Shown piece by piece: positions 1 through 64,000 of a stretch of 64,000 nucleotides of DNA (positions are counted from its first letter, which is position 1; every line of letters starts with the position of its first letter). The DNA comes from Mesostigma viride (Eukaryota; Streptophyta; Mesostigmatophyceae; Mesostigmatales; Mesostigmataceae): contig RPFO01000225.1 of assembly GCA_009746045.1 (NCBI GenBank), positions 979,090-1,043,089 of the forward strand, written 5' to 3'. The notes beneath the pieces are model-generated. The model ran no database searches. It was given only the letters and a program-made list of their open reading frames with translations, and was not told the origin of the DNA. The position numbers and the translations under genes are program-made.

Positions 1-544
1 GCCCCATGAAAGTCACCAACACACAGATCGGATGTGAGTCGAATCTGAGGACGATATGTCCATGCGCAAGTTGAAAAGCACCTGTATCTGTTCTGGCTCG
101 CTGCTGAATTCAAACTGGCTCAGCTACTAAATAACGTAACGCAGGTGCTTGCAGCTCCAGGCCTGGGTCAGTTTCATATTGCAAACAGAGCCTTGTTGAG
201 CCGGTTTTATCAATGAGTGAGCATGTCCATTCTTCAAGCATTAGGTACTCGACTTGCTGCTCGGGCTAATTAACATGCAGATGTAGCTGCACATGAAAGA
301 CAAGGGTTGTTTGGGGCCAGTTGGTCGGTGTGATTTTATACAGCGTCTAATGCCTCTAATACTAGTATATAAATAAATACGCACGTGACTGCGTCATGGG
401 TGCCATTACAGAGTAAATTGGAACCTTCAACGCCCCGGAGGGATCGGGTGCCCTAGCTGCTCTAGTAAATACATGCCGTTGGTATTACATTTTACAAAGT
501 TGTCTCACTTAACATTTTACACGAAGCAACGAAATCAATTGATT
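1..544. other. No gene recognised
   Basis: No exon, RNA gene or intact element can be supported here. The only recognisable piece is a CACGTGACTGCGTCA-like stretch near 385, which resembles the terminal palindrome of the family C repeats at 4.5-4.9 kb. The right edge runs into the A/T-rich tail of the family B retroelement. Confidence 0.5.
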
Positions 545-1015
545 AATTAATTATTTATACTCGTGCTCTCGTTGCGGAGTCGCGGAGACTTAACCCCGTT
601 GATTAAAACACGTGCTCCCGTTGGGGAGTCACGGAGCACCGAAGTGCTTTTAATCCATGTGTGTGCACAACAGGAGAAAGGGCAGAGACCCCCAGTCTCC
701 TTCATGCCAAAGGCATGCCACAGCTGCATGCGGGCACGCTAGCTAAACGGACACGCTAACGATCCGGCAGTCTGTGGGTGCAATAAGACCCATGTGAGCA
801 CATCATAACAAGGAGCGTGGGCAAGTAATCTGATCGAAGCCAGGACGTAGCATGGCTGTACAAGGACTAAGCTAGGGCTATGGCTGGTTGTGTACCGTGC
901 GTTAGCGGTGCACGTGACTAGGTAAGGCGGCACAACTAGGCAAGCATTCTAAGCATAGCTGCCATGGCGGCAGTGACTACCAATGAAGTCAAGCTAGCCC
1001 TGGCTACTAGCTATT
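545..1015 (-). repeat. Family B LINE-like 3' UTR, terminal hairpin and TTAA tail
   Basis: On the minus strand this follows the stop codon of the ORF1-like pseudogene. It ends with a short inverted repeat (GTGCTCC ... GGAGCAC around an ACTCCCCAACGG loop) and then A/T-rich (TTAA)-type sequence. The same 3' region recurs at 4027-4290 and 46119-46540, which identifies it as a dispersed element end. A 3' hairpin followed by an A/T microsatellite is a familiar LINE terminus; the family assignment is inference. Confidence 0.7.
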
Positions 1016-2222
1016 CTAGCCCGCTGGGGGCGTCCACATCTTGTGGTTGATCATCAGGTCCCCGCCCCTCCAGTACACCTTGGGCTTCTGGGGGTCCTGC
1101 TTGTGGCGGAGGTATTCAGGCCACAGGTCACGTCGCTGCTGCTGCTGAGCGGGGGTCAGGTCGTCATCCAGCGTCCAGGTGAGGTCGTGCAACCGCTTGC
1201 GACGAGAGAGGAACCGCTGCTTGTCCTCACGGGAAGGGAAGGTGAGCAGGACTGGTGGGGGAGCCGCCTTGTCCCGTGAGTGGGGAAGGCGGTGGCACCC
1301 ACGCATGCAGTTCTACCTCACCTACTGGCCCATGAGGGTAAGGAGCTGGTCCTTATAAATGCTCGTCGGCAAGGGAGGTTGACGTCTCACCTGGCTTCTG
1401 GGGGAAGCGACGCAGCACCACCCGGCCGCAGTCGCGGCGGGCGCGGTCGGTGGCCTCCCGTAATGTTGAGCCTGGCGGAGGTCTTCCAGCTCCTGGAGCT
1501 TCGTAGCGATGGCGTCGGTGGTGGAGGCGGTCGCTGTCCGCAGCAGGTCCGCATAGGAGAGGGGCGGGAGGTCACCAGCATCCAGCCGGGGTGGCTGGGA
1601 TGCAATGGTGGCCGTCTGCTCCGCTATCTTTGGGACCTGTGAGGCAAGGGCCTCGGTGTGGGCGATGATGGCTTCAAGCTTCTTCATGAGCACGCCGCAC
1701 TTGCCCTCCACCTGGTTGAGGCGAGAGACAAGTGCAGCGTGCGTCTCAGATGCCTGTGCCGCGGTGTGCAGCGCCGTAAACTGGGGTTGGAGCTTGTGGA
1801 CGACCTTGGTTTCCACATTGGAGACCCGGGCCTCCACCGTGTTGAGTGTCGTGTTCTGCGAGGTCAGCTTCTCGGCCAACGGCCAGGTCACGTGCTCCTC
1901 CAGCATATGCTGCATGCTCGGATGTCACCCTTGCAGAGGATCGAGGAAGCCGATGTGGCTGTCGGCTGCGCAGGCTGGGCTGGGGCGCGGATGTTGGCGG
2001 CGATTTTGTCCAGGGGTAGCTGGAAGAAGCTGCACAGGATAGCGAGGCGGTGGTCTCCCCTGTTAAAGAACCTATCCAGGTTCTCGTCGGGGATTGGCCC
2101 TGTGCACCCATGGAGCTTGCGTTCCTGTGCTAAGTAACGCACTATTTCGGCGCATTCTGCTGTGGTAAGCTGCAGCCAGTGCGTAAAAGAAAAGCGGTCG
2201 TAATCGGGTAGCCACTGTCGCC
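1016..2222 (-). pseudogene. LINE ORF1-like protein, family B, frameshifted and 5' truncated
   Basis: Three minus-strand pieces in different frames form one degraded gene: about 2222-1888 ([18 protein letters not shown] onwards), 1915-1322 (a coiled-coil stretch with TLNTVEARVSNVETKV) and 1306-1016. The last carries the C-terminal signature VLLTF ... TLDDDLTPAQQQQRRDLWPEYL ... KVYWRGGDLMINHK. It is related to, but clearly diverged from, the intact ORF1 proteins at 47.2 and 53.5 kb. Coiled coil followed by this C-terminal block matches the L1 ORF1p plan, an RNA-binding nucleic-acid chaperone. The upstream end is lost where the tetranucleotide array begins. It could be a diverged lineage rather than a decayed family A copy; the frameshifts make it a pseudogene either way. 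Confidence 0.75.
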
Positions 2223-2274
2223 ATTTGTGGCCGTGGCATGGTTTCTAGCTTGGGTTCAGGCGAAGCGCTTGGCG

Positions 2275-3754
2275 ATGGATGGATGACATGGACAGATGGA
2301 TGGATGGATGGCTGGCTGGATGGACGGACGGACGGATGGGCGGGCGGGCGGGCGGGCGGGCGGCGCGGGCGGGCGGGCGGGCGGGCGGGCGGGCGGGCGG
2401 ACGGGACGGACGGACGGACGGACGGACGGACGGACGGACGGACGGACGGACGGACGGACGGACGGGCGGGCGGGCGGGCGGGCGGGCGGGCGGACGGACG
2501 GACGGACGGACGGACGGACGGACGGACGGACGGACGGACGGACGGACGGACGGACGGACGGACGGACGGACGGACGGACGGACGGACGGACGGACGGACG
2601 GACGGACGGACGGACGGACGGACGGACGGACGGACGGACGGACGGACGGACGGACGGACGGACGGACGGACGGACGGACGGACGGACGGACGGACGGACG
2701 GACGGACGGACGGACGGACGGACGGACGGACGGACGGACGGACGGACGGACGGACGGACGGACGGACGGACGGACGGACGGACGGACGGACGGACGGACG
2801 GACGGACGGACGGACGGACGGACGGACGGACGGACGGACGGACGGACGGACGGACGGACGGACGGACGGACGGACGGACGGACGGACGGACGGACGGACG
2901 GACGGACGGACGGACGGACGGACGGACGGACGGACGGACGGACGGACGGACGGACGGACGGACGGACGGACGGACGAACGGATGGATGGATGGATGGATG
3001 GATGGATGGATGGATGGATGGATGGATGGATGGATGGATGGATGGATGGATGGATGGATGGATGGATGGATGGATGGATGGATGGATGGATGGATGGATG
3101 GATGGATGGATGGATGGATGGATGGATGGATGGATGGATGGATGGATGGATGGATGGATGGATGGATGGATGGATGGATGGATGGATGGATGGATGGATG
3201 GATGGATGGATGGATGGATGGATGGATGGATGGATGGATGGATGGATGGATGGATGGATGGATGGATGGATGGATGGATGGATGGATGGATGGATGGATG
3301 GATGGATGGATGGATGGATGGATGGATGGATGGATGGATGGATGGATGGATGGATGGATGGATGGATGGATGGATGGATGGATGGATGGATGGATGGATG
3401 GATGGATGGATGGATGGATGGATGGATGGATGGATGGATGGATGGATGGATGGATGGATGGATGGATGGATGGATGGATGGATGGATGGATGGATGGATG
3501 GATGGATGGATGGATGGATGGATGGATGGATGGATGGATGGATGGATGGATGGATGGATGGATGGATGGATGGATGGATGGATGGATGGATGGATCCATG
3601 GATGGATGGATGGATGGATGGATGGATGGATGGATGGATGGATGGATGGATGGATGGATGGATGGATGGATGGATGGATGGATGGATGGATGGATGGATG
3701 GATGGATGGATGGATGGATGGATGGATGGATGGATGGATGGATGGATGGATGGA
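2275..3754. repeat. 1.5-kb GGAC/GGAT tetranucleotide array
   Basis: This is a nearly pure tetranucleotide array. The left edge mixes GGGC and GGAC units (GGGC blocks near 2339-2400 and 2465-2492). About 2495-2976 is almost pure GGAC, and 2981-3754 almost pure GGAT with a single GGATCCATGG interruption near 3594-3600. The change of unit type is one sharp boundary at 2976-2981. All six frames are open only because of the repeat, so no protein is inferred. It abuts the truncated 5' side of the family B pseudogene. Confidence 0.97.
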
Positions 3755-4026
3755 ACACACATTCCTACCGGTCTATTCTAAGTAGATGGGCCGTACTTTA
3801 GCTAAGCCAGCGGTCGCGCCGGCCGGTCCGCGGGCACGCAATTCCCTCTGGAGCAAATACGTTTAATTCTTCCCCGGCCACAGCAGGGGGTCGTTGTAAT
3901 CTATTACTTGGGCCCATTTGGCCTTGTCCTTCATCTTTATGTGCTACACTAGACGAGTGACGGGCTCACACCCGGGCAGCCTCCTGGTTTGTCTGTAATA
4001 TGGAGGCAGCTAGATGGTGCGCACGC
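3755..4026. other. Repeat debris
   Basis: No gene is visible. The stretch near 3958-4010 (GGGCAGCCTCCTGGTTTG and flanks) recurs inverted at 5085-5145 and in part near 61130, so it is a fragment of a dispersed element, probably a LINE ORF2 segment. Confidence 0.5.
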
Positions 4027-4290
4027 AATTAATTAATTAATTAATTAATTAAACTCGTGCTCCCGTTGGGGAGTCACGGAGCACCGAAGTGCTTTTAATC
4101 CCTGTGTGTGCACTACAGGAGAAAGGGCAGAGACCCCCAGTCTCCTTCATGCCAGAGGCATGCCACAGCTGCATTCGCGGGCGCGCTAGCTAAACGGACA
4201 CGCTAACGATCCGGCAGTCTGTGGGTGCAATAAGACCCATGTGAGCATATCATAGCAAGGAGCGTGGGCAAGTAATCTGAACATGGTGCG
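4027..4290 (-). repeat. Family B 3' end with (TTAA)n tail
   Basis: A solo 3' fragment of the family B element. Read on the minus strand, it contains the UTR shared with 545-1015 and 46119-46540, the GTGCTCC/GGAGCAC hairpin, and then a clean (TTAA)n run at 4027-4050. No coding part is attached, consistent with 5' truncation at insertion. Confidence 0.7.
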
Positions 4291-5160
4291 CAAGGATAGA
4301 TGCATGGCAAGTAGTGATGAAGGAGACCACCCCCGGCCCAAGCCTGTGGGGGCTCCGCGTGTGACCAAGTATGGCATTAACATAGCGATTCGGGCCGCGG
4401 TGCCCACCGGCACCCCTGTAACTAGGACCTAGATAGCGCTTACACCATCCATTCCATGTTCCCCTCCCACTGAGGACTTATGCTCACGTGACGCAGTCAC
4501 GTGTCTATTAATTAATTAATTAATCGATCTTTATCCGAATCACGGAGAGGCCTATCCCCCTCATGTCCTCAATCAGTTGCTCTTTGAATGTGCGGGCCTT
4601 GCGGCGTCTAGAAGCAACGAAACCATGCATATAGTTTCGATTGATCCTGGGCTAGAATTGCACAGGTCGAATAATAATGCATGCCAAGTTTGAGCATGTA
4701 TGCCAATTTTCGTCTTTACTGCCCTGCCATAATATATTCAAGATTGAGGATTAATTCATTAATTAAATAAATGAATAAATAACTAATTAATTAATGAATT
4801 AATGAATTAATGAATAGACACGTGACTAGCTGCGTCACGTGAGCATGAGGCCTCAGTGGGAGGGGAACATGGAATGGATGGTGTAAGCTATCTAGGTCCT
4901 ATGCTGAGTATGCTCACGTGACGCAGTCACGTGTCTATTAATATTAATCTAGGTCCTAGTTACAGGGGTGTGGGCACCGCGGCCCGAATCGCTATGAATG
5001 CCATACGCGGTCACACGCGGAGCCCCCACAGACTTGGGGGTGGTCTCTTTCATCGATCGCTACTTGCCATCTATCCTTGCGTACCACGATCTGCCTCCAT
5101 ATTACAGACAAACCAGGAGGCTGCCCGGGTGTGAGCCCGTCACGTCTAGTGTAGCACATG
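4291..5160. repeat. Family C repeat cluster with terminal CACGTGAC palindrome
   Basis: Three partial copies of a third dispersed family lie here. Each ends with the perfect inverted repeat CACGTGAC-GCA-GTCACGTG followed by A/T-rich sequence: about 4485-4525 (plus, with (TTAA)n), 4806-4900 (minus) and 4905-4945 (plus). A shared block with GGGCCGCGGTGCCCAC-type sequence occurs near 4390-4440 and 4960-5060. No protein can be supported. Confidence 0.6.
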
Positions 5161-5641
5161 TCCATGCCGGGTCTATCACGAAAAGTCCACGCGGGTGGCG
5201 CAGCCCTGCCGCGCGCGCGGCCTGGGGCACGCCAGGTGAGGACATATCGCCCAGGCTGGGCGGGCTTGGTGCCAGCTAGTCTATCTGATGTGGCTACCTG
5301 ATCTGTTCTGGCCAGGTGCCCGGCTAGGCCCAGCGCCTGTGCCTAATAATGTGGGAAACATAGGGCAAATCAGCGTACAGCTCCTCATTACTAATGTGCA
5401 AACCAAAGGGGATGTTAAGGGCCTTGCGCAGCATCTTGGTGACGCTGCCCCGAGATTGAGGATGCACCGGCGCGCAACCATGCCCATGGCATGCATGCCC
5501 ATGCTCATGCGATTGCACTGACAAAAAAATTCAGGATCGAATATACACATGCCATACGCCGGCTGCATGATTCCTTGAAGTGACTGATTTAATTTAACTC
5601 GCGACTAAAGAGCTAGTAAAGAAACTACACCTTCGGGCGCA
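5161..5641. other. No gene recognised
   Basis: Nothing beyond short open frames is seen. There are no splice-flanked exons with family resemblance and no repeat shared with other parts of the window. Confidence 0.4.
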
Positions 5642-6390
5642 CTGAGCGCAAATGGTTTTTTTCACCTTTGCGGCGTGCCAAATCAGAATATACGCTTGGC
5701 TGATCTCGATAGTACCGGCTACGCCCCCTTCTCATGCAAGAATGAGGTTCCAGCCGTGTTCAGCCCGTCTCACGTTTCGAGACTGAACAAGTCTCGAGTG
5801 GACACGTGTGTAGTACCCCTACACATGATCTCACATGTGTACACAGATCTCGAATGATTTATCTAGTACCAAATCCGAAAGGCTTGCATCACTCCCCGGA
5901 AAGGAGAACTTTTGCGGATGACTGTAGGTGTAAGTTGGCGATGCACCTTAGGATCCGGAGACGTCCGTCCTATAGTCAGCAAAAGTTGGTGCGAGAGGTC
6001 CCCAGTTCGATTCCGGTCGGATTCATTTGCAGATCGCGTTTTCCGCGGCCCGGGACTGAACGCAAATGGTTTTCACCTTTGCGGCGTGCCAAATCAGAAT
6101 ATACACCTTGGCTACAAAATAATTATGGTTGGGGTCACATTGCAAAAAATATACATACAGGCTTTGCGGATGACTGTAGGTGTAAGTTGGCGATGCCACA
6201 TGTGGTAACCGGAGACGTCCGTCCTATAGTCAGCGAAAGTTGGTGCGAGAGGTCCCTGGAGTTCGATTCCGGTCGGATTCATTTGCAGATCGCGTTTTTC
6301 CGCGTTTTCCGCGGCCCGGCACTGAACGCAAATGGTTTTCACCTTTGCGGAGTGCCTGATCAGAATCTAGGCTTGGCTTCACTCCGTTTC
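5642..6390 (+). repeat. Two diverged copies of the 393-bp repeat unit
   Basis: This segment shares long blocks with the identical tandem units at 48.6-49.6 kb: GGCTTGCATCACTCCCC, GCGGATGACTGTAGGTG, AGTTCGATTCCGGTCGG and an AAAGGT/ACCTTT hairpin. The two copies here differ by substitutions, small insertions and a large internal deletion in the second. It is therefore an older arrangement of the same element. See 48604-49631 for structure. Confidence 0.8.
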
Positions 6391-6399
6391 CCTTTCAAG

Positions 6400-6800
6400 A
6401 GGGGAGTGTGGGGGCTGCATTCCTGCGCGCCCTCCCCATGAGCCCTTTGTTCACGCTGGTTCCGGCCCTTTACGCCATCGCCCTCCGCCACCAGCTGTTT
6501 GCCCCGCAACCTCTCATCACGGCGGGTGCATGCGTCCTGCAGCAGCTGCAGGCTATAGCTTGCTCGATCTCGATACTACTGGGACGCACTATATCGGATC
6601 GCGTGCCTGCGTGGCCAGCAGAACCAGAACTGGTTCCTCTATCTCCATACCGCTCTCCTCCGGGTGGTGTGTGCTATATAGTTCGGTCGGTCTTTCCCCA
6701 CTCCACCATCAAGTGCGAGGACACGGATCATTGGGGCCACCCTCTACTCTGGCCCCCATGCAACCACCGCCCCGACATTAATTACCGTGCTTGACTAAGA
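6400..6800 (+). pseudogene. Possible LINE reverse-transcriptase fragment
   Basis: The translated stretch LRALPMSPLFTLVPALYAI resembles the RQGCPLSPLLF-type motif downstream of the LINE reverse-transcriptase catalytic region. It sits next to pol C-terminal-like remnants at 6898-7230. The frame is broken soon after and no YADD box is seen, so this is a weak, short match. Confidence 0.35.
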
Positions 6801-6897
6801 TGCATAGAGTTGCCGGCCACCTGCTCATCGATGTCGATCTCCGTGGCTCGCCCGGCGGCCACTCTAGCCGGTCGCCACATCCTCTGGGCGGCTGTGT

Positions 6898-7230
6898 ATG
6901 CCGGCGCTGCAGCCGCTGTGCATGGCTGAGCGCGACAAGTTTGCCTCCTACGGCAATGTAGGCCCCCTCGCCCCACCAGGTCATCCCCTTTGTCCTTCAG
7001 GAGTTCGGGGCCATGGGCCCCAAGACGGCGGAGTTTTTCCACGAGTGCTGCGGCAGCGCCTCGAAGACCGCCTCGGTACCTCGAGCCTGGTCAGACCGCC
7101 CCGTGGTCTGCCCGCACGTGGTCCTCGTATTGGCGGCAGCGCCTGTCACTCGCTCTCACTCGCGCACCGCGTGGCTGATGTGTTATTCCGCCGCCCCCGG
7201 GCCGACTTTGTCGCGACCCATGCGGTCTAG
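6898..7230 (+). pseudogene. Retroelement pol C-terminal-like fragment, frameshifted
   Basis: Plus-strand pieces in two frames give FVLQEFGAMGPKTAEFFHEC and then SARTWSSYWRQRLSLALTRA. The minus-strand fragment at 7999-7637 carries the same two blocks in one frame. The PF(V/I)xExFG...L(S/A)..W...LS(V/L)A pattern is typical of the region downstream of reverse transcriptase in retroelement pol proteins of algae and other protists; this is family knowledge used by resemblance only. A frameshift and missing catalytic domains make it a remnant. Confidence 0.55.
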
Positions 7231-7440
7231 ATTCCTCCCAGGCCAGCTGCATGGTGGGCCGGCAGCGATGTTGCTGCTTGTCGTAGTTTTAATTTACAAG
7301 TGATGTAGTTAGTTGTACGTTGTGCAGCTGACATGATCCTTGGATGTCCGTGTCAGATTACTATTAATTTCTTCAGGGTTCTTCTTCTTTTCGGGGTTTT
7401 CCTTATATGTTGCATGCCAATCTTACCTCCGTAATTTATC
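7178..7440 (+). repeat. Retroelement 3' region, copy 1
   Basis: Sequence after the pol fragment (GGGCCGACTTTGT, GCAGCGATGTTGCTGC, then TTGGATGTCCGT...CAGATTACTATTAA) is repeated at 8030-8300. The two halves appear in the opposite order there, so the second copy is a rearranged or nested duplicate of the same 3' region. Confidence 0.65.
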
Positions 7441-7636
7441 ATTCTCAATGGCTATATATTTAAAAATATTATTACTTACATCAGAGTAAAGCCACCCACG
7501 TAAAAATAAACAAAGCCAACGCGAACAAGAGATACTGGTCACGACAAAACAACTATACAGCCGGCATGGGACACTCGATCCACACCGCGGAATGAAGTAA
7601 AACAGCCTAATCACCGTGCTGCGCCGCAAAGTCAGC

Positions 7637-7999
7637 TCATGTGCGGCGGAGCAAGATGTCAGCCATAGCCCGGGTAATCGCTACCGAAAGGCGTTGGCGC
7701 CAATACGATGTCCAGGTCCGCGCTGACCAAGGGGCCCGCGGGCCCTCCAGGTCCAGGCGGTCCTCCCGGAGCCGGCAGCACTCCTTAAAGAAGCCGGCGG
7801 CCAGGGTCCCCGTGGCCCCGAACTCCTCCAAGACAAAGGGCACCACACGGTGGTGCCTGACGTCCCCATAGGCCGTGAGCTTGGCCCGCTCAGCCCGATC
7901 CGCCGTGTAGCCCGCCGCCTGGGATGCACCAACCACATGGCTAAGAGCCAAGGGCGCGAGCCACAGAATGAATATATAGTAGTATCCGTAATTTATCAT
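7637..7999 (-). pseudogene. Retroelement pol C-terminal-like fragment
   Basis: A 120-residue open frame in inverted orientation to the 6898-7230 copy. It contains VPFVLEEFGATGTLAAGFF and SARTWTSYWRQRLSVAITRA before its stop. No reverse transcriptase or endonuclease motifs precede it, so it is a 5'-truncated element end. The functional role of this pol region is not known to me. Confidence 0.55.
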
Positions 8000-8029
8000 T
8001 CTTAATGAATATATTCATTAAATATATAT

Positions 8030-8300
8030 TGTGCAGCTGGCGTGATGCTTGGATGTCCGTATCAGATTACTATTAATTTCTTCAGGGTTATTCTCCCAGT
8101 TATCGGGTTTTTCCTTATGTTGCATGCCCATTTCACCTCCGTAATATATCATTCTCAACGAATATATATAGTTCCGCCGCACCCGGGCCGACTTTGTAGC
8201 GACCCTGCATGCGGTCTAGATCCCTCCCAGGCCTGGTGGGCAGGCAGCGATGTTGCTGCGGGTCGTAGTTTTGTGACGTAGTTAGTTGTACCTTCGAAGA
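8030..8300 (+). repeat. Retroelement 3' region, rearranged copy 2
   Basis: The TTGGATGTCCGT block comes first and the GGGCCGACTTTGT/GCAGCGATGTTGCTGC block second, the reverse of the order at 7178-7440. No coding sequence is attached. The following 8300-8700 shows nothing recognisable. Confidence 0.6.
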
Positions 8301-8699
8301 TCGGCTTCCAAACATGGGCACCACGAATGTGGAGTTGATAAATGATGGCTTTATGTTGCTATGTGCCGCTCCCACGGGCAGACGGACAAACCATGGCTTG
8401 TGATAATGAATTCAGCCTTCTCACCGGTTGCCTGCAACGTCAACAAGGGATTACAGGTCAAGATAGCAGTTGGGAGGACGACTTGAGGCATCGCAACTCT
8501 GCTCTTGCGCGCAGCAGCATGCAAGCTTGCCGTGACTTCATGCCTAGCAATCGGTCACATGCAAAATCGTACCAAACGTGATGTCCAACTGAGCCACACC
8601 AAGCCAAGTTGCAGTGGTGAGAGGCACCCATTTGCACCAAAAGCTTAGTGACGTGGCCATGTAGGCCTACGTGATGGGCTCACACCCGCCAATCCAATA

Positions 8700-8996
8700 G
8701 ATTTAGAGTATTTAGTCGTGCTTTGCCCATGCAGAGAGTTACTCTCTGCTGAGATGCCATGCTCCAGCTATAGCCTAGCCATAATCATCTTCCACCCCAT
8801 GTCATGCAGGCCTTCTTTTAGGTATGATCCATCATGGTGGTGTAGGTGCACATTGTGCACCCAGAGTAGGTGGCAGCTTACATCCTCTACCTGCAGGTTG
8901 TAGCCCAGACTGTATTAAAAACCCATAAGCCCCTTCTCAGGGATATGTGTTACATATGCTCCCCAGTCCCTACGGAGCCATGTTCTTCATTAATTA
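8700..8996 (+). repeat. Family A LINE-like 3' UTR, degraded
   Basis: This diverged copy matches the 3' UTR of the intact ORF1 elements at 47-54 kb, with GCAGAGAG...CTCTCTGCTGAGA and CATAAGCCCCTTCTCAGGG, ending near TTAATTAATT. It lies just beyond the predicted 3' end of the RAD51D-like gene, in the opposite orientation, so it may overlap that gene's 3' UTR. Confidence 0.7.
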
Positions 8997-9037
8997 ATTT
9001 GCACCAAAACATGAGCAATCGTGCACCAAACAACAGC

Positions 9038-12000
9038 CTATTGTGCACAAGCCTTTGGTCTTGTCCAGCCACGACCGTGCAACGCAGGCAACCTGCATAG
9101 GTCCACACTCCGGAGGATGGATACCACCGCCGGCACCATGCATGCAGCTCCAGACACACCCATAGAGACAAGGAAAACAAGGGCACTTGCCGTAAGGCTG
9201 TGGCGCGTGACCTCGGCGGTGCATGTGCCGGATGCCAGGTCCTTGCTTAGCTGCAGTTGGTGCTGCTGGCCTCGCGCCCATGTGGCGCCCAGCGCGGGTT
9301 TCATGCGACCGTCCTTCTCCACCATCTGATTGGTCACCTGCGCGCCCGACAGCCGCAAGAGTGGGAGGCAGCGCGCACAAGAGCAGAGAGCTTAAACATT
9401 CGTCATTGTAACATTAGCAGAGCTCATGGCAAATTGCAAATCAATATTTGACGATAGCAGTAGTACATGAATTTTGGTAAGGAGTCATGCACCACTCACT
9501 ATGCGCACTAGAACAGGCAAAGTGTGCACAGATGACCATGCATGGCCGCACTCACCCGCACTCATGATGCCGGCCTGACATGGATACCTTACGGTTGCGT
9601 ACATGGGTGGTAGAAAGGGGCGTTCATGATCGTGAATCCACTCGCACATGCCCCTGCACAAGTTTCAGGAAGATCATGCGCCAGGCCATGCTCGGGCAGC
9701 ACCTGGCAGCAGCCCAAGAGCAACACCACACATTGCCAGACATGAACAAGCCACCATCATCTTCGTCTACCATTGCGACCCACCCTGTCAGCTCCAACCA
9801 TGGGCAGCTTATCCTGTGTACCGGAATGCTAGAAGCGGCAGGGAACTGACATGCGGCCAGGTGGTGCAGCATGCCACCACACCAGCATACGACGAGCAGG
9901 CCCTTGCAAAACACTAGGCCAAGCGGAGGGGCGTGCGCGTGCGGGGTCATGCACCAGCACGTGATGCCATAAACTCAGTTGCTTGCAAACACGAGCACAC
10001 AGGGCTTGGGCGCGGGGCCATGCATCCGCATGGAATGGGGGAACCCATACAACCATCACTACCATCACTACACCTTGCTACACAGAGCAGAGGGCGTTCT
10101 CTACACGCGTGCGCGTACCAGCACGGCCAGGCGGTGCCGCTTGGCCATACACGCGTGCGCGTACCAGCACGGCCAGGCGGTGCCGCTTGGCCAGGAACTT
10201 GAGCGCGTGGCCGAGGGCATTCATGAGCGCGAGGCCTGGAGCGGTGACAGGGGGCAGCGGCAAGTATGTGGCCAGGGTCAGGGGGCGGCAGCGTGACCGC
10301 AAGACCCAAGGGACACAGGTGTGGGGGTCGACAGGCCTGGTGAATCCCTGCCAGCAGCGCTCCTGTGTGTTTCCTTGGACGGGCCAGGGCCACCATTTAC
10401 GCAATGTGGTGGGTTCTGTGCTCGAAAGACTGGCATGATGGCGACACGAAAATGTTTAGTGAGTATGCAAAACTTCGGCAACCCTCTCCTACTGCCATCC
10501 ACATACCCCCTCCCTTTGTGCCATCTGCCTCACCTTATGCCTGCAACCCTCTCCTACTGCCATCCGCATCAACCCCCTGCCTTTGTGCCATCTGCCTCAC
10601 CTTATGCCTGCGACCCTCTCCTACTGCCATCCGCCTCACCCCCCCCTGTGCCATCTGCGTCACCTTATACCTGCAAACCTCACCAACCACCATCTGCCTC
10701 ACCTTGTGCGTTGGGCACGCCCAACACGGGCTTGAGCACGGCTGACGCGGAGTCGATGACAAGCAGCGTGGAGAGGTGGACGGGGTTGGCCTGCACCCGC
10801 CGTGTCATGGGGCGGGGATGGGGGGGGGGAGCCGATATGTGAACAAAGCACATGGTACCACGACTCCTATCACATGGTGAAATCAAATATCGCGGATGCT
10901 GCCAATGCAACAGGTCAGTGCAGTACCTTCATGCCCGGTCAAGCGCCCGTGCTTATAAACCGCATGCCGTGCGCACAACTGGCACGCCAATGGAGAGATC
11001 GGGCCCATTACAACAACAAGCCCCGCAGGTGCCAGCAAAGCTTCAAGGGGGGGGGGTTCATGCAGCAACGGGGGCATTGCCAGCAGACGTGGCACGGACG
11101 TGTGCGAACCGCGTCTCCAGGCGCATGAAAGCGCACCAAGTGTCGCGATGCCCCGACAAAAGCTGCCCCCATCATCCGAGGACCGCAGAGGGCGTGCGTT
11201 GTGCTAGCGGCCTCAACGCCTGATAGCGGACACCGAGGCAAACTGCCTTCCCACCCAGGTATCTGCGCCCCATTGCGTGTGTATGGGAGGGAGGGCGGCC
11301 CATGGGTGTGCGGATCCAAAATATCATCTGCCATCAAGGACTTGAAGAGGAGGCATGGGCCGCGTGTCCACACCGTGGCCTGCGTGCCGCACGCCAACCC
11401 GCTGGCTCTGGTGCACGTGCCCACCTGCTCCTGCATCTTCATCGCCAGCCACTCCACCACACCCAGCAGCGAGGGCGCGTCGAACGCGTGCAGCACCGCC
11501 ACGCGCTTAAGGGCATCCGACAAGGCCTCCCGCGGCGCCGCCACCTGAGGGCACATGAGGGGGGGTGGGGGGCGGGGGCAGGGGGCGGGGGGCGGGGGGC
11601 GGGGGGCGGGGGGGGGGGCGGGCAGGGCACGCCATGGTAGAGTGCACACTATTTTTACTGCAGACTTTTGAAGAACTATCAGGCTTTTGCGCCGGCGAAA
11701 ACCTGAAAAGCAAGTAGACATGTCTGGCATGCTTCTAGCAAACGCGTGTACTTGGACGGTCGCAGAAGCCGTGGGCTGCATCCCGTCACTGCAACAGCAA
11801 GGTGCCACACGCCCGCTGCAACCAGACAGTGTGAGGCAGCGACGACATTACTTGCTGTTTCTTGGCATTAGACCTTAAGGTTAGCATTGAAATGCAAGGC
11901 ACTCTATGAACAGGGATAAAAGATAGAACACATTTGTAGCAGTGCATATTTTACAGGCAAAAACTACAGGCGAACTCATCACCTTCCCTCCTTCCTCTTC

Positions 12001-15000
12001 ATAGCTCTCTCGGGACCAGGGGGTCCGAGGGGTAGTGTGTGCCGCAATATTCCCACCAAAGTTACTCAAGCCGATCTGCATGCACGTCACCGCATGTGCA
12101 GCGAGCTTCAGAAACTACTAAACCTAGCCACGGCTCACGAGATTACGATCTCACAAGCTGCTGAATCTAGTGAAACTTGCGAATGCTCCACGAGCTTATA
12201 CAGACAGCAACAGCCGCGTCTGCACGTGCGTGTTAGCCTAGGCCACAGGCAGGCAGGCAGACAACGACCTGCCCATTGGCATCTCCGGCCGCCCATGATG
12301 GCTGCCGGCCACCGTCACCTCCCCCAGGGTTTCCACCCACTGGTGCCTGTGCCAGGTGCCTACAGCGTGTAGAAAAAGACTGGCAACCGTGCCACATAAT
12401 TCAAAAAAACTAGACACCATCCCAATTGGCTTTCATGCACTACCAGCACCACCCATGCACAAGGCACGCACCTGAGGGTCCCTGGCCCGCAGCATGTGCC
12501 GGCACATGAGTGAGAGGCGCTGGGGGCTGAAGGTGCCGCATGTGTCGACGAACACCACACGCGCCGTGTCATGGGACGTCACTGCACTGGCAGCCGCGCT
12601 GAACACCACCTGTCAAGCCGTGGATGATTGTCACGGGGTGTCGGGTACGAGTGAGGCACGGCATCGATGGAGGGCGCGGTCGCTTGTGTGCCGGTACCGA
12701 TGGACACCCACGTGAATGCATGCCATCTAGCACACATGCAGCACACGCATGAATGCCAAGCAGTGTCCCGTGCAGCACGCACAGGATTGAATGTACCTGA
12801 GAGTATCCACGCAGCCGCTTCAACGAGCGTTGCACATGCATCAACCGCACACAGACAAGAACAGGAAGGAACAAGGGGCAGTCACTCGTGGGAAATGGAC
12901 GCGGCCGTCCCCCTGGTGGCCGGGTCGCCACCGCGCCGCCCGCAGATGGGCCAACCGTGATCACGGGGATGACGTGAACGGTGGTAGAAGGCCTGCCATG
13001 AGTGCGCCATACTAGGTGTGCCAATAGGCGTGCCATGAGCAGGCGAGCCAGGGAGAATGGGCACCATCAAATAACCCAACAGGGGCCCACCCTTGGCATC
13101 CCCCAACATCGGATCCCTGGAATCGCCGGTCCGACAGGCCCAAACCAACGGGTAGGCCCCTGGCTTCGCGCTTAACCCTTAGTCCGCTGACCCATTTTTG
13201 GCACTTTCATACCCCTGAAAATAAAAAAATTCATAACTCCCAGGCCACAACTCCAAATACCCCCAGCCAAGATGCTAGGAGTATCTACACTTCAAGGGCT
13301 TTCAGACTATGCATTAATACCTTGGCTCTATCAAAGCATTTGGATGATAGCTCTACTCAAAGTCGGCCAAAAGACGATCCTTTTTTCCCAAGGAAAAGTC
13401 TACCCCCCCCTAGCTTCCCAGGTAGGGTGGGGAATCTCAATACCAACATTGGACAACTTCGTTGGATAGTCCAATGGTGGTTTCCTTGGGTCAGACCACC
13501 CGGATGACCCATTAGACCCATACAAGGTGCTCATTTACGTGTGTGGGTTACGCGCGCGTAAATAGCCATCTATGACATGCAATACAAGAATGCATTATAA
13601 CAAGCTATAAAAGATTGCCAAAGGTGCTGGAATACAAACATGTTGCCTACCTGCATTAACGAAATGACATGCTCCAAAGAAATGCCATAAACTGGTCACT
13701 TTGAGGGCTAATACCGCTCTTTACAGCAGGCATGGAAGCTTGCTGAAAGGTGCACTAATAAGCTCGTCAAATATAATGCATGGGAGACGTATTCCGCTGC
13801 AAAGGACACGCAAACACGTTGCCGTACCCGGCTCGTTCATGTCCTGCCCGGATTCCACTGGCTGGGACCCTCATATCTCACACATACCGTTGCTTTACAG
13901 GCATAGGTCGCCATAGCCGCATCATGCATGCATCCTTTATGATTACCAGGTTGATGCTGCGTTCAAAGATTACCAATAAACGCGTCCGCATTCCCAGCAA
14001 ACGCATCAGCGGACATCCCGTACCAAATGTGGATGCTTGGGCTGGCGCAGACTGCCCGGCCATGAGGATAAAATGGAAATATGATAAGCGATTACTCATC
14101 TGGCACTGAGTACACTGTGTCACGACCAAGAAGGCAGTATTTTTCCACCTGAATTTTCCCAATCCTACCAGTTTGGCCATGCCTGACCTACGAAAATCAC
14201 GCATCATCATTCTGAGCAACATTCTAAACCGTTTCTAGCCGCGAGACGCAAAATCTCCCTGATAACGGCACGTTGGCAGCCATATCTCGTTGCGCGCGCG
14301 CGAGTGAAAATTTCCCGCCAAAGTCACGTGACCCCCTATGATTACAGCCCTATAATTACCAGGCTATGGCGGATATTACCCCCAAACCTATGCATCACCT
14401 TCGTCCCTAAGTGTTCCCGGACCCACCGGACAACTGTCCACCGTCACAAGTGGCGTGGCGCTCTCGGCGCGGCGCGAAATTCGACCGTTAGTCAACCCCC
14501 CCGACAGGTCGGGGGGGTAGCGGACTATGGGTTAAGGATATCAAAGTCATATTTGAGCCCTGGATTGGCTCCCTACCTACAAGGTCGCAGCACTGGTCGG
14601 TCGGACCCATTCTTAAAGGTGAAGCTAGGTGTGTTGAGCGACCGGGCTGCGCTACAAGGCAGAGGCATAGCGCGGTAACTACCAAATCTTTGAAGCGACG
14701 ACGGTCATGTTGGGTCGTACGGGGCACTTTGTACCCTGGTGAGGGGTACACCCATGTACCCTGATTGGCACACGTGAGGAGGGCTCAGACACGCCCCATG
14801 CAGCGCAGCTGCGATGGTGGCACGAGCACAAAGCAGCGCCGGTTGCTGGTCGGTGCATGCTGACATGTTCAGGCCGAATTCCTATGTTTCGTGTCCAGCA
14901 TCGCCCTGGGCACATGGTCCATCCACATGCAGTAGCACCCACCCGCCTACCTGTGTCTTGGCTCCCCACCCACCTACCTGCTCCCCACCCGCCTACCTGC

Positions 15001-18000
15001 GTGTTGGCTCCCCACCCGCCTACCTGCGTGTTGGCTCCCCACCCGCCTACCTGCGTCTTGGCTCCCCACCCGCCTACCTGCGTCTTGGCTCCCCACCCGC
15101 CTACCTGCGTCTTGGCTCCCCACCCGCCTACCTGCGTCTTGGCTCCCCACCCGCCTACCTGCGTCTTGGCTCCCCACCCGCCTACCTGTGTCTTGGCTCC
15201 CCACCCACCTACCTGCGTCTTGGCTCCCCACCCGCCTACCTGCGTCTTGGCTCCCCACCCGCCTACCTGCGTGTTGGCTCCCCACCCGCCTACCTGCGTG
15301 TTGGCTCCCCACCCGCCTACCTGCGTCTTGGCTCCCCACCCGCCTACCTGCGTCTTGGCTCCCCACCCGCCTACCTGTGTCTTGGCTCCCCACCCACCTA
15401 CCTGCGTCTTGGCTCCCCACCCGCCTACCTGTGTCTTGGCTCCCCACCCGCCTACCTGCGTCTTGGCTCCCCACCCGCCTACCTGCGTGTTGGCTCCCCA
15501 CCCGCCTACCTGTGTCTTGGCTCCCCACCCGCCTACCTGCGTCTTGGCTCCCCACCCGCCTACCTGCGTCTTGGCTCCCCACCCGCCTACCTGCGTCTTG
15601 GCTCCCCACCCGCCTACCTGTGTCTTGGCTCCCCACCCGCCTACCTGCGTCTTGGCTCCCCACCCGCCTACCTGTGTCTTGGCTCCCCACCCACCTACCT
15701 GTGTCTTGGCTCCCCACCCGCCTACCTGCTCCCCACCCGCCTACCTGCGTCTTGGCTCCCCACCCACCTACCTGCTCCCCACCCGCCTACCTGCGTCTTG
15801 GCTCCCCACCCGCCTACCTGTGTCTTGGCTCCCCACCCGCCTACCTGCGTCTTGGCTCCCCACCCGCCTACCTGTGTCTTGGCTCCCCACCCACCTACCT
15901 GTGTCTTGGCTCCCCACCCGCCTACCTGCTCCCCACCCGCCTACCTGTGTCTTGGCTCCCCACCCGCCTACCTGCGTCTTGGCTCCCCACCCGCCTACCT
16001 GTGTCTTGGCTCCCCACCCGCCTACCTGCGTCTTGGCTCCCCACCCGCCTACCTGTGTCTTGGCTCCCCACCCGCCTACCTGCGTCTTGGCTCCCCACCC
16101 GCCTACCTACGTCTTGGCTCCCCACCCGCCTACCTGCGTCTTGGCTCCCCACCCGCCTACCTGTGTCTTGGCTCCCCACCCGCCTACCTGCGTCTTGGCT
16201 CCCCACCCGCCTACCTGTGTCTTGGCTCCCCACCCGCCTACCTGCGTCTTGGCTCCCCACCCGCCTACCTGCGTCTTGGCTCCCCACCCGCCTACCTGCG
16301 TCTTGGCTCCCCACCCGCCTACCTGTGTCTTGGCTCCCCACCCGCCTACCTGTGTCTTGGCTCCCCACCCGCCTACCTGCGTCTTGGCTCCCCACCCGCC
16401 TACCTGTGTCTTGGCTCCCCACCCGCCTACCTGCGTCTTGGCTCCCCACCCGCCTACCTGTGTCTTGGCTCCCCACCCACCTACCTGTGTCTTGGCTCCC
16501 CACCCGCCTACCTGCTCCCCACCCGCCTACCTGTGTCTTGGCTCCCCACCCGCCTACCTGCGTCTTGGCTCCCCACCCGCCTACCTGTGTCTTGGCTCCC
16601 CACCCGCCTACCTGCGTCTTGGCTCCCCACCCGCCTACCTGTGTCTTGGCTCCCCACCCGCCTACCTGCGTCTTGGCTCCCCACCCGCCTACCTGCGTCT
16701 TGGCTCCCCACCCGCCTACCTGCGTCTTGGCTCCCCACCCGCCTACCTGTGTCTTGGCTCCCCACCCGCCTACCTGTGTCTTGGCTCCCCACCCGCCTAC
16801 CTGCGTCTTGGCTCCCCACCCGCCTACCTGTGTCTTGGCTCCCCACCCGCCTACCTGCGTCTTGGCTCCCCACCCGCCTACCTGCGTCTTGGCTCCCCAC
16901 CCGCCTACCTGTGTCTTGGCTCCCCACCCGCCTACCTGTGTCTTGGCTCCCCACCCGCCTACCTGTGTCTTGGCTCCCCACCCGCCTACCTGCGTCTTGG
17001 CTCCCCACCCGCCTACCTGCTCCCCACCCGCCTACCTGTGTCTTGGCTCCCCACCCGCCTACCTGCGTCTTGGCTCCCCACCCGCCTACCTGCGTCTTGG
17101 CTCCCCACCCGCCTACCTGCTCCCCACCCGCCTACCTGTGTCTTGGCTCCCCACCCGCCTACCTGTGTCTTGGCTCCCCACCCGCCTACCTGCGTCTTGG
17201 CTCCCCACCCGCCTACCTGTGTCTTGGCTCCCCACCCGCCTACCTGCTCCCCACCCGCCTACCTGTGTCTTGGCTCCCCACCCGCCTACCTGCGTCTTGG
17301 CTCCCCACCCGCCTACCTGCGTCTTGGCTCCCCACCCGCCTACCTGCGTCTTGGCTCCCCACCCGCCTACCTGCGTCTTGGCTCCCCACCCGCCTACCTG
17401 TGTCTTGGCTCCCCACCCGCCTACCTGTGTCTTGGCTCCCCACCCGCCTACCTGCGTCTTGGCTCCCCACCCGCCTACCTGTGTCTTGGCTCCCCACCCG
17501 CCTACCTGTGTCTTGGCTCCCCACCCGCCTACCTGCGTCTTGGCTCCCCACCCGCCTACCTGTGTCTTGGCTGCCCACCCGCCTACCTGCGTCTTGGCTC
17601 CCCACCCGCCTACCTGTGTCTTGGCTCCCCACCCGCCTACCTGCGTCTTGGCTCCCCACCCGCCTACCTGTGTCTTGGCTCCCCACCCGCCTACCTGTGT
17701 CTTGGCTCCCCACCCGCCTACCTGTGTCTTGGCTCCCCACCCGCCTACCTGTGTCTTGGCTCCCCACCCGCCTACCTGCGTCTTGGCTCCCCACCCGCCT
17801 ACCTGTGTCTTGGCTCCCCACCCGCCTACCTGTGTCTTGGCTCCCCACCCACCTACCTGCGTCTTGGCTCCCCACCCGCCTACCTGTGTCTTGGCTCCCC
17901 ACCCACCTACCTGCGTCTTGGCTCCCCACCCGCCTACCTGTGTCTTGGCTCCCCACCCGCCTACCTGCGTCTTGGCTCCCCACCCGCCTACCTGCGTCTT

Positions 18001-20881
18001 GGCTCCCCACCCGCCTACCTGTGTCTTGGCTCCCCACCCGCCTACCTGCGTCTTGGCTCCCCACCCGCCTACCTGTGTCTTGGCTCCCCACCCGCCTACC
18101 TGCGTCTTGGCTCCCCACCCGCCTACCTGTGTCTTGGCTCCCCACCCGCCTACCTGTGTCTTGGCTCCCCACCCGCCTACCTGTGTCTTGGCTCCCCACC
18201 CGCCTACCTGTGTCTTGGCTCCCCACCCACCTACCTGCGTCTTGGCTCCCCACCCGCCTACCTGTGTCTTGGCTCCCCACCCGCCTACCTGCGTCTTGGC
18301 TCCCCACCCGCCTACCTGTGTCTTGGCTCCCCACCCACCTACCTGCGTCTTGGCTCCCCACCCGCCTACCTGTGTCTTGGCTCCCCACCCGCCTACCTGC
18401 GTCTTGGCTCCCCACCCGCCTACCTGTGTCTTGGCTCCCCACCCGCCTACCTGTGTCTTGGCTCCCCACCCGCCTACCTGCGTCTTGGCTCCCCACCCGC
18501 CTACCTGCGTCTTGGCTCCCCACCCGCCTACCTGTGTCTTGGCTCCCCACCCACCTACCTGCGTCTTGGCTCCCCACCCGCCTACCTGTGTCTTGGCTCC
18601 CCACCCGCCTACCTGTGTCTTGGCTCCCCACCCGCCTACCTGCGTCTTGGCTCCCCACCCGCCTACCTGTGTCTTGGCTCCCCACCCGCCTACCTGTGTC
18701 TTGGCTCCCCACCCGCCTACCTGCTCCCCACCCGCCTACCTGCGTCTTGGCTCCCCACCCGCCTACCTGCGTCTTGGCTCCCCACCCGCCTACCTGCGTC
18801 TTGGCTCCCCACCCGCCTACCTGCGTCTTGGCTCCCCACCCGCCTACCTGCGTCTTTGCTCCCCACCCGCCTACCTGCGTCTTGGCTCCCCACCCACCTA
18901 CCTGCGTCTTGCCCACCGCGGATGTGCCGACCAGCTCAGTGACCACCCCCACGCGCAGCCCACCGCGCAGGAGGGCGTCCAGGCTGCGGGGCCATGAGCG
19001 GGGCACGCAAGGGGTGCATGCAAGGGGGCCACGCAAGGGGGGCACGCAAGGAGGACAATGGAGGACACCGCACGGCTGAATGCCAAGTGAGCCACAGGGA
19101 GAGGGGCAGCATATGGCTTGGTGGGGGAAATGGGTATGGGGGACAAGAGAAGCCACCGGCGCGGGGTGAAGATGTAGGGTGCGGCTTCCCACAGGGTCCA
19201 AGAGCGGGTACAGGGGAAATCGCATGGCAGACAGGCACACACACATGTGCCTGCCTGCGCATTCAACAGGATGGGAAGCACTACTCCGAAGAGAAGGCTT
19301 GGAGGTGGGGGCGACCCTTGGAGCCACACAAGCAACCTGCCATCCTGGCGCCAGCAGTCCTTGTACACCACTTAGGCCTGGCCAGAACTAGCCAGGGTTT
19401 GGCCATGCCATAGTATGCAGCACGGTATGGTCTAGACCAGCCCGCCTGATGCTTTCTTGGCGCTGGAATCTCAAGCACCGTGGCAAGCCATGGCTGGCAT
19501 CCGGCAATACACGATGGACGGACGGACGGGTAGACGGACGGACGGACGGACGGACGGACAGGCGGGCAGGCGGGCGGGCGGATGGAGTTACCACGGTGAT
19601 CGTAACTAATAGATTGCATCATGGAAATCAACACACGCACAATGACACCTGACTGGCGGCTTATGTGGGTCCCACATCCCTTACCTGGCACACCCTGTGG
19701 AGACCGCATGCCCCATGCACGCCGCACTGCCTCCTGGCGCATCCGTTAGGGCCCCATCACCGCCGGTGGCAGAAGCGCCCGCGAGCGGCGTGGGCACAAG
19801 CAGCACATAGTTGCTGGTCAGGTAGCGGGAGACAGCATCCAGCATCTGCGCGGGAGGAGAGGGATGCAGGGAGGCATGGGGGAACGCGGCGCCGCGAGCA
19901 GAGAGGAGCGGACAAGAGCCGGCAAATCGGGAGCTCATTGACGCGGCATGCACGCAAAGAGACCACTTAGCAAAACTCCGTCCAACGGTTACAGGAAAAA
20001 AACGTAGGAATATGTAGGATGCCCGGCACCTGTTGATAGGGGACTGGATGGGCACCGCGGGTCCGGCCCCTCATCCCCACATCACTCACACATGGAAGCC
20101 GAGGCAAGCCCACCAGTCCCGCCAGGGTACACAGGTGCCTCTGCGCAGGGAAGTAAACCGTTCCTATTACTTACTGTGGAGTGGATGAGGTATGTTCCTA
20201 GCCATCCGTTGCTGCAACTGTGTGCTTGATTCCCTACCTCCTTCACGGCGGCGGCGCTCTCATGGCCAGGTGCCTGCAGCATGGAGGTATCCCAGAGGAT
20301 GTAGTCCTCCACTGCGGGCATGGGGCACGGTAGGTATGCATAACAAGCATGGGGGAAAATAAAATAAACCAGAATCATGTGTCTTGACAGCATGAGGTGT
20401 CCCACAGGATGTGATGCTCGATTCACTGCAGGCATTACACACGGATACAGACACCACAACACACACAGTGTGAGCATACGGCGATAAGGTCAAGGATTAG
20501 CTTCATGAGGGATAGACATGGCTAAGCTGCACATCTCAGTATGCACAGAGACCTTGGATGCCATTACGCCAACACCATAACGTAGAATGGAATTGCAATT
20601 GCATGATTCGCTTGAACTTAATACGAGTTCAGAACCTTGCTTCAACTTCTCATTAGTAAAAAGGTATATGCACGGCAAAAAACGAATCCTCTGTAACTTG
20701 CGATCGCTGATTTGATTTGGTCAGCAGCAGGACAGTTTTCGGCAGGCGAGAAACCGCAGTGCAGCTGTTTTCTCGCAAGTTCAAGAAGTTTTACACCTCG
20801 TGGGAACTCACCGGTATGCACTCCATGGCGCGCAAGTTGCAGCACTACCTCAGGAGCAAGTCCTGTGGCGGACAAGTTCAT
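9038..20881 (-). CDS. RAD51D: RAD51D-like DNA recombinase paralog, ten exons
   Basis: Exons read on the minus strand: 20881-20812, 20311-20238, 20140-20090, 19845-19685, 18983-18902, 12609-12472, 11544-11425, 10790-10703, 10235-10165 and 9337-9038. Splice phases agree at every join, giving about 384 residues. The start MNLSATGLAPEVVLQLARHG and the split HGVHT-VEDYILWDTSML form an N-terminal helix-hairpin-like region. Walker A is GTSAVGKT (about 138-145), the VVFVDT strand is near 164-169, and Walker B is LLVID (about 241-245). The block HRLAVL-VTNQMVEKDGRMKPALG follows. Order and spacing match RAD51D, an ATPase of the RAD51 paralog complex that assists RAD51 loading in homologous recombination. 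RAD51D proteins are usually about 320-330 residues, so the last exon may end earlier, for example at a GC donor near 9190. It diverges from the coiled-coil gene at 21834. Family assignment is firm; ortholog identity among RAD51 paralogs is slightly less so. Confidence 0.88.
10102..10193 (-). repeat. 46-bp tandem duplication across RAD51D exon 9/intron junction
   Basis: Two direct copies (10102-10147 and 10148-10193) each contain the end of exon 9 (encoding HRLAVL) and the GTACGC donor. The exon-proximal copy supplies the real exon end at 10165; the other lies in the intron as a decoy exon end with donor. Confidence 0.92.
10478..10715 (-). repeat. ~65-bp tandem array containing the RAD51D exon 8 donor sequence
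   Basis: About three and a half imperfect copies of a 60-67-bp unit. Each contains CATCTGCCTCACCTTATGCC-type sequence, which on the gene strand reads AAGGTGAGGCAGATGG. This is nearly identical to the true exon 8 end and donor at 10703/10702 (ACAAG, then GTGAGGCAG). The array thus repeats the splice donor region into the intron. Confidence 0.75.
11552..11636 (-). repeat. Poly-G/C tract in front of RAD51D exon 7 acceptor
   Basis: Runs of G on the plus strand (C on the gene strand) lie directly upstream of the exon 7 acceptor at 11545. On the transcript this is an over-long pyrimidine tract of CCCCCCGCC-type units. Confidence 0.8.
13172..14535. mobile_element. Non-autonomous piggyBac-like element, TTAA target site
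   Basis: Inverted termini CCCTTAGTCCGCTGACCC (from 13176) and, read in from the right end at 14531, CCCATAGTCCGCTACCCC are each flanked by TTAA (13172-13175 and 14532-14535). Termini beginning CCC next to a duplicated TTAA are the hallmark of the piggyBac superfamily. The 1,356-bp body contains no frame with convincing transposase features, so it would need a transposase supplied elsewhere. It sits inside the RAD51D intron that also holds the giant minisatellite. The TIRs are short and imperfect, so chance is not fully excluded. Confidence 0.72.
14937..18901 (-). repeat. ~4-kb 27-bp minisatellite seeded by the RAD51D Walker A exon/donor junction
   Basis: Roughly 145-150 units. On the gene strand each unit begins with GTAGGCGGGTGGGG and ends with CCAAGACGCAG, the exact junction sequence of exon 5 (AAGACGCAG, then GTAGGTGGG). 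In frame, a unit reads KTQVGGWGA, so the exon's KTQ codons recur in every unit. About nine shortened 19-bp units shift the frame. Common variants are ACGCAG/ACACAG and GTAGGC/GTAGGT. The very long open frames across the array are by-products of the 27-bp period and are not called as genes. Confidence 0.95.
18902..18983 (-). other. RAD51D: RAD51D exon 5 with Walker A
   Basis: An 82-nt exon preceded by a CCCCGCAG acceptor. It encodes LDALLRGGLRVGVVTELVG followed by the P-loop TSAVGKTQ. It ends in AAGACGCAG and is followed at once by a GTAGGTGGG donor. That junction is the seed sequence of the 4-kb minisatellite in the next intron. Confidence 0.92.
20311..20426 (-). repeat. Degenerate tandem duplicate of RAD51D exon 2 start
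   Basis: About 114 bp upstream of exon 2 on the gene strand, at 20425, a second CTGCAG acceptor is followed by sequence resembling exon 2 (ATCCTGTGGGACACCTC against ATCCTCTGGGATACCTC). The upstream copy is frameshifted relative to the real exon and its reading frame does not continue, so it is called a dead duplicate. Confidence 0.65.
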
Positions 20882-21833
20882 ATCGGGCGGGCGAGCTCAT
20901 GCGCTTAAAACTTGCAACATGTCCCGATGGCGCCAAGTGCACAGTATTTTGCTTTGTACAGCAAGAAATTTCAATAATGGGGGAAATGGCCTTTTTAACA
21001 CAAAAGCACTGCAAGTGCGTAATCTGTGGAACTTTGTGTTGGTCTAAGAAGGCCAAGGTACCTTCCAAGGGAAGATTAATGAAATCCCTCTAAGGGAGCA
21101 ACATTCCCCATTCTTCAAGGAAACGCTGTCAGCTGTTCTTCAGGGCCATAACTCCACCCAAATGGCCTTCAGGGACGCAACATTGTGACAATTAAAGCAC
21201 TGGCGCATACGGTAGGTTGAAAATTGAAGGCATTAGCCACCGTTCTGGCGCAAGTTAGGTATTTACCGACGCGAGTTTTTTCAGCTTTTCATTATTATTG
21301 AGGTCACTCACCGCCCTTCATCATTTTCAGGTCTAATACTTGCTTACGGAGTACGTATTGGTCGTACTCTACTTACAGTAGACCGTGCTATTTTTCTTCA
21401 AGTTTGCAGCACACGTGTAATACCGCCAGTGAGTCCGCAACTCCCGCGTATCCAGGAATCTACTTCCCGCGCATTCAACTCATGACGCGCCGCGCCGGTT
21501 CATTATAATCCGTGACGAGAAGTCGAGAACATATTTTTCATTTGAATTTGGTAAATCGCGCCCTTGCAGACGCCAGTTGCAGAAACCCATCATGGCGAGA
21601 GAATGATATCGGTTGCGATGCGTAAATGGGCACTCAACTCGAGCTGATTCACCACGTTCCATCAAACATGGAGCGCTGCAAAAAAAAGTAAAAAGGTGTT
21701 TGGCTCAAGAACCCCCGCCGAATGTTTTATGGTGCAATTAGTTTTGACGCCGTTACATTTGGTCGGTCCGATATATGGCAATAAACCGCCGGCTGGAAGG
21801 TACCTTCTTTAGCATTTTGTAATCGCAACTACC
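20882..21833. promoter_or_regulatory. Divergent intergenic region between RAD51D and the coiled-coil gene
   Basis: These 952 bp separate the two start codons, which point away from each other, so the promoters and 5' UTRs of both genes must lie here or overlap it. No convincing TATA box or named regulatory motif is seen. There is no repeat shared with the rest of the window, which is notable in such a repeat-rich locus. Confidence 0.6.
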
Positions 21834-24800
21834 ATGAAAGCAACAAGCCTCATCCCAGGTAGTTCTTGGGGAACTAGGGTTAGAGCGCAGTCAGCCGAAG
21901 ACCTTGACCAATTTCTGCAAAGCTGCCGGACGCAATTCAATGCTCTGCATTCTAGCCCTGCATCGAAACCCAAGGTAAAGGAGCTCAGCCCGAGAGACGC
22001 GCAGACCCCTGAGACGCCAACAATGGATACTATGTCCGAACAAGCACTCTCGGCAACGGTGAGTCCCATGCTTTACCCGCCTATTTGAAATTATTGTCCT
22101 CCGTACTTACAGAGACTTGCCAAGGTAGAGACTTGCCAAGGTGCCGTCAGGTCATTGCTTCGAGCAAGGCGTGACCATGGTTTAAACATGCGCATAAATA
22201 ATATGCGTTGGAATTTTATTTTGCAGTTGCCTGAAAATCCAGGCCCTCGCACTGGCGGATCCAGAGAAGCCAGCGAGGACCATCCTGCTGAATCCAAAAG
22301 CCAGACGTCGCCTCTACCACCGCTGCATCCCCAGTCCCATAGCCTGGGCGGGAGCTCTGAGGAAGTCGTTATCCTGCGACGACGTCTGACGTCATGCCAG
22401 GTGCGTGCGATGGAGATAAAAGAGGCTTTAAATATATGATTTACATCGTGGTACAGGATATGCGACTTCCAATGGTTCTACCGTGACCATGCATTTCCGC
22501 ATGATATTCATTCCTCTTGGTGATTGCTTTCAGCTTTCGGCTACAACGACTGGCTCTCCCCCTGAGCTTCAGAACGACCCTATCTGTTTTCGTCAGTAAT
22601 GCAGTTTCCCCGGTATCCGACTTCCGCATTAACCACTTCCTCCTCCCCCCACCCCCCCCACCCCCATGCTTGCTCCTCAGAACGCGTGGGACAAGGACCG
22701 GCAAGAGCTGGCGCAAGTGAAAAAGGAACTGCGGGAGCTGCAGGAGCAAGTGTCACCCGGTGGGCCCTGGCTACAGGCCAGGGCGTCTGTCCAGGATGCA
22801 GAGACTTGCCCTAGTGCGGAGGGCCTAGCCTTTGGTTTCCCAGACCCCGACGCATTGCCCTCCTGTGCTCGCCCACCTTCTGCAGCATCCGGCACCAGCC
22901 CTACGCCCGCCTCCTCCCCCGCAGCCGACGCGGTCATCGTGGCGGGGCTCCTGTCCAAGGTGGATATGGCCAGGGAGGAGGCGGCCTCCCTGCGCTCGCT
23001 GCTGGCGGCCGCAGTTGACAGGGAGAAGCGGCTGATGGACCAGCTGGCCAGCACGCAGGAGGAGGCAGCGGCGCGCAACGCCCAGGTGGCGGCGCTGCAG
23101 GCGGCGATGGAGGCGGCGCACGTGGGGGCGGAACGCTACGCGCAGGTGGGCATGTGCGCGTGCGCTAAATCGCGACATCTTCTCTCCCCCTTGTGCCGGC
23201 ATGGTGGGTGTCTTGCCGGCTTCCCTCGGCGTCTTCTCTCCCCCTTGTGCCGGCATGGTGGGTGTCTTGCCGGCTTCCCGCGACGTCTTCTCTCCCCGTT
23301 GTGCCGGCATGGTGGGTGTCTTGCCGGCTTCCCGCGACACCCCGGTTCTCCCCATGTGTAGCCGCGCGTGCGACCACCGCATCCCATCCCTCCTGTCCCT
23401 TGTGTGCGCCCACCATGAGATTGCGTATGCTGGCCCACCCCTGACCCGTGGCATGTCGGCGTGCATGCATGACCATGGACCACATCACTCACACACGGCA
23501 CACAGGACATGAGCACGCGCCACGCCCGTGAAGTGGATGCATGCAAGCAGCAGGCAGCGGCTGCCGAGGCGGCGTTGGCAGAGGCAACGGACCAGCACCG
23601 GGGCCAGGTGGCGCAGCTGCAGCAGCGCGTGGCGGAGCTGGAGGAGCAGCTGCAGGCCAGCGAGGTGAGGCTAGTACGCGGGTGGGCCGGGCAATGAGGA
23701 ATGCATGAAGGATGTCCCAAATGAAACGCCCGCTCTGCCTCCACAGCTTCAATTTGCGGCACCGCACCCAGGCAGTTTGCACCCGCATGACCTCGCCCAC
23801 CCAGCCTCCACCTCACGGCATCTGCCTCCGCCCATGCCCTTCCTCCCATGATGCCCATCGCTGCCCCTATGCCCCCCCCATGCATCAAGCGTGCAAGCCG
23901 TGCCGCAGTTACCCCTCCGCCCAGGACCTGGTCATGAGGGCAGGCCACGCGCCCCCATGGTATGCCGCCCGGCACTTGTTCTGTGCAGTGCCTGCCCATT
24001 GTGATGGCATGCCAGAGTGGATTGCCCACCTGTGCCCGCGTTTTTTTGTGACCATGCATGCTAGTGCTGCGCTGTCACACATCATGCTCCCCCCCCATGC
24101 ACAGGAGAGCGGTGCCGAACAAAGCCAGCGGGCAGCAGCGGCGCACGTGGAGGTGGAGAGGCTCACGGCGGAGCTGGCCACGTCCCATGGACACCTGTTG
24201 CGTCTGCAGAGCAGCAACGAGGTCATGGAGTCGCACTGCAACCAGGTGGGATGCGCCGTTGGGTAGCGGGCAATCATACTAGGCAGCCAGCCAGAAGCCC
24301 TGCCTTGACGTGAGGCATCCTTTGCGTTTCCTGATCTAGAGCTGGGTAAGGTGACCCCCCGGAAGGCAAGGCCCTTGCGAAGCCTAGCATATGAATCAGC
24401 ACCACGATGGGAAGGGCTAATCACAGCTTTCTGCTAGCACCCTTTAGTTTTGATCGTTGTCCAGTGCACCCACCCCTTCCCTGCCCTTGCTAGTTCCTCA
24501 GCCACTGCCTGCCTCACAACGCACCCATGGGCCATGGCACCTGGGGACGTGACGGCAGCAAACCACCATCCCCTGCAAATCTCTTCCTGCGATCGGGTGC
24601 CAGGGCTTGCTGATGTAATGGTGATCGGGTGCCAGCGCTTGCTAGTGTAATGATGATCGGGTGCCCCTGCGCTGGCGGTGCCCTCTCTACGCGCGCAGGC
24701 GGTGGAGGAGGTGTCGCGTCTGCGAGGGGAGCTGCACGTGCTGTCCGCGCGCCTCAGCAGCCGCGCCAGCAGCACCAAGCAGCTCGAGGTGGGGATGGGC

Positions 24801-27800
24801 GCTGCACACGGGGAGCCACGCAACCATGTAGAGGGCAGATCGATAGCGACCACGTACCGTGCGGGCACCTTGAGTGGCGACAGACGCTGGTATTACGTCG
24901 CATGCACCCTTGCAAGGACAACCAGGAACACGTGGAATGTTGCTGGTCGTTGATGGTAGCCAGGGGAGGTGTTAAACATGCGCTTCGACATGAGAACAAG
25001 GGGGCCAGATCCTGAGACTCAGGTGCGCACGCACCAGAGCTCGGCCTGCTGTTCCCACGCAAGAGAATGGGTCGTGTTTCTGTGTGGGCTGCCAATGTCC
25101 GAGGTGTACGTACCATAACTGTTTGAATGTGCTGTGGTGGTTTGAGATGGATAGCTGGGTGGGTGGCCTGACCTGTGGGTGGGTACAGACAGGTGGATGG
25201 GGGCATCCGTAGGTACATAGTGGGTGGAGATGATGCGATATGCGGGTAAGTGGTGGGGAGTTTGTCGAAATTGCGGGGGGGGAATGAGGGGGCTGCATGC
25301 ACGTCTGCATTAGAGGGTGGGGGCGAGGCAGGCATACCGTTTGATGAATGGGTGGAGAGTTGGATGCATGGCCGGCCGCGCCAGCGGGCAGGCGAGCTAT
25401 GTGTGGCTGCATATCTTAGGGGGTGATGCATGGTCGGTGCATGACAGCGCAGTGTGCACATGTAGGGATGCCCAGCAAGTTCTTTCCGTTGTTAGTGTAA
25501 GTTTGTGATAGGGCACGGAGGCCATGGAGAAGTGCGGAAACCGTCACGGCCCCAGATCATGCTGGCATGCTGGTGAACGGCGCTCCCCCCATCGAATGTT
25601 TTGTGTATCGTTTCCCTACCTGCGCCCCGCCTGCGTCCTGGGAACGACCCGTTGCCCCCGCATGCGCAGCTTCAAGTGCAAGATGCACGCGAGGTGGTGG
25701 AGGAGAACGCGCTGCTGCGGGAGCAGGTGCGCGCGCTGACCCACGAGTGCAGCGACCGCATGGCGCAGGTGGCGGCCATGCAGGCTGCACTCGCCTCGCT
25801 GCTGCGCGCTGTGCAGGAGCAGGCGCCGCCCACACCGCAGAGGCAGGGCGCGGGCGATGCAGCGACGGGAGCCCCGCGCGTCGGTCTAGCAGCCGGCACG
25901 GATCGCGCAGCCAGTGAGGGTGATGTGCTGGCGCCGCGCACGCCGCTGCAGAACGCCACCAACCGCATGCTGGCCCCCGCATCGCCTGCATCCACCATGG
26001 GCTCCGCCACCAAGCCAGCCATGCAGAGGGTGGACGCGCCGACACCGACAGCGAGGCAGGAAGGCGACGGCCCTGGGTCCGATGAGGTGACGTCCAGCGG
26101 CAACAAGGCGGCACCCATGCGGGCCACAACGCCGGCCAAGCTGTCTGCTGCGCGTGTGGACACGGCGGCGGGGCTGCACCCGCGTGAGCTCACGGAAACG
26201 TTGCTGGTGGCGTTTGACCGCATGCGCGCGCAGTGGGCGGAGGCGCTGGGGGAGTCGCGGCGCCAGGTGGCGGAGCTGGAGGCCTCGCTGGTGCGTGCGC
26301 AAGCAGAGCACGCGCGTGCGCTGGCGCGGCAGCAGGAACTGGTGGAGGCGGTGGACGCGCAGCGGTGCGGCGCGGAGCAGGAGACGGGGCGTGCCCAGCG
26401 CCGGCAGGCGGAGGCCGAGGACGCCCTCGCGCAGAGGGAGAGGGAGCTGGCGTGGACGATCGCCAAGGGGGCCAGCGTCATGCATGAGGTGAGCGAGGGT
26501 GGCCAGCGTCATGCATGGGGAGCGCGAGGGGGTGTGCGCTGGTGTTTTTGTAAGTTGTGTGTTTTTGTAAGTTGTGTGGATAGGGGGGGGGCTATCAGTG
26601 GCTGGTGTGATCAGTATGGATTTACATGAGCCTGTGGCGAAGGATGCTGCATGCGGGGCGAGGATTGGGGATGCAGTAATGATGTGTGAGGTGGCGAGGT
26701 TATCCCATGCTACAGGATGCAGAGGCTTCCTTTGATGCCATCTGTCGGGTTCCCAACACATCTTCTTGGCGATCGGAGGACCATCTGACTCTGGCAGCAC
26801 ACGACGGTGTCTCTTCCCCCCTGACCACCCACGGACAGTTGCATGAGTCGCAGCAGGAGAATCAGCGGCTTGCGCGGGCGCTGGAGGAAGCCCAGCAGGT
26901 ATGCTTGTGGCCGCGCGCCACAGATGTGGGCCAGCTTGCAGCACGTCTTTTTCCTTAGCGCTGGAGGGAGGCTTGCTTATCAATGCTTTGAGCGATTTCT
27001 TCTACTAGGAGACGGTTGTCTAGTTGTGCTATGCCATTATGATTGCTCTCAGACTGTTACGTTAGGAATGCCTTTTGCATGGGGACCGCTGGCCAGGCCA
27101 GCCAGGGCATTCCTGTTGGAGTTTGCCCATGGACTTCAATGCGTGCACCTAGGTGCCATGGCTTGCTTGAGGGATGTATGCTCACGCATTGTCGGATGCC
27201 AGTAAACTCTTTTTAGAAGCGGGACCCCCCACGCCACTCACAGACACGCATTAGTTGGCATGACAGTGCCGATAATGTGACACGCCATGCTGCCCTGCTG
27301 TCATCGCCGGCAGTTATGTCCAGAGCCATGGCCACTGGGGAGCGGTGTGGGGAACAGGAGAGGGGAGCGGTGCGAGGGAGCGGTGAGGGGAACAGGAGAG
27401 CAGGAGTTACGGGAACACATCATAACCCGACAGTTTATTATCCTAGTCTTTTTTTTTTTCATGGACGTCTTATGGTATCACACGCATTCTCCCAACACCT
27501 GGCAGGTCGCCGCCGCGGCCACTAGGGAGCAGCAGCAGCTTGACACAATGTCGCGCCACCTGGAAGAACAGGAGCGCGCGCAAGAGGCCTCCCGCAAAGA
27601 GCTGCAGAGGTAAGGAGGCGCACGCCCCACTGCAGCTGTGATGTCAGCGAGTTTGGCACAATTGCGCATTGCCCTCGCGCCAGCGGTTGTCCTGTCTGCA
27701 TGCCATGCTTCACCCACGCCATGAAGCGCCACTTGATTGTAGATGTGGCACAGTACTACTTAGTCCGGCTGCAGCCTTGCAGGCTCTGAAGCAGTGTTTA

Positions 27801-30800
27801 AGGTTTCCGCACCACCAGGTGCTGGCAAACATGAGACCTGTTGGCCTTATGCATGGTGTGGTCGGATGCCGTGGGCTCCTCTGCTCAGCGGTAAGGACAC
27901 GCCGCCTCCAAACGCTGTATGTTGCAGGCACTTTGGGCCATGATCCGTTGTAAGATGTAAAGGTGCATGCCCAGACACGGTGCCCCCACTGCCCTGCCTG
28001 CTAATGCAAGCACCCACACCTTGTCTGGCCCTGCCTGCTGCAGGGTGAGCGCGCGCTACCGCGATGCCTGGGCGCGGCTGTGCCAGTGGAGGGAGGCGTT
28101 TGCGCACGTGGCCATGCCGGCTGCTGGGACATATGGTGATGGCAGCCGGCCGGACGGGGGGCATCGGTCACCACTGGTTGATGACATGGAGCCGCCCATG
28201 TCGCCCGTTGCCAACAATGGCCGTGTGGACAACAGCGACACGCCCGCGGTGCCCTCGGAGGCTGCATCCCCCTCGGTCAGGGAGGAGGGCCTGCTGCTCG
28301 CGTTGCAGGAGAGACAAGTCCTGATGGTGCGTGCTTGTGGGTGGTGCTGGGGCGTTCCTGTCGCTGTTGGGTGTGACTAGAAGCGAGCGAGGCATGACCG
28401 ATGCTCATGTCGCTACCTTCAGGGCACTCAGCGAGGAGAGGCTTTACCTGCCACGAACAAGTCAGTCAACTATATTGCCACTTGAGGAACAAGATGCCTT
28501 CAGGAACACTGGAGGAACAAGATGCCCTGGACACACTGGTCGACTGTGCTTGTGGGGTGGCTGGCGTGTGTGGATTACCCCTGGAAGGCATGTATCTCTC
28601 TTGCGCTCGCGAGTCTCAACGCTACCTCGGGTGCATCCACCCCAGCTGCAACTCGGTCACCCCCCAGCCACACACATTGCTGATTTCTCGTGCTGCGCGC
28701 TATATCTGGGACCATAGAGAGGTTATACACATGAGCCGAGCCCACCTGTGCCTGCCAAGTTTATGGCACTCTAGGTTCCTGGCGAGCTCAACCTGGTTAT
28801 CTGGTTTGCTCACACCCTGCTGCCTTGTTTGGCTCCCACTTGCCTACCTGGGCTCCTGGCCCTCGCTCCGTCTTCTACAGGACCAGCAGCAAGGGCTGAC
28901 GACAGCGCTGGCATCCGCCACAGAAGCCCTGGCCACCCATGCCGAAGACTCAGTGGCCCTCCAAGACCTGCGTGCGGCGCATGCGGACCTGCAGCGCGTA
29001 CACCGAGCGCTGCAAGAGGAGCACGCACAAGCGTGTGAGCAGCTGCGGGCGGTGGCAGAAGAGTTTGGGTCTGCGCGGGAGCTGCTGGCCGCGCAGGAGG
29101 CGGAGGTGGCGGCGCTGCACGAGGCCATGAGGGGCGCGGAGCAAGAGCTGACGACCGCACGGGAGGATGCGGTTGGGCAGGAGGGTTATCTGGGGGCCAA
29201 GCTAGCGGAGCTGGAGGCAGCGCGTGCCAAGCTGGCGGAGGTGACGGCGGACAGGGACAGTGCGGAGAGAGCGCTCACCAGTGCGGCGCGCGAGGGAAGC
29301 CGCCTGCGTGCACTGCTGCAGGAGAATGAGGCAGCACTCGGGCATGAGCTGGCACGTGTGCGCAGAGAGATGTGTGAGGCGGGGGAGAGGGCGGCGCGGG
29401 AGGTGGGCGCGGCAATGGAGGCGGGGGAGGCGGACGTGCGTGGCGTGAGGCAGCAGGTGGAGGAAATGAGGGCCGAGGTGGCAGCCATGGCGGAGGAGCT
29501 GGCCGCTGTGCTTGCAAATGCAGCGGTGGCATCCGCGGCTGCCTCCCAGCGGGGCAGCACCGCTGCTGACCTGGTTGGTACTAATGTGGTGGAGGGGGCA
29601 CCCAACCCGCCACCCACCATCGCATTCGTGCCCACCCCACACCAACTTTTGGATGTGGTGGCCGTGTTGGGGGGCGTCTCGGTGCGCATGGCCGGCCTGC
29701 TGGGCATGTGGTGCGGTCCAGCGGGGGAAACCTCCAGTCCTGTGGGTGACGCCTGCGCTGATGAGGGCAGCGCACAGCTGGCATCCGCAACCTCATCAAT
29801 GGCTCCCCATGCGCAGCTGCTGCCCGATGCGTCCCCGACCAGTGCCACGCTGCTGCAGCCCGATACTGCTGCGGTGATAGTGGCCACCGTGCCATGGGAG
29901 GGCATGGCATGGGAGGATGGGATACGCCAGGTACACGAGTTGGCAGGCACACTGCAGGGGCAGGTGGCGTCGCTGGCCGCCGCGGTAATGAAGGACCGGC
30001 AGGCAGCGCAGGCGCTGGCATCCGAGGCGGAGGCGTTGCGTGCGCAGGCGGTGGAGAGGGAGGCGGTGGCGGCGCGCGATCTGCAGGTGGCCGCCGCACA
30101 GGTGGAGGCGGCGCGGCAAGCGGAGGAGGAGGCGGCGCAGGAGGCGGCGCGGGCGGCCGAAGAACACGCGGACACACTCATGGCACGCGAGCAGCATGTG
30201 AGTGCGGTGGCTGGCAACACGCTCGCGTTGGGGCCGCTGCTGTACATCGATGGGCAGGTGTGGGCATTGGTACTTGTTCAGCGAAGCTGTGACTGGTTTG
30301 CGCTAGTTGGTGGGTTGTGGGTTGTGCGAGGAATGCTCCAAGGACTGATCCACAGGCTGGGGGGATAGGGGAAGATGGCCTGCGCGTGGTATGTGCGTTT
30401 GTCAGCGGACAACTAGCGCGTGTGGCAGCACAGTCGCTTGGACGAACCATCCATGGCAGCCAGGCAGTCACCTGTGTAGCTCTCTTTGAGGTCCTGCCAC
30501 TTGAGCGCACAGGTGGCAGGTGGATGCGCGCGGCACCTGTACTGGCATGCTGGCAGGCAGGCAGGTGGCATGGCCGACAGGTAGGTCATAATGTGGGTAG
30601 GGGCCTGCAACAAGAACAACATCTCATGTTTGCTGCGGGCGTTCTTTCCTCATGGTCACACCTGCTTCTGCTGCGGGCGGCTTGCTGGATCGTCTCATGG
30701 CCACTCGCGCATTCAGCACACGCTGCTGCTCAAGCGCTACGTGGCGTCGCTAGCAGCGGCGCAGGAGCAGGTGCAGGCGCTGCACGCCGCCGCCAGCGAT

Positions 30801-33800
30801 GCGAGCACCCTAGCCGAGCGATCGCGGCAACAGGCCGACGAGACGGCCCAAGAAGCCAAGCGGTGGCAGCAGCAGCTGGCGGCGGTGGAGGCGGAGCTTG
30901 AGGATGTGCGTGGCGAACTGGCGACGTCACAGTCTCACGTGCGCACGTTGGAGGCGCGCCAGCAGCAGCTGTGCGACCAGCGCGAGGAGGAGATGACAGT
31001 GCTGGACGAGACGGTCGTCAGCTGCAAGAGGATGCGCAACCGGGCGGTGCGGCACGTAGCGCTCGCGCGCACGCTGAGGGCGCGCCGCTACCGTGCGCTG
31101 GTGCTGGCCGCCGCCACCCGTGTGGAGAACAAACGGCTGGCTTCGGCGCTGGCTGACAGCCTTGCGCGTGCTGAGGTTGCGGCAGTGGCGGCGGCGCAAG
31201 CGGAGGCGCATGCGATTGCGGCGCAGGAGGAGAAGACAGCTGCGCAGGAGGAGGCGCGCGCACAGGCAGGGGTGGTGGGACAGCTGGCACGCGCTGAAGA
31301 GGACAAGGCGCGGCTGTCGGGCATGCTGGCGGCGGCAGTGCGCGTGAACGAGCAGCTGGAGGGCGAGCTGGCACGCATGCGGGACCAGGGGGCCAAGGAC
31401 AGGTGAGGAGGGAGAGGATATCTGACCACGTGCTGCCGAGAAGATACAATCCTCCCTCGAAAAGTGCTGGGATGCGGCGTGCTGGTGGCTCCAGGCAAGG
31501 GACCCGATCCCCGCTTACCGAGGGATGCGCGCTGCAACCACTCATTTAAAGGCCACCGCGCGCTGTTTGCGGGCGGATCCCTTGGACATGAGGCGTAGTC
31601 AGGAGACGATGGTGGTGCACTGGCCATGGTGCCATGCAGGCTAGAAGCGTGGAGTCCCGTCCCTCAGGACCAACGGTCGCCTTGGTGAAGGCGAGTGTGC
31701 CGCGGCGGCCCAGGCGGGGTGCCCAGCTGGCTGCTTGTCACCGCACTTGCCACCAGTGGTCTAGGGCCTGCACTTGCGATGGCTGGCTCGCTCAGATATG
31801 CACCGCATGGCAGGGCCCCAGATGCCCTGACCCTGCATTGTGCATGCCAGCATGGCTTACGGGACCATGTTGTGTATTGATAATGATGCTGGCTTTGGAG
31901 GATGACCTGGCATGTCGCAACAACCCCTGACCAAATGGCGTGTCTATGGACCCACGCAGCGGAGCAAGTCCCCTCCGCACGCTCTGATTGCTGCGTGTAT
32001 GCTGGCAGACGCATGCCTATCCACTCTGGTGGCAAAACAGGACACGGGGCAGGATGCACCCGACAGGACGGGCGTACTCCGTGCCCATCCCACCGCCCCC
32101 ATGGTGCCCCATCTAAATATATATATATATATAAATCCCAATCTGTGCCTTGCCCACCTGGCCCCCCCCACCCAGGAGTGAGCTTCTTGCTCTGGCGGAG
32201 GACGCAGCCGGCAGCGTGGCCGCACAGCTGAGGGAGGCACGCCGCGTGTGGGCGCACGTGGAGCAAGTGCGGCAGCAGGGGGTTGGGGGGCAAGCGACCG
32301 AGGGCCACCATGCCGGCACGCAAGGCCAGCGCGCACAAGCAGAGGGGGATGAGCACGATGACAGTGAGAGCGAGGACATGGGAGGGGCGTTTGAGGGGTC
32401 CGCACTTGTGGCAGATGACAGCACGGCAACCAGCGCCAGGCCCACTGACGCCAGCACAAGGGAAGACGACACCCATGGTCAGCTTAGCACGACCGCGGCA
32501 GTTGCGTTGATGGCTTCTCCCACGCAGCTGGCACCCTGGCATCCCCTGGCCCCTCCATCCCCTGGCGCCCCCCTCTCATCGCTGTCCATGATCGACGATG
32601 TGATGCGCACGTGGCGCGATGCGTGTGCGCGCAAGGATGTGCAGATTGCCGCGCTGATGGAGGAGTGCACGGGGACCCGCCGCGTGTGCCAGCAGTTGCA
32701 GCAGCAGCTGGTCGCAAGCGAGGGGCGGGAGGGCGCGCTGGCCACCCAGCTGGACGGGGCCAGGGCTCACGCGCAGCAGGCTGAGGCGCGGCTTGCAGAG
32801 GTGTGCGCGCAGCTGGATGCCACCACGGCCGCGCTGGAGCGCGCCAACCGGCAGCTGGAGGAGTGGCAGGGACAGCTGGCGGCCACGCAGGGGGAGCTGG
32901 ACGCGCGCCGCGCGGAGTTGGAGAGGGTGTCATGGGAGGCATCCGCCAGCGCAGAGGAGGCGCGGCGAGTGGAGGCGCTGCTTGCGGGTAAGGCAAACAC
33001 GTCTGTCGTGTATCGACGAGTGGATGTGTGGGAACCCCTTCATGTGCAAAGAAATTGGGACATGTGGCGGGTGTGTGGTGGGGTTAGATGGTTGTGCAAC
33101 AACCCATGTTAGCTGTTTCTTGCGATAAGCCTGGGCATGTCGATGCACACCAGCATGCGGCTACTAGTTGCATGCGCCATCGCGCTCCCTGCCCTGTCCT
33201 GTATTGTGGGTGGATGGCCGTCGAAATGCCACCATGCCCGCCCCAAGTGAGATGCCTTAGAGGGTGCCCCCCCATTGGTCACCAAGGGGAGCAGGGGCCT
33301 GTCCTCGGCTGTGTGTGTTGCACAGTATGGCCCCCCCACACAGCCTGCCATTGTGCGGGGAACCCTTTTGACAGTGGCTGCACTTCTCATCTCCCCTGGT
33401 CTTGTGCAGAGCGGGATGGCGAGCTGGCAGCTGTGCGCGAGCAGCTGCACCGCGCAGACCTACAGCTAGCAGACGCCACCACCCGCCTGGAGGACACTGT
33501 GGGCCAGCTGGCGTCGGCAGTGGCGCGATGCGAGGAGCTGACAGGTGATGTGCTGGCGGCACGCGCGCACGAAGCCGCGCTGGAGGCGGCGCTGGGTGCT
33601 GCCCGGGCCAGCGCTGAGGAGAGGCAGGAGGCGTTGGAGGAGAGTCGGGCGGTAGGCGCACGGCTGCAAGGGGCGCTGGACGCAGCGCATGCCCAGCTGA
33701 CCCAGGTGACGGCAGACAGAGACGACGCGCGCACAGACTGTCTCCACCTGGAAGCACGGCTGGGCGTGGCGGACGGCCTGTGCGAGCAGCTGCGGGGGGA

Positions 33801-36800
33801 GGTGGCGGACGCCAGCGCGCGATGCACGCAGTTGGAGGCGGAGCGCGATGTCTGCGAGGACACCTGTCGACGCCAGCAGCAGCAACTGGCGGATGTCACC
33901 GTGCGATGCGGCGAGATCGAGGAGCAGGCCGCCTCTCTGGCAGCACGGGGAGGACAGCTGGCGCAGGCGCTGGAGGCATCCAACGCGCGCTGCGTACAGC
34001 TGGACCTGCTGCTTGACGCCGCGCAAGAGGAGGGTCGCACGGCGCTCGAGACGGCCCAGGCGGGCGCGCAGCGTGGGGAGGAGCTCGACGGGGAGCTGCG
34101 TGGCGTGCGGCAGGCGCTGGCGCTGGCGTCGTTGCGCGCGGACGCGGCCGAGAGGGCGGAGGTGGACACGTCGGCACGGCTGGTGGAGGTGGAGGCAGCC
34201 GCCAGTAGCGCACGTGCCACCGCCGAGGAGCACGCGCGCTCGCTCTCCTCTATCCAGGTAACGTGCGGAGGATTCCCTGTATCCATGCTAAGTGCGCAGG
34301 AGCTACCTTTTCTTCTGTTAATGGTGGCAGTTCCAGGGGGGGAGAACATGGCTAGCGCGGCTGGACATGAGCCCCCTGGCATGTCCACAGGGGGCAAGTG
34401 CATAGAGGCTGCAGGTCTTCTACCCCCCTCATTGATGGGTGGTAGAGGACAGGGGCAGCGTCGTGACGGTGACCGCAGCCCAGGGGATGGTCGTCCTCAG
34501 ATTCTCTCACCGCACCATCCATGCTTGTTGTCATCGTGCATTGGCCTTTCGTCGTTGGCAGCGGCCGTCCCATGCGTGGACGCTCTTACGATGGGCATTC
34601 TTCCGGCATGTGCTTACGTGTCGTCGTCCTCCCCCCTCTTGCTGCTCGCTTGTTCCCCACTGCCGCTTGTACTCGTGCGCAGGAGGCCTGGAAGCGTTCG
34701 GCGGCAGAACTGGAGGCGGCCGAGGAGAGGGCCGCGGGTTTCGGTGCCGCGCTCACCTCCTGCCTGTCCGCCATGCGTGCGGCCTCTCTGCAGCTGGGGC
34801 AGATCCAGGCAAGGGGCAGTGCCGCACCGGCTGATGCTGATGCCGATGCTGGTGTTGATGACGGCATCGGTGACGGCAGCCAGCGTGAGGGGAGCCAGGG
34901 GGTGCCTGCCATGGCCGCCACACCTGTGCACATGGGCACGGAGCATGCGGGCGGTGGCGCCGTGCCCGCAGGGTTGTGCTGGCCGCGGGACATGGAAGCT
35001 GCTCGCTCGGACGCCACCACGTGCAATGTCGATGGCGTCCGTATCGAGGAGCAACGGCTAGCGGTGGCGGTTGCGGGCGTCGCGGTTTTGCTGGCATCCG
35101 TGCGGTCACAAGCCAACGCGACAGATCAGCAGCTGACCGATGCGGTGCGTGCTGCCCGGTGGCGTGGATGCACTCGCTGTATGTGGGGCGCTTTGCTACA
35201 GGGGTTGCGCTCAAGCCTGCATCTAGCAGGTGTCCATTACAATGACATGCTAGCAAACGCATCGCCCTCACACGTACAATCCATACCTTGCAGCAAAGTC
35301 GTGTTGCGAAGTCCCTTTAGTTTGGTGGGCAGCCGTGGATATGTCTCCTTCCCCCTCCGTGTGCACTGGCCTCCCACCCTGCGCTCACCCCCATGCGTGG
35401 CCATGCATGGCTGGCCGTGATGGATGCCCCACGCTCCCATGCTCCACCAGCTGGCGGCCACATTTGAGAGCAAGGAACTGCTGGCGGCCGCTTCGCAAGC
35501 ACGCGCCCTGCTGGAGCGCCAGCTGGCCGATGCGGTGGACGCCAGGGAGGAGGCCGGGCGCCAGCTGGCAAAGGTGCGAGCGCAGGAACAAGCGGCCATC
35601 GCTGCTGCTGCTGAGGGCAATGCCCAGGTGCATGCCATCCTGCATTGCTTACAAGGGGACGGTGAAGATGTGTCAGCACTTGCACCAGGCATGGGGGATG
35701 ATGTCAGCGAACACGCTGAAGTTGCCCATGACGCCCCAGCACCTGTCGTGTCGCTGGGCGCTGCCTTGGGTGACATCGCTGTCACCGCCCAGGCAGCGCG
35801 GGCGAGGGCCGAGGGGCGCATGGGAGAGCTGGCGCTGCTGCGGGCGTGGGCCAGTGACCATGAGGCCGCCGCAGCGGATGTTGCCGAGTCGCTGCGGGCG
35901 TCGCAGCAAGCACAGGAGGAGACATCAGCGGCCCTGCAGGAGACCGCGTTGCGATGTGCTGCGGCGGAGCAGGACCTGTTTCTGGCATCTGCAAACCTGC
36001 ACCAGGCAAGGGAGGAGCGCCAGGTCGTGGAAGCGCAGCGCGACGAGCTAGCCCAGCAGCTGGCGGCCGTGCGTGATGAGCTGGCACGCACGGCGCAGCA
36101 GGCGGGAGCGGACCAGCAGGAGGTGGCGGCGCTGCAGCAACAGCAGGAACAGCTGGAGGAGGAGGTAGAGGAGCTCATGGCCCAGCTTGAAGGCAGGGCC
36201 GCCGTGTTGGCATCGATGGAGGGGGAACTGGCGAGGGCGCGGGAGGACACTACGGATGCCAGCAACAGGGCGCGGCGACTTGCTGAGGAGCTTGCGTGCG
36301 CGGAGGAGAGGGTCGCATCCCTCGAAGTGCGTATTTGTTGTGGGTGCAACGGGCACACTTCTGTGTGTTTTGGCTGCCCGTACATGCCCTGTTTGTACTG
36401 TGCCACGTCAGCGTGTGTCAGCGTGCGTTTTCCCCATGGCTCCTGTTCCTCCGATGCGCATCGACCCAACTCCACATACACGTCTCATGTCGAATGGCTG
36501 CATCTTGCCTTACCTCATGCCCCCCTGTGTCTGCCTCATGTCGCCCACGTGCCCGGTTCCCCATCCCCCATCCCCCATCCCCCATCCCCCATCCCCCATC
36601 CCCCATCCCCCATCCCCCATCCCCCATCCCCCATCCCCCATCCCCCATCCCCCATCCCCCATCCCCATCCCCCATCCCCATCCCCCATCCCCCATCCCCA
36701 TCCCCCATCCCCCATCCCCCATCCCCCATCCCCCATCCCCCATCCCCCATCCCCATCCCCCATCCCCCATCCCCACCCACCCCCCACCCCCCACCCCCAC

Positions 36801-39800
36801 CCCCCCCCACCCCACCCCCCACCCCACCCCCACCCCCCACCCCCCACCCCACCCCACCCCCCACCCCCACCCCACCCCCCCCCCCACCCCCCCACCCCCC
36901 ACCCCCACCCCCCACCCCCACCCCCCCCCCACCCCCACCCCCCACCCCCCACCCCACCCCCACCCCCACCCCCCACCCCCCACCCCCACCCCCACCCCCA
37001 CCCCCCCCACCCCACCCCCCACCCCACCCCCACCCCCCACCCCCACCCCCCACCCCCACCCCCACCCCCCACCCCCCACCCCCACCCCCACTCCCCAGCC
37101 CCACCCCCATCCCCCATCCCCCATCCCCCATCCCCCATCCCCCATCCCCCATCCCCACCCCCACCCCCCATCCCCCATCCCCATCCCCATCCCCCATCCC
37201 CACCCCCATCCCCCACCCCCCAGGCCCAGCTGCAACACGAGAGAACCGCAGCCAACGCCCAGTCCTCGATGGCCGCAGCACACGCGCAGCGAGTGGCCAC
37301 GCTGGCGGTCACGCTGCGCGCCGCCACTGCCGAGCTGAGGCAGGTGCTGCCTGCCCATGGGGAAGGAATGGCGGGGGGACCCGGGGAAGAAGAGGCGGGC
37401 CTGGGTGTCCCGAGTGAAGGCAGCGAGGAATCGCTCACAATGCCGCGGCTGCTGCCACCACCGGGAGAGGAGGCACCGGTCCTCCCGCTGGCGCGATGGA
37501 CTCACTCCCCCAGCAAGTCCCCATTATCTGGTGGCGTGGTGGAGCACCCACACCCTCTGGTCCTCACGATGGGCAGGGACAGGGACCGTGGCAGCAACAG
37601 CAACGATACCGACAACAGCAACAGCGACGGTGACGCGGCCGTGGGCGCCTCCCTGCTGCGCGTGGTGGCGGAAGTGGTCGCGCGGTCTATCGCGCGTGAG
37701 GCACAGCTGGCGGCCGCCAAGGTGCAGGCACAGGCGACCACCCCCTTGGTGCGTGTGCCCATGTTGGCTATGTGGATATTGTGTGCGTGTGGTGTTGGGG
37801 GGGGGGCATGCGCGGCCCGGCACAATTGACTGCACGGAGTACAAGGGGGGCTACGGGCTCTACGGTGGGTCGGGGGGGAGACCCCCTTGGTAGGACAGCT
37901 GGGTGCCACCGCGAATACTGCGGCCCGCCCCGCCTGCCATCAACCCACCCCGCGAGTACACAACGCATGATGACCGTGCCGCAGGGCCTAGGACACCCAC
38001 GACATGTTGAGGCCCTGCCATGCATGCTCCATCCAGCAGGACCGCAGGTGGCCGGGGAAATCATGCAGCCTGTGCCTCTGCATGCTTAGCTGCCCTATTC
38101 ACGGCTTCGTCACCTTCCGCGGCACAACGTGGTTTGGCCACCAGTATCTGCTGACAGCTGGCACGTGCGGGGCCAAACTGACTGACCGTGCGAGTCCCAC
38201 CCCAAGTACTGGCCCGCCGCCTGATCCATCAGGACAGTTGTACGCTGTGGCTCACAACGGTACTCACTCATCTTTGCTTGCCTTCCCTGCCATTCCTGTG
38301 GCTTGTTCCCCCTTGACACCTGCTTGGCTGCCGGATGAGAGCAGAAAATCTGCGACGGTGCGCTGCTGCCGCAAGGCGGGGGCCGGCTGCGGCTGCTGCC
38401 CGCCGGCGTGGCCACCCCACGCTCCCCTGCACTGCACTGCACCCCAGAGAGAGGGCGGTACGCCTTGGACAAGATGACAGCCGACAGCACCGACGGGGAG
38501 GTTTCCGAGGCAGGCGGCGCGCTGGTGCCTGTCACGGTAGAGGAGGTGGTGGACATGTGGCGGTGCGCGTGCCAGCACAGGGAGGACCTGCTGGCCGCCG
38601 CAACCGCGCGGCTAGAGGAAAGCACCCAGCAGGCGCTGCAGCTGGAGGCAGACGTGGAGGATGCGCGGGCAGCGCTAGAGGCAGCGGCCGCAGAGCACGC
38701 AAATAGGGCGCAAGAGCTTGCGCGGCAAGCCGAGGCGGGGCGGGCGGAGCACGACCAGCAGCTGCGCGCCGCGAGGGCGGCGGTGGTGGCGGCAGAGGCC
38801 AGCGCGGGGGTAGCCGAGGAGCGGCGCCGCACGCTGGAGGCGGCGCTTGCCGAGTCGCAGTCGCGTGCGCGCCAGTTGGGCGAGGACCTGGCGCAGGTGC
38901 GCGCGGCGCTGGCAAGGGAGCAGCGCGCGCGGGAGGCGGCGGCGGCCGCTTGTGGGGACGCGGAGGCGCGGCTGGCGTCCGCAGAGGCCGGCACACGTGC
39001 CGACATGGCAGAGGCAGAAGCGGCGGTAGCTGAGATGCAGACGGTGCTGCTGCGAGCAGAAGAGCAGCGCACACACGCGAAGGCAGAGGTGGCGGTGTTG
39101 CAGGGGGCGCTGGAAGGGGAGCAGCGCAGGGCAGGCGAAGCGATGGCGGCGGCGGCCCGCGCCCAAGCCACGTGCACGGAGGCAATGGAAGAGCTACAGA
39201 GGGCCACCGTGGCGCAGGCAGCAGTGGTGCGGGAGAAAGAAGCAGCCGAGGCGCGCGCGGCGGCGCTGAATGCGGAGCTGGAGGGCGCCACCCTGCTGGG
39301 GGCCAGCCTGAGGGCGGCGTTGCAGGTGGCAGAAGCAGCGGCCAGGGATGCGGCGGTGCGCGAGGCGGCCACCGTGTCCCAGCTGGCGGCGGCGGAGGCA
39401 GCGGCGGGCGAGGTTGCGACGCTGCGATCCGCGTTGGAGCGTGCGGAGGCGCAAGAGAAGGCCGCGCTGAGGAAAGTGCGGGATGTGCAGGTGAGGGCGC
39501 ACGGCAGTGGGTGGGTTGGGGAGAGGGTTGGGGCCTGGAAGCACAAGGAAGGTGCTGGAGGACGCTCGATGCACATGCGCTAGTGCAAGGAGCACTGCCA
39601 AGGGGGGGAGGCTCGCAGATGAGGGCAGCAACTGGGTAGGCAGCAGGAACCGCTGGCTGCTGTCACCGGTGCTTCTGCGCTCCTCATGGCACCCCCTAGC
39701 ATAGATAGCACTGCCAGCGCGTGATGTCGTTGCGGTTCCGATGCATGTCCATGAGGCGCGCCTCCTGTGGGCATGCACGGCCGGCCCCACCCACGCACCC

Positions 39801-42800
39801 ACCCACCAACCCACCCACCCACCCCTTCTGCGATTGCCTTCCCACCATCCTCATGCCCCTTACCCTGTCCCCCTTCCCCCGTCCTCTGTCCCCTGTGCCA
39901 TGTCCTGATTCCTGGCCACCCCCCAGTCGCTGGCCATCCACGAGCGCGAGAAGTGCATCGCCGCGTCCTCGCGCGCCGAGGCGCTCCAGGCCTCCCTATC
40001 GCGCCTCACCGCTGCCGCCGACACGGCCGCCGACACGCTGCGCCACGCGACCGACCGCGCGCTGGGTGGGGGAGGCGGTGGACCCGGCCAGGCCCCGCTG
40101 GCCCTGCCCGCACTCTCATTTGGTGCGGAGGGTGCGGGGGCACTCGTGCGCGACACGAGGCCCGACGTGAAGCTTGCGGCGGTTGCAGCCGTGGCAGAGG
40201 CCTGCTTGGCGGGTCTCCACCACGAGCTGCTGCACAAGCGGGAGGCCGTGAACAGCCTGCAGGCAGAGGTAGGTGGGGTGCAGGGACGGGGCATGAAGCG
40301 GGTGGGGCGGGGTGGGGTGGGGGGATGAGTAGTGGGTTGTTTGGGGATCCTTTGGGCGGTCATTCGTTGGGATGTGGCATTCCTTATCCCGGCAACGTCC
40401 CCCGCTCTGTCATGCGTATGCTGCACCTACGCACCCTCGCTGTGCCCGCACCCTCGCTGTGCCCGCACCCTCGCTGCCCTCACCTTGCCCCTATGTGCGC
40501 GCCCACCCTCACCTTGCCCCTCTGTGCGCGCCCACCCTCATCTTGCCCCTATGTGCGTGCCCACCCTCACCTTGCCCCCGTAAACACTGTCCGCAGGTGG
40601 CAGCGCTCAGCAACCAGTCGGGCGCCGCCTCGCAGCACGCCCACGCGGCCGCGGACAAGCTGGCTATGTCGCTCGAGGAGCTGGCAGGGTGCAGGAAGGA
40701 GGTAAGCGCTGCCAAGCTCCCCACCTCCGTACCCATGCTCTCGTGTCGGATCGACGCCTTGAGTGGTGCACGGTGCAAGTCTCGTGCGGTTTCTGTCATC
40801 ACCATGGGGGCTATGCGACAGATTTTTTCCTTTCCTTTTTGGGCTATACGGCGTTGCATTCTCAGCTCAGCAAGGTAGTCATTGTTGAAATGAGCATAGC
40901 TCACCCATTTTCTACCATCAACACTTTGGCGCATGGCATGGCAATCATGGCATGAACGTGGCCGCAATCCCTTGCCCTGTTTGGTGCCTGAGTTTGCACA
41001 ATGCTGTGCGGAGGCATCAAGTTTCGTTTAAGTGGCCAGCCGGAGCGGCTGCTTAGGTTTTAGTGGGCAAGTGTTCGAAGCGCGTCATTGGTGAATTACT
41101 TGGGGAAGTTGGGTTTCCCCGCGAAACTCCAACCGCACGTTCAGATTTCCAAATCTCAAGTAAAGTTCGGCGGAACTTTCTGAACGGGGGCAGTTGACGA
41201 GCAGCATTCCTCCGGACGAATGAATTGCGTTCCATACTTGCGCAAAATTTCGAAAGGTAGCTTGCGTTCAGCCCTACTAATTTGCGCGGACATTCAGATT
41301 TCCAAATCTCAAGTAAAGTTCGATGGAAATTTCTGAACGGGGGTAGTTGGCGGGCAGCGTTCCTCCGGACGAATGAAATGTGTTCCATACTTGCGCAAGA
41401 TTTCGAAAGGTAGCTTGCGTTCAGCCCTACTAAAATTTGGGCAAAGTGTGGGACTGAAAATTCGTAACGGAAACGTTTTGGTAGTTGCCGTCACTTCATT
41501 TTGCGCAAAGTGTTGGACTGGGAAATTCGTAACGGAAACGTTTTGGTAGTTGCCGTCACTTCATTTTGCGCAAAGTGTTGGACTGAAAATTCGTAACGGA
41601 AATTTTTTGGTAGTTGGCGTCACTTCCTTTCGTTCGACTGAAAATTCGCTGAAATTCGCTGAATTCGCACCGTAGCCTAATTTTTAGTACCTCGAAGTGA
41701 CGGAGCACCTAAAAACTCGCCCACAAGTACACTTGGCAGCGCGCTCACTGGGAAAAATTGTACAGCCGCTCCGGCGGGCCACTTGAACGAATTGTAATGG
41801 TGCTGCCAAACAGCTGGTATTATTATCTTATGATGGGGGCCTTGCTGCTGCGACCCGGTGCACGATGCCTCAATCCTAACCATCCCTTCTGCTTTGTCAC
41901 GCTGTCCCTATGCCTGTGTTTATTCGCACGGTGTTCCCATTGGCCCAGATCGAAGACCTTCGGAGCCGGCTCGGGCGCAAGGAGAGAGAGGTGAGCCCTG
42001 ATCAGGAGAGGAGAGGTAGCCGCCCCTGTCGAAGGGAACCGTGCTACGACACACTGACGCATGCGCATGACGCCTGCTGGTGCTGACGCGTCACCCTTGC
42101 CTCAGTAATATTACGGCCTCTTGGCCATTCTTGAAGACCACAGGCATTCTTCCAAGCTGCATGCGCGTGGGATCTGCGAAATCTTGATGGCGTGCAGGGC
42201 CTAGTCAGCTCTTCATGAGAGAACGCGGGTCCACCGCTCATGCGGGCATCCATTCTCCAGGGTGTTTAGATCCCTGGTTGCTTGCCATCACGCCTTGCCC
42301 AGGCATTGCGCTCTATGCTTTTTGGCTTGCTGTGTGGCAAGCATGTACTGGCCGTGAGCGATGGTCAGCAACCATGTGGAAGCATGGTGGCTTCACAGGA
42401 CCTGACTAAAGCCGTGCCTACTCAGCACCAGCTGTCTGTTGAGCTAACGCCTAAGGCTGACTGCTCCCTCTTCCCCTTACCTCCCCGCAGTGCAAAGAGT
42501 TTGCGCGCATGGTCAAGGCGTGGGAGATGATGCGGGCCAGCAAGGACTCGCAGGTATGCCGCCCCGTGTCGCGCCCCACATGAAACGCGGAGCATGACTG
42601 TCGATCCATGGTGCTGAGTCATCATTCAACGCGCCAGGCAGCCACACTTCATTTGTGCAAGCATGCTTCCTAATCTTTAATGGGTGTTACATCGCTTGCC
42701 AAATTCAGAAATCGGGCGATCTCCGGCAAAACCTGTTGCAGCTGGGCCACGATGCAAGCTTCTCAAAGCCTGATCATTCAGCGCAGTATCCCGTCTCTGT

Positions 42801-43552
42801 AGGCTGGGAGTGGCTTTTATGGGAGTTCCTGTCTTTCGTGAGGTGCAGCCAAAAGGAGGTGGTGCCCCACATCATGGACATGCTGCCAGCTGCGCCGGTT
42901 GTTAAGCGCTCGGCCCCAACCCATGCCTTGCATGTGCTCCGTTTGAACCACAGATCGCTTTCCTCCTGGAGCGGTGCAAGAAATCAGAGGAGACTGTGAT
43001 GGTACGTCGCAGCCCTGCCTCTTGGTTTTGGCCTTAGCAAATATGCGATGCATTGTTGCATTTCCAGAACTTTGTCCCATCCTGCCACTAACTGCAATAA
43101 AGCCTGCAAGCTTCGCAGCCAACGTTTGTCTGCTCATGCTCGTTATGGTGGCTCAACTAGGTTGTTATTAGCATTTTGTTGCGGTGGATCAAATGCAAGT
43201 CTCAACAAGTTTCTCCGTCTCGACAAGTTTGACAGGTGTCACTGAGTTTGTATTGTTGTCATTTCTTGCCCTGTGATGCTGGCATCTTTGTTTGCAGCCC
43301 AAGCTCGGTGCCCCACCGCTGATGCCCCAGGACAACGGCTTCGCGTACGATGCCCTTCAGCAGTCAGCCACAGGCACAGATGGGCATGCCCTGCATGCAG
43401 TCCACACACCACTGCCTGAAAAGCTGTTGCAATCAGCTCTTTCCCCAGCGTCCAGCTCGTCCCAGGCGTCAAGTAGCCTGGCTGGCAAGCGGGTGGCAGG
43501 CCCCGTTGTAATAAGGTCGCAGCCCTTAAAAACTTATACGATATTTGAGTGA
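21834..43552 (+). CDS. Giant coiled-coil protein, 24 exons, about 3,313 residues
   Basis: Exons: 21834-22058, 22227-22400, 22681-23145, 23506-23664, 24105-24245, 24699-24788, 25670-26488, 26839-26898, 27506-27609, 28044-28326, 28881-30197, 30717-31402, 32176-32987, 33410-34257, 34683-35144, 35451-36326, 37224-37748, about 38450-39490, 39927-40268, 40597-40701, 41949-41990, 42491-42553, 42954-43001 and 43298-43552. All phases agree and the sum is 9,942 nt. Only the exon 18 acceptor (CCCCAGAG) is uncertain. The protein is Ala/Glu/Gln/Arg-rich heptad-like sequence almost throughout (for example LEEQLQASE, AELEAARAKLAEV), interrupted by Ser/Pro/Thr-rich linkers. No motor, kinase, membrane or zinc-binding domain is visible. 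The last exons encode a less repetitive, perhaps conserved tail (KEFARMVKAWEMM, IAFLLERCKKSEETV, ending LKTYTIFE). I do not recognise the family; a cytoskeletal, basal-body, Golgi or nuclear-envelope scaffold is only a guess. Confidence 0.85.
23178..23339 (+). repeat. 54-bp repeat, three copies, in intron 3 of the coiled-coil gene
   Basis: Three nearly identical 54-bp units (GTCTTCTCTCCCCC ... GCCGGCTTCCCGCGAC) in the intron between 23145 and 23506. They lie about 30 bp after the donor and do not include it. Confidence 0.9.
24590..24668 (+). repeat. ~40-bp repeat in intron 5 of the coiled-coil gene
   Basis: GATCGGGTGCCAG-CGCTTGCT-GTAATG-type units occur two to three times shortly before the exon 6 acceptor at 24698. 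There is no coding potential. Confidence 0.75.
26470..26531 (+). repeat. 31-bp tandem duplication across exon 7/intron 7 junction
   Basis: GGCCAGCGTCATGCATGAG followed by GTGAGCGAGGGT (exon 7 end plus donor, 26470-26500) is followed immediately by a second copy, GGCCAGCGTCATGCATGGGG, in the intron. The second copy has lost the GAG-GTGAG donor by substitutions. It is the same kind of junction duplication as in the RAD51D-like gene. Confidence 0.88.
36559..37221 (+). repeat. C-rich (CCCAT/CCCAC)n array abutting the exon 17 acceptor
   Basis: About 660 bp composed almost wholly of CCCCCAT, CCCCAT and CCCCAC units, running straight into the CCCCCCAG acceptor at 37223. On the transcript it is a hugely extended pyrimidine tract; the template strand is G-rich with many possible G-quadruplex runs. 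ATC units flank a central CAC block. Long proline/histidine frames here are artefacts of the repeat. Confidence 0.95.
40430..40590 (+). repeat. Short tandem repeats before exon 20
   Basis: CCCTCGCTGTGCCCGCA units (about three) are followed by about four units of CCCTCACCTTGCCCC-TATGTGCG-type sequence, ending just before the CCGCAG acceptor at 40596. Intronic, pyrimidine-rich on the sense strand. Confidence 0.8.
41090..41650 (+). repeat. Two tandem repeat types in intron 20
   Basis: Two copies of a ~170-bp unit (with CAGATTTCCAAATCTCAAG and CGTTCCTCCGGACGAATG) are followed by about three copies of a ~70-bp unit (AAATTCGTAACGGAAACG ... TAGTTGCCGTCACTTC). This stretch is less GC-rich than its surroundings. 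No coding potential or transposon termini were identified. Confidence 0.85.
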
Positions 43553-43703
43553 GGTTTATCCTTGGCATCAAGGATGTTCTCAGCTGTATAACTGGGTTGC
43601 CAACAATCCTGTACATTTGACTCGGTTACAGTTGGTTCTTGACTTGGTTACAGCTGGCCTATCTATCCACTTAACTTTGTGTCCTGAATATTTATTTGAA
43701 TAC
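43553..43703. other. 3' flank of the coiled-coil gene
   Basis: This short interval lies between the stop codon and the tail of a minus-strand LINE. It probably holds the 3' UTR. No clear polyadenylation signal could be fixed. Confidence 0.4.
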
Positions 43704-44240
43704 TAATTAAAAATTAAATTAAATTAAATTATAACATGCCTCCGTGGGGAGGTCATGTAGCACATATTTCATGATGGATGGGGTGGAGGAAGCCGCGTGA
43801 TCGAACTATCCTAACTCTATCTAGAAAATCCTAACTGCACTACTCATCAAAACGCCTCCTCCGCTTGGGGGGAGGTGGCTTGCCCACAGGGTCGGGCGTG
43901 TGTGCCTTGACAATCTTCTTCCACCGCTCCTTGTCCTGCATGGCAGTCCAAAGACGGGAGAGAGAGTGGATGCGGTGCTCAAACTGGGCTGGGACCACGA
44001 GGTCGTCCAGCAACATCTGAACGTAGTTGGTGACAGGTTTCCCTACCCTTTTGGGAATGTCCTTGGGGCCAGGCCAGGTCAGAATGTGCCGCCCTGGCTG
44101 TCCAAGCCGCTGGGGGCCGGCCAGACCAAGGGTGGTGTCGACCTGGCTGGTGCGTGCAAGGTGTCCTACAAATGCTATTCTACGCTGTCTAATCTCGTCC
44201 GAAACACGAGGCATGCCATGATACAAAGAATACTAATTGG
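43704..44240 (-). pseudogene. 5'-truncated LINE: ORF2 C-terminus, 3' UTR, hairpin and AATTA tail
   Basis: The 128-residue frame at 44226-43840 begins near EIRQRRIAFVGHLART and continues with a WTAMQDKERWKKIVKAH block. These fit the C-terminal part of LINE ORF2 proteins, where a RRLRxxGHxxRM-type motif is common. The 3' UTR follows, with a CATGACCTCC/GGAGGCATG hairpin and then (AATTT)-type tail units at 43704-43731. Endonuclease and reverse transcriptase are missing, as expected of a 5'-truncated insertion. Its terminal sequence resembles that of the ORF1-only family A, suggesting a shared retrotransposition machinery. Confidence 0.72.
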
Positions 44241-44499
44241 GTAGCACTAATACTGCCCCAATGTCAATACAAGCAAGGACACTTGCATTTTGAGTTTGCC
44301 GTTGCATGCATGTCTGTCAGCTGGATACTGATGTCCGTAGAGTTTCATGCAGTGCATCTAGGCAATTATTATTACGAGGTGTTCTAAATTTTGTAGATAA
44401 TAATTCTTCGAGCTTTGTTGCTTGCATGTGCACTCCTTGCTGCGCTACGCAACCGGCCAGCCTCTGCGCTAGCAGCCGCACCGGCTCCCTGCCTCTGCA

Positions 44500-45500
44500 A
44501 GGATGACCTCCAGCTCTGCAGAGGCAAGGATGACCTCCTCGCAGAGCTGGACGAGCATGCATGTGACCTGCATGGCGGCTGGCCGAAAAGCTGACCTCGT
44601 TGACCACATCGCTCAACACGGTGGAGGCCCGGGTCTCCAATATGAGGAAAACAAAATTAAAATTAAATTAAATTATAACATGACTCTGTTGGGAGATCAT
44701 GTAGCACATATTCCTTGCTGGAGGGGTGGAGGTGGGCGAACCCGCGTAATCGAACTAACCTATAACTTTCAGCTATCTAGTCTAGAAAATCCTAAGTACA
44801 CTACTCAGCAATTAAAACGCCCCTTCCAATTAAAACACCGCAGGCCTCACCGCCCAGGCGGTGAAGGACATTGCCGCGCCAAGCCAGCCCTCGCTGGCCC
44901 GGCTGGCGCTGCTCCTCCCACCCAGACCTGGGCGGACATGCTTAAGCAACACACAGGCCACCTCCACCACCTCCGCCGTTGCAGCACAGCTGACCAGCAG
45001 CAGAAACTCGACCTCCGCAAGGAGGCCGACCTCGCCAAGCGCAGCCATCATCGTCAAGAACTTCGACGTGTGGAGGAAGGTGGGAATTTCGAGAAGCTTG
45101 CACGTGCGTTTGAGAGCAAAATCCTTGATCGCATGGGCCTTCTTGGTGAGATCAAGAGCTGGTCGCCCACCGGGCCTTCCCCGCGCGCGGGGTAAGGCAG
45201 GGGCGCCGGGCCCGCTTCTTCTCATCTTTAATTAAGAGCCCATCGGACAAGATTTCGTTTCTCAGACGCCGCAAGCGGCTCAAGAAGACTGCCTTCACCT
45301 TGGACGACGACTTGACCCTGGCGCAGCAACAACCGGGCGACGGGAGCTATGGCCGACCTACCTCCAGCTCCGGTAGACCGCGGCGGGAAAGCCGGTGTAC
45401 TGGAAGGGGGCGGCCAATGTCTACGTCGGCCACAAGCCCTGGCACGCGACCCCCGCGACCACCGCGGCCCCAGCGACTCCAGACGCCCCAGCTTAGGGGA
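44500..45500 (+). pseudogene. ORF1-like pseudogene interrupted by a LINE 3' fragment
   Basis: Plus-strand fragments of an ORF1-like gene. About 44575-44640 encodes a family-B-like coiled-coil piece (SLNTVEARVSN). 44838-45500 is family-A-like, with GLTAQAVKDIAA, a TWADMLKQHT-like block, a PRARG-type hinge and FTLDDDLTLAQQQ near 45295-45330. Between them, about 44655-44837 is a minus-strand LINE 3' end with its own A/T tail and a terminal ACTCTGTTGGGAG hairpin. Frameshifts abound. The join of B-like and A-like parts could be recombination or an intermediate subfamily. Confidence 0.68.
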
Positions 45501-46118
45501 ATACAGCAGTAGTAGTGTAGAATAGTTAGACCGTGGCCTTGTACATGCACGCCTATACTACAGGCACTATACCGGCCAGCTGACTCATCAGTGCAATGTT
45601 CATTATTTAGTCATGTACATGTGTGCCCATGATGCGCCACACACCAGATGATGCCTAGCTTTATTTATTTAGTTACTGATGCTGTCACTGCCCACGCAGG
45701 GAGCTACTCTCTGCTGAGCGGCGCGGCGCGACCCGGACCTATTATGTGACACAACTGCTTGAAGATGCAGGGCTTCTGGGACTATCCGTACTCCGCGCCC
45801 GCATGATTGACAAGGAGAATTAAATGGGCTGCCATCTGCGATAAGCACCTCGATCCCGAGGGGTATGCTCCTGTTTTCTCCCCACGGGCCCCGCGGCCCG
45901 TTGCTAGCCAGGGTAGAAGTCCGCAGGTGGAGGTTATTGGTCCTGCATGAGGATAGCCGCTACACTACCGCCTCGTCCGGCCATTACAGTAGAGGACAGC
46001 TCGGATGAGGATTACATCCCCATCTAGTGCTTAACGGTTGGGGGATGATGCAGACGATATTTGTTTAAACTTTTGTGTAATTATTTTTCTAATGAGATTA
46101 GCATAGTACTCCGTGGCA
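45501..46118. other. Family A-like 3' debris, no gene
   Basis: Portions near 45600-45720 (CATGTACATGTGTGCCCATG, GGGAGCTACTCTCTGCTGAG) resemble the family A 3' UTR. The rest shows no supported feature up to the (TTAA)n tail at 46119. Confidence 0.5.
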
Positions 46119-46733
46119 TTAATTAATTAATTAATTAAACTCGTGCTCCCGTTGGGGAGTCACGGAGCACCGAAGTGCTTTTAATCCCTGTGTGTGCACT
46201 ACAGGAGAAAGGGCAGAGACCCCCAGTCTCCTTCATGCCAAAGGCATGCCACAGCTGCAATCGGGCGCGGCTAGCTAAAAGGACAGGCTAACGATCCGGC
46301 AAACTGTGGGTGCAATAAGACCCATGTGAGCATGTCATAGCAAGGAGCGTGGGCAAGTAATCTGAACATAGCCAGGGCGTAGCATGGCTGTACTAGAACT
46401 AGGCTAAGGCTATGGCTGGTTGTGTACCGTGCGTTGGCGGCACGTGACTAGGTTTGTTGGCACAGCTAGGCAAACATTCTAGGCATGGCTGCCTTAGCGA
46501 CAGTGACTCCAATGGTTACAAGCTAGGGCTATTGCTATTCTAGCCCGCTGGGGGCGTCCACATCTTGTGGTTGATCATCAGGTCCCCGCCCCTCCAGTAC
46601 ACCTTGGGCTTCTGGGGGTCCTGCTTATGGCGGAGGTATTCCGGCCACAGGTCGCGTCGCTGCTGTTGCTGAGCGGGGGTTAGGTCGTCATCCAGCGTCC
46701 AGGTGAGGTCGTGCAACCGCTTGCGACGAGACT
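46119..46733 (-). pseudogene. Truncated family B element: ORF1 C-terminus plus 3' end
   Basis: On the minus strand, 46733-46540 encodes the last part of family B ORF1 (RKRLHDLTWTLDDDLTPAQQ ... MINHKMWTPPAG, then stop), almost identical to the copy at 1016-1306. The family B UTR, hairpin and (TTAA)n tail (about 46119-46140) follow. It is cut abruptly at 46733, a typical 5' truncation. Confidence 0.82.
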
Positions 46734-46779
46734 CCGTGGCATGCCTTTGCGCATGACACGCAAGTTCTTACTTACTTAC

Positions 46780-47040
46780 TCTGCTGAGAAGCCATGGATG
46801 CCCTAGCTCCTGTATAGCCATGCTGATCTTCCACCCCGCATGACGGGCCCCCTTTGTGCTCTGATAGATCATGCCAGTGGTGCCGGTGCCCTTTGTGCAC
46901 CCAGAGCAGGTAGCAGTTTACATTCCCCCACCACCGGCTGCAGGAAGTATAGCCAAGAGTGTATTATAGGCCATTATTATGCCCCGTCTCAGGGCTATGT
47001 ATATGTGCTACATATACTCCCAACGGAGTTATGTTCCTCA
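46780..47040 (+). repeat. Solo family A 3' UTR
   Basis: This plus-strand 3' UTR of the ORF1-only family ends at TACTCCCAACGGAGTTATG. It carries the terminal hairpin but no visible A/T tail. It lies directly upstream of the intact element starting near 47104. Confidence 0.75.
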
Positions 47041-47245
47041 CGGGATCATGTCGCACGTACCCCCAATTGCTGCATGGATGGATGGAAGTTAATGCTCCGT
47101 TGTTGATGCCGGCCACGAGGTAGCCATGGCTGTCGGAGCTCATAACTTTCACGTTTGAGCACCGAATTTAGCCGTGAATATCACTATCGCTTCGTCTTTC
47201 TAGACGCACATGCTGATATAATTTTCCGAATCTAAAACGCAATAT

Positions 47246-48595
47246 ATGGCGAACAAACGCGCCTCGACGCAACGCAGCCTGGCGGCTGCGCTCGGCAATG
47301 AAAATCCGTCTGCAGCTCAGGCTGCAGCTTCGCCTTCAGGTCCGGCAGGCGGCGATGACACTAGTCGTGCACTGGTGGTCGTCCAGCAACCCCCCGGGCT
47401 TAACGCCTCGCCATCTGCATCGCCTGACCCCAAGCGCACCCGCCCAGCCGACGACACAGGAGGGTCTTCACGCCCAGAACCGAGCTTTCGGCCCCGGCCT
47501 TTCAAGGTCGCAGATTACGACTGGGCCACCATTTCTCCGACCGATGCTATGCGCTGCATCTTCTTCGGGGATTACGCTTCGCTTTACGACCTGTGCCTCC
47601 ATCTCCACTCCATCAATCGCCTCCTCTGCCCAGACGGCAGCCGCTGGGCCCACATCTCCCAGCTGGTCGGCTGCGTCCGCCCCCATCTCCAGCACGCCAT
47701 CCTCAACTCCCTTCTCCAGCGCTCTGACGGCGAGATCTGGGCTCCACCCCTTTCCGTCCCCACCCTCCGCTCCATCCTCACGGAAGCCTTTCAGCAGCAC
47801 GTGACCCCCCTTGCTGCCGACATAGCAGCAATCGGCGGCACGCTGACTGCTGAACTTCCTCACATTTCCACCGCCGCCGCCTCCACCTCCACGGCCATTT
47901 CCGCCTCCACTGCCGACATCAAAGCCCAGCTCCTCGACCTCGACCACCGCCTTCAAGCCACCGCCAACGCCCTTGAGAGCTTGCATGACACCGCCGGCCT
48001 CACCGCCCAGGCGGTGAAGGACATCGCCGCCCAGCCGGCTCCTGCTGGCCCGGCCGGCGATGCTCCCTCCACCTGGGCGGACTTGCTTAAGCAGCACACC
48101 ACCTCCACCACCTCCACCATCTCGGCACAACTCAAGCAACAAGCCCTCGACCTTCGCGAGGAAGCCGACATCGCCCGGCGCAGCCACAATGTCATTGTCA
48201 AGCACTTCGACCAGCAGGCAGGTGAGACCTCCACGAGCCTTCTTGAGGCATTTAAGCGCGCCATTCTTGCCCCCATGTTACTCACTGGTGAGCTGGACAT
48301 GTCGGCTGTCCGCCTCCCCCGCGCGCGGGGGAAGGCTGGCCCGGCACCCGTGCTCCTCACCTTTAAGTACATGGCGGACAAGCTGGCGTTCCTTAAATGC
48401 CGCAAGAAGCTCTCGGAGACTCGCTTCACGCTGGACGACGACTTGACCCTGGCCCAGCAACAACGGCGACGCGATCTATGGCCGACCTACCTTCAGCTCC
48501 GGCAGAGCGCAAGGGGGAAGCCGGTATACTGGAGGGGGGCGGTCATCCACGTTGACCACAAGCCCTGGCAGCCCCCTCCTGCCACCTCAGACTAG
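47246..48595 (+). CDS. LINE ORF1-like RNA-binding protein (family A)
   Basis: An intact 449-residue intronless frame. Residues about 1-95 are Ala/Ser/Pro-rich and disordered, with a basic patch (DPKRTRP). About 95-190 is a conserved N-terminal region (VADYDWATISPTDAMRCIFF). About 190-310 is Thr/Ser/Ala-rich predicted coiled coil (LLDLDHRLQATANALESL). An RRM-like segment follows (HNVIVKHFDQQAGE onwards), then a C-terminal block VLLTFKYMADKLAFLKCRKK ... FTLDDDLTLAQQQRRRDLWP ... YWRGAVIHVDHKPW. Coiled coil, RRM and C-terminal domain in that order is the L1 ORF1p plan, a trimeric RNA chaperone that packages retroelement RNA. Assignment rests on architecture and the C-terminal pattern, not on a database match. 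The near-identical copy at 52159-53505 argues for recent mobility. Confidence 0.8.
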   Translation: MANKRASTQRSLAAALGNENPSAAQAAASPSGPAGGDDTSRALVVVQQPPGLNASPSASPDPKRTRPADDTGGSSRPEPSFRPRPFKVADYDWATISPTDAMRCIFFGDYASLYDLCLHLHSINRLLCPDGSRWAHISQLVGCVRPHLQHAILNSLLQRSDGEIWAPPLSVPTLRSILTEAFQQHVTPLAADIAAIGGTLTAELPHISTAAASTSTAISASTADIKAQLLDLDHRLQATANALESLHDTAGLTAQAVKDIAAQPAPAGPAGDAPSTWADLLKQHTTSTTSTISAQLKQQALDLREEADIARRSHNVIVKHFDQQAGETSTSLLEAFKRAILAPMLLTGELDMSAVRLPRARGKAGPAPVLLTFKYMADKLAFLKCRKKLSETRFTLDDDLTLAQQQRRRDLWPTYLQLRQSARGKPVYWRGAVIHVDHKPWQPPPATSD

Positions 48596-48603
48596 GAATA
48601 TAT

Positions 48604-49631
48604 ATACCAGTAAGGCTTGCATCACTCCCCGGACAGGAGAACTTTTGCGGATGACTGTAGGTGTAAGTTGGCGATGCCATGGTAACCGGAGACGTCCGTC
48701 CTATAGTCAGCAAAATTGGTGCGAGAGGTCCCCAGTTCGATTCCGGTCGGATTCATTTGCAGATCGCGTTTTCCGCGTTTTCCGCGGCCCGGCACTGAAC
48801 GCAAAGGTTTTCACCTTTGCGGAGTGTCTGATCAGAATATACGCTTGGCTGATTTCGATAGTACCGGCTACGCCCCCTTCTAAAGAAGGATTCAGCCGTG
48901 TTCAGCCCGTCTCACGGTGCGAGACTGAACAAGTCTCGCGTGCAGACACGTGTGTAGTACTCCTACACACAGATCTCGAGTGATTTATCTAGTACCAAAT
49001 CCGAAAGGCTTGCATCACTCCCCGGACAGGAGAACTTTTGCGGATGACTGTAGGTGTAAGTTGGCGATGCCATGGTAACCGGAGACGTCCGTCCTATAGT
49101 CAGCAAAATTGGTGCGAGAGGTCCCCAGTTCGATTCCGGTCGGATTCATTTGCAGATCGCGTTTTCCGCGTTTTCCGCGGCCCGGCACTGAACGCAAAGG
49201 TTTTCACCTTTGCGGAGTGTCTGATCAGAATATACGCTTGGCTGATTTCGATAGTACCGGCTACGCCCCCTTCTAAAGAAGGATTCAGCCGTGTTCAGCC
49301 CGTCTCACGGTGCGAGACTGAACAAGTCTCGCGTGCAGACACGTGTGTAGTACTCCTACACACAGATCTCGAGTGATTTATCTAGTACCAAATCCGAAAG
49401 GCTTGCATCACTCCCCGGACAGGAGAACTTTTGCGGATGACTGTAGGTGTAAGTTGGCGATGCCATGGTAACCGGAGACGTCCGTCCTATAGTCAGCAAA
49501 ATTGGTGCGAGAGGTCCCCAGTTCGATTCCGGTCGGATTCATTTGCAGATCGCGTTTTCCGCGTTTTCCGCGGCCCGGCACTGAACGCAAAGGTTTTCAC
49601 CTTTGCGGAGTGTCTGATCAGAATACCAGTA
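48604..49631 (+). repeat. 393-bp tandem units (about 2.6 identical copies) with 9-bp flanking duplication
   Basis: Units begin near 48614, 49007 and 49400 and appear identical. The array interrupts the family A 3' UTR and is bounded by ATACCAGTA on both sides (48604-48612 and 49623-49631), a likely target-site duplication. Each unit has several inverted repeats: GCAAAGGT-TTTC-ACCTTTGC, GTTCAG...CTGAAC around a TCTC/GAGA stem, and GTGTGTAG/CTACACAC. Each also has AGTTCGATTCC (48734-48744 in unit 1), close to a pol III B box, with a weak A-box-like GTAAGTTGG about 60 nt upstream. A tRNA-derived SINE is possible; no cloverleaf could be drawn. Older diverged units lie at 5642-6390. Confidence 0.85.
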
Positions 49632-50064
49632 GTGTAGATTAGTAAGGCTTAGCCTAGCATGTGGCCCACGCGCATGTGCGCCCATAATGGCCCCCATGGA
49701 TGATGCCTTCAACATTTAGCCATGCTTTGTCTATAATGGGACCCCCATGGATGTTGCATTAAGAATTTAGCCATGCTATGCCATGCAGAGAGATGCTCTC
49801 TGTCGAGAAGCCATGTCCTAGCTCTTGTATAGCCATGATGATCTTCCTCCCTCACAGGCATGCTCCCCCCTTACCCGGGCATAGCGTGATAGACCATGAG
49901 GGTGCAGGTGCCTTGGTGCACCTAGAGCAGGGGTAGCTTACATTCCCCCCCTTGCATGAAGTAGCCTAGAATGTATTAAAAGCCATATGCCCCTTCTCAG
50001 GGCTATGTGCTACATCTACTCCCAACGGAGTGATGTTGATAATTAATTAATTAATTAATTATGT

Positions 50065-50310
50065 TCCTAATTGATTAATAAAAAGTAAGTAATTAATTCC
50101 GCTTGGGGGAAGGGGGCTTGCCCACAGGGGGCCCGCTGTCGTGTGAGCCTGGACAATCTTCTGCCACCTCTTCAATTGTTCTGCATAGCAGTCCAAAGAA
50201 GAGAGAGGGAGTAAATGCGGTGTTCAAACTGAGCTGGCCGGACCACTGGGTCAGCCAGCAACATCTGGATCATTAAATTAATTAATTAATTAATTAATTA
50301 ATTAATTAAT
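50065..50310 (-). pseudogene. Second LINE ORF2 C-terminal remnant and A/T tails
   Basis: 50098-50270 is a decayed minus-strand copy of the ORF2 end seen at 43862-44020 (GGGGGAAGGGGGCTTGCCCAC and flanks). It is bounded by A/T microsatellites; the (ATTA)n run at 50276-50310 leads straight into the next ORF1 copy. Confidence 0.65.
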
Positions 50311-51694
50311 ATGACGAGCAAACGCTCCTCGACGCAACGCAGCCTGGCGGCTGCTCTCCGGGCCATGAAAATACGTCTGCAGCTCCGGCTGCAGCTTCGC
50401 CATCAGGTCCGGCAGGCAGCGGTGACACTAGTCGCGCACTGGTGGTCGCCCCGAACCCTCCCGGCCATCTGCATCGCCTGATTCTAAACGCAGCCGCCCA
50501 GCCGACAAAACAGGAGGGTTTTCGCGCCCCACAGAACCGCCCTTTTGGCCCCAACCTTTCAAGGTCGATGATCACGACTGGACCAACATGTCCCCGAGCG
50601 ATGCTATGCATTGCCTCTTCTACGGGCCGGGACTACGCCTCGCTTTATGAACTGTGCCTCCATCGATCCACGACATCAACCGCCTCATCCACCCCGACCG
50701 GACGGCACCTGGGTCAGCGGACCCAACTTTCTGTTCGGGTGCGCCCGCCCCCAACTCCAACATGTGCATTATCCTCAACTCCCTCCTCATGCGCTCTGAC
50801 GGCGAGATCTGGGCTCCATCCATCTCCGCCCCCACCCTCCGCTCCATCCTTACGGAAGCCTTTCAGCAGCACGTGACCCCCCTTGCTGCTGACGTGGCAG
50901 CAATGGGCGGCACGCTGGCTACTGAGCTTCCTCACCTTTCCACCGACCACCGTCGCCTCCACCTCCACTGCCATTTCCGCCTCCACTGCCGACATATCCA
51001 AGCCCAGCTCCTCGACCTCGACCACCGCCTCCAAGCCACCGCCACCGCCCTTGAGTGCTTGCATGACACCGCCGGCCTCACCGCCCAGGCGGTGAAGGAC
51101 ATCGCTGCCCAGCCGGCATCTGCTGGCCCGGCCAGCGATGCTCCCTCCACCTGGGCGGACTTGCTTAAGCATCATCTAGTACCACCTCCACCACCTCCAC
51201 CATCGCGGCACAGCTCAAGCAACAAGCCTTCGACCTTCGAGAGGAGGCCGACATCACCCAGCGCAGCCACAATGTCATCGTCAAGCACTTCGACCAGCCG
51301 GTAGGTGAGACCTCGACGACTCTTATCACGGCATTTAAGCGCGACATTCTTGCCCCCATGCAACTCACTGGTGAGCTGCGGATGTCAGCTGTCCGCCTCC
51401 CCCGCGCGCGGGGTAAGGCTGGCCCGGCACCCGTGCTCCTCATAATAATGTTAATTTATTAAGTACATGGCGGACAAACTGTCGTTCCTTAAAGGCCGCA
51501 AGAAGCACTCGGGGACTCGCTTCACGCTGGACGATGACTTGACCCTGGCCCAGCAGCAGCGGCGACGCGAGCTATGGCCGACCTACCTTCAGCTCCGGCA
51601 GCGCGCAGCTGGGGGGAAGCCGGTGTACTGGAGGGGGGCGGTCATCCACATTGACCACAAGCCCTGGCATGCCCCTCCTGCCACCTCAGACTAG
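50311..51694 (+). pseudogene. ORF1-like pseudogene (family A, copy A2)
   Basis: It starts at an ATG directly after an (ATTA)n run, so the 5' UTR is missing. It is homologous to the intact 449-residue protein but broken by several frameshifts (first near codon 17). A short A/T-rich insertion near 51440-51455 (ATAATAATGTTAATTT) splits the C-terminal domain. Its last 75 codons (51467-51694) are intact and end at the same stop as copy A1. Confidence 0.82.
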
Positions 51695-51715
51695 GAATAT
51701 ATACCAGTAGTGTAG

Positions 51716-53650
51716 ATTGAATTGAATTGAATTGAATTGTAACATAACTCCGTTGGGAGTATATGTAGCACATAGCCCAGAGAAGGGGCATATGGCCTAT
51801 CATACATTCTAAGCTACTTCCTGCAAGGGTGGGAATGTAAACAACACTTGCTCTAGGTGCACTAGGGCACCTGCACCACCCAGAGTTTCAGGCAACACCC
51901 AGCGAAGGGGAGCCTGTCATAGGTGGGGAAGATCATCATGGCTATACAAGAGCTAGGACATGGCTTCTCTACAGAGAGCATCTCTCTGCATGGCATAGCA
52001 TGGCGAAATTCTTAATGCAACATCCATGGGGGTCCCGTTATAGGCAGGGCTTGGCTAAATCCTGTAGACAACATCCATGGGGGCCATTATGGGCGCACAT
52101 GCGCGTGGGCCACATGCTAGGCTAAGCCTGACTAATCTACACTACTGGTATGAATTCCCTAGTCTGGGGTGGCAGGAGGGGGCTGCCAGGGCTTGTGGTC
52201 AACGTGGATGACCGCCCCCCTCCAGTATACCGGCTTCCCCCCTGCGCTGTGCCGGAGCTGAAGGTAGGCCGGCCATAGCTCGCGTCGCCGCTGTTGCTGG
52301 GCCAGGGTCAAGTCGTCGTCCAGCGTGAAGCGAGTCCTCGAGAGCTTCTTGCGGCATTTAAGGAACGACAGCTTGTCCGCCATGTACTTAAAGGTGAGGA
52401 GCACGGGTGCCGGGCCAGCCTTCCCCCGCGCGCGGGGGAGGCGGACAGCCGACATGTCCAGCTCACCAGTGAGTAGCATGGGGGCAAGAATGTCGCGCTT
52501 AAATGCCTCAAGAAGGGTCGTGGAGGTCTCACCTGCCGGCTGGTCGAAGTGCTTGACGATGACATTGTGGCTGCGCCGGGCGATGTCGGTTTCCTCGCGA
52601 AGGTCGAGGGCTTGTTGCTTGAGTTGTGCCGAGATGGTGGAGGTGGTGGAGGTGGTGTGCTGCTTAAGCAAGTCCGCCCAGGTGGAGGGAGCATCGCCGG
52701 CCGGGCCAGCAGACGCCGGCTGGGCGGCGATGTCCTTCACCGCCTGGGCGGTGAGGCCGGCGGTGTCATGCAAGCTCTCAAGGGCGTTGGCGGTGGCTTG
52801 AAGGCGTTGGTCGAGGTCGAGGAGCTGGGCTTTGATGTCGGCAGTGGAGGCGGAAATGGCAGTGGAGGTGGAGGCGGCAGCGGCGGAAATGTGAGGAAGT
52901 TCAGCAGCCAGCGTGCCACCCATTGCTGCGACGTCAGCAGCAAGGGGGGTCACGTGCTGCTGAAAGGCTTCCGTGAGGATGGAACGGAGGGTGGGGGCGG
53001 AGATGGATGGAGCCCAGATCTCGTCGTCAGAGCGCTCGAGAAGGGAGTTGAGGATGGTGTGCTGGAGCTGGGGGCGGGGGCAGCCAAGCAGGGCGCCGTG
53101 GGTTTGCCAGCGGCAGCCGTTGCTGCCGATGAGGCGACCTTGGTCGTAAAGATGGAGGCACAGGTCGTAAAGCGAGGCGTAGTCCCCGTAGAAGATGCAG
53201 TCCATAGCATCGTAAGGAGACAGGTTGTTCCAGTCGTGATCATCGACCTTGAAAGGGTGGGGCCGAAAGCGCGGTTCCGAGGGGCGGGACCATCCTGTTT
53301 TGTCGGCTGGGCGGGTGCGTTTCGGGTCAGGCGATGCCGATGGCGAGGCATTAAGCCCGGGAGGTTGCTGGGTGGCCACCAGTGCACGACTAGTGTCACC
53401 GCTGTCTACCGGACCTGATGGCGAAGCTGCAGCCGCAGCTGCCGCATTTTCATGGGCGAGCGCATCCGCCAAACTGCGTTGCGTCAAAGGACGTTTGCTC
53501 GTCATATATTGCGTGTTAGATTCGGAAAATTATATCAGCATGTGCGTCTTAGAAAGACGAAGCGATAGTGATATTCACAGCTGAATTTGGGGCTCAAACG
53601 TGAAAGTTATGAGCTCCGCCGTCAGCCATGGCTACCTCGTGGCTCGTGGC
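51716..53650 (-). mobile_element. Full-length ORF1-only LINE-like element (family A, copy A3)
   Basis: The cleanest copy. On the minus strand: 5' end near 53650 with GCCACGA tandem units and CACGAGGTAGCCATGGCTG, 5' UTR, intact ORF1 (53505-52159), ~410-bp 3' UTR, terminal CTCCCAACGGAG hairpin near 51750-51761, and an (AATTC)n tail at 51716-51740. With about 1.93 kb end to end and no ORF2, it defines the unit independently of A1. Confidence 0.85.
52159..53505 (-). CDS. LINE ORF1-like RNA-binding protein (family A)
   Basis: An intact 448-residue frame closely matching 47246-48595 over its whole length. The same layout is seen: disordered N-terminus, VDDHDWNNLSPYDAMDCIFY region, central coiled coil (LLDLDQRLQATANALESL), RRM-like segment from HNVIVKHFDQPAGE, hinge LPRARGKAG, and the C-terminal block FTLDDDLTLAQQQRRRELWP ... 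VYWRGAVIHVDHKPW. Differences from A1 are concentrated around residues 80-150. Open frames kept in two copies suggest selection on the protein or very recent insertion. It sits in its own element with 5' and 3' UTRs. Confidence 0.82.
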   Translation of the reverse strand: MTSKRPLTQRSLADALAHENAAAAAAASPSGPVDSGDTSRALVATQQPPGLNASPSASPDPKRTRPADKTGWSRPSEPRFRPHPFKVDDHDWNNLSPYDAMDCIFYGDYASLYDLCLHLYDQGRLIGSNGCRWQTHGALLGCPRPQLQHTILNSLLERSDDEIWAPSISAPTLRSILTEAFQQHVTPLAADVAAMGGTLAAELPHISAAAASTSTAISASTADIKAQLLDLDQRLQATANALESLHDTAGLTAQAVKDIAAQPASAGPAGDAPSTWADLLKQHTTSTTSTISAQLKQQALDLREETDIARRSHNVIVKHFDQPAGETSTTLLEAFKRDILAPMLLTGELDMSAVRLPRARGKAGPAPVLLTFKYMADKLSFLKCRKKLSRTRFTLDDDLTLAQQQRRRELWPAYLQLRHSAGGKPVYWRGAVIHVDHKPWQPPPATPD

Positions 53651-53655
53651 TCGTG

Positions 53656-54060
53656 GCTTCAACTAGTGTAGATTAGTCAGGCTTAGCCTAGCATGTGGCC
53701 CACGCGCATGTGCGCCCATAATGGCCCCCATGGATGATGCCTTCAGCATTTAGCCAAGCCATGCCTATAACGGGACCTCCCATGGATGTTGCATTAAGAA
53801 TTTAGCCATGCTATGCCTATGCAGAGAGACGCTCTCTGTTGAGAAGCCATGCCCTGGCTCTTGTATAGCCATGATGATCCCCCCCATGCCGGGCCCCCCT
53901 TAGTTGGGTTGAGCTCCGAGACAGCATGGTGGGGCAGGTGCCCTTGGTGCACCTAGAGCAAGTGTTGCTTACATTCCACTCTTGCAGGAAGTAGCCCAGA
54001 ATGTATTAAAAGCCATATGCCCCTTCTCCGGGATATTAATTAATTAATTATCAACATCAC
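53656..54060 (+). repeat. Solo family A 3' UTR, head-to-head with copy A3
   Basis: A plus-strand 3' UTR (TAGTGTAGATTAGTCAGGC onwards) begins immediately at the 5' end of copy A3. It runs to CTTCTCCGGGATATT and merges with a TTAA-type tail shared with the oppositely oriented element at 54046. Confidence 0.75.
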
Positions 54061-54770
54061 TCCGTTGGGAGTCAATGTAGCACATATCCCTGAGAAGGGG
54101 CATATGGCTTTAAATACATCCTAGGCTACTTCATGCAAGGGTGGGAATGTAAGCAACACTTGCTCTAGGTGCCGCAAGGGCACCGGCACCACCATGCTGT
54201 CTCAGGTTCAACCCAGCTAAGGGGATCCTGGCACGGGGGAGGAAGATCATCATGGCTATGCAAGGGCTAGGGCATGGCTTCTCGACAGAGAGCATCTCTC
54301 TGCATGGCATAGCATGGCTAAGTTCTTAATGCAACATCCATGGGGGTCCCATTATAGACAAAGCAGGGCTAAATGTTGAAGGCATCATCCATGGGGGCCA
54401 TTATGGGCGCACATGCGCGTGGGCCACATGCTAGGCTAAGCCTTACTAATCTACACTACTGGTATATATATTCCTAGTCTGAGGTGGCAGGAGGGGGCTG
54501 CCAGGGCTTGTGGTCAACGTGGATGACCGCCCCCCTCCAGTATACCGGCTTCCCCCTTGCGCTCTGCCGGAGCTGAAGGTAGGCCGGCCATAGCTCGCGT
54601 CGCCGTTGTTGCTGGGCCAGGGTCAAGTCGTCGTCCAGCGTGAAGCGAGTCTCCGAGAGCTTCTTGCGGCATTTAAGGAACGCCAGCTTGTCCGCCATGT
54701 ACTTAAAGGTGAGGAGCACGGGGGCCGGGCCAGCCTTCCCCCGCGCGCGGGGGAGGCGGACAGCCGACAT
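54046..54770 (-). pseudogene. 5'-truncated family A element (copy A5)
   Basis: The minus-strand frame 54770-54474 is the last 98 residues of ORF1 (from MSAVRLPRARGKAG), with normal stop, full 3' UTR and TTAA tail. Its left portion is replaced at 54771 by a short plus-strand family A 3' terminus (54773-54813), so the break is a rearrangement or nested insertion. Confidence 0.8.
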
Positions 54771-54814
54771 CCGGGATATGTGCTACATGTACTCCCAACG
54801 GAGTCATGTTCCTA

Positions 54815-55402
54815 GGGTGGTCCCACGCGGAATGGGGTAGATTTTTGCAAGAAAAAAACGCTAGTTTCAATCGTCCGAAAAACGGACATTGCGCCGAAAT
54901 TCTTGCCGAAAAATTTGCAGCCGAGCGAATTTTCCGCCGGCCGGAAAGGGTCTCTCTGCAGCTAGACCCTTCGCAAATCGTGCGAAATCGCGCAAAATTT
55001 GCTGAAATTGACCAAAACCAGGCCAAAAAAGTGTAAAATCATGCGAAATCTTGAAAATTTTGCTGAAATTGACCAAAAACTGACCAAAAAAGTGCGAATT
55101 CATGCAAAAAAGTTCGATTGTAAAAAAATTACGACATGTAAAAAATGCGTGAATTCATGCGAAAATTTTCAAAGGGTCTCTCTGCAGTTAGACCCTTCGT
55201 GTAAAATTATGCGAAATCCTGTGAAATCGTGTGAAATTGTGTGAAATTGTGCGAAAATCGTGCGAAAATCACGCGAAATTGTGCAAAATTTTGCGGGCGT
55301 TCTCAAATCGCTAGAAAAAATTTTGAAACAGAAAGTCGAAAACAGCGTTTTTTTCTTGCAAAATGCGCGAAAAACTACCCCATTCGGCGTGGGGCCACCC
55401 CC
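54815..55402. mobile_element. 588-bp inverted-repeat element (MITE-like), TA flanks
   Basis: The left end GGGTGGTCCCACGC-GAATGGGGTAG and the right end (inward, GGGGGTGGCCCCACGC-GAATGGGGTAG) form terminal inverted repeats. They extend, with gaps, through GCAAGAAAAAAACGC on both sides. TA lies at both outer edges (54813-54814 and 55403-55404). The interior is A/T-rich, full of GCGAAATT-like short repeats, and has two copies of an AAGGGTCT...AGACCCTT hairpin (near 54947 and 55171). No transposase is encoded. It is inserted at the end of a family A 3' terminus. The superfamily is uncertain. Confidence 0.75.
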
Positions 55403-55404
55403 TA

Positions 55405-55626
55405 ATTAATTAATATACCAGCTAAAGACTGAACAAAGCCAGTGCTTTTAAACACGGTTAACATTTTCACATCTCTGAATGCCTTGCAAGCATGAATGGC
55501 CCTCAGCCTTCAGGTGTGAACCCTATGCCACAAAAAAAAAAAATGGTGTGCAGCTGTCACGGAACACTCCGGCATAAGCACTTGCAGTGTCCCAACTGAC
55601 AATGCTAGGCTGTAATGTCTTGAGCA
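55405..55626. other. 3' flank of the oxidase gene
   Basis: No feature beyond an A12 run at 55532-55543 and probable 3' UTR of the minus-strand oxidase gene. Confidence 0.4.
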
Positions 55627-57546
55627 CTAATAACCAAAGCCAAGGAGAGACAAAGAGAACACCAAGGCAGCCAAAGCGACGCCAATCTGTGCAAGGGCTC
55701 GGAGGCCCTCTGCGGCACTGCGGGGAGGAGGGGGGCGTGAAACTGGTGGTGGCGACCGTGGTGGCGGTGGTGGCGGCGACGCAGTCCCGGCCGCCTCCAC
55801 GCAGTGGTGGCAGGTGAGGCGGTTATCTGGGTCCATGGCAGTCTTGACTGCCTCGAGGCGCGCGTACTTGTCGCCATAATAGCGCGTCTTCCAGTCGGTC
55901 AGGTCGTAGGCGCTCTCACTAAAGTACGAGTTGGCGCCCAGCGCGTACACCTCGTCCAGGCTGCTTGGCTCGATGATGGTGAACACCAGGTGCAGCAGCG
56001 CGGAGCGGAAGCCAGAGCTAATGGACACGTTGGAGGCGCCCGCGCCCACCGCATCCAGGGACCCCAGGTTACCCGTGATGTCGTTGTAGATCTCGAAGGG
56101 AGAGCAGAAGTCGGTCGTCTTGCAGTTGCCCATGTGGCGCTTGAGCAGCGGTGCGACAGTCCCGTTGGCGATCACCGCGCGGCTCAACATGACCGAGGGA
56201 ACACCGCCGCCATACGCGATTTCTGGCCTGGGCGCGTAGTAGTTAGCGAGCGGGATGATCGGCTCCAGGCCGAGCGTCTTGCCGATCTCCCACCAGTTGG
56301 GGAAGCTCTCCTCCGTGTCCTCCGTGCGGTAGTCCGCGCTGATGTTCCTGAGCCCCTGCCACTTGTCGCGCACGCCCTCCTCGTTGATGCTGCCCTGGAA
56401 GTAGTACTTGGTGACAACGCTCCACCTGGCAGCGCAGGCGCCCTCGTCCTTCACAGGTGTCAGGAAGAAAAGGCCGCCCCACTTGGTGTCGAGCGTCTGC
56501 GCCCACTCCAGGTAGCCGTCCAGGAGCGCGTGCAAAGCGGTCTCGCCCGCGCCACAGTAGGACCCCTCCCACATGGCGGTCACACGGGTGAACCCCCCTG
56601 CAGGGATGTTGTGGACGCGCAGCGTGATAGCCGTCACCACGCCCCACGTGGACCCCCCGCCACCGCGCATGGCCAGCCACAGCTCGCTGCTGGTGCTGTG
56701 CGTCCACTCGGTGCTGTTCGGGCGCTGGCGGTATGTGCCAAGCGCGTTGGCCCGCACACGGTCACCATTGGCAGCAATCAGCTCAATCTCGAGAATGTTG
56801 TCAACGCCAAGGCCACGGGAAGGGGCCATGGGGCCATGGCCGCCACCCAGGGACCAACCCACAACGCCGACGGTCGCTGCCCACCCACTGGACAGGAACC
56901 GGTTCTGCTCGGCCGCTGCCTTGTGCGCCTCCCCGAACACCATGCCCGCGCCCAGCCTCACGCTAGGGCTGCCCAGCCCCTTGGCATCCGTCAGATCGAA
57001 CTCGGCGCCCTTCAAGAAGATGGTCCGAATCAGCAGCCCGTCGTCGCAGCTGTGGCGGTTGAGGAAGTCATGGCCAGTACCGGCCACGCAGACCTTCAGG
57101 TCATGGGCAGTTGCAAATAACACGAGCTCTTGGATGTGCTGCCAAGTCAAGGGGAAGGCAGTAAAGGCGGGTTGCCAGCCTTCATGGGGCGCATTGCGCG
57201 CGGTGACAACGCAGTAGGGGTCAAAGGTACCATCTTCGAAGCACGTGCCCGTCTGTGCTGTCACGTCCTCGGCATAGATTGGTTGAAGACCCGTGCTCTG
57301 GAAGAAGCCCCACATGGGCTGGTTATTCTCTCCATCCAGCGATGCAGGAATTGCTGTGGGATAAGGGTTCCCAGGACCTGCCCACGAAAGAGTACGGTTG
57401 GCTTCTGGGCTAAGCTTGGCACTTAAGGCCGCCAACTGTGCTGCCGTTGGCCAGCACGCCGAGCCGGGCGTGCAAAACCCGTCTGCATGCCCTAGTACAG
57501 AAAGGGCGAGGATTGCCGCAATTGCGGCTATCCAACTCGTCGCCAT
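55627..57546 (-). CDS. Berberine-bridge-like FAD-linked oxidase, secreted
   Basis: An intronless 639-residue frame. I start at the ATG at 57546 because it opens directly on a signal peptide (IAAIAAILALSVLGHADG); the frame extends 29 codons upstream. The PCMH-type FAD domain includes PLTWQHIQELVLFATAHDLK and GTGHDF, whose His is the usual covalent FAD site, then VGWSLGGGHGPMAPSRGLG and GGGGSTWGVVTAITLRV. Where classical berberine-bridge enzymes have a second, cysteinyl FAD link (CPTVG), this has AATVG, so single-linked FAD is inferred. The C-terminal BBE motif is YYGDKYARLEAVKTAMDPDN. A Pro/Ser-rich stretch (SPPPPPPRSPPP) and a terminal hydrophobic segment follow, suggesting cell-wall linkage or a GPI/membrane anchor. 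Substrate unknown; relatives oxidise sugars, alcohols or alkaloids with O2. Confidence 0.88.
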   Translation of the reverse strand: MATSWIAAIAAILALSVLGHADGFCTPGSACWPTAAQLAALSAKLSPEANRTLSWAGPGNPYPTAIPASLDGENNQPMWGFFQSTGLQPIYAEDVTAQTGTCFEDGTFDPYCVVTARNAPHEGWQPAFTAFPLTWQHIQELVLFATAHDLKVCVAGTGHDFLNRHSCDDGLLIRTIFLKGAEFDLTDAKGLGSPSVRLGAGMVFGEAHKAAAEQNRFLSSGWAATVGVVGWSLGGGHGPMAPSRGLGVDNILEIELIAANGDRVRANALGTYRQRPNSTEWTHSTSSELWLAMRGGGGSTWGVVTAITLRVHNIPAGGFTRVTAMWEGSYCGAGETALHALLDGYLEWAQTLDTKWGGLFFLTPVKDEGACAARWSVVTKYYFQGSINEEGVRDKWQGLRNISADYRTEDTEESFPNWWEIGKTLGLEPIIPLANYYAPRPEIAYGGGVPSVMLSRAVIANGTVAPLLKRHMGNCKTTDFCSPFEIYNDITGNLGSLDAVGAGASNVSISSGFRSALLHLVFTIIEPSSLDEVYALGANSYFSESAYDLTDWKTRYYGDKYARLEAVKTAMDPDNRLTCHHCVEAAGTASPPPPPPRSPPPVSRPPPPRSAAEGLRALAQIGVALAALVFSLSLLGFGY

Positions 57547-58050
57547 AGTCTTGCCTAGTCCGGTCGATGCAATCAGCGGAGACGACAATTTAGGCTGCGG
57601 CGGTCCTCGTCGCGAGGTGAGGCTAATATCCAAATTTTAGTAACAACAAGCGCTCTTATCTCTACCGTGTCGTGCATGGCGTGCCGCCACCGTCGATTGT
57701 GCGTGCTCACCCAAAAGAGGCTTTCGAAGATTTGAGTTTTCAGGTGTGGATTGAGAGAAGTCTCACGTGACCGCTCGCCTATTTAGTAGTATTTACGCAG
57801 TGCACTAGTACCCGTTAGTTGGTAACTGCCACGCTGATGCTGTGTTTATTGGAGATTATTGGCTCGTTACTGCCCACCCACGCGGCCAGGCCTACAGTTC
57901 TGTAGGACGTAGTGTTCTGTACGACGGCCGACGGGTGAACTGCGGTCTGCCCCCGTGCCCCTCCAACAGGTAACTGATAACGGTTGTAGCCAACTAGCCA
58001 TGTAGGCCACGATAACCCTGCGACAACAACAAATCCGGGCGATATTTTTC
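57547..58050. other. 5' flank of the oxidase gene
   Basis: This is the upstream region of the minus-strand oxidase gene and presumably holds its promoter. No motif can be named. No gene is seen on either strand. Confidence 0.4.
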
Positions 58051-58052
58051 AG

Positions 58053-58094
<42 letters not shown>

Positions 58095-58397
58095 CCACCG
58101 CGCCACAGGCACTAAGCCGCCCCGCCCACCGCCGGTGGCTTGCGCCACCTTTACCCCAGTCAACCCGTCGCCCCTCGGGTTGGGGACAACGCCTCCACCA
58201 TCCGACGGCCCCAATCCCTCGCGTCGCGTCTATGTGGTTTTTCGGCTACTACTTTGCGGTTTTCGGCTACCACTTTGCGGTTTTTCGGCTACCACTTTGC
58301 GGTTCTCGGGTGTACCTGTCCGTCTGTCCGTCAGATTCACCCATCTGACGGTCGTAAAACGTTGGGAGAGTAAATGGGTGGGAGAGATGAGCATTCC

Positions 58398-58432
<35 letters not shown>
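58053..58432 (+). repeat. (TTG)n microsatellites and a ~21-bp repeat
   Basis: (TTG)n runs lie at about 58055-58094 and 58398-58432. Between them, at about 58240-58305, three units of a 20-21-bp repeat (GCGGTTTTCGGCTACCACTT) are seen. No coding sequence is supported. Confidence 0.9.
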
Positions 58433-58433
<1 letters not shown>

Positions 58434-59458
58434 GTCCCACGCCGCACATGGGCAGCAGAGAATCTATAGTGGCCGAGGGCCGGATATATATAGTATCGGT
58501 GGTACTATCGGGGCACTGGGACATGGACGGTTGCATCATCGGATACCTCTATGAGTGAGTTCACAGCAAGATGTATCCTACACAGTACTGTAGCAATCGA
58601 TCGCACGCCAAGTAGCCTCGATGGGACCATATTTTTCAGACTCATTAGTCTGGATGCGCATCCAGACTCACCCAAGCCTATTGGCGCGGTACTCCAAGCA
58701 GTTCCGTAGCCTGCATACAAGGATCGCCTGTCGGCCTGTGGGCCCGCGGGCGCGTAAATTACTGTCTACAGGCCGTAAGTGCAAGACAGCAGACCCCCGG
58801 CAGCCATGGCGGGAGAAACATTCAGGATATTTACGGGGGCGGCATGGACATTCACCTAAACGTAGATTGACGTCTCAATACCTTGTTTCTCAGCACGAAA
58901 GTTAGCGTTAATTTCAATTCGATAGATAAGGCATTTTATCATGGATTTTCTCCAGAGCTTGACAGTGCTTGTCGTGGAAGACTGGCCCAATCCAGTAAAT
59001 CAAGTGTCGGCATTACTATCGATTGTTCCTTTGGACTGCTGCATTTGCCGATTGAGCTATACTTCGAAGAGTGATATTGCCTTGTTATGTTGCCAGGCGG
59101 AGCAAATGTCGCCAGGCGAGTTACCGTCGACTGTGCTCGTCATCACCTTGCAACCGTTGCAAGTACATGCACCTGGCGAGCGGGGTTGCTGGTGTTCTTT
59201 TCTTTCCTGCGAGCTGTCTTGGTTCTTCTGCGTTGTGCATTGTTTCTCGATGCATGTAGGAGCGCGCATATAAGCGGGCTTGCTTTCTTTGGGTCAGGTC
59301 CCGATGGTGCGTTGTCAATCGAGGGAGCCCGTCATAATTATTTTTATTGTTTTTATTTTTTATTTTTAAGCAGGCGTGCTTGTTGGGTATGGTTATTTAC
59401 TTGTGGTTATATACTTCATACTTATGGCTATATACTTTATAGTATTGTTCGCTGCCGA
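58433..59458. other. No gene recognised
   Basis: Only short frames without family resemblance or consistent splice signals are seen. There is a short T-rich stretch near 59340-59368. Confidence 0.4.
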
Positions 59459-59460
59459 GC

Positions 59461-60222
59461 AGCCATGGCTGTCATGGCTATCATGGCTGTCATGGCTGTC
59501 GTGGCTGTCATGGCTGTCATGGCTGTCAAGGCTGTCATGGCTGTCATGGCCGTCATGGCCGTCATGGCCGTCATGGCCGTCATGGCCGTCATGGCCGTCA
59601 TGGCCGTCATGGCCGTCATGGCCGTCATGGCCGTCATGGCCGTCATGGCCGTCATGGCCGTCATGGAAGTCATGGAAGTCATGGCCGTCATGGCTGTCGT
59701 GGCTGTCGTGGCTGTCGTGGCTGTCGTGGCTGTCATGGCCGTCATGGCCGTCATGGCCGTCATGGCCTTCATGGCCGTCATGGCCGTCGTGGCCGTCGTG
59801 GCCGTCGTGGCCGTCGTGGCCGTCGTGGCCGTCGTGGCCGTCGTGGCCGTCGTGGCCGTCGTGGCCGTCGTGGCCGTCGTGGCCGTCGTGGCCGTCGTGG
59901 CCGTCGTGGCTGTCGTGGCTGTCGTGGCTGTCGTGGCTGTCGTGGCTGTCGTGGCTGTCGTGGCCGTCATGGCCGTCATGGCTGTCATGGCCGTCATGGC
60001 TGTCATGTCGTGGCTGTCGTGGCTGTCGTGGCTGTCGTGGCTGTCGTGGCTGTCGTGGCTGTCGTGGCTGTCGTGGCTGTCGTGGCTGTCGTGGCTGTCG
60101 TGGAGTGTCATGGCTGTCATGGCTGTCATGGCTGTCATGGCTGTCATGGCTGTCATGGCTGTCATGGCTGTCATGGCTGTCATGGCTGTCATGGCTGTCA
60201 TGGCTGTCATGGCTGCCATTGT
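59461..60222 (+). repeat. 9-bp minisatellite, (C[A/G]TGGC[C/T]GT)n
   Basis: About 84 units of 9 bp. Four unit types, CATGGCTGT, CATGGCCGT, CGTGGCTGT and CGTGGCCGT, occur in homogeneous blocks rather than mixed. Rare variants include CATGGAAGT and CATGGCCTT, plus a few indels (near 60005 and 60104). It translates as MAV/VAV repeats in a long frame, but nothing beyond the repeat supports a gene. Confidence 0.95.
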
Positions 60223-60708
60223 TGTCGCCGCTATCGTTCCATATGGTCGATATGCGTTCAGTACTGCCTAGGTGTCTTGCATCGCTGACTTTTGTGCCCG
60301 TTTGCATCTCTGGGTTATTAACATAGCTGTATTGCTTGCATTGGTGGCTGTCTGTGATTGTTTGCCTTGTTGGTGCATGTGGTGATGGAACATGGGCCTC
60401 TGTTGAGAGGTCACGCAGCATTGACAGTGCTGTACACAATGTGCGGCAATTTTTGGCAGGTCGCCACCTTTCATCGTCTGAGTGGGCCCCACACGCAATC
60501 AGCCTCAACTAGTTATCTATGTACTAGGAGATTGGGGATGTGATATCGTCTTTGTGGTAAGTGCTCGCGGTGCTTGCTGCATGTGTGCTGGCTAGTGTTG
60601 GCATGTTGCTGGCTTGCTGGCTTTCTGGCTTTCTTGCATGCATCATGTGCATCTCTTGCGTTGTCGATGAGTACGGTGGGCAGACGCTGGCTGCTCAATT
60701 AAAGGAGA
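60223..60708. other. No gene recognised
   Basis: No gene or shared repeat is seen between the minisatellite and the reverse-transcriptase remnant. Confidence 0.4.
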
Positions 60709-61140
60709 GTGATGTCGTTGGCATAAATAAGCTCAGTGAGTAAATTCTGCTTGTTAGTCGGCCCCCCGTCCCCGGGCGCAGCCTGAATCTCGAGGCCTGG
60801 TGCACGGCCAGCAATGCTAGCAAAGCGGGCCCGTGCCTGGCGCACAACATAATTTAATCCACTACAATACAGTAATCCACTACAATAACGAACAGGTACG
60901 GTGATGCAGGACGCAGCCCTGCCAGACGCCGGTCTGCAACTTGGACATGGCGGGGTATTGCCGTGTTGAGCGCGCACTGAGGTGGTCGACCCCTCATACA
61001 GCGAGCGGATGACAGCAATCAGGGGGGTGGGTCGACGCGAGCGCGGGCCAGAACGGCCCAAAGAGCGTCCCAGAGAACAGAGTAAAATGCCTTGATAAAT
61101 GCGACGAAGATTGAGACGGCGGGAAACTCTGTCTCCATAT
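60709..61140 (-). pseudogene. LINE reverse-transcriptase fragment
   Basis: Two minus-strand frames carry recognisable LINE RT motifs. FVAFIKAFYSVLWDALWAVL (near 61110-61050) matches the FxDFxKAFDSVxxxxLW motif, and LIAVIRSLYEGSTTSVRAQ follows. The catalytic YADD box appears as YANDITLL (about 60735-60709), with Asp replaced by Asn. A small duplication (TAATCCACTACAATA near 60860-60890) and frameshifts disrupt the middle. It is clearly dead, but shows that an ORF2-bearing LINE has been present. Confidence 0.72.
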
Positions 61141-61179
61141 TACAGACAAACCATGGGGCTCCACATGTTAAAGAATATA

Positions 61180-61300
61180 TCCACGAGCCACGAGCCACGA
61201 GGTAGCCATGGCTGACGGCGGCGCTCATAACTTTCACGTTTGAGCACCGAATTTAGCCGTGAATATCACAATCGACGCGTCTTTCTACGACGCACATGCT
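61180..61300 (+). repeat. Family A 5' end fragment
   Basis: CACGAGCCACGAGGTAGCC, then CATAACTTTCACGTTTGAGC, matches the 5' ends of the elements at 47104 and 53650 over about 110 bp. It then jumps to unrelated sequence at about 61300 (after ACATGCTGAAATAGA), before the start codon would occur. Confidence 0.78.
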
Positions 61301-61424
61301 GAAATAGATAGACCGTGGCCATGTACATGTACGCCTCCTACAGGCACTATACCAGCTGAGCCACGCGCCTTATTTAGACACGTACATGTGTGCCTATGAT
61401 GTGCCACACCCCAGATGATTAATT

Positions 61425-61975
61425 AATTAATTAGAAACATAACTCCGTTGGGAGTACATGTAGCACATATCCCTGAGAAGGGGCATATGGCTTTTAATAC
61501 ATTCTGGGCTACTTCCTGCAAGGGTGGGAATGTAAGCTACCCTTGCTCTAGGTGCACCAGGGCACCTGCACCCTCATGATCTTCACACTATGCCCATGCA
61601 GCTAAGGGGGAGTATGTCATGTGGGGGAAGATCATCATGGCTATACAAGAGCTAGGGCATGGCTTCTCGACAGAGAGCATCTCTCTGCGTAGCATTGAAT
61701 TGAATTGAATTGAATTGAATTGAATTGAATTGAATTGTAACATAACTCCGTTGGGAGCGGTATATGTAGCACGTAGCCCTTGAGAGGGGGCATATGGCCT
61801 ATCATACATCCTAAGCTACTTCCTGCAAGGGTCATGGGGATGTAAAGGACCCTTGCTCTAGGTGCACCAAGGCACTTGCATCCCCATGATCTTCAAGCTA
61901 TGCCCAGCGAAGGGGGAGCCTGTCATGGGGGCCGGGGGAAGATCAGCATAGCTATACAAAAGCTAGGGCAAGAAT
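61425..61975 (-). repeat. Two family A 3' ends in tandem, each with its own tail
   Basis: Minus-strand 3' UTR copies at about 61425-61694, with a (TTAA)n tail, and 61695-61975, with an (AATTC)n tail at 61695-61738. Each has the CTCCCAACGGAG hairpin beside its tail. Both are 5'-truncated without ORF1. The second appears to have inserted into the first. Confidence 0.8.
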
Positions 61976-61998
61976 CCGAAGAAGGACATGAGTTACGG

Positions 61999-62527
61999 AC
62001 AATGAATGCCGAGTTGTGCTGCCGCAACTGTAAGAGTAACTACATATCCTTGAGACCCATCGAAATCACCACAGACCGACCATGACGCCACTGTGGCGCA
62101 ACAGTGTTTACTTACGTCATAATCTATATCAACTGTGTGACTCTGCGCTCATGTCCCAGTTACTGGCACACTGGCCAACGACGAACCGGCCCTTTCCCGG
62201 GACTGTTCCCGGGTCAGCAGAACGTTTCTCGTCCACAATGCCAACAACATCCCAACCGGATCAAACCATTGTCAATCTTATCAACCATCGTCATGGCAAC
62301 GACATGCAACCACTCACGGGGGCTGCTCCGGGCTGTTCGAGAAGTTTAACCCCATGAAGACAACAAACTAGTTGTGAGGGAGAGAAACGAGCGAACAACG
62401 ACCACCATGGCCGCTGCGCTGCTCCTAAATACCTCCAAAAATCCCGGCATCCATGCGCTGTCGCATTTGCCAGCAAGCCGCCTGACGTGCAGTTAGACTG
62501 CCAGCAAAATGCAGAGCAAGTCTGTTC
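61999..62527 (+). repeat. Long direct repeat, copy 1
   Basis: 529 bp or more, starting ACAATGAATGCCGAGTTG, apparently identical to 63472-64000 (offset 1,473 bp). The true right limit is unknown because the second copy runs off the window. It could be an LTR pair of a short LTR element or one period of a satellite. No primer-binding site or polypurine tract is evident. Open frames in it show no known domain. Confidence 0.85.
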
Positions 62528-63471
62528 GACAACCACGTGCGAGCCAGCACACCGCACACTACGATCTGCGTATCTAGCTTTGTCAGATGGACTGAACATC
62601 ATTCCGTCTGGACAATACAAAAGATTCATAACTGCCAAATGTCACGCACCGGAATATTGCGCAAGCCACCAAGGCTTTGCGCCCCAAAGTCTTGCGCCTG
62701 AACCTAAGTCAGGTCACCTAAGACTGTCACTCTAGAAATTCAGGCCTTTCCGGCGCGGCGCTCCACACCGGCCCAAGGAACAAAGCCTGCGGCCTACTGA
62801 ATCGGAACCAACCAAACGTCGGTAACGATTCCGATTACGGCAACCGCGTAACTTCTTGAGTGCACGGACGTAAATGATCACGGACGTGACAGCTGTCGCG
62901 TTTGCGTGCCATTATATCCTAGCCTATCACTTGGAAGGCATATCCATAGCAATAGAGTACTCTTGTGTGTGATCCACTATATTCCCCCCCACTTTTTAGC
63001 TCGAAAAAATGAAGAGCCAAAAAGTCAAAAAGAGGATCACATAGGGAAAAAAAAATTCCCACGACAGGACCACACATGCTTTTCAAATAGGCTAAGCAAT
63101 AACCTCTTCAGTGCTTTTTCAAGGATAAGCATAACCCTCTTCATGGCTTTTTCAAGGATAAGCCTAATCCTCTTCATAGCTTTTTAAAGGATAAGCTTAA
63201 TCCTCTTCCAAGTGCTTGATTCTGCAAGCAGCTTGGGTATATCTCCGGCTCAGGCTGATCAAATATCTCCGGCTCAGGCTGTCCGAACTGAACCCGCCAA
63301 GGGTTGTTCGCTCGTTTAAATAAAGTGGAAATGATAGGTGTGGTCCTTGACGGCACCACCACCTTCATGACAGGCAGCGCAGCCAGCCGATATTTATATT
63401 ATGAAGATTGCAATAATGCTTTATGATGAAAGCAATGCCCAAACCATTCATTCCATAACATTTGACAAATT
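62528..63471. other. Spacer between the direct repeats
   Basis: No gene is seen. It includes the 33-bp repeat at 63080-63210 and two copies of ATCTCCGGCTCAGGCTG near 63240-63282. Confidence 0.5.
63080..63210 (+). repeat. 33-bp minisatellite, about four copies
   Basis: Units of 33 bp (AGGATAAGC-TAA-CCTCTTCAT-GGCTTTTTCA pattern), the first and last partial. It lies between the two long direct repeats. Confidence 0.85.
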
Positions 63472-64000
63472 ACAATGAATGCCGAGTTGTGCTGCCGCAA
63501 CTGTAAGAGTAACTACATATCCTTGAGACCCATCGAAATCACCACAGACCGACCATGACGCCACTGTGGCGCAACAGTGTTTACTTACGTCATAATCTAT
63601 ATCAACTGTGTGACTCTGCGCTCATGTCCCAGTTACTGGCACACTGGCCAACGACGAACCGGCCCTTTCCCGGGACTGTTCCCGGGTCAGCAGAACGTTT
63701 CTCGTCCACAATGCCAACAACATCCCAACCGGATCAAACCATTGTCAATCTTATCAACCATCGTCATGGCAACGACATGCAACCACTCACGGGGGCTGCT
63801 CCGGGCTGTTCGAGAAGTTTAACCCCATGAAGACAACAAACTAGTTGTGAGGGAGAGAAACGAGCGAACAACGACCACCATGGCCGCTGCGCTGCTCCTA
63901 AATACCTCCAAAAATCCCGGCATCCATGCGCTGTCGCATTTGCCAGCAAGCCGCCTGACGTGCAGTTAGACTGCCAGCAAAATGCAGAGCAAGTCTGTTC
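63472..64000 (+). repeat. Long direct repeat, copy 2 (cut by window end)
   Basis: It appears identical to 61999-62527 as far as the window shows. Identity this high implies recent duplication, LTR pairing or concerted homogenisation. Confidence 0.85.

Follow-up and report, generated by a model that had tools for sequence, protein, structure and literature searches.

A donor-anchored 27-bp minisatellite in intron 4 of RAD51D in the alga Mesostigma viride

The RAD51D gene and its neighbourhood

The window analysed here, a stretch of 64,000 nucleotides of DNA from Mesostigma viride, a streptophyte alga that branched off early, carries a RAD51D gene on its minus strand (Table 1). The spliced minus-strand protein matches the JGI Mesvir1 models Mv16514-RA.1 (P0001) and RA.2 (P0002), with a reported identity of 100%. 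The best match within the RecA/RAD51 family is RAD51D, as the first-pass annotation had proposed: a phmmer search of the PDB placed RAD51 homolog 4 (human RAD51D, 98 bits) above a RecA fusion (50 bits) and RAD51 (45 bits), and pear RAD51-like 4 is 35% identical to P0001 over 307 aligned columns. The Walker A motif (GxxxxGKT) is found in P0001 as GTSAVGKTQ. Its residues G126, K127, T128 and Q129 are invariant across three aligned proteins, and KTQ is common to human and pear RAD51D and a fish RAD51C-type protein. The 3′ end of exon 4, which encodes this motif, is GGCAAGACGCAG, and the intron opens with GTAGGTGGG; the longer stretch 3′ of the exon reads GTAGGTGGGTGGGG.

Table 1. Positions in the window of RAD51D features and of the repeats that reach its donors (a slash marks an exon–intron junction)
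Feature	Position	Strand	Basis
RAD51D gene, nine coding exons, model Mv16514-RA.1 (P0001)	9041..20881	-	exact spliced mapping
RAD51D exon 4, encodes ...SLDALLRGGLRVGVVTELVGTSAVGKTQ (Walker A), 82 nt	18902..18983	-	exact P0001 mapping
Exon 4's own donor CAG/GTAGGTGGGT; U1 pairing predicted at -12.9 kcal/mol, top among 31 annotated donors	18892..18904	-	
27-bp minisatellite, 150 donors	14938..18911	-	Tandem Repeats Finder and unit count
RAD51D intron 4, 6292 nt, of which ~4.0 kb is array	12610..18901	-	P0001 mapping
RAD51D exon 5 (VVFSAAASAVTSHDTARVVFVDTCG...), follows GKTQ directly in P0001	12472..12609	-	P0001 mapping
~67-bp repeat at the start of RAD51D intron 7	10478..10703	-	repeat calls
46-bp stretch over the exon 8 end and its donor, duplicated in tandem, both copies identical	10102..10193	-	repeat calls and mapping

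At the other end of the gene, the model of the last exon (~9190–9090, minus strand) may read through a GC-AG intron (ACG/GCAAGT). The residues that would follow such an intron, VACVARSWLDK, resemble the C-terminus of human RAD51D, which we take to be MACLAKSSRQ. The neighbouring gene, Mv16515, is coiled-coil-like and lies on the plus strand, where one of its introns holds a C-rich CCCCATC array (36559–37222) that reaches the 3′ splice site at 37223. Its isoforms RA.4 and RA.1 are distinguished by the exitron-like removal of 378 nt (32267–32644) and 219 nt (35574–35792), both multiples of three and both inside exons; these differences between isoforms suggest that the gene models are RNA-based. 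Other large arrays in the window are built of GGAC (~359 copies, 2318–3754), of a 393-bp unit (2.6 copies with 100% matches, 48612–49625) and of CATGGCTGT (~84 copies, 59464–60219).

Structure of the array and repeats at other donors

Intron 4 of RAD51D opens with a minisatellite for which Tandem Repeats Finder gives a period of 27, 149.9 copies and 93% matches. Its unit starts with the final 10 bases of exon 4 (CAAGACGCAG) and goes on with the first 17 bases of the intron, and this 27-bp stretch recurs about 150 times along the intron. On the minus strand there are 150 donors of the form GTAGG[C/T]GGG (the true donor and 149 decoys), in agreement with the 145–150 copies of exon end and donor estimated in the first-pass annotation, and all 150 units carry a donor-like GT in a donor context. 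The sense strand is G-rich, also as described earlier. By length, 140 units are of 27 bp and nine of 19 bp, with one partial. The earlier statement that the array repeats exactly this junction is right for the exon end and the donor, but the units are not all the same: ten types are interspersed, CAG/GTAGGC is found in 136 of the 149 decoys, with C at +6 in place of the T of the true donor, and ACACAG, rather than ACGCAG, closes 65 of the 150 units. Substitutions between units amount to 2.3% per site, with 78 of 86 falling at two positions. Units 1–6 end in ACGCAG, as does exon 4, while ACACAG first appears at unit 8 and ACGCAG units continue throughout. The longest series of unit types to occur more than once has 12 units, against a mean of 7.8 and a maximum of also 12 in 500 shuffles; block-wise growth of the array is suggested, if weakly.

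On the plus strand, antisense to the array, all three frames stay open between 14743 and 19079, with ORFs of 1353, 1399 and 1433 codons that are probably spurious. Annotators should be aware that an array of this kind can produce open frames as long as these on its antisense side. G-quadruplexes were considered for four units and set aside, as the folding energies predicted by ViennaRNA with and without them (-34.8 and -32.1 kcal/mol) differ too weakly; the predicted quadruplex is two-tier and straddles the junction.

Repeats also span donors elsewhere in RAD51D. The repeat in intron 7 carries the donor context AAG/GTGA four times, at 10702 (the true donor), 10663, 10600 and 10533, and the duplication at exon 8 copies the donor once. 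The frequency of such cases was assessed on 31 annotated donors, 8 from RAD51D and 23 from the neighbour, the latter taken from its isoforms RA.1 and RA.4 combined, with the two exitron-like introns left out. A tandem repeat crosses four of the 31 at a score of at least 16 and three at a score of at least 20. The number expected is 2.86 from intron interiors (P 0.33) and 0.395 from exon interiors, where none of 400 draws reaches the observed count; when RAD51D intron 4 is left out, the intron-interior expectation is 2.30 (P 0.42). One of the 31 acceptors is crossed. Donor junctions are therefore like the interior of introns with regard to repeats, and are not a hot spot. An apparent enrichment at donors on the minus strand, in a comparison of 25 donors from exons predicted here with coarser controls, was gone under the better control. 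In the Mesostigma genome, 30.1% of intron space is taken up by repetitive elements, according to the available text of its description (PMC6947507). At one of the four crossed donors, that of intron 7 of the neighbour, the copy lacks the GT. Duplicated GT donors thus number three of 31 and are all in RAD51D (3/8 vs 0/23), a contrast with a hypergeometric probability of 0.012 that was calculated by hand, post hoc and on small numbers.

Donor strength, reading frame and donor use

Pairing with U1 was predicted, with the caveat that a generic U1 5′ end was used, and on this scale the 149 decoys comprise 136 at -10.7, 12 at -12.9 and one at -9.1 kcal/mol. Scored unit by unit, predicted pairing is thus normal or better throughout the array (-9.1 to -12.9 kcal/mol), in keeping with the earlier suggestion that each unit offers a donor. 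The decoys at -10.7 kcal/mol outrank 25 of the 31 annotated donors of RAD51D and its neighbour in predicted pairing. The first decoy to equal the true donor (-12.9 kcal/mol) is that of unit 14. A T at +6 occurs in 13 of the 150 units, and its presence in the exon 4 donor could be due to chance.

The proposal that the 27-bp period keeps the reading frame (KTQVGGWGA) until a 19-bp unit breaks it holds for the first six decoys, as units 1–6 are of 27 bp and unit 7 is the first of 19 bp. These six, in frame and free of stops, would add 9 to 54 residues to the protein. The rest of the 149 divide into 56 that shift the frame yet meet no stop within the array and 87 whose use would run into a stop.

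The annotated protein P0001 joins GKTQ to VVFSAAA, which means that exon 4's own donor is used and that the protein contains no array sequence, although this could just reflect a preference of the annotation for the conserved splice at this intron. A query made of exons 1–4 continued in the frame of the array gave three matches, none of them a RAD51D entering the array, among the 7996 top word-sharing, length-limited candidates. The RA.2 model starts inside exon 5, so it is not informative on intron 4. Use of a decoy-type donor is annotated in RAD51D only at exon 8, in this same model that starts downstream of intron 4: RA.1 uses the donor at 10164 and RA.2 the distal copy at 10118, by which RA.2 is frameshifted. 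Both copies are identical and of weak predicted U1 strength (-4.1). As a distal duplicated donor is used there in an annotated isoform, decoy use in intron 4 would be plausible by analogy. Work on competing donors has often found the intron-proximal one to be used, which would predict inclusion of the array. In the part of the Mesostigma genome report available, the annotation, which may be the one labelled Mesvir1, is described as having used PASA with long-read cDNA, and the number of PacBio cDNA reads is given as 10.5 million (PMC6947507). With 149 near-identical donors beside the true one, the locus offers a natural test of how 5′ splice sites are chosen by strength and distance.

Probable origin and tolerance of the array

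The interpretation that we consider likely is that of a donor-anchored intronic minisatellite which is mostly a tolerated by-product and may cost some correct splicing. The array would have started from a single tandem duplication across the exon–intron junction of an old intron, and would have grown through slippage and block-wise unequal exchange. Its tolerance could be explained by the exon 4 donor, which is the strongest predicted U1 site in the neighbourhood and the closest to the 82-nt exon; exon recognition would pick this donor and, if the strongest and nearest donor wins in this way, the array would leave with the intron. If one of the first decoys were used from time to time, nine residues per unit would enter the protein directly behind the P-loop and probably inactivate it, and use of farther decoys would shift the frame. 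Tolerance is supported by the finding that junctions bear repeats as introns do (4/31 vs 2.86 expected), and a low retention of decoy units in human ABCA7 (2 ± 1% in the available text of PMC5954066) would point the same way. Against it stands the RAD51D isoform in which the distal duplicated donor of exon 8 is used. A long array may also be costlier than proposed here, if the length-dependent skipping of ABCA7 exon 19 is a guide.

With regard to the source of the repeat, the KTQ encoded by the shared bases is present in related proteins, and so the exon is likely to be the source and the array the copy. It is very unlikely that the array instead arose from unrelated intron sequence and came to match the exon by convergence or by conversion of exon bases. 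The exon shares only 10 bases with the unit and there are many other minisatellites in the window, as such an origin would allow, yet the shared bases keep to the register of the repeat at the splice junction and belong to constrained coding sequence, a coincidence with a chance of about one in a million (4^-10 for a 10-base in-register match, by hand arithmetic), and donor-spanning repetition recurs in RAD51D introns 7 and 8, where it includes 7 and 29 exon bases. Whether a tandem duplication could have made intron 4 itself, by intron gain through duplication of AGGT and with expansion later, is a related question. The units contain the AGGT that this model needs, and a boundary-crossing duplication is described as having given rise to an intron in a potato RdRp gene in the accessible part of that report (PMC4974935). 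In human RAD51D, however, c.345+2 lies within the exon 4 donor and c.343 within the Gln115 codon, according to the available text of PMC8201001, and a hand count on the phmmer alignment places Gln115 at the Q of GKTQ. An intron thus directly follows the GKTQ codons at the same position and phase in Mesostigma and in human RAD51D, the one outgroup examined, where intron 4 is present rather than absent. Given this sharing, the intron probably does not owe its existence to the array; most likely, intron 4 is old and the array grew into it, a parallel gain being a less likely alternative. The units are also without a usable acceptor: upstream of the 149 CAGs there are 3–5 pyrimidines in 17 positions, against 7–14 at the eight annotated RAD51D acceptors. 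The lack of a pyrimidine tract counts further against intron gain, which we regard as highly improbable. Recursive splicing was ruled out on the same ground.

The favoured reading, a tolerated by-product, has also to be weighed against a functional one, in which the decoys compete for U1 and the length of the array sets the amount of functional RAD51D, with the in-frame isoforms lengthened by nine residues and the frameshifted, decay-prone isoforms as by-products. Copy-number tuning of RAD51D splicing is possible by analogy with ABCA7, where a longer VNTR is accompanied by reduced expression and by increased skipping of exon 19 (PMC5954066, in the text available), and it would fit both with the 136 decoys predicted to be stronger than 25 of 31 annotated donors and with the use of the distal exon 8 donor in RA.2. 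The same ABCA7 report states that single-unit retention is independent of VNTR length, however, and no array-entering RAD51D protein was found among the candidates scored; repeats cross donors no more than intron interiors, which gives no sign of selection for donor placement. On balance we judge such a regulator unlikely. Its self-referential extension, a rheostat in which homologous recombination, with RAD51D among its factors, determines how long the array in RAD51D becomes, this length governs decoy use directly behind the P-loop codons, and in-frame P-loop-extended or truncated RAD51D feeds back on recombination, would be scarcely credible. An error of assembly or annotation, with the array length or the exon end wrong, would be conceivable in a 4-kb near-identical array that is hard to assemble and known from one assembly. 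Ten unit types are interspersed in the array, two RAD51D and two neighbour annotated proteins map exactly (none of them across the array itself), and the PacBio subread N50 of 11.2 kb given in the accessible text of PMC6947507 exceeds the array, if that assembly is the same as this one; there is thus very little probability left for an artefact.

Comparison with known donor-including repeats

The first-pass annotation had called a self-derived donor array unusual, which overstates the case, as the human genes ABCA7 and CBS carry VNTRs that include a donor. In the available text on ABCA7 (PMC5954066), the intron 18 VNTR has a 25-bp unit, its first GT is the exon 18 donor and it ranges from ~12 to 427 copies; single-unit retention by way of a decoy donor amounts to 2 ± 1% irrespective of VNTR length, while exon 19 skipping is 12–45% by tissue and rises with length as expression falls. 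Alternative forms together exceed the canonical one in some brain tissue (PMC5954066), and such arrays therefore need not be harmless. ABCA7 is like the RAD51D array in that the repeat includes the true exon donor. It differs in that its 25-bp unit shifts the frame, where the 27-bp unit of RAD51D keeps it for six copies, and in that its VNTR is described as starting at the GT, with exon bases unmentioned in the text available, where the RAD51D array includes 10 exon bases. The RAD51D array also lies in another gene and another kingdom.

The human CBS VNTR, c.1444_1467+7(16_21), has a 31-bp unit (PMC2630376, PMC1395315, both in the parts available). By these coordinates it covers the final 24 coding bases of exon 13 and the first 7 bases of the intron, so that, as in RAD51D, an exon tail is repeated together with its donor. 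CBS has 16–21 copies, against 150 in RAD51D. An effect of this VNTR was reportedly described by Lievers et al. in 2001. In potato RdRp, a tandem genomic duplication across an intron–exon boundary made an intron, as far as the accessible text describes it (PMC4974935); as in RAD51D, a splice junction is spanned and its splice signals are duplicated, but there it was a single duplication with a new intron as its result, whereas in RAD51D ~150 units stand in an intron that is most likely old.

A predicted LepA/GUF1-like protein from ENA (P0006) may point to a second such array in another gene. Its residues 43–71 match LepA weakly (E 4.7e-4; 18.6 bits against a family cut-off of 533.9, as expected for a fragment) and end in ...ITVKAQ. 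The KAQ is followed by eight 9-residue repeats, VGG[RWQ][GDS]H[KR][AT]Q, and this part is matched by repeat-rich designed proteins. Judged from the protein, the repeat would share with the RAD51D array a 27-bp period and an exon-like tail joined to GTNGG. It looks as though a gene model has read through a donor array here, but the repeat may also be truly coding. Among the titles and beginnings of abstracts surveyed, no algal repeat that includes a donor was found, which does not prove the absence of one. The RAD51D array is a further case of a donor-anchored intronic minisatellite of the ABCA7 and CBS type, large but not unprecedented, and it adds an algal example to a kind of repeat that, in ABCA7, matters in human disease.
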